A stretch of 24,648 bases of DNA from a virus: the IMG/VR virus record IMGVR_UViG_3300037584_001021, positions 1 to 24,648 of that record; one strand, written 5' to 3'. A model generated the notes under the pieces. It was not told the origin of the DNA. It ran no database searches and saw only the letters and a program-made list of their open reading frames with translations. A program made the translations under genes and the position numbers. Shown here in pieces: positions 1-24,648 of the stretch; the stretch's first letter is position 1, and the number at the start of each line of letters is the position of its first letter.

Positions 1-1366
1 TTACATTTGATAATGTGTCTAGTGCAGATTCAAAGTAAGTTTCAAAATCAGTCAGTGCAACTTGCTTCATTGTACCTGCATCGTTGACTACAACTCTGTC
101 TGCATCTGCAAGAGTAGTTGAAGTTGCAGAAGTATTACCATCCATGATATTTAATTCTGTAGCTGTTGCGTCTACTGCAGCTAGTTTTGTAAAGTCAGCT
201 TGTACTAACCCAGATACACCATCTAGTAAATTAAGTTCTGTAGCTGTAGATGTTACATTAGTACCACCAATATCTAGTGTAGTTACAGATATCTCACCTG
301 CTACTGTTACTATGCCATTTGCTACAGTTATAAGGTCTGTATCGTCTGTGTGACCTATAGTTGTTCCATTTATAACAACGTCATCTATATCTAAAGAACC
401 ACCTGTAATTAAACCTGTAGTTGTGATTGTGGATGACCCTGTATCAATAGTTCCAAAGCCACTTGTAATGCTACCAGAATTTAACGCACCTACTGTTGTA
501 GCTGCTGTAGTTACAAGATTAGGCATTGCAGTTATTTCATCGTCAAAGTAAGCAGACAAGTCTGTGACTGCTACTTGCTTCATTGTACCACCATCATTGA
601 GTACAACTCTGTCTGCATCTGCTACTGTTGTTGAGGTAGCACTTGTGTCACCATCAAGTATGTTTATTTCAGCACCAGTAGATGTAATTGATGTGCCATT
701 GAAATCTATTGCATCTAAATATGCAACACCGTCAATGTATATATCTTTCCACTGTTGACTAGATGAACCTAAGTCATATGTATTGTCATCGTCAGGTATA
801 ATGTTAGAATCTACATCTGCACCAAACACAACATTGTCTGTGGCAGCGTCACCTAACGTCATTGTACCACCGTTGAATGTGGTTGTACCTGTTACGGTAA
901 GATTACCACCTATACCTAAGTTACCTGATATGTCAGCGTTACCATTTATGTCAATGGTAGTGGCTGCTATCTGTATTTCTGTGTCGGCTACGAGGTCGAG
1001 TTGTCCATCGGCACTGGAATTGATGTATATTGCTGTATCTCTGAATTGTAACTTCTCTGTAGAAGCAACAAGTATGTCGTCACTAAACTCAAAATAATCC
1101 TCGTCTTCCATCCATTTCATTACACCGTCATTGCTTTGACCGTCATATGTAACTGTTATATCTGTACCTGCTGTACCGTCACCAATTGTAAGAGATGTAC
1201 CTAATAATTTAGTTACAGGTCCACCTTCACCTGCAGTACCATCGTGAGTGTGACCTGAACTAGCTGCAAAAGCCGCAAGTAGTTGATCAAATTCATTATT
1301 GGTATCTGATGCTTGTATTACATCACCATCAGTATATGACGATTGTCTTGTATACGTTGCTCCCAT
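1..1366 (-). CDS. Tail fibre protein, N-terminal part (3' end outside window)
   Basis: The reading frame stays open from the ATG at 1366 to the left edge, giving at least 455 residues. The start overlaps the stop of the upstream tail gene as TAATG, with a GGAG ribosome site about 10 bases upstream. The N-terminus (MGATYTRQSSYTDGDVIQAS, then a G-H-T-H-D-G motif near residue 40) resembles the virion-attachment end of marine phage tail fibres. The rest is low-complexity beta-rich sequence full of Thr, Asp, Gly, Ser and Ala, with repeated units such as TELNLLDG, DGNTSATSTT and ADADRVV. A unit near residues 234-262 returns near residues 404-433, 171 codons later. This pattern fits a trimeric fibrous shaft that binds the host surface. 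The receptor-binding tip is not in the window. Confidence 0.8.
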   Translation of the reverse strand, partial: MGATYTRQSSYTDGDVIQASDTNNEFDQLLAAFAASSGHTHDGTAGEGGPVTKLLGTSLTIGDGTAGTDITVTYDGQSNDGVMKWMEDEDYFEFSDDILVASTEKLQFRDTAIYINSSADGQLDLVADTEIQIAATTIDINGNADISGNLGIGGNLTVTGTTTFNGGTMTLGDAATDNVVFGADVDSNIIPDDDNTYDLGSSSQQWKDIYIDGVAYLDAIDFNGTSITSTGAEINILDGDTSATSTTVADADRVVLNDGGTMKQVAVTDLSAYFDDEITAMPNLVTTAATTVGALNSGSITSGFGTIDTGSSTITTTGLITGGSLDIDDVVINGTTIGHTDDTDLITVANGIVTVAGEISVTTLDIGGTNVTSTATELNLLDGVSGLVQADFTKLAAVDATATELNIMDGNTSATSTTLADADRVVVNDAGTMKQVALTDFETYFESALDTLSNV

Positions 1367-3129
1367 TAACGTCTAGCTCCTAATTGATATTCCAACTGAA
1401 ATCCTTTGAGTGAATACGGATCAGTTGAACCTCCATCGTTTACTCTTAATGCTACTGCAAAACCTGAACCCTCTACAGGTTGTCTTACTAATGGTTGTGT
1501 AGGTCCTCCATATGTAGGTACGCCATATAATGATGTACCATAAATACCTGCAATGTCAGTTGAATCGAGGGGATAGGCTGCAGGTCTAGATGCAGTAGAA
1601 CTCTCATAATCATACCGAACAAAAAGGTCTGCGTCAATAATTGATTCAGGTTTGTAGTTCACGACTACTCTTTGCATGTGTTTTCTTATTCCCGGATCAT
1701 TCATTGTAAGGTCTGGACTGCGATACTTTCCGTTTATTGCAGTGCCATCAAATGTTGATCCTTCTTCTTGTCTGTATATGTAACCGTCAAAGCCACCATG
1801 AAGAACAAGAACATCTCCCACTAGTATAAATGTATCTGTGCAAGCAGGCTTGATGCCTTTTACTCTTGCAAACTCGTAGCCTTTTTGCCCACTCTGTTGA
1901 CCTTTGAGAACACAGATTAATCCTTCTGTTTTACTCTCAAGACCTCCTGCCTTAGAAAAGAACAAACGGTATTGTGTCTTCTGTGGAATAACAATTGACT
2001 CAAACACAGACGCATCAGTTATGTTGTCATCAAATATAGATTGCACGTTTGAACTTATAGTTCCCAACTCAACGTCACCGATTTTTGCTGTACCTGCAAC
2101 TGTACGCAAGCCATCAGGACCAAGAAAGATAAGATCACCAGCAAATTCTTGAATAGTCTTACCATTGATACATCCTATGTCTCTTGTTACAGCCGATACT
2201 GCGAAATCTGAACTTGAGCTACCTGATAATTTAAATATTCTATTTTCACAAAAGATAAATAAATTTTCACGGAATACTTTAAGTCCAACTACAGTGTCAT
2301 CAACTTTTATACTTCCTGCACCTGACCCAGAGCTAAACGCATCTTCATCGAATGGTTGACTAAATACTATTTCTTGTGGTGTACTAGACATGCCTGCGTA
2401 GAACATGTGTTCTCTAAAAGATGTGACAATACTTGCACCTGCTACAGAACTGGTACTTATATCAGTAGCTGCAATAGAAGTATTGAAGACTGTGGGTGCA
2501 TTTGTACCATCTACAACAACTATCTTATCATTGCCATCAAAGTTAAATCGTTCAAAAGAATACTTAGTGGCGTTAGTTCTACCTGTGTCTCTTTCAGTCC
2601 AATTCTCAGATACCACGTTTCTTGCTGAATCAGAAGAAGCCAAATGAGCTGCGGCACTTGTACCATTCGCCGCTCTAGTTACACCTGTAAATGTAGTAGC
2701 TGTAACTCCTGTATAAGTAAACTGTTCATTATCAATTTGTATTGTACCACTTGAACTAAATCCTGTAGTAGAATCAACAGTTATAGTTCCTGATCCTGTC
2801 ATGCCAGTTCCTTGAGCTATAGCATTAGTTGATCCTCTTGCTACCTCTGTAGAAGCAGAACTAAATATCTTTTCACCTCTTGCGGCAAGTATCTTGTTAG
2901 CAAAACTAGTTACCATAAGAACAGATTCATCTGATGAACTAGTGTGAGGTATTATTTGTTCTATATGTTTTTGATAGCCGTTTATTCTTCTGTAGCCACC
3001 CTCTATATCAGGTTCAAAGTTTTCTAACTGTATAGCTTGTCCGGGTTGCATGATAAATGTGGAACGGTTGGCAACTAAGCCACCCTCACAGATAAAAGGA
3101 AATGCAGCGGTTTCACTTAAGTCAGCCAC
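1366..3129 (-). CDS. P22 gp10-like tail stabilisation protein
   Basis: This 587-residue protein resembles the stabilisation or hub proteins that close the portal-tail channel of P22-like short-tailed phages. It starts with GTG at 3129, directly after the TAA of the adaptor gene, and AGGG lies about 8 bases upstream. The N-terminal region (MQPGQAIQLENFEPDIEGGY, residues 27-46) is the recognisable part. Residues 108-165 form an extra Gly/Thr-rich beta module (ITVDSTTGF, EQFTYTG, TRAANGTSAAAH) that I have seen inserted in other phage tail proteins. The rest is beta-rich, consistent with a propeller-like fold. Its place between adaptor and tail fibre supports the call. The assignment rests on family resemblance and gene order. 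Confidence 0.7.
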   Translation of the reverse strand: MADLSETAAFPFICEGGLVANRSTFIMQPGQAIQLENFEPDIEGGYRRINGYQKHIEQIIPHTSSSDESVLMVTSFANKILAARGEKIFSSASTEVARGSTNAIAQGTGMTGSGTITVDSTTGFSSSGTIQIDNEQFTYTGVTATTFTGVTRAANGTSAAAHLASSDSARNVVSENWTERDTGRTNATKYSFERFNFDGNDKIVVVDGTNAPTVFNTSIAATDISTSSVAGASIVTSFREHMFYAGMSSTPQEIVFSQPFDEDAFSSGSGAGSIKVDDTVVGLKVFRENLFIFCENRIFKLSGSSSSDFAVSAVTRDIGCINGKTIQEFAGDLIFLGPDGLRTVAGTAKIGDVELGTISSNVQSIFDDNITDASVFESIVIPQKTQYRLFFSKAGGLESKTEGLICVLKGQQSGQKGYEFARVKGIKPACTDTFILVGDVLVLHGGFDGYIYRQEEGSTFDGTAINGKYRSPDLTMNDPGIRKHMQRVVVNYKPESIIDADLFVRYDYESSTASRPAAYPLDSTDIAGIYGTSLYGVPTYGGPTQPLVRQPVEGSGFAVALRVNDGGSTDPYSLKGFQLEYQLGARR

Positions 3130-4194
3130 TTATACTGCCCTCATATAGTTCTTTCTGTTAATTAGTTCGACCCTCATCCGTTTGATACCGTCTTCGTATT
3201 CTTTGAGGGCGTATTGTGCTGTCTGTACATCAGACCTAAACATGTAGGTGTAGTACTTTGCACGTGCATTGACTATTGATTCAAATCTTGTTGGTATAAT
3301 ACCTGTGTCATCGTGAGCCGATAAATCAGTGTTTGTTACATAGTAATCAAACTTTAATGTTCTGTTGCTCGTGTCAGGTATTGGCGTAAGACCTAATTCG
3401 TCATTATATGTTGTATAAACAAATTCAGGATCAGCAAACTTATCTGTGTCTGGTCTGGCGTCTCGTTCTCTAAATTTTTCATTGTATTCTTCGTAAGACA
3501 GATATCTGAGTGGTATAGCTTTTATGTTCTCCATAAGTTGAACTAGCTTGACAAACGCTGCAGAACCTGCTGTTTCTGTAAATGTAACGTAGTGTGTTGT
3601 TGCTGTAGCTGTAAATGTAACTTCTGATAATAATACTTCGTTGCCACTTGCTATAGTAAGAGTAGATGACTTAGTTTGTGTGCCGCCTGAACTAGTACCT
3701 ATATCTAAAGTAAGTGTTGATCCACTAGTCTGTATGAGTACAACATAGGATTTACCTACAATTAGATCACTTACTTCTTGTGTTGCTTTTGCACTAGTAA
3801 GTAACAGCGTGTTACCAAACTTAGAACTTGCCGCAGGAGAGCCTGATACTGTAGTCCAGTTAGTAATACTGGCTGAACCTGCTATCTCAAAGTCACCATT
3901 GCGTATATAATCTTTTGGTTGAAGAAACACATTATCATAGTCGATGTACTTAAGTGTAGATGCTATTGATGCAAAACTATATAACTGTTTACCTGCAATT
4001 GCATCAACCGAACCTTCTGCTCTTGTAAAGGGCCAGTTAAGTTCAGAGTTGAGTATATCAGATATAGCTCTGTTAATGTAATCTTTTACAGTAGTCTGTA
4101 CACCTCTAGAACTTGTAAAGTTAGAACTAGTTAACTCTACTTCGTTCATATCTCTTAGTACATTATTGACTAGGGTAAGATATGTGCTTGCCAT
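3130..4194 (-). CDS. Head-tail adaptor (gp11/gp4-type) with inserted beta-sandwich domain
   Basis: The protein has 354 residues. The helical N-terminus (residues 1-60, TYLTLVNNVLRDMNEVE, then VKDYINRAISDILNSELNWPF) and the C-terminal half (from about residue 224, with YLSYEEYNEKFRERD) resemble the adaptor proteins that sit under the portal in short-tailed phages. Residues 97-222 look like a separate domain: RNGDFEIAGSASITNW followed by alternating Ser/Thr-rich strands, the usual look of a carbohydrate-binding-module-type beta sandwich. It interrupts the adaptor between strands that otherwise read on. The start ATG has only a weak ribosome site and follows the upstream stop by three bases, so coupling is likely. 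The adaptor role is inferred from fold pattern and gene order. Confidence 0.65.
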   Translation of the reverse strand: MASTYLTLVNNVLRDMNEVELTSSNFTSSRGVQTTVKDYINRAISDILNSELNWPFTRAEGSVDAIAGKQLYSFASIASTLKYIDYDNVFLQPKDYIRNGDFEIAGSASITNWTTVSGSPAASSKFGNTLLLTSAKATQEVSDLIVGKSYVVLIQTSGSTLTLDIGTSSGGTQTKSSTLTIASGNEVLLSEVTFTATATTHYVTFTETAGSAAFVKLVQLMENIKAIPLRYLSYEEYNEKFRERDARPDTDKFADPEFVYTTYNDELGLTPIPDTSNRTLKFDYYVTNTDLSAHDDTGIIPTRFESIVNARAKYYTYMFRSDVQTAQYALKEYEDGIKRMRVELINRKNYMRAV

Positions 4195-4197
4195 GTA

Positions 4198-4407
4198 TTA
4201 CTTACTTTCAGGAGTATCAATCTCTTTCGGATTGCTGTCAGTCACTATTTTGTTGAGTAACTGTAACTTTTGATCTGTTATGACTATGTCAGTGATTGCC
4301 TTATCTATTGCGTTCAAAGGTGGATTAGCACTGTTTAATAGTCCTGTAGCATTATCTATATCTAACTTGTATTGGAAAGCTAATGCTTGTGCTGCTAATT
4401 GTTTCAT
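4198..4407 (-). CDS. Small hypothetical protein, helical
   Basis: I choose the ATG at 4407 because a strong AGGGAG ribosome site lies 7 bases before it. An in-frame ATG at 4437 has no such site and falls inside a predicted promoter. The product has 69 residues (MKQLAAQALAFQYKLDIDNA to KEIDTPESK) and is mostly amphipathic helix with no membrane segment and no cysteine. It ends three bases before the adaptor gene, suggesting a small virion or assembly factor. I do not recognise a family. Confidence 0.65.
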   Translation of the reverse strand: MKQLAAQALAFQYKLDIDNATGLLNSANPPLNAIDKAITDIVITDQKLQLLNKIVTDSNPKEIDTPESK

Positions 4408-4428
4408 AAAAAAACTCCCTGTTGCTAA

Positions 4429-4457
4429 ATTATACACATAAACAATATAAAAAGCAA
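4429..4457 (-). promoter_or_regulatory. Internal sigma70-type promoter for the tail genes
   Basis: On the minus strand TTGCTT (4452-4457) and TATAAT (4429-4434) are separated by exactly 17 bases. The predicted start, near 4422, leaves the AGGGAG ribosome site of the next gene intact. The element fills the 54-base gap between two otherwise closely packed genes. It would let adaptor, stabilisation protein and tail fibre be transcribed separately from the head genes. Confidence 0.55.
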
Positions 4458-4461
4458 GAGT

Positions 4462-5208
4462 TTATTTAGCTATACTACGTAGACTCTCCATGACTTGATC
4501 TATGTTAGGTTCTTTTGAGTTAGGATTGTGTAGGCATTTGTATTGTTTTGGACATCCTATACGTACATCTGTAAACTCTAACTCGTATGTTTTATTAGCA
4601 CCTTCATATATACAAGCCATTTTATCTTTAAACACTTTTTGTTTTTTTAATCGACATGTAACATAAACGTTTTTCTTAATCATGCCTTGATGTATTTTTT
4701 GTTGTCTTGTATAGTTTTTCGATTTGTACTCGTAAGCAAACGCTTTGAATGAAACTACAATTCCTATAAACAAGACTGCAACTACACAAAAAACTATGGC
4801 AACGGTTTGTAGCACATCTACTACTTCTTTTTGTTTTTGTCTTGCTTCTATCTTTTGTAGTCTTCGTGCTTCTTTAGCTTCATTAATCTTACTAGCTCTT
4901 TCAGCTATAATCTCATCCCACGCAGTAGGACCAAATCTAAGATTAATTATTTGCTTTAGCTCGTTACGTTTTTCTTCTAATAATTTACGATCTATAAAAT
5001 CTGTGGCTGAACTTTCTACTGAACCAAACTGCTCTGCTATAGACATACCTTTACCAGCTTTTTTATTCATCTGTGCTTCGCCTGTAAAGAAGCCATCTAT
5101 CTGTTTAGCTATATCTTTGATGTCGTTTGCTGTACCAATGTTTGATTTTATAAAGTCAACGCTTTTTTGTACTAATGCGATACCCGTTAATATTTCAGCG
5201 ACTACCAT
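4462..5208 (-). CDS. Single-pass membrane protein with four-cysteine C-terminal domain
   Basis: This 248-residue protein has a helical, charged N-terminal half (residues 1-128), one clear membrane segment (about 129-156, DVLQTVAIVFCVVAVLFIGI), and a basic C-terminal domain with cysteines at 185, 199, 219 and 225. The four cysteines suggest disulfides if that domain lies in the periplasm. I recall similar unnamed proteins in uncultured marine phages, but no function. The gene begins inside the stop of the preceding gene (TAATG) and lies downstream of the lysozyme, so a role in lysis or envelope interaction is possible. It is not a standard spanin: the membrane segment is central, and there is no lipobox or signal peptide. 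Confidence 0.7.
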   Translation of the reverse strand: MVVAEILTGIALVQKSVDFIKSNIGTANDIKDIAKQIDGFFTGEAQMNKKAGKGMSIAEQFGSVESSATDFIDRKLLEEKRNELKQIINLRFGPTAWDEIIAERASKINEAKEARRLQKIEARQKQKEVVDVLQTVAIVFCVVAVLFIGIVVSFKAFAYEYKSKNYTRQQKIHQGMIKKNVYVTCRLKKQKVFKDKMACIYEGANKTYELEFTDVRIGCPKQYKCLHNPNSKEPNIDQVMESLRSIAK

Positions 5209-5390
5209 TATCTTTTCCTCATTGGTTTACAATATGCAGTTATTTGTAAGTTAGGTCCTTCCTTTTGTGGTATTGAAGGTTGCTTGTGTAATCTTTCTGC
5301 AAAGTACAAGCACTCATCTATGTTATCGAAAGTTTGTGTTTGGTCTATTACTCTTAATCCCATCATAAACACTAACACAAATTCAATCAT
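5208..5390 (-). CDS. Small hypothetical protein with hydrophobic N-terminus
   Basis: A 60-residue product with a short hydrophobic N-terminal stretch (MIEFVLVFMMGLRV), which may be a signal or a membrane contact, followed by a compact domain with cysteines at 27 and 54. Its start overlaps the lysozyme stop as ATGA and its stop overlaps the next start as TAATG, so it is coupled on both sides. It has the same overall plan as the small protein at 18979-19188. I recognise no named family. Confidence 0.65.
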   Translation of the reverse strand: MIEFVLVFMMGLRVIDQTQTFDNIDECLYFAERLHKQPSIPQKEGPNLQITAYCKPMRKR

Positions 5391-5869
5391 AACTCCCCAG
5401 TTTTCATAGCTTCAGATAATCGTACTGCACGATTACCTACTTGATTTGCCCATCTTGAATCAAGCATTTCATCACAAGCTAAAGGATAGTTTACTTTTTC
5501 TATAGCCATCCACATGTTTTTAAATTGCATAAGACGAGGAACACCCATGTTAAATGCCATGTCAACAAGTACCATCTGTCTAACATCAGTCAGTTGGTTT
5601 ACAATTGATTTGTTAGCAAGTAATTCTTTTTCTACGATAGCTATGTCATTCATACAGAGATAATATGCTTCTTCTTCTGTAAGACCTTTCTCGTAGATAT
5701 CTTCTATAGTTTTATTTATAAACAGTAGCTCTCCATCCGTAATACCTCTGTCTTCTAAATTTCTACCGATGCCTACCGTATCTATGCCAAGATGATCTTG
5801 ATAAACAGTAAGAACTATACCCTCGTGTAAAGCTATCATCTTTACTAGTTCATCACGATCATATTTCAT
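5387..5869 (-). CDS. Endolysin, T4-type lysozyme (GH24 muramidase)
   Basis: This 160-residue protein cuts the glycan strands of peptidoglycan at the end of infection. The T4 lysozyme catalytic triad is visible with its normal spacing: Glu16 (LHEG), Asp25 (YQDHLG) and Thr31 (DTVGIG), matching Glu11, Asp20 and Thr26 of T4. Length is normal for the family. There is no signal peptide, so release should depend on a holin, and a holin-like gene lies about 1 kb upstream in the same operon. AAGGA stands 7 bases before the ATG, which overlaps the preceding stop as ATGA. This is one of the firmest calls in the window. Confidence 0.95.
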   Translation of the reverse strand: MKYDRDELVKMIALHEGIVLTVYQDHLGIDTVGIGRNLEDRGITDGELLFINKTIEDIYEKGLTEEEAYYLCMNDIAIVEKELLANKSIVNQLTDVRQMVLVDMAFNMGVPRLMQFKNMWMAIEKVNYPLACDEMLDSRWANQVGNRAVRLSEAMKTGEL

Positions 5870-6096
5870 GCTTTTTTCCTTGTCGTCTTACGTTTTCTAC
5901 CCGATGCAGTAACAGACCATTTAACTGCTTTAGGTCCTGTTTTCTTTTTGGCTTCAGCTTTAGTTATCTTGCCTGCAACTTTCTTTGGTCTACATGCAGG
6001 ATATGGTCGTGTTTTCTTTTCTTTGCCAGAACGACCACATTTCTTGCCCGTCTTAACATCTCGCCAATCTTCTTTAAACCATTTGGTTAGGCTCAT
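5866..6096 (-). CDS. Small basic protein, DUF5872-like
   Basis: The frame opens at 6138, but I start at the ATG at 6096. The product then begins MSLTKWFKEDWRDVKTGKKC, the form I know from related small phage proteins, and the ATG overlaps the stop of the upstream gene as ATGA. The 76-residue product is very rich in Lys and Arg. Its core is a Trp-Phe-Lys-Glu-Asp-Trp stretch followed by Cys-Gly-Arg and Tyr-Pro-Ala-Cys-Arg-Pro. The family name is from memory. The function is unknown; the charge suggests nucleic-acid or membrane contact. Confidence 0.7.
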   Translation of the reverse strand: MSLTKWFKEDWRDVKTGKKCGRSGKEKKTRPYPACRPKKVAGKITKAEAKKKTGPKAVKWSVTASGRKRKTTRKKA

Positions 6097-6263
6097 GCGT
6101 ATCCACCACCACGTTTCTTGTAGGTACGCACAAGCCATGCGTTTGCATATGCACTAGGATAGACCTTAAATTTCTTTTTTGCTTCTGATTTTACTCTAGA
6201 ATACAATGAAGGATTTGTTGGTTTAGAGCCACTTTTCTTTTTAGTTTTCTTTTTAACTGCCAT
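6093..6263 (-). CDS. 56-residue basic protein (YPSAYAN motif)
   Basis: This short gene codes for a protein starting MAVKKKTKKKSGSKP with a C-terminal core (SLYSRVKSEAKKKF, KVYPSAYANAWLV, YKKRGGGY). I recognise that core as a recurrent motif in small marine phage proteins. A weak AAAGG ribosome site precedes the ATG. Its stop overlaps the next start (ATGA). The lysine run at the N-terminus and aromatic C-terminus resemble the neighbour at 5866-6096, so the two may be a functional pair. No function is known to me. Confidence 0.7.
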   Translation of the reverse strand: MAVKKKTKKKSGSKPTNPSLYSRVKSEAKKKFKVYPSAYANAWLVRTYKKRGGGYA

Positions 6264-6264
6264 G

Positions 6265-6441
6265 TTACGCCTTTGCTTTCTTTGCTTTGGCTTGTGCTGT
6301 TTTAGATAAGTCTTTCATGTGGAACAAAGCTTTACTTGATTTTGTATGGTTTTTACCACTGTGCAAAGTGCCATCCTTCATCTTGTGTGTTGCACCTTTG
6401 TACAACGTTCCATTCTTTAAATAGTGTTTTACGCCTTTCAT
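6265..6441 (-). CDS. 58-residue basic protein (GVKHYLKNG motif)
   Basis: The product reads MKGVKHYLKNGTLYKG, then a His/Lys/Thr-rich centre and an Ala/Lys tail (DLSKTAQAKAKKAKA). I recognise similar sequences as small uncharacterised proteins of marine phages. The start overlaps the holin-like gene's stop as TAATG. It is one of three consecutive tiny, strongly basic proteins between the holin-like gene and the lysozyme. Function unknown. Confidence 0.7.
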   Translation of the reverse strand: MKGVKHYLKNGTLYKGATHKMKDGTLHSGKNHTKSSKALFHMKDLSKTAQAKAKKAKA

Positions 6442-6833
6442 TATTTCTTCCCCATTAGTTTCATTGCTTGTCCTACACCTTTAATTCCAAATGAGCTACT
6501 TACAGCTATAAATAAAAGGTACTGATACCAATCAGGCAGAGTATTGAGTACTTCAAAGCCTGTTCTTACGTATTCTGTCATACTAGGTATGAATACTAAA
6601 ATTGCTGGAGCAAGGAGGACAACTAAAGCAAATTCATCTTTCCAACTTGCATCTGTGGCATCAGCCATAGACTTTTCCCACGCTACCTCGCCTGTTGCTA
6701 CTTTCTCTGCAACAACTGCTTTAGCTCTAGCTTGTGCTACTTTAGCTTGACCGTCAGCCTTCACTTTTTCTACCTTGCTGTTCATCCAAGAACCTGCAAG
6801 ATTGGCTATAGGTCCTATTAACGCTGTGAGCAT
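6441..6833 (-). CDS. Putative holin, 3-TM-holin-like
   Basis: Two in-frame ATGs lie six bases apart at 6839 and 6833. AAGGG directly abuts the first but stands six bases before the second, so I start at 6833 (130 residues). An Ala/Lys-rich helical region (about residues 20-60) leads to the sequence ASWKDEF, then two hydrophobic segments (FALVVLLAPAILVFIP and YLLFIAVSSSFGIKGVG) and a short basic end. The layout resembles the three-TM holin family of Gram-negative phages, in which the Trp-Lys-Asp-Glu stretch precedes the membrane part. It would open the inner membrane for the lysozyme. A structural role is possible but less likely. Confidence 0.6.
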   Translation of the reverse strand: MLTALIGPIANLAGSWMNSKVEKVKADGQAKVAQARAKAVVAEKVATGEVAWEKSMADATDASWKDEFALVVLLAPAILVFIPSMTEYVRTGFEVLNTLPDWYQYLLFIAVSSSFGIKGVGQAMKLMGKK

Positions 6834-6964
6834 GTGCATCCCTTTTTAGTAAACCTACTGTCAATCCACACTTTACCGTAGTACAGAATAAATAACCACG
6901 CAGTAAACAACGCACCTTCTAAGTACGATAAATCATTCCACGCATCTAATACCATATTCTCCAT
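6818..6964 (-). CDS. 48-residue membrane peptide upstream of holin
   Basis: The ATG at 6964 has a good ribosome site (AAGGGAG, 7 bases upstream). The product starts MENMVLDAWNDLSYLEGALF and has one hydrophobic segment (ALFTAWLFILYYGKVWI), then a basic, cysteine-containing tail. It overlaps the holin-like gene by 16 bases and its own start overlaps the previous stop (TGATG). A one-segment peptide coupled to a holin could be a partner or antiholin, but that is inferred only from position. Confidence 0.6.
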   Translation of the reverse strand: MENMVLDAWNDLSYLEGALFTAWLFILYYGKVWIDSRFTKKGCTCSQR

Positions 6965-7071
6965 CAAATTCTCCCTTGTGACTTATGTAACTGTTTTACG
7001 TATTGTCTGTAGAATTTATTGCTTATTTTGTTTAATATCTTAAACATTGTAAAATTAATTGTTGCTAACAT
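6964..7071 (-). CDS. Possible 35-residue (or 27-residue) basic peptide
   Basis: The ATG at 7071 gives 35 residues (MLATINFTMFKILNKISNKF and onward, ending HKSQGRI); an ATG at 7047 would give 27. The stop TGA shares bases with the next ATG (TGATG), and the start overlaps the preceding stop by seven bases, so it fits the chain of coupled genes. The ribosome site is weak. The evidence is packing and lack of any other content in this stretch; it may not be translated. Confidence 0.4.
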   Translation of the reverse strand: MLATINFTMFKILNKISNKFYRQYVKQLHKSQGRI

Positions 7072-7352
7072 TTCCATCTTCTTCTTGCCTGCCTTAAACG
7101 ACTGTTCGGGTCTTTTGCCGCTTTAGGAAACTTTTTCATTTGTCCTGCACTTCTTGCACAATAGGACTTTCTACGTTTGGCAGCCTTGCTACCTTTCTTT
7201 ACTTTACCTGTAACTGCTGTCTTAAGCTTTGATCCGGGATTATCCCTTCTGTACTTAGCTACACCTTTTTTAGTCATACCTGCACCCGACTTAGTTGGGC
7301 GTTTATGACCACCTTTGATGGTGTGACCTTTCATTGTACCTTTTTCAGACAT
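7065..7352 (-). CDS. Small basic protein with conserved C-terminal ARR-WKC motif
   Basis: A 95-residue, very basic protein. The N-terminal half is Gly/Lys-rich (GTMKGHTIKGGHKRP). The C-terminal part (KRRKSYCARSAGQMKKFPKA, then DPNSRLRQARRRWKC) is a short conserved domain I have seen in many phage and some giant-virus proteins, named DUF6321 if memory is right. Cysteines near residue 66 and at the last residue could bind metal or form a disulfide. GAGGT lies before the ATG. Its place just after the decoration-type gene suggests a DNA-packing or minor head protein, but there is no direct evidence. Confidence 0.7.
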   Translation of the reverse strand: MSEKGTMKGHTIKGGHKRPTKSGAGMTKKGVAKYRRDNPGSKLKTAVTGKVKKGSKAAKRRKSYCARSAGQMKKFPKAAKDPNSRLRQARRRWKC

Positions 7353-7372
7353 TGTTACCTCATAATTATCAA

Positions 7373-7394
7373 GAGGGCAAGTTGCCCTGCCCTC
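7373..7394 (-). terminator. Hairpin after the decoration gene: weak terminator or attenuator
   Basis: Positions 7373-7379 and 7388-7394 form a perfect seven-base-pair GC-rich stem around an eight-base loop, about 14 bases after the stop of the gene at 7408-7860. The following minus-strand sequence (TTGATAATTA) is only modestly T-rich, so termination would be partial. It could lower transcription after the abundant capsid genes or protect their mRNA end. Confidence 0.45.
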
Positions 7395-7407
7395 CCGAAG
7401 TTAGTTG

Positions 7408-7860
7408 TTACGTACCAGTTGTTACACTAGCAGTCTGCTTTGGACCTGTTCCAATGTCACACATAATTGCTATGACTCTGAAACGACCTGCAGTAACGCC
7501 TGCACCCAATGCTTTAACTTGGATTGCGTCAGCAGCGATAACTGTGTTGATACCTGCAGCTTTTAAATTAAACTGGTATATCGCATCAGCATTACCATCT
7601 ACTCCGTCAGCAAACGCATCAATGTCAGTACTTAAACCAACATCGTAAGTTAAACCTGATCCACCTGCTTCAAGAACGTCAAGACATCCACCGATAACAA
7701 TTGTGTTATCTGGCACATCGATCATCTTTACAACGTCATTTGCAGAAAGATTTTGGTCGGCTGCATCAAAGATTCTTGATTGAACCATGTAAGGTCTTGG
7801 CACATTGCCCGGATGTCCTACAGTTCCACCACCTGCGATGGTATGATTATAATCAGTCAT
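7408..7860 (-). CDS. Probable capsid decoration or head-associated protein
   Basis: A 150-residue protein directly downstream of the major capsid gene with a strong purine-rich ribosome site (AAGGGGG, 8 bases before the ATG). After a Gly-rich N-terminus (HTIAGGGTVGHPGN) it is a compact beta-rich, acidic protein (DVVKMIDVPDNTIVIGGCLD, TYDVGLSTDIDAFADG). Size, position and expected high expression fit a head decoration or stabilisation protein. No named family is recognised with certainty. Confidence 0.6.
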   Translation of the reverse strand: MTDYNHTIAGGGTVGHPGNVPRPYMVQSRIFDAADQNLSANDVVKMIDVPDNTIVIGGCLDVLEAGGSGLTYDVGLSTDIDAFADGVDGNADAIYQFNLKAAGINTVIAADAIQVKALGAGVTAGRFRVIAIMCDIGTGPKQTASVTTGT

Positions 7861-7873
7861 TAATTAATCCCCC

Positions 7874-8851
7874 TTACGCAAAATCTATGACGCCACGAAC
7901 TATTGCTTCTGGTCTTAAAACTTTTCTACCAAAAACGTGTAGTCCTCTAACGACATCAGAGAATGATTCAGTTGAACGTACCACTTCAGTCTTTGCGATG
8001 TGAGACGCTGTAGAAGTACTAGAGATATGTCCTGCCATGATAACGTTCTCAGAAGCGTCTGTAGCGACACCTGATAATGTTACTTGGTCAGTACCTGCTG
8101 TACTATTTAACGCAGTAGACTTGTAGCATCTAAATCCTGCAAGTGTACCCGGAGTTGCAAGTCCGTTTCTTAGGTTTGAAGACGCATCGCCAGTTACCTG
8201 TACTTCTGCCATCTTGTTACCTGCTTGAAACATCTTCTCGTAGAAGATCGGAGGAGCAACAAACCATCTGTTCTCTTCTGGTACAGACTGATCATCAAGC
8301 ACTCTAGCCATTAATAGCATGAGGTTGATACCTGCATCATCTGTTTCTACGTTAATAGGAGCAGATGCTGTACCTAAAGCTGAATTAGTAGTTGTTAATC
8401 CACCTGATAAACTTGCATCGTCAGCACCAGCAATACCTGCACCGTCTGACATAGCCTGTAGTATGTTGGCATCGAATTTTCTCTTTAGAGCAAAAGCACC
8501 TGAAGAAGTTGCTAATGCTTCAAAGTTGACATGTGAATGTCTTTCTTCGATGTCATCGATTTTAAATGCAAAAGCATTTGCTTGGTCAACGGTCATTGTT
8601 ATCTGATCGTCTGCCAAGTCTTGTGCGTTAACCACAGAACCTCTTGTGTACGCTGACACAGTAAGTGTTGGTTCTTTTATAATGTTAACAGTGTCGCCAA
8701 AGTTTTCAATTTCGCCAGTATAGTCGGTATTCGTAATATCTTCTGCAACCGAAGCTCTACGGAAGAACTTAAGAACTTTTTGGCTAAAAATTGAGGGAGC
8801 AAAGTTACCTGACGGTAAGTTAGCATACCCTGCAGCTGTATCAAAAGCCAT
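7874..8851 (-). CDS. Major capsid protein (HK97-fold type)
   Basis: This 325-residue protein should form the icosahedral shell. The start, MAFDTAAGYANLPSGNFAPS followed by a KVLKFFRRASV stretch, the central DDQITMTVDQANAFAFKIDD and the following E-R-H-S-H are typical of capsid proteins in marine podovirus-like contigs. Length is normal for a capsid protein without a prohead-protease-cleaved N-arm. The ribosome site AAGGA is 7 bases before the ATG. It follows the scaffold gene, as in P22- and T7-like phages. The fold class is inferred from family resemblance. Confidence 0.85.
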   Translation of the reverse strand: MAFDTAAGYANLPSGNFAPSIFSQKVLKFFRRASVAEDITNTDYTGEIENFGDTVNIIKEPTLTVSAYTRGSVVNAQDLADDQITMTVDQANAFAFKIDDIEERHSHVNFEALATSSGAFALKRKFDANILQAMSDGAGIAGADDASLSGGLTTTNSALGTASAPINVETDDAGINLMLLMARVLDDQSVPEENRWFVAPPIFYEKMFQAGNKMAEVQVTGDASSNLRNGLATPGTLAGFRCYKSTALNSTAGTDQVTLSGVATDASENVIMAGHISSTSTASHIAKTEVVRSTESFSDVVRGLHVFGRKVLRPEAIVRGVIDFA

Positions 8852-8880
8852 TTTCTTATCCTTCCTCTATTTGAGGTTAG

Positions 8881-9759
8881 TTATTGAGTTATTCGCCCTT
8901 CTGCTCGTGCTTGATCGATTTCTTTTTCAAGTTTTTCAAACTCCCACGATTTCAGCTTGGCGATGTCTGCCATCTTCCAAATCTTTTTGTTTGCATTTTT
9001 GTCAATCGGAACTTCTCTAGAACTTGGTGTTCTGACTGCTTCAGCCGCAGACGCATTAGATTTGTTAGACTTTGTTTTTAAGCCAGTATCGGCTTTGTAA
9101 AGATCAAGAACTCTGATTGCCCATTTGCTATCAGTATTATTCTTAGTTATACCCTCAGAAATTGAGGTTGGCTGTTCATCAAGCCACAAAAGAAACTTTT
9201 CGTTATTCCTGATATCATTAAAGTCAGGGTGTGCGGCAAGTAATACTTTGTATGCACTTTGAACTTCCATTTCCTTCTCACGACCTTTTATAGTTTCAAG
9301 TTCCTTTTTTAAACTTTCAGATTGTTCTTTAGCTTGCATTGCCGCTACGGTTTGCACTACTGCATACACATCTGGATACTTACCTTTGAACTCTTCTAGT
9401 TCATCTGGACTTTTGGGAAGCTTGATTGAAGGGTCTAAATCCATCTGTTCTGCAGTTGTCTTCAACGCTTCTTTCTCACTTTTCCATTCTTGAAGTTTAT
9501 TGTCATAATGTTTTTTTAAGTCATCATAACGTTTCTTATAATCGTGTTCAGGACTCTCTTCCTGTTTAGTTTCCACAAAACCTTCTTGTTGGGTAGCTTC
9601 TTCTTGAGTGCCAACATCTTCTGCTTTTGCTTCTACTTCATCCTCATCTTCTTTATCAACTTCCTCTCGGTATTTGTTTTTATAAAGATTTGGATTATTT
9701 ATTACTCCAAAGGAGTCATTGGGTTTAAATGCTCTTGCACCTTTTACTTGTTTTGCCAT
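8881..9759 (-). CDS. Capsid scaffolding protein
   Basis: A 292-residue, highly charged, mostly helical protein directly before the capsid gene. Residues 33-75 are very acidic (KEDEDEVEAKAEDVGTQEEA). Predicted coiled coil follows (about 76-110 and 140-170). A basic region near residues 225-265 and a short C-terminal helix follow; in other phages the scaffold C-terminus binds the capsid. It would direct procapsid assembly and then leave. The ATG has GAGGT nearby and lies 19 bases after an unusual tandem-hairpin element (9779-9843). Confidence 0.8.
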   Translation of the reverse strand: MAKQVKGARAFKPNDSFGVINNPNLYKNKYREEVDKEDEDEVEAKAEDVGTQEEATQQEGFVETKQEESPEHDYKKRYDDLKKHYDNKLQEWKSEKEALKTTAEQMDLDPSIKLPKSPDELEEFKGKYPDVYAVVQTVAAMQAKEQSESLKKELETIKGREKEMEVQSAYKVLLAAHPDFNDIRNNEKFLLWLDEQPTSISEGITKNNTDSKWAIRVLDLYKADTGLKTKSNKSNASAAEAVRTPSSREVPIDKNANKKIWKMADIAKLKSWEFEKLEKEIDQARAEGRITQ

Positions 9760-9778
9760 TGTATTTACCTCATTTATT

Positions 9779-9843
9779 GCAGTGCCACATGGCTGTGGGT
9801 AGCTGCTTCGGATGTCAGGGCCAGATATTACTGGGTAGCTGAC
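9779..9843 (-). promoter_or_regulatory. Tandem-hairpin RNA element in the scaffold gene leader
   Basis: Two consecutive minus-strand hairpins share one architecture. Hairpin 1 has outer stem 9839-9843 with 9814-9818, inner stem 9831-9834 with 9821-9824, and loop 9825-9830. Hairpin 2 has outer stem 9803-9806 with 9779-9782, inner stem 9794-9798 with 9785-9789, and loop 9790-9793. In both, the left side of the internal loop is CTAC and the right side is two bases (CC or CA). A seven-base linker, ATCCGAA, joins them. The 10-base direct repeat CAGCTACCCA (9832-9841 and 9796-9805) comes from this shared design. The element is visibly richer in G and C than its surroundings. Confidence 0.6.
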
Positions 9844-9849
9844 GAATTC

Positions 9850-12147
9850 TTATCTGAACGCAGGTCTTGCTCCACCTGTTTCATATGCACTTCCCCTACC
9901 TAAGAATGATCCACCTGTTGATTCAGGTATTTTTCTTGGAGGTTGAATGTCATCATTGTTTACACTAACAAAACTTTCTTCTACTTGAGTAGGCGTTTCA
10001 TCAGCTAGTTTAAAATCTTTTGGTTTGTAATATATATGTGCAAAAACTTTATTTTTAGGATTTACAGTTCTGCCTGTTTCTATATACTCACCAGATTGTA
10101 CTTTAGATTTAAAATCTTTTGCTTCCGATGAAGTAGGATTTTTAAAAAATAAAGCACCTTTTGTAAAATCTTTTCTAGAACCTGCCACTATGTCTTCTGC
10201 AATATTACGTACTTTTAAATACCTGTCTTCATTCTGTTTAAATCTTTTTAAAGTGTTTCTAAATTTTGTTGGTTCTAAAGCATTAAATTGAAATATTTTA
10301 TTTTTACCATAAGTTTTCTTGCTAAGTTCTTCGGCTAAAGAATTTCCAAAATCTTTGTACCCTTCTGCCATTGCTCTGTTCCTGAACACATGACCTACGC
10401 CTTCTAGTCCTTCATCTCCAAGAACATCTGCTTCACCTTCCATAGCTATAGCTAAAGCATCTTCTAAAGGGAGATTATTAAGTATTTTATCTATTTCTTT
10501 TCTGGCTTCTTCTGGAGAAGAATAAAAATCTTTAAACTTAACATTTTTTATAGTAACACCAAACTCATCTTCTGTGTTACCACCTTCTTGCATACCTATA
10601 AAACCACCTTCTGCTACCCGTTGAGCTTCAGCATTTTCTTGTCTGCGAGATACTTCTTTTTTGCCACGATTATTTATTTTTTCTAACTTGTCATATCCTA
10701 TAACTTTAGCTATCTCTGGAGGAACAACAACCTCTCCTCGTGATATCATTATATCAACTTGTTCTTTTGTAGGTATGTTAGCTGCTTGAGCAGTCCTATC
10801 AGTTCCTGCATCTATATCAGCTTGAGCTACTATCTCATAAGCCTTGACTAACATGTCTTTGATATCTTCTTTACCTGCAAATTCTACTGCAGGTGCGTTA
10901 ATTACAAATGTTCCTTCAGGTACTTCTTTAGGTATATCATCAGCTATAGTTTGTTGTTCGGTAAATTGATCAGGGGGTCCTCCGATAAATCCCATTTCGC
11001 CAGTAGGTGCTTGTTGTTGTGTAGGATCACCACCCATTTGCATACCTACAGAACCACCTTTTTTGAACATAGAACCATAGTCATCTGCTCCACCACCACC
11101 AGTATTACTATCAAATCCACTATCATTGTTATTATTGTTATCACTATCATTGTTATCATTTGACGAAAATATACCTGTTGCACTGTACTGTGAACCTGCA
11201 GGTGCTGCACCAGTTGGGTTACCTGTTGGACTGTAGGATGAATACCCCACACCTGCTTGGGCTGCATCAGTAACAGTATCAAATGTATCCACACTTATGG
11301 TAGATGGATCACTGATAACACTCGTTGATCCTAACCCACCAAAGGGATCAACAGATTCATTATAAACTTCTTGTTCATCTAACATGTCCATAAACTCTGT
11401 TGGAGAAAGTACACTAACGTCAGGAACATTTACGCCAGTGTAAGTTTTACCAATTCCAAATAGTCCGGGAGTCACACTGACTAAGTCACCTTGATAATAC
11501 CCCTGAGCATATCCGGGAACTCCTTGTGATATTTTATCAGCCACGCTGTAGTGAGTTGACATTAATGAATTAGATACTTGACCTAATAAACCACTTCCCA
11601 TCGCAACATTTTGACCATAAGGGTCTTGCATTGTAGGTCCTATAATTCCTGATATCATTCCAAATGCAGGACTACCAAGAACACTTCCGACATTGGCAGC
11701 CATTTTAGCTGCTTCCATTTGTCCAGCCATAGCTAAACCTAGTGGTGCTGTACTTACTACTCCTTGTGCTATTGCATCAGTAGAAAATCCTGCAATAGCT
11801 GCACCGACAGGATTTGATTGAGCAAAGTCAGATTTAGCTCTATCTCTCTCTGTTCCAAAAGCTACTTGTCCTGCTGTTTGACCTGCACCTACTCCTGCAA
11901 TGTCCATTGCTTGATTAGCATCGGCTATAGCTTGTGAAGGACCTGTAACAGATACACCTGAAGCTCCTAATCCACCTATGTCTGCTACTTGAGGTCTATC
12001 TTGAGTTTCATTTTCAGAGTTTTCTTGTTCTTCTTTAGATGTCTCTACTTCTATGTTGTTTTCTTGCAAAGCATCTTTAGCTCGTTTTCTATTTCTAGCT
12101 CGACTAAGTAAAAAATCAAATTGTGGATTTCCAGTGCTAAATGCCAT
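9850..12147 (-). CDS. Large virion protein with C-terminal SleB-type cell-wall hydrolase
   Basis: This 765-residue protein has three parts. Residues 1-350 are Ala/Gly/Gln-rich, with several weakly hydrophobic stretches, ending in an Asn/Asp tract (about 327-348). The middle (about 360-520) holds GGSVGMQMGG and a conserved segment (IGYDKLEKINNRGKKEVSRR) that I know from marine phage virion proteins. The C-terminus (about 555-705) resembles the SleB/hydrolase-2 family: LAIAMEGEADVLGDEG with the likely catalytic Glu at 570 or 572, VFRNRA, FQFNA, ALFFKNP and HIYY at 704. Such a domain would let the particle cut peptidoglycan during DNA entry. Its place between portal and scaffold suggests an internal or ejected protein. 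Confidence 0.7.
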   Translation of the reverse strand: MAFSTGNPQFDFLLSRARNRKRAKDALQENNIEVETSKEEQENSENETQDRPQVADIGGLGASGVSVTGPSQAIADANQAMDIAGVGAGQTAGQVAFGTERDRAKSDFAQSNPVGAAIAGFSTDAIAQGVVSTAPLGLAMAGQMEAAKMAANVGSVLGSPAFGMISGIIGPTMQDPYGQNVAMGSGLLGQVSNSLMSTHYSVADKISQGVPGYAQGYYQGDLVSVTPGLFGIGKTYTGVNVPDVSVLSPTEFMDMLDEQEVYNESVDPFGGLGSTSVISDPSTISVDTFDTVTDAAQAGVGYSSYSPTGNPTGAAPAGSQYSATGIFSSNDNNDSDNNNNNDSGFDSNTGGGGADDYGSMFKKGGSVGMQMGGDPTQQQAPTGEMGFIGGPPDQFTEQQTIADDIPKEVPEGTFVINAPAVEFAGKEDIKDMLVKAYEIVAQADIDAGTDRTAQAANIPTKEQVDIMISRGEVVVPPEIAKVIGYDKLEKINNRGKKEVSRRQENAEAQRVAEGGFIGMQEGGNTEDEFGVTIKNVKFKDFYSSPEEARKEIDKILNNLPLEDALAIAMEGEADVLGDEGLEGVGHVFRNRAMAEGYKDFGNSLAEELSKKTYGKNKIFQFNALEPTKFRNTLKRFKQNEDRYLKVRNIAEDIVAGSRKDFTKGALFFKNPTSSEAKDFKSKVQSGEYIETGRTVNPKNKVFAHIYYKPKDFKLADETPTQVEESFVSVNNDDIQPPRKIPESTGGSFLGRGSAYETGGARPAFR

Positions 12148-12367
12148 TGTTATTTTTGACTTTCTCTACGTTATTCTTGAGGTTGAGTAGGGTTTCCAGT
12201 AAAACCAGCTTCCCCTGCAGTTGGCGTAGCTCCGACTCCGATTGTGCCATCGCCAGACCCTTGACCGTTAGTTCCTTTAGGTTGAGGAGGTACTCCTCCA
12301 GACCCTGCCATATCTGTTGGTTGTTGACTAGGGGGGCTACCTTCTTCGCCTGTTCCTTGTTGAGCAT
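12137..12367 (-). CDS. 76-residue helical protein nested out of frame in the portal 3' end
   Basis: This frame starts inside the portal gene, shifted by one base, and runs past the portal stop to overlap the next start by 11 bases. AAAGG(G) stands about 10 bases before its ATG. The product (MLNKEQAKKVAPLVNNQQIW, then GLEEYLLNLKELTVKGLAMA, ending NNVEKVKNNNGI) is a well-formed amphipathic helical protein. It resembles small proteins I recall from the same place in related phages. The portal frame across the overlap is low-complexity Gly/Pro/Gln, as expected if the nested frame is the constrained one. Function unknown; an assembly chaperone or portal accessory is possible. Confidence 0.65.
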   Translation of the reverse strand: MLNKEQAKKVAPLVNNQQIWQGLEEYLLNLKELTVKGLAMAQSESELRQLQGKLVLLETLLNLKNNVEKVKNNNGI

Positions 12368-14306
12368 TTTGTTGCATCCCTTTCAATATCTCTGCGTAAA
12401 TCTGTGCTTCATTTACATCGTTAACTAAACTATCTGGATCAATGTCTTGTGATATAGCTAACTCTCTCATTAAGTTTGGTATCTTAACAAATGGTGCAAG
12501 GGTAGGATTCATAACTGTTTGCAACAAGGCTGTTAGTCTTTGACTTCTTACTTCTTTCTGCATTACTGCAGCTACCCCACGAGGTTTGATTTCTAAATCA
12601 CCTTCTATGTCTTCAGCAGTATCATTAAACTGCATGTTCCATTGAAAGTAAGCTTCTCCCATAGGTTTTAGTAGATAATCGTCTATATTCTTTATAACTG
12701 TTTTCATCGACAAGCCTGCAGAACCCATCAACATTGATAACCCCGATGCTGTACGACCTGTGCCTGTTACTCCAGTTTGTCCGTGCATGATTGAAGGTAT
12801 ACCTGTCTCCTCGTCTGCAAGTTGGCGAGATATCTGATACATTTGTATATTCTCACCTGCAGTGTTCGGAAACTTAAGACCATTGATTGCAGTTCCTGTT
12901 ACACCCGACTGTCTTCGGAATATCTTTCCGGGAAATATGTCCATGTTCTGTCCGGGAACTAAGCTTGCTTCATCCACATCAAATACAAGATTACCTGCAA
13001 GTGCTAAGTTATCGATAGCCATTCTTACGTGACCATTCATAAGCATCTGTGCATCTTCCATGTTTTCTGCTACACCAACACCCCACATTTGATATGGGTT
13101 GATTTCATATGGAAATACTTGGTATGGTATTCTCGATGGTGTAAATGGATTAAGAACACATCTAAGTATCATTGTCCCACATACCCACACGTTTACAGGT
13201 ATTTGATCTAAATCCGATATACCTTGTGGTAAAGTTAAGCCTGCTTCATCAGCAAATTTAGCATCAACCACTCCCCAGTACTCAAGAATTTCAAATCTAC
13301 TTTCTTGATAGTATGGCTCTGTTTCATCTTCACGAATAGTATCTTCATAGTATTTGTCTTCGTAGTTAGGGCCTTTTGCAAGACACTCTTCTATCGCATC
13401 AACATCAAAGTGAGGTCGCTGTGAAAGACTACGAAGTTGTTGTCTATTCATGCGATGTCTTTGTATTACATACTCACAATCTTCTATACTTGTAGCAGAC
13501 GGATCAGGATGAAAATCCCACACAGATACAGATTCTATTCTTGGCACTGCTTTTTCATAGGGCATATATTCTCTGTTGCCTTCTTCATCTCTTTGCCACT
13601 TATGTACTTTCTTGTTAAAGTTGAAAGGACCTTTAACTACTCCTGTACCAAGAAGAGATGCTTCAAATATAGCGTGACGAAAAACATTGACTGCGTTACT
13701 GTCAAGTAACTGATCATGTATCATCTGTTCCATCTTACGTGCAGCTTCGGCAGAAGGACTTATTTGAGGTTCACCTGCTTTTGCAGGACCTTCAACAAGA
13801 GGTGCGTTTGGAAATTTACTTTCCATGCCACCTAAGAAATCCATTGATGGTGTTGCTTGTGTTGCTCCCGGAGGTAATTCTCTACCATCACCCTCATACC
13901 CATACAAGTCTTGAGGTGGAGGTGCTACCTGATCAATTGGAGTTTCCAAGTGAGCAAACTTTGCTACGCCTTCTGGAACGGGTGTGTCTTCTACAACAAT
14001 AGGAAACTTTTTGTTGGCAAATAATATGTCAACAATCTGCCCATACGCTGCGAGAACTTTAGTTTTGGTTATTCTGACAAATACTTTTGATCGTTCAGAA
14101 TCACGATATTGTGTGGTAGAATCGTAGATACCACGAAAGTTTTTGTAGGCTTGTAGCCATCTTTGTTCGTGAGAACGTCTACCATTTTCAGAGTCTTCAA
14201 ATTTACTCTTTACATACCCTGCAAGTCCCGGCATAATATCTGCCGCATTGGACATAGGAAGAGGAGAATCAGACTCTTCATCTGAATTTAAAAAGTTATC
14301 AGCCAT
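12171..14306 (-). CDS. Portal protein
   Basis: A 711-residue protein, in the size range of P22-like portals. It would form the dodecameric ring at one capsid vertex through which DNA is packaged and ejected. The helical start (PGLAGYVKSKFEDSENGRRS, HEQRWLQAYKNFRGIYD), the section on conversion of a wing region (VSVWDFHPDPSATSIEDCEY) and the stem region (RTASGLSMLMGSAGLSMKTV) are characteristic. AGGA is 7 bases before the ATG. The last 65 residues are disordered Gly/Pro/Gln-rich sequence and coincide with a second reading frame. Order after the terminase supports the call. Confidence 0.85.
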   Translation of the reverse strand: MADNFLNSDEESDSPLPMSNAADIMPGLAGYVKSKFEDSENGRRSHEQRWLQAYKNFRGIYDSTTQYRDSERSKVFVRITKTKVLAAYGQIVDILFANKKFPIVVEDTPVPEGVAKFAHLETPIDQVAPPPQDLYGYEGDGRELPPGATQATPSMDFLGGMESKFPNAPLVEGPAKAGEPQISPSAEAARKMEQMIHDQLLDSNAVNVFRHAIFEASLLGTGVVKGPFNFNKKVHKWQRDEEGNREYMPYEKAVPRIESVSVWDFHPDPSATSIEDCEYVIQRHRMNRQQLRSLSQRPHFDVDAIEECLAKGPNYEDKYYEDTIREDETEPYYQESRFEILEYWGVVDAKFADEAGLTLPQGISDLDQIPVNVWVCGTMILRCVLNPFTPSRIPYQVFPYEINPYQMWGVGVAENMEDAQMLMNGHVRMAIDNLALAGNLVFDVDEASLVPGQNMDIFPGKIFRRQSGVTGTAINGLKFPNTAGENIQMYQISRQLADEETGIPSIMHGQTGVTGTGRTASGLSMLMGSAGLSMKTVIKNIDDYLLKPMGEAYFQWNMQFNDTAEDIEGDLEIKPRGVAAVMQKEVRSQRLTALLQTVMNPTLAPFVKIPNLMRELAISQDIDPDSLVNDVNEAQIYAEILKGMQQNAQQGTGEEGSPPSQQPTDMAGSGGVPPQPKGTNGQGSGDGTIGVGATPTAGEAGFTGNPTQPQE

Positions 14307-14315
14307 TAATAAATC

Positions 14316-14543
14316 CTAGCTAAAATAGTTTTTGTCGTCTGCCATTGCAAATAAAGAAGCTTCAACAGTTGGTTTAGACTGTTTCTTTGGCATATCAACT
14401 TGTAACTCATTGTTACCGTTGTTTGACGTATCAAAGTCCATTCCTTCTCTAGTTAACTGATTTGATCCCATTGGGTCATCAACTGAAGTTTTGTCACTGC
14501 CCATTATATATGCAGCACCGTAGTTATAATCGTTGTTTGGCAT
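14316..14543 (-). CDS. Small acidic hypothetical protein
   Basis: A 75-residue product with a clear ribosome site (AGGAG before the ATG) between the recombinase-like gene and the portal. It is hydrophilic and rich in Asn, Asp and Met (MPNNDYNYGAAYIMG at the start, PKKQSKPTVEASLFAMADD near the end), with no membrane segment or cysteine. It may be an internal or portal-associated head protein by position alone. No family recognised. Confidence 0.65.
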   Translation of the reverse strand: MPNNDYNYGAAYIMGSDKTSVDDPMGSNQLTREGMDFDTSNNGNNELQVDMPKKQSKPTVEASLFAMADDKNYFS

Positions 14544-14563
14544 TTTTGTCTCCTATATACCAG

Positions 14564-16363
14564 TTACATAATACCCTGTTTGTCAGGGATATCCTTACGT
14601 AGAAGATCACTCATTTGTTGATCCATTGCGTAATTCATTGGATTAGTTGTAGCCATATCTTGTTTAGATGTTTCTAATCCCATAGATGTCATATTTGCAT
14701 AGTCATCTTCGGATATAGTTTTAAATTCTGCTGTTGGATCAGTAGCTACAATATCAGACCCTGCTCCTGCTGGACTTGATTGCATAGCAAATCCTACTGC
14801 AGCTCCCGGACCTAATCCTAATCCTCTTTCGAGAAGAAGTTCAGTTCCTATATCTTGAGCAGCTTGAGCAGGATTATCTACAAATTGTCTAACTGCTTCC
14901 ACTCCCAACGCACCAGCTATAACTTTTGTCCCTTTATCAGATAAGATATCCCATGCTTTACTAAACGCAGATTTGGCTTTATCATCTAATATAATTGCAG
15001 AACCTTTTGGTGGTGCTTTCTTCTTAGGTTCTTTTTTAGGGGCATCCGAGCTAGTAAGTTTACTCATTTGCTCATTTAAGGTTTGTAGTTTTGCTACTTG
15101 CTTTGTAAGATTGCTTACCTTGCCTTCAACTTGTTTTGTAAGTACATTAGCAGTTTTGTTTACATCTGCTGCTGTTCCCTCAAGTTTTAAAGTTGTATCT
15201 CTACTTTTTTGAGAGAGAGGATCACTAGGAGCATCAAAGGCAATTACCGAACTTTCTTTAAAGAAGTCTTTATTAAATCCGTAAGTTCCATACAAATTCT
15301 TTGGGTTTACTTGGTTAATATCCTGTAGATACAAGTTTGCAAATTCTTCTGCAGCCTTTAGTTGCAATGACATTTTTCTTCTTGATTTTCTATCTACCTT
15401 ATAGTGTGTTAGACCTACATCTCCTCTTGTTGAGTGACCTAAAACAAGATTAGCTACTCCCGGACCTTCTTCATCATTTATTACATCAAAAACATTTTTT
15501 CTTAAATCAGATATTGTAAATGGTATTTTTTTATTAGTCTTTTGATCCGTAATGTCTAAGCCCATTTCAGACATAGTTTCGTTCATTGCATTGTTTACAA
15601 GTGTTCGTAACTTAGCTTCACTTTGATTAAAGAGTTTTACAGATTTATTATCTCCCATTCTTCCTTTAGCATCTGTTCCAAGATCAGCTAATATGTCTTG
15701 AGCTAAAGAAGGCAATTGATAGTTTGTTCTGTTTCCTTTGTTACTTATACCATATAGGGTATTTGATCCCGGATCAAGCGTTCCGAAAGGAGAATCTTCA
15801 ATCGCTTCGCCTACAGTAAGATTTATTAAATCTCTATTTCTTATACCTAAAAGATGCTTTAGTTGAAAGAACGCCACTGCTTCTTTATTATCTTTTAGTT
15901 TTAATGTGGTTGCGTGTATTGCTTTGTTTAAATCTTCTACAGATGGAAGCGTAATTTTTTTAGCTGCTTCATCCCCTCTAGGCTGAGTAGCTTTATCAAA
16001 TCTTAATTTTGTAGGGTCGCCTTTGACTGTCGCAGTTCTTATAGTTCCTTTACCTGCTTCAAATCTATTACTGTATGGGTAATCAAAATCTTCACTAGCT
16101 GCTAATTTAGTAAGACTTCCTTCTACCTTACTAAGAGTTAGATAATCTGGGCTGCCACCTATTTTGTTAAGGATATCATGCTTATCCCTATTTCCCATAC
16201 TATCCCAGTTGTCTTCCAGACTAAACCCTGCTTCTTCAAGCCTATTTAAAAACGCAGACTTTTTACCATCATTTTTATATAGTTTTATATTTGGTCTACC
16301 TAATTCAAAAGCTTCAGCTATTGTTAGATTTCCATCTTTTAATTTTTGTAGGAGTTCATCCAT
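14564..16363 (-). CDS. Tyrosine-recombinase-like protein with long C-terminal extension
   Basis: A 599-residue protein in the head operon. Residues 140-345 resemble the catalytic domain of tyrosine recombinases: Arg175 in LLGIRNRDLINL (box I), Lys209 in SNKGNR, Arg288 in ISDLRKNVF (box II), His310 in VLGHS and a possible nucleophile Tyr321 in THYKV. The usual His of the H-x-x-R box is Ser285. Residues 1-110 may be a core-binding domain. The C-terminus holds a helical linker (395-435), a Lys/Pro-rich stretch (443-453), an Ala/Gly-rich weakly hydrophobic part (480-530) and an acidic tail. Position between terminase and portal, and the tail, suggest a virion or packaging-linked protein rather than a normal integrase. 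Activity is not shown. Confidence 0.6.
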   Translation of the reverse strand: MDELLQKLKDGNLTIAEAFELGRPNIKLYKNDGKKSAFLNRLEEAGFSLEDNWDSMGNRDKHDILNKIGGSPDYLTLSKVEGSLTKLAASEDFDYPYSNRFEAGKGTIRTATVKGDPTKLRFDKATQPRGDEAAKKITLPSVEDLNKAIHATTLKLKDNKEAVAFFQLKHLLGIRNRDLINLTVGEAIEDSPFGTLDPGSNTLYGISNKGNRTNYQLPSLAQDILADLGTDAKGRMGDNKSVKLFNQSEAKLRTLVNNAMNETMSEMGLDITDQKTNKKIPFTISDLRKNVFDVINDEEGPGVANLVLGHSTRGDVGLTHYKVDRKSRRKMSLQLKAAEEFANLYLQDINQVNPKNLYGTYGFNKDFFKESSVIAFDAPSDPLSQKSRDTTLKLEGTAADVNKTANVLTKQVEGKVSNLTKQVAKLQTLNEQMSKLTSSDAPKKEPKKKAPPKGSAIILDDKAKSAFSKAWDILSDKGTKVIAGALGVEAVRQFVDNPAQAAQDIGTELLLERGLGLGPGAAVGFAMQSSPAGAGSDIVATDPTAEFKTISEDDYANMTSMGLETSKQDMATTNPMNYAMDQQMSDLLRKDIPDKQGIM

Positions 16364-16368
16364 TTGTT

Positions 16369-18054
16369 TTAGTATCCAAATGTTTCGTTCTGTACTTGAT
16401 AGACTTGAGCCTTAATACCATTAAGCGTCTGATGAATCGTTGCATACCCTGTCATCCTTGTCATCAACATATATCTTAGAGCATCGTATGCGTGATCTTC
16501 TGCTTTAGTGTCTACGTCTTCGCTGTTAGTTTTGGAAAGAGGAATTGCTGCCAATTGCTTGACAGTGTTGCTACAATTAGAAAACACTCGTAATCTAGGT
16601 TCATTTGTTCTTGGGTCATCTGCAAGCCTACGATGTATTTCCATCTTACCTTGTATTCTGTTACGATCAGATGGTATCCAGCGAACACCACATCTCATCA
16701 TTGTTTCTGCTATGGAAGGACCAAACCCTGTCTTGTTCCAACAAGAAGCATCAAGTACTGTGTAGTGAGGGAGAGGGTCGAGTTGCTCTGCTTCTAGTAT
16801 TCTATCAGCTAATTGTTCTGCTGTCAACTGTTTTACGTATAACTCCCGATAAATCCAGATATTATTATCCCAATCAATAGCACCCCAAAGAACGCAAGAA
16901 GGACTCGCATACCCGTAGTCAGCTGCCCTGATACGGGGCCAGTTAGTTGGCAATTCGAAGCTCTCCACAACATGTCTACTCCTGCTGAACTCTGGAAAGG
17001 CTGCACCATCGGCTACATCCCAATCCCCTTCAAGTAATCTTTTTCGTTCTATCTCTGGTAGTGAACGAAGCATAGCTTCATATTGTCCATCTGCCATAAG
17101 AAACGGATTGTCCGTTAGTCTCGCAGGAATGAACCTACGATAAAACAAAGGTTGACCTTCCTTTTCGTGTCCTTGCGGCCACATGAATGGTTTACCTGTT
17201 TCGACATCTGCTGCAGGAAACGGTTTGTTGTGTTCACCTACATCAATGTACATCTTCTTAATCCACCACCCACCGATTCCACCCGGATTGGCAGTACACC
17301 TCATATACAAACTCTTTTGTAGTTCGGGATCGGTGCTTCTCAATCTTGATCGGAGGTAATCCCACACGTAAGGTGTTGGGTATTGGGTTATCTCGTCTAT
17401 CCCTATCCAGTTGAAAGCTTGTCCTTGAAATCGGGTTACATCTTTGTCTTTGTCTAGATAGGTAAACCAGATTGTTGCTCCAGATGGGAAGTGCCACGTT
17501 GACTTTGACTCTCTGAACTTTGCACCGGGAAACGCTTTGGGGTACAGTTGACGGGATTTGTCTATTAACTCAGTAAGCTCGTCAAGAGTACGCCTGAGAA
17601 GAAGACCCCTATGATTAGGATTAGTGCAATAGCGAAGGGGGTCTGCCAACAAGGCGAAAGATTTTCCCCCACCAGCAGCACCTCCATAGAGAACATCTCT
17701 TTCACTAGCCGACAGAAACTCTTCTTGAGGTCCTTCATTCGGCTGAAACACCACTTCACGATTTCCCACGATTTCTTGGACAGGTGGAGGAAGGCTTGCC
17801 AACTCCCCTGTATCGATAACGGTAGTTGCATCTCCCTTAAGAGCTTTCTCAACCTTACCAACTTTCTCTTCAAGCTTTCTGGCATATCTTCTTTTACTTT
17901 CTGCTACTTTAGTTACTTTGTCTGCACGCTTCTTTGCGTCACGTAATCTCTTCTGTGTCTGTCGTCTGGCTTGTTCGGCTCTGGACAGAAAATATCTTTG
18001 CTTTGGTGCTTCGGGGTCTTTCTTAGGGCGACCCCTCTTTGGTGCATCGGTCAA
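16369..18054 (-). CDS. terL: Terminase large subunit
   Basis: A 561-residue packaging motor and nuclease. The ATPase shows Walker A GGAAGGGKS (124-132), Walker B WIGIDE (216-221) and the coupling motif around TAN (254-256). The nuclease shows the acidic residues Asp379 (AADYGYA), Asp435 (VLDAS) and Asp524 (HAYDALRY). The frame has no ATG before residue 251. The likely start is TTG at 18054, overlapping the upstream stop as TTGA. The first 85 residues are an unusual basic, helical extension starting with an AT-hook-like KRGRPKK (6-12). It follows the probable small subunit and two small genes. Confidence 0.93.
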   Translation of the reverse strand: MTDAPKRGRPKKDPEAPKQRYFLSRAEQARRQTQKRLRDAKKRADKVTKVAESKRRYARKLEEKVGKVEKALKGDATTVIDTGELASLPPPVQEIVGNREVVFQPNEGPQEEFLSASERDVLYGGAAGGGKSFALLADPLRYCTNPNHRGLLLRRTLDELTELIDKSRQLYPKAFPGAKFRESKSTWHFPSGATIWFTYLDKDKDVTRFQGQAFNWIGIDEITQYPTPYVWDYLRSRLRSTDPELQKSLYMRCTANPGGIGGWWIKKMYIDVGEHNKPFPAADVETGKPFMWPQGHEKEGQPLFYRRFIPARLTDNPFLMADGQYEAMLRSLPEIERKRLLEGDWDVADGAAFPEFSRSRHVVESFELPTNWPRIRAADYGYASPSCVLWGAIDWDNNIWIYRELYVKQLTAEQLADRILEAEQLDPLPHYTVLDASCWNKTGFGPSIAETMMRCGVRWIPSDRNRIQGKMEIHRRLADDPRTNEPRLRVFSNCSNTVKQLAAIPLSKTNSEDVDTKAEDHAYDALRYMLMTRMTGYATIHQTLNGIKAQVYQVQNETFGY

Positions 18055-18296
18055 TTGTTTACTTTACGTGTACTTCTACTGTCTCTATTCATGCTACACT
18101 TCTTGGATGCTTTGCCACCGTATCTCATGCCATTCTTTTTTTCTTTCAAGGCATCTTTGGCTTGCTTCTTTTCAGATGGAGACAGAGACTTTATCATCTG
18201 TTCTATCTTGCTACCCATTTTGTCAGTAAGTTCATTGGGAGTTGCAAGGGCGTTGATTGTGTTAAGTACTTTGAATAGTGTGTTAAGATCAGCCAT
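18051..18296 (-). CDS. Small hypothetical protein in terminase operon
   Basis: An 81-residue product: helical N-terminal half (MADLNTLFKVLNTINALATP, MGSKIEQMIKSLSPSEKKQA) and a basic C-terminal tail with one cysteine (RYGGKASKKCSMNR). Its stop is shared with the TTG start of the large terminase, so its translation probably controls that of the terminase. No family recognised. Confidence 0.65.
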   Translation of the reverse strand: MADLNTLFKVLNTINALATPNELTDKMGSKIEQMIKSLSPSEKKQAKDALKEKKNGMRYGGKASKKCSMNRDSRSTRKVNN

Positions 18297-18298
18297 GC

Positions 18299-18619
18299 CT
18301 ATTTCTTCTTCTTTTTTGAGGTCTTTTCATTATTCATCTCAAATTTAAGTCTGTCTCTTAATTCTTTTGGCACAGCTTTATTATATAAACCTCGATATCC
18401 TATCATATACGCATCACGTAATTCTTTACCAGTTCTAGGTCTAAATCCTGCAGCTTTAAGTGACCCATCTCCTTTTGTTGAAAGAACTGCTCTTTTCAAC
18501 TCTCTCTGAGCTGCTTGCTTCAAAGTTCTTGGCTTTGGTTTTGCTTTAGGACCTCCAAGCTTTTCCGTTTGTTTTTGGATTCGCTTGTCTCTTTGTTTTT
18601 CTTCGTATGTTTTAGCCAT
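18299..18619 (-). CDS. Small basic hypothetical protein
   Basis: A 106-residue, strongly basic protein with a near-perfect ribosome site, AAGGAGGT, 8 bases before the ATG, the best in the window. The N-terminal 55 residues are Lys/Arg-rich (RDKRIQKQTEKLGGPKAKPK). A more ordered C-terminal part (KAAGFRPRTGKELRDAYMIG) follows, then a lysine tail. It lies between the probable small and large terminase genes and may be a DNA-binding packaging factor. No family recognised. Confidence 0.7.
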   Translation of the reverse strand: MAKTYEEKQRDKRIQKQTEKLGGPKAKPKPRTLKQAAQRELKRAVLSTKGDGSLKAAGFRPRTGKELRDAYMIGYRGLYNKAVPKELRDRLKFEMNNEKTSKKKKK

Positions 18620-19016
18620 CTATGACTACCTCCTTTTTAGGTGGCAGTAGGACTATTCCATGCACTGCCTGTACATTTACGTTAGTTGTTTCTTGTTTTC
18701 CCAGACCAACCCTGTTTAAAAGCGATTCTGCAGCCCTGAAGCGTAGGTCGTCTCCTCTCTCGGGTACGGGGTTGTCTATTGTCGTTACTAGGCGTGTAGC
18801 AGCCTTAAATGCGTGCATAGACAGTACGTTCTTTGTCCGATTGATTATCTCATCGGCTAAACTGTTCTTTAACCACGTGACACTGCCCTTAGAATAACCC
18901 GCTGCTAACGCTGCGTCAGTAACATTTCCACCATTCTCGAACAGATTGGTTAGGAATTGCTCCTGTTGGGGTGATATTTCACGTGAATTTTTTGTCTGTG
19001 GTAGTAAATTTGTCAC
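18612..19016 (-). CDS. Probable terminase small subunit
   Basis: A 134-residue protein with an N-terminal helix-turn-helix (about residues 15-48: ISPQQEQFLTNLFENGGNVT, DAALAAGYSKGS) typical of small terminase subunits, which recognise the packaging site and regulate the motor. The C-terminal half (RFRAAESLLNRVGLGKQET) also fits. No ATG is available; GTG at 19016 is the likely start and lies 38 bases inside the preceding gene, with a weak ribosome site, so coupling is probable. It precedes the large subunit by two small genes. Confidence 0.75.
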   Translation of the reverse strand: MTNLLPQTKNSREISPQQEQFLTNLFENGGNVTDAALAAGYSKGSVTWLKNSLADEIINRTKNVLSMHAFKAATRLVTTIDNPVPERGDDLRFRAAESLLNRVGLGKQETTNVNVQAVHGIVLLPPKKEVVIDG

Positions 19017-19188
19017 AACGGTACGCTTTTGCTTGGTAATTTGGTAAATACTTAGGTAAATCGACTGTTATTTCTACTATACGCTGTTTACACAGCATTT
19101 CTGTAGGGTAAGGACCTCGTGTGTCCTGCAATTGTCTACAGTCGGTATCTACTCCTAAGTAGCAAACGAGTACAAATGCTTCAAACAC
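18979..19188 (-). CDS. Small hypothetical protein, first gene of the late operon
   Basis: The frame opens with TTG at 19194, but AGGA lies two bases from it and seven from the GTG at 19188, so I start at 19188 (69 residues, MFEAFVLVCYLGVDTDCRQL). A short hydrophobic N-terminus may be a signal peptide, followed by four cysteines including the one within it. The layout resembles the protein at 5208-5390. It is the first gene after the consensus late promoter. No family recognised. Confidence 0.6.
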   Translation of the reverse strand: MFEAFVLVCYLGVDTDCRQLQDTRGPYPTEMLCKQRIVEITVDLPKYLPNYQAKAYRCDKFTTTDKKFT

Positions 19189-19288
19189 GGTCAATTCCTA
19201 TAGTTAGTGAGTCAAGAACCTTTCAGCTTGAGCCAAAGCACGAGATTATGTTTGGTTGCTGCTGCTCGAAACTGGTCTTGATACATGG

Positions 19289-19317
19289 ATTATACGAATA
19301 TAACACAAATATGTCAA
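19289..19317 (-). promoter_or_regulatory. Consensus sigma70 promoter of the late operon
   Basis: On the minus strand TTGACA (19312-19317) and TATAAT (19289-19294) match the consensus at all twelve positions, with an ideal 17-base spacer. An A/T tract (19318-19333) lies upstream like an UP element. Transcription should start near 19282, about 95 bases before the first late gene. It would be strong with host RNA polymerase. Confidence 0.85.
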
Positions 19318-19333
19318 ATAAAAAAAATTTATG

Positions 19334-19361
19334 TTGACTTTTTTGATAGGATGGATATAAT
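19334..19361 (+). promoter_or_regulatory. Divergent sigma70 promoter facing into the gene-free region
   Basis: TTGACT (19334-19339) and TATAAT (19356-19361) with a 16-base spacer lie on the plus strand. The -35 box is 16 bases from that of the late promoter, sharing its A/T tract. An inverted repeat, CGGAG and CTCCG around six bases (19362-19377), covers the predicted start and could be an operator. No plus-strand gene lies downstream. Confidence 0.65.
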
Positions 19362-19367
19362 CGGAGT

Positions 19368-19578
19368 AACACCTCCGGGAGATACACCATATACACAGGG
19401 AATTAACTGTTCTTAGTATAGAGGGGAGTCTCCCTTTCGGGTTTACTTACAGGGATATCCCAAAGGGATGCAAATAGGCTGTACAAGTAACTCATTTACA
19501 TAAAAATATGGCGACATTGCTAACGTATATGTGGGGGGCCCCCATGTCCCTTAGCACCCCGTATAGCGTTATTTTTTT
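19368..19578 (+). ncRNA. Predicted structured non-coding RNA, about 210 nt
   Basis: The unit is bounded by the plus-strand promoter at 19334-19361 and the plus-strand terminator at 19521-19578. Between them are hairpins at 19421-19437 (seven pairs, two of them G-U, three-base loop) and 19456-19470 (ATCCC, AAA, GGGAT), the latter competing with the palindrome GGGATATCCC at 19452-19461. There is no convincing reading frame. It lies antisense to any read-through from the early genes. Existence is predicted from signals only. Confidence 0.5.
19521..19578 (+). terminator. Intrinsic terminator on the plus strand
   Basis: The arms 19521-19535 and 19557-19571 pair as TAACG with CGTTA, TATA with TATA, one T-G wobble and four G-C pairs, with single-base bulges at G19566 and T19532. 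Seven T residues follow at once (19572-19578). The loop contains an odd run of six G and five C (19533-19543). The minus-strand reading has no T tract, so the direction is clear. Confidence 0.65.
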
Positions 19579-19840
19579 GTGTTTACCCTCATTGATACCA
19601 AAGGATATCAAGCACCCCTAAAACCTTTGTGTTTTACTGTGGTGTTTCTTGGCGTGGTCAATACATAGGCGTTACGTGTATTTCTTTTTAATTTATGTGC
19701 GATTTTCTCAGTTAGGTTATACAACTAAACCCTAAAAGGTGGTTACTTGTCGCACCATTGCGAAGAATAACCCAAACACGTTAACAAGCGATTACACAAC
19801 AGAAACAATGATTTAGTTATATATTTAGCTACACCAAAGA

Positions 19841-19872
19841 AAAACGCCCTAGAAACTAATCTAAGGCGTTTT
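19841..19872 (-). terminator. Intrinsic terminator of the early operon
   Basis: A 12-pair stem with one G-U wobble (19841-19852 with 19861-19872) and an eight-base loop lies 22 bases after the last early gene. On the minus strand it is followed by a T-rich tract (TTTTTCTTT). It is partly bidirectional, as the other strand has TTTT after the stem. Confidence 0.85.
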
Positions 19873-19893
19873 GGGGAGGTAAAAGGTTAACAG

Positions 19894-20226
19894 TTATTTA
19901 TTAAGATTGACACAAGCATATTGACCTAAGCCAATCTTTTTTACTGTCTCAACTGTTGTTTCATTCAAAAATTGATTTCTATAACGTGAAGTAGTTCTTG
20001 AATAGTTCCACCTATCGTAATCTAAATAAGTTTCATCATTAGCCTTAACACAGATAATAGAATTATAGCTTTGAAATACTTCAATTCCATTCTGCAAAGT
20101 AATCTTAAATTGATTAGCTATTGGCAAGCCTGACTTACTGCTTTTAAAGTTCTCGACCTTAACAATATTAGCAAGCTTTTTATCTTTACTTGGCATATCT
20201 TCAAGAGTTAAATTAAATGTTTGCAT
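19894..20226 (-). CDS. Hypothetical early protein (SYNS / W-YSRTTSRYRNQFL motif)
   Basis: A 110-residue protein, last in the early block. The middle (QNGIEVFQSYNSIICVK) and the motif DRWNYSRTTSRYRNQFL are a recognisable pattern found in many phage and some bacterial accessory proteins of unknown function. There are no membrane segments. It follows the zinc-finger-type gene by one base and is followed by a strong terminator. Confidence 0.7.
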   Translation of the reverse strand: MQTFNLTLEDMPSKDKKLANIVKVENFKSSKSGLPIANQFKITLQNGIEVFQSYNSIICVKANDETYLDYDRWNYSRTTSRYRNQFLNETTVETVKKIGLGQYACVNLNK

Positions 20227-20227
20227 C

Positions 20228-20410
20228 TTAGTTTTTCCTTTCGATTATTATATGATTGCCTTTTAATCTTGTTTTCTTAGTAACACAACCTGAACAAATA
20301 ACGCTTTCATAGTCGTTAAGTTTACCCTCTAAAGCCTTTTCAGGTATATTGAATTGATCGTTAAATGTCTCAATATAGTTACAGTCATTGCATTTAAAAA
20401 AGTATCCCAT
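20228..20410 (-). CDS. Small zinc-ribbon-like protein
   Basis: A 60-residue protein with two Cys-x-x-Cys pairs (Cys7/Cys10 in KCNDC and Cys39/Cys42 in ICSGC) spaced as in a zinc ribbon, then a basic end (TKKTRLKGNHIIIERKN). Such small proteins often bind nucleic acid or other proteins. It shares bases with the preceding stop at 20410 and is coupled to both neighbours. The specific role is unknown. Confidence 0.7.
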   Translation of the reverse strand: MGYFFKCNDCNYIETFNDQFNIPEKALEGKLNDYESVICSGCVTKKTRLKGNHIIIERKN

Positions 20411-20757
20411 TATGAACCTACCTTTTCATTAATTAAATCTTCTAAATCTAATTGACCATGTAAACCCCATTGAACGCCAATATTTTCATTAAAGAAAAAC
20501 CTATCTTTATTACAAGGTTCTAAATCTTCAACATTATCAATTTGTTCATTAAGAGTATTTAAAATATTAATTGTTTGGTCTTTATGGCAATACAACAAAT
20601 GTTTAATAGTTTCTGCTTTATCTTCAAAACCTATTATTTCCAAACAAGCGAAGCTGTCATATATCTTCCAACGCATTTCAACTTTACAAGGTTTGGATAT
20701 CATTTCTTGTTTATCTTTATCGTAATCATGTTTAATTAAATATGTTTCTGTTTTCAT
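20410..20757 (-). CDS. Hypothetical early protein
   Basis: The frame opens at 20802, but AAAGGA lies 9 bases before the ATG at 20757, and the longer version would read through the T tract of the terminator at 20797-20826. The 115-residue product (MKTETYLIKHDYDKDKQEMI) is acidic and soluble, with three of its four cysteines at CHKD, PCNK and ACLE. It seems to be transcribed from the promoter at 20828-20857. No family recognised. Confidence 0.65.
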   Translation of the reverse strand: MKTETYLIKHDYDKDKQEMISKPCKVEMRWKIYDSFACLEIIGFEDKAETIKHLLYCHKDQTINILNTLNEQIDNVEDLEPCNKDRFFFNENIGVQWGLHGQLDLEDLINEKVGS

Positions 20758-20796
20758 TTGTGAAAATCCTTTACTATTTAAATTAAGGTTTAAAAA

Positions 20797-20826
20797 AACC
20801 ACGCTAAGATTGTTCCTAGCATGGTT
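20797..20826 (-). terminator. Intrinsic terminator after the winged-helix gene
   Basis: The arms 20815-20826 and 20797-20808 form 12 pairs, two of them G-U, around a six-base loop (20809-20814). On the minus strand the 3' arm runs directly into seven T residues (20792-20798). It sits 28 bases after the stop at 20854. Confidence 0.8.
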
Positions 20827-20827
20827 A

Positions 20828-20857
20828 ATTATAATCTTATTTAAAAAACTAAGTCAA
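20828..20857 (-). promoter_or_regulatory. Sigma70-type promoter overlapping a stop codon and abutting a terminator
   Basis: TTGACT (20852-20857) and TATAAT (20828-20833) have an 18-base spacer on the minus strand. The -35 box includes the stop codon of the winged-helix gene. The predicted start, near 20821-20822, lies within the 5' arm of the terminator, so new transcripts would lack its first four to five bases. Confidence 0.6.
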
Positions 20858-21321
20858 CTAGATAATTTATTAACCAAGTTTCTATCCATAGTATTAAAGT
20901 TTAATGGATTAGCCTTATATAATTTATAATGTTTACCTTTGACATTAACAGATTGTATAAAACCTTTTTGTTTTAACAAGTGAACATATTGCCTGACAGT
21001 ATAGATGCTTTTTTTGTGATCTTCATCAGCGTAAATGTCTATCATGCGAATGTAATTATTCTTGCGAATTACCTTATAAATTTCATGTTCACCGTTTGTC
21101 ATAGGTTGATTACCTTTAATCAAAGTGGGATTATTTCTATTCTCTTTGTTGGTAATAATACTATCCAAAGTAGGAACAAAAACACCAAATTGATCTGCTA
21201 ATTGTTTAGCTAATTCGTAGCACCTGAAACCTGATCTATGACCTTTGTTTTTAGCATTTTTAGATACGATTTCCAAAGTTTCAAGTAAGGTAGACATCTT
21301 ATTTAAATGTTGTCTTTTCAT
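20854..21321 (-). CDS. Winged helix-turn-helix protein, probable regulator or replication factor
   Basis: A 155-residue protein with AGGAG 8 bases before the ATG. Residues 75-145 look like a winged helix: NGEHEIYKVIRKNNYIRMID, then SIYTVRQYVHLLKQKGFIQS and a wing (VNVKGKHYKLYK). The N-terminal half (KGHRSGFRCYELAKQLADQF) is another helical, possibly DNA-contacting part. It may regulate early genes. It lies between a 25-residue membrane peptide gene and a terminator. The DNA-binding role is inferred from fold pattern only. Confidence 0.65.
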   Translation of the reverse strand: MKRQHLNKMSTLLETLEIVSKNAKNKGHRSGFRCYELAKQLADQFGVFVPTLDSIITNKENRNNPTLIKGNQPMTNGEHEIYKVIRKNNYIRMIDIYADEDHKKSIYTVRQYVHLLKQKGFIQSVNVKGKHYKLYKANPLNFNTMDRNLVNKLSS

Positions 21322-21336
21322 TGGTTATTCTCCTAA

Positions 21337-21414
21337 TTAAAATATTATAGCTAGAATAATGATTACCAAAGCGATAACCATTATTCGTGAAACGTTAGCA
21401 AGAAATTCAGCCAT
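21337..21414 (-). CDS. 25-residue single-pass membrane peptide
   Basis: The frame starts at the ATG that shares bases with the stop of the DUF932-like gene (TAATG) and reads MAEFLANVSRIMVIALVIII plus LAIIF. Nearly half is an uninterrupted hydrophobic segment with a short polar start. It fills most of the gap before the winged-helix gene. Its exact fit after the upstream stop argues for translation by coupling. Role unknown; a small toxin-like or envelope-modulating peptide is one possibility. Confidence 0.5.
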   Translation of the reverse strand: MAEFLANVSRIMVIALVIIILAIIF

Positions 21415-22433
21415 TATGCGTTAGCCATTTCTAAAGATTGCCAAGCATCAGAAGTTAATAGTTCCCTAACTACATCTGCTCTTTGTCTTTCTACATTAGG
21501 TTTATTGGCATTAGTTCTACCACCTGAGATAGTTTCTAATTTATGTGTATCCTGATTATATCTTTCTACCTTGTAATCAGTATGTGTTGACCAATGAGTT
21601 AAGGCATTGTAACAACCCCAAAGAGTAGAACCTAACTCTTTCTTTTCTTCATCAAATAAACCAAGCAGATAATTAAGCTTAGTTTCATTAACAGGATTAA
21701 CGCCAACTTCAGCAGATTTAGTTTTCTTAGTACAAATAGTAGATTTTAACATATCTGCGAATTGTTGATCTGTTACTTGTATCTGTCTCCAATTAAGCAT
21801 TAAATCTTTTTGATGATGCCACATAGATAAGCCTAGACCTGACTTTTGGATCATAGCACTTGGCGACAAATTAAGAGTATGTTTCTTCTTTTGATGATAG
21901 GATTTTTCACCACCAAATACCAAAGTATTTCTACATAGGTTTCTATATGCTCCTGAAAAAACTTGGAACGCCCAAGAGGTATCAACAGAATTAAAAACAT
22001 CAATTCTTGCCTTAACTATATCTTTTGAATTACTTACAGGAATAGCAAGATCGTCATAATAAATAGTTCTTTGTGCTTGTAAGCCACCATTGATTAGCTT
22101 ATCTTCCACCCTGATATTTTGTTTTGGTAAATCTGTTTTATCTAAAATATCAGCTTGTAAAGAAAATAAATCTTGGTGAGGTACTAACTTATAAGTATCT
22201 GCTATTGGTCTAGATTGTAAAACTTCGTTCAAACTTTCATTATATAAACCTGAATAGTTTTTCAGCTTGGTTTGATTACCAACTCCAAACTCATCTTCAT
22301 CATATGCAAATAAAGGTATTCTTTTAATCTTTGCATTATCAGAAAATAATGAAACATCAAAAGGATTATTATGATTGTGAATTGAGTTTGATTTAAGATT
22401 AGTTTCTTGATCTATTGTTATTATGCTATCCAT
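21414..22433 (-). CDS. DUF932-like phage/plasmid protein
   Basis: A 339-residue protein resembling the DUF932 family of phage and plasmid proteins. The core (KARIDVFNSVDTSWAFQVFS, YRNLCRNTLVFGGEKS with a following His-rich stretch, LGLFDEEKKELGSTLWGCYN, ALTHWSTH) is the recognisable part. Members are common in phage early regions, and their biochemical role is not established to my knowledge. It is preceded by a leader with a possible promoter and hairpin. Confidence 0.7.
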   Translation of the reverse strand: MDSIITIDQETNLKSNSIHNHNNPFDVSLFSDNAKIKRIPLFAYDEDEFGVGNQTKLKNYSGLYNESLNEVLQSRPIADTYKLVPHQDLFSLQADILDKTDLPKQNIRVEDKLINGGLQAQRTIYYDDLAIPVSNSKDIVKARIDVFNSVDTSWAFQVFSGAYRNLCRNTLVFGGEKSYHQKKKHTLNLSPSAMIQKSGLGLSMWHHQKDLMLNWRQIQVTDQQFADMLKSTICTKKTKSAEVGVNPVNETKLNYLLGLFDEEKKELGSTLWGCYNALTHWSTHTDYKVERYNQDTHKLETISGGRTNANKPNVERQRADVVRELLTSDAWQSLEMANA

Positions 22434-22471
22434 AATATTTTCTCTTTCTAGGCTAAAAGCCTTTTGGTTAT

Positions 22472-22493
22472 CCTACCTTAATTAGTAGGTAGG
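22472..22493 (-). promoter_or_regulatory. Leader hairpin upstream of the DUF932-like gene
   Basis: CCTACC (22488-22493) pairs with GGTAGG (22472-22477) around a ten-base loop in the minus-strand leader, 39 bases before the start codon. A second small hairpin (AGGCT, TTT, AGCCT) follows. Neither has a T tract, so a role in translation or mRNA stability is more likely than termination. Confidence 0.35.
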
Positions 22494-22496
22494 TTT

Positions 22497-22526
22497 ATTA
22501 TTAAACTATCTTATCTAGATAAACAA
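22497..22526 (-). promoter_or_regulatory. Candidate promoter with palindromic operator
   Basis: On the minus strand TTGTTT (22521-22526) and AATAAT (22497-22502) have an 18-base spacer. The perfect 12-base palindrome TTATCTAGATAA (22511-22522) lies between the boxes, a typical place for a repressor site. It includes the stop codon of the preceding gene. The boxes are weaker than in the other promoters here. Confidence 0.35.
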
Positions 22527-22900
22527 GCAGATAATTTATTTTTATTTTGAATTTTTTTTCTTTTTTTAGATAGAAATTCTTTCAAAGATTTATTTAAATT
22601 GATAGCTAATTGAGTAGTTGGCTGAACAGATACAGTTGAAGTTTGAAGCTTTGAAGAAGTATGTGCGATTTTTCCATCTAACTCAATTTCACCTCTTGTT
22701 TCGATCCAAACTTTAGCACCACAAGACAAAGGTTTATCAGGTGAGTAGACTAATTCCATCTCTCCAACTACCTTGACATTATAAGCATAGGTATTCTTGC
22801 CACCTTGTTTGATTGTAAATACAGGATTGTTTTCGCCATACTTTGCATTGGCTTTGATCACGTGTTGGTTTACGTGGATACGAGCAATCTTATTCTGCAT
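22511..22900 (-). CDS. Conserved hypothetical early protein (IHVNQHVIKAN motif)
   Basis: A 129-residue protein with a conserved start (KIARIHVNQHVIKANAKYGE) and a centre (SPDKPLSCGAKVWIETRGEI) that I recall as a frequent unnamed family in marine phages, often near DUF932-like genes. The C-terminus is basic and Lys-rich. The start overlaps the upstream gene by 11 bases. Probably a soluble single-domain beta protein. Function unknown. Confidence 0.7.
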   Translation of the reverse strand: MQNKIARIHVNQHVIKANAKYGENNPVFTIKQGGKNTYAYNVKVVGEMELVYSPDKPLSCGAKVWIETRGEIELDGKIAHTSSKLQTSTVSVQPTTQLAINLNKSLKEFLSKKRKKIQNKNKLSACLSR

Positions 22901-23234
22901 TGTTTACCTCCATAGTCCACTCATCAATTTTACTTAGTAAATTTTTAGCATATGCACCATGAATATTTTCATGTTTAGTTTGCAAATGTTGAACTATCTT
23001 ATCTAAGATTATCTCACTTGGATAGCAACCTTGTCTAAGTTTCCTCTCAATATCTTCTTTATTCATCTCATATGCTTTTTCATGTATTCTGAGTGCTTGT
23101 TCCTCAACTAGATTGACTTGACCATCATACTCACTTTCTGCTTTTTGGATAGCATCTTCGTCTGACATACCCTCTTCCATAAGCTGAGTTACTCTATCTT
23201 CTATTTGGCTTTCGTGGAAATGTTCTCTACTCAT
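22890..23234 (-). CDS. Hypothetical early protein, helical and acidic
   Basis: A 114-residue protein (MSREHFHESQIEDRVTQLME) with AGGAG 7 bases before the ATG. It is helical and acidic, with a segment (MSDEDAIQKAESEYDG) that looks like a short UBA-like or helical-bundle motif. No cysteine pairs or membrane segment. It overlaps the next gene by 11 bases. No family recognised. Confidence 0.65.
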   Translation of the reverse strand: MSREHFHESQIEDRVTQLMEEGMSDEDAIQKAESEYDGQVNLVEEQALRIHEKAYEMNKEDIERKLRQGCYPSEIILDKIVQHLQTKHENIHGAYAKNLLSKIDEWTMEVNNAE

Positions 23235-23286
23235 TTCATATCTCCTATAATTAAAATGAAACCAACAGTTACTACGGATAGACTAC

Positions 23287-23985
23287 CTAGTCAACATCTT
23301 TCTTTATATCCACATAAACCCTAAGACACCTAGACTTCTCGATAGGCTGACCATAAGTATATCTTCGCCAACCTATATTCTTTTTAGTTTCGTCATCTAA
23401 GTATTGACCACGTACTCTAATCTTGTAGCTTTCCTTGTTAAGATAGTGTTTAAGTTTGTCAACAAATTCCCAACCCTCATCTGTGTTAGGTATCTCGCTA
23501 AACATCTTTAGATCACCTTTAGGTATGTAGCTATCAAGGGAACGTTCAAGATATCTTATACTGTTATTAGCTCTGTCTAAATCTTTCTTAAGTTTTTCGC
23601 AATTATCCCACATGATTTGATAGGCTTGTTTAGATACTGTGTCTTTCAATTTGTCTTTGGCATCAGGTTCATACATACCCATTTCGTCTAAAGTATCTGT
23701 TAACTTTTTATGCTCTGACACATTATGATCAAGTGAACTTCGCAAAGTGTAGATAGCTAAATCTTTCTCTTTGATAATTTCCTTAGCATCTAGCAACTCA
23801 CGATTGATATTCATCTTAGCCATTTCCATCTTATCTGCTCTTTCTTTTTGTTGTTGAGCATAAACAACATCTTCAGTTGTGTCTGTGTTACACATCTTGA
23901 CAAAAGCATTTCTGACATATTGATCAGGCATATTAGCTATGTCGATAAACTTTTGCTTACTTCTTGAATAATATTTAGTCATCAA
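23287..23985 (-). CDS. Coiled-coil hypothetical protein
   Basis: A 232-residue protein whose residues 40-155 are charged heptad-like helix (QQQKERADKMEMAKMNINRE, KKLTDTLDEMG, LKKDLDRANNSIRYLERSLD), followed by a compact C-terminal domain (IPNTDEGWEFVDKLKHYLNK and YKIRVRGQYLDD). The start overlaps the upstream stop as ATGA. It could be a scaffold or anti-host factor. No family recognised. Confidence 0.65.
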   Translation of the reverse strand: MMTKYYSRSKQKFIDIANMPDQYVRNAFVKMCNTDTTEDVVYAQQQKERADKMEMAKMNINRELLDAKEIIKEKDLAIYTLRSSLDHNVSEHKKLTDTLDEMGMYEPDAKDKLKDTVSKQAYQIMWDNCEKLKKDLDRANNSIRYLERSLDSYIPKGDLKMFSEIPNTDEGWEFVDKLKHYLNKESYKIRVRGQYLDDETKKNIGWRRYTYGQPIEKSRCLRVYVDIKKDVD

Positions 23986-24191
23986 GATTTCTCCAATTCT
24001 TGTTTCATTTCTTCCTTTGACATTTTAGATAGGCGTCTCTCTAACTCTTGATTAGTTTCAACGCCATATAACTTAGCTAGACTATCTAGTGTGAATTGAC
24101 CTGAACTAGACATTCTATCATATTCCCAATACAGATCACTTACATATTTTTGTGTGAGATTTTTCTTCTCATCTATTAGCTTAATTGCCAT
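23982..24191 (-). CDS. Small hypothetical early protein
   Basis: Both GTG at 24194 and ATG at 24191 are possible; GGAG is 8 bases before the ATG, which I prefer (69 residues). The product has a helical, helix-turn-helix-like centre (SSSGQFTLDSLAKLYGVETN) and an acidic tail. It may bind DNA, but the motif is weak. It is coupled to the coiled-coil gene by a four-base overlap. Confidence 0.55.
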   Translation of the reverse strand: MAIKLIDEKKNLTQKYVSDLYWEYDRMSSSGQFTLDSLAKLYGVETNQELERRLSKMSKEEMKQELEKS

Positions 24192-24223
24192 CACGATCTC
24201 TCCATAGTTTCGTACATTTTCTT

Positions 24224-24648
24224 TCAGGCTAATTCCCTACCAAATATAAATTCGCTTGTCAAACTCTTTAGAATACATTTGATAGTTTCATTGTTCCAAC
24301 CATTGCCAAGCATCTTGTAACCTTGTGAGTTACTAACAGACTTACAATAGTCATCAGGTAAAGTTTGCAACCTACAACATTCCTTAACAGTAAGCTTTCG
24401 CCAATGTAGTTTGTGTTCACCATAAGCGTCAGGGTATCTACCTTTAGGTAAAGGTGAAACTACTGTATCTTTAGTTAAGGTAGATAGGCATCGTGACTTA
24501 TCTGTGTCGGATACCTCAAGAGTTTGAACTATAGGTAGGCTAGTGTCATCATCTTTACGTACACCATTGCTATCTAATCTTCTACCTGTGATTGAAGCAG
24601 AGTTACAGAGTATCTTAGGTTCTCTGTGTCCACCTTGCATAGTAGTTA
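24224..24648 (-). CDS. DNA cytosine-C5 methyltransferase, C-terminal part (5' end outside window)
   Basis: The frame is open to the right edge, so this is the end of a longer gene; the first ATG in view (24640) need not be the start. The visible region has the last two conserved motifs of cytosine-C5 methyltransferases: motif IX in WRKLTVKECCRLQTLPDDY and motif X in YKMLGNGWNNETI, which complete the SAM-binding fold. The catalytic Pro-Cys motif and most of the target-recognition part lie outside. The enzyme would methylate phage DNA, probably for protection from restriction. No cognate nuclease is visible. Confidence 0.85.
   Translation of the reverse strand, partial: TTMQGGHREPKILCNSASITGRRLDSNGVRKDDDTSLPIVQTLEVSDTDKSRCLSTLTKDTVVSPLPKGRYPDAYGEHKLHWRKLTVKECCRLQTLPDDYCKSVSNSQGYKMLGNGWNNETIKCILKSLTSEFIFGRELA

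Follow-up and report, generated by a model that had tools for sequence, protein, structure and literature searches.

Scaffold-to-coat matching in double-stranded DNA phages is known genetically from P22, in which the scaffold protein represses its own synthesis after transcription. We are not aware of any defined RNA site for this autoregulation. Hairpin operators are bound by the coat proteins of RNA phages such as MS2, Qbeta and PP7, and translational repression close to the Shine-Dalgarno (SD) sequence, autogenous in several cases, is described for T4 RegA, gp32 and the leaders of ribosomal-protein genes. Tandem hairpins occur in the put RNA of phage HK022, where they stand about 1 nt apart in a promoter-proximal part of the early operon, and in the guanidine-II (mini-ykkC) riboswitch, in which both hairpins carry conserved ACGR apical loops.

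Here, we analysed a two-hairpin element on the minus strand of a 24.6-kb record of a podovirus-type phage (IMG/VR record IMGVR_UViG_3300037584_001021; its whole length of 24,648 nucleotides is referred to as the window). It resembles the MS2, Qbeta and PP7 operators, to which a virion protein binds, in placing hairpins with conserved unpaired bases at the ribosome-binding site of a phage gene. However, those operators belong to single-stranded RNA phages, consist of one hairpin with a bulged A and bind other proteins, whereas here two modules with a 4x2 internal loop are present. Like HK022 put, it forms a tandem pair of internally bulged hairpins within a phage transcript, but put is located close to early promoters and modifies RNA polymerase; linkers of 5-14 nt in the window clade (longer in other clades), the existence of single and nested forms and a position at the SD of a late structural operon set the element apart from that family. 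The guanidine-II riboswitch is likewise built of two short hairpins, a linker and then the SD, but in our element the apical loops are variable (hairpin 1) or GCCA (hairpin 2), the internal loop is the conserved part, and no Rfam match was obtained. The RNAs and proteins of the T4 and ribosomal-protein systems are unrelated to those considered here.

P22 is similar to the window phage in its gene order (portal, scaffold, coat) and in its P22-like coat, and by analogy post-transcriptional control of the scaffold level would be expected here as well. Nevertheless, only 13 nt separate the portal gene (1) from the scaffold gene (8) in P22, P22 gave no match to our covariance model R2 (see below), and a homologous leader or RNA site was not found. 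As P22 lacks the module, it is not a homologue, and the mechanism proposed below is an analogy to P22 rather than membership in a common family. The original prediction of a two-copy RNA site with P22 as its parallel thus held for the structured two-copy RNA, while the parallel is confined to function and does not extend to a shared site.

A search of the window and ten diverse loci with the 4227 covariance models of Rfam 15 at curated thresholds returned no match, and nothing overlapped the element in a 401-nt search at an E-value of 10. A paper on HMO-2011-type phages (PMC9038755) contains no text on hairpins or RNA motifs, and the accessible part of a survey of 104 RNAs (PMC2864571) describes no phage scaffold motif. 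The element was not found in the literature searched, which was covered in part, and its novelty rests mainly on the Rfam comparison. We regard it as a new RNA family, the CUAC-module scaffold leader, which would act like an autogenous translational operator.

The element and its genomic context

The scaffold gene, its upstream neighbour and the coat gene lie on the minus strand. The scaffold gene (8881-9759, 292 aa, phrog_13678) sits between the portal and coat genes; a 765-aa gene (9850-12147) separates it from the portal gene, and the major capsid protein (coat) gene (7874-8851, 325 aa, phrog_267) follows downstream in the operon. The window coat shares 54% identity with its counterpart in Pelagibacter phage HTVC033P and about 40% with the coat of Puniceispirillum phage HMO-2011. 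At the DNA level, the window gave only chance matches to annotated phages. The assignment of the 292-aa protein as scaffold is deduced from gene order, predicted shape and weak fold matches: the structure model is helical and coiled-coil with a C-terminal helix-turn-helix, and the fold search gave weak matches to viral capsid-assembly and scaffolding proteins. Domain and fold searches recognised no RNA-binding domain or known fold that would explain RNA binding. phrog_13678 also takes in the scaffolds of HTVC103P, HMO-2011, CRP-3, Rhizobium phage RHph_I3_11 and Vibrio phage CHOED; the RHph_I3_11 protein (L160, 3051-3845) is labelled ‘topoisomerase II domain-containing protein’, apparently a misannotation.

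Elsewhere in the window, residues 563-676 in the C-terminal half of the 765-aa protein weakly match an endolysin-type family (phrog_15649). A cluster of small, very Lys/Arg-rich open reading frames (56-95 aa, 5866-7352) that follows the coat gene downstream possibly encodes nucleic-acid-binding proteins. The first gene, which is tail-fibre-like, contains a 137-nt direct repeat (30-166 and 543-679) with 75% identity.

Both hairpins follow a common plan, an outer stem, CUAC opposite CC or CA, and an inner stem. The upstream copy, H1 (9814-9843), consists of the outer stem GTCAG/CTGAC (9843-9839/9818-9814), CUAC (9838-9835) opposite CC (9820-9819), the inner stem CCAG/CTGG (9834-9831/9824-9821) and the apical loop TAATAT (9830-9825). 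A 7-nt linker (9807-9813, ATCCGAA, AUCCGAA in RNA) leads to the start-proximal copy, H2 (9779-9806), with the outer stem GCAG/CTGC (9806-9803/9782-9779), CUAC (9802-9799) opposite CA (9784-9783), the inner stem CCACA/TGTGG (9798-9794/9789-9785) and the apical loop GCCA (9793-9790). An SD-like GAGGU, assigned from the sequence (9767-9771), follows 7 nt past H2 and stands 7 nt ahead of the scaffold ATG (9759-9757), which is 19 nt from the end of H2. The original prediction of two minus-strand hairpins with CTAC opposite two bases, a 7-nt joint and this distance to the ATG was exact to the base. The stop codon of the 765-aa gene (9852-9850) lies 6 nt ahead of H1, so that the element is intergenic and non-coding. 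A terminator scan found no intrinsic terminator at 9779-9843, where the 3' flank AAUAAAUGAGGU is without a U tract, and a promoter scan found no promoter at the element.

In isolation, the 65 nt fold into both hairpins (-20.9 kcal/mol, z -2.61), a value equalled by 3 of 200 shuffled sequences. The fold of a longer 121-nt context is unremarkable (z -1.11), and single-sequence folding is therefore suggestive only; the decisive support for the element is comparative.

Module structure and covariation

Relatives were gathered via similarity of their coat and scaffold proteins and not via RNA similarity. The module that they share is a helix broken by a 4x2 internal loop, with the consensus RG-CUAC-C / G-C(C/A)-CY. 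We defined the family by an outer stem, N-Y-A-C opposite CC, CA or AC, an inner stem, covarying pairs and a site just ahead of the SD of a phrog_13678 scaffold gene, and the element shows all of these. The window scored 81.8 bits against the covariance model R1, which was built with the window included, and H1 and H2 scored 32.2 bits (E 2.9e-6) and 30.0 bits (E 1.1e-5) against model R2, which was built with both hairpins included.

The covariation analysis relied on alignment A1 with 68 distinct tandem elements, for which the row pattern fixed the core bases and did not require the stems to pair. In this alignment, 97.2% of the stem cells pair compared to 83.5% in shuffles, and 13 of 18 pairs have changed on both sides. 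Doubly changed cells numbered 178 against 47.7 expected, a count inflated by relatedness; the covariation score was 0.425 compared to 0.165 in shuffles and at most 0.077 in slid alignments, a control that preserves relatedness. RNAalifold recovered the identical structure unprompted, and within its 16 predicted pairs G-U type pairs outnumber A-C mismatches by 14 to 2, which indicates that the paired strand is the scaffold-sense mRNA. An alignment of 29 diverse single modules (A3), in which all eight pairs are doubly changed, is supporting only, as its modules were partly picked for pairing.

A scan for the pattern ‘stem, CTAC, stem, loop, stem, two bases, stem’ in 410 related loci (2.5 Mb) gave 504 matches, compared to 28 after shuffling and 59 for the opposite strand. 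The opposing loop was CC or CA in 474 of the 504 matches. CTAC ranked first among all 256 possible 4-mers, with 68 matches against 27 for the runner-up when one locus in eight was scanned. The element is a real, covarying RNA kept by selection on base pairing. Preservation of pairing while bases change had been read from the two stems of the window alone and is borne out by the homologues, among which we looked for stems broken without compensation and for conservation of the stretch as protein and found neither.

The loop bases are near-invariant, while the stems drift. CUAC/CC is by far the commonest loop type in the leaders; CUAC/CA, CCAC/CC, AUAC/AC (CHOED, CRP-738), ACAC/CC (Aeromonas 1233) and GUAC/AC (Slicky01) also occur. 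Hence, the base adjacent to the outer stem and its partner swap among C-C, C-A, A-C and G-C, whereas the A-C ending of NYAC is constant across leader loop types and the opposing two bases are CC or CA, rarely AC.

Modules stand as tandem hairpins, as a back-to-back pair within a single two-fold-symmetric hairpin, or alone, and usually there are two copies. Tandem hairpins characterise the window and HTVC103P clades; in the window clade the linker measures 5-14 nt and mostly ends in CCGAA, CCGGA or CCGAC, while other clades have longer linkers. HMO-2011-type phages have a single hairpin, with the second module placed in inverted orientation atop a shared helix (GG CUAC [5 bp] CC CC..GG CUAC [5 bp] CC CC). 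In 18 such elements, counted by script as were all nested forms, the shared and apical helices pair at 96.6% of positions compared to 86.3% in shuffles (maximum 93.1%), and the shared helix has 5 bp in 16 of them. The CRP-3 and RHph types, read by eye, are back-to-back as well. CRP-2, CRP-9, CRP-235 and Aeromonas 1233 have one recognisable copy, which shows that two copies are not essential. In L159 and related CRP-3-type leaders, UUUGCG just upstream is complementary to CGCAAA within the element and conserved in the clade, possibly as a competing stem.

Across 138 distinct leaders, 9-22 nt separate the end of the last outer stem from the ATG; relative to the SD core, this end lies between 2 nt inside and 7 nt before it, with one case at 10 nt. 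In CRP-345 (L412, 975-1019 and 1000), the annotated scaffold start codon (ATGGCTACG) falls within the RNA hairpin, and the true start is probably downstream of it. An alternative structure in which the CUACC core would pair with the SD, judged by eye, is not general.

These features bear on the question of whether the element acts in RNA processing or stability, as an endonuclease site or a 5'-end stabiliser between the upstream gene and the scaffold gene that sets message levels. Intergenic hairpins within a polycistronic late operon would suit such a role, and some established RNase III sites contain internal loops. However, the helices are interrupted and only 8-11 bp long, the element is locked to the SD, and near-invariant loop bases with drifting stems are the opposite of a duplex-length cue. 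We consider a processing or stability site, which the original prediction had offered as an alternative, unlikely, since the internal-loop bases and not a long duplex are invariant.

A second question concerns the apical loop of H2, in which GCCA (9790-9793) is complementary to UGGC in the start-codon context (9755-9759). GCCA is present in 21 of 23 distinct window-clade elements, where the gene usually starts with AUGGC. HTVC033P and a SAR11 single-cell contig (L548) combine the loop UCCA with the start AUGGA, possibly one compensatory change, not seen in other clades, and L075 has neither the GCCA loop nor the AUGGC start. Such a pattern would suit a protein-free switch, in which the loop pairs with the start context and hides the start codon. 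On the other hand, L150 starts with AUGGC without a GCCA loop, only one independent co-change is seen, and the complementarity is confined to the window and HTVC033P clades, other clades having unrelated loops. Therefore, a protein-free switch is extremely unlikely as the general explanation, and the complementarity may be a clade-specific refinement of the leader.

Distribution and gene specificity

Hundreds of relatives of the window phage carry the element. In the annotated isolates with a phrog_13678 scaffold recovered by tblastn searches, the leaders examined have the module at the SD ahead of the scaffold gene. These are HMO-2011-type phages of SAR11, SAR116 and roseobacter as well as phages of rhizobia (Rhizobium, Sinorhizobium) and, read by eye, of Vibrio, Aeromonas and Pseudoalteromonas. 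Similar sequence at this place in other marine phages, suggested when the element was first noticed, is confirmed by the SAR11, SAR116 and roseobacter scaffold leaders, and the covariance-model search that had been suggested at the same time found modules at scaffold leaders. No R2 match was obtained for the forms in CHOED, Aeromonas 1233, MQM1, CRP-1 and Slicky01, which were identified by eye.

When R2 was run over 24 complete phage genomes and the window, matches with E below 0.02 fell in scaffold leaders only, except for one in HTVC115P. In a set of 72 loci of the HTVC103P type and its relatives, R2 gave 146 matches at E up to 1, of which 144 were of the leader type. We also scanned 2.9 million viral contigs in IMG/VR motif-first, with a DNA pattern and no proteins, which matched at least 120 contigs. 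Among the 120 matches listed, a scaffold-family gene lies immediately downstream in 115; two of the others lie at a contig end, two within a scaffold coding sequence (L464, L479) and one is unrelated. Besides the coding match, L464 and L479 each have two real tandem modules in the leader.

The exception in HTVC115P (L422; HTVC115P record 24555-24583, minus strand) is a module-like hairpin, GGAG AUAC CCAU..AUGG CA CUCC, with 22.7 bits and an E-value of 0.002. It occupies the 3' end of gp41 and stands 16 nt ahead of the gp40 start codon, and thus has leader geometry at a different gene; with one related contig found, it may be due to chance. In one clade, a third module-like match occurs some 120-130 nt into the coding sequence of the scaffold (L546 2206-2233, L547 2209-2233, L464 2005-2029, L479 2799-2823). 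These matches have weak inner stems and fall on Ala-Thr...Ala-Pro codons, and may reflect chance or coding constraint.

The restriction to one structural gene among the matches listed, rather than to metabolic genes, weighs against a small-molecule aptamer. Tandem copies and a conserved internal loop do recall tandem riboswitch aptamers, but only about six unpaired bases are near-invariant and no Rfam riboswitch matched, and we hold a riboswitch, perhaps tandem, to be most improbable. A host protein such as a ribosomal protein or a global RNA-binding regulator could also be the ligand, as leader operators for host RNA-binding proteins are common and the linker of some clades contains GGA. This GGA is not conserved, however, and the module occurs in phages of alpha- and gammaproteobacterial hosts only where the phage scaffold is present, which makes a host ligand very unlikely. 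The element accompanies the scaffold in widely differing hosts and did not turn up with related coats alone, which argues for a phage-encoded partner.

This partner might be the coat or another virion or regulatory protein of the phage, with the same operator logic. Coat relatives co-occur with the element in one operon, and the coat proteins of RNA phages offer a precedent for binding to hairpin operators. Yet the module precedes the scaffold gene and not the coat gene, and related coats exist in hundreds of phages without a phrog_13678 scaffold (361 coat records compared to 27 with scaffold). In bacterial genomes, phage-like contigs from marine MAGs and SAGs with coat relatives do have the module, while the bacterial contigs of distant prophages with coat relatives showed neither a strong scaffold match nor an R2 match. 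A ligand of this kind is therefore doubtful.

A candidate operator for scaffold synthesis

The reading that we prefer, although we see it as evenly poised between right and wrong, is that the element is a cis-acting mRNA operator, and that a phage head protein, most likely the scaffold, binds its two loop modules and so represses scaffold translation. We infer each of its three parts: that a protein binds, that the scaffold is the binder and that binding represses. The scaffold is the most economical ligand, because its family tracks the element and because the P22 scaffold limits its own synthesis. The presence of two copies, sometimes in two-fold symmetry, suggests a dimer or two cooperative sites.

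In such an operator, free, unassembled scaffold would bind both CUAC loops, either as a dimer or at two sites. The bound protein would clamp the hairpins, the 3' stem of which adjoins the SD and in some relatives overlaps it, and the clamped hairpins would block ribosome loading on the scaffold gene. Once procapsids form, the free scaffold would drop and translation would resume, so that scaffold production would be matched to coat. More specifically, the uncatalogued internal-loop motif, in duplicate and either tandem or back-to-back, could be the site at which the scaffold of a double-stranded DNA phage senses its own free concentration, a proposal for which our confidence falls just short of an even chance.

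As the hosts include laboratory-grown Vibrio, Aeromonas, Rhizobium and Sinorhizobium, binding and repression are directly testable. The putative RNA-protein pair is small and could serve as a tool. The element, a compact site with covariation support that goes with a single scaffold family in phages of many different hosts, represents an RNA family that Rfam lacks, in one of the commonest groups of marine phages. If the proposed operator is correct, scaffold autoregulation would have its first defined cis-RNA, and it would operate in an abundant group of ocean phages.
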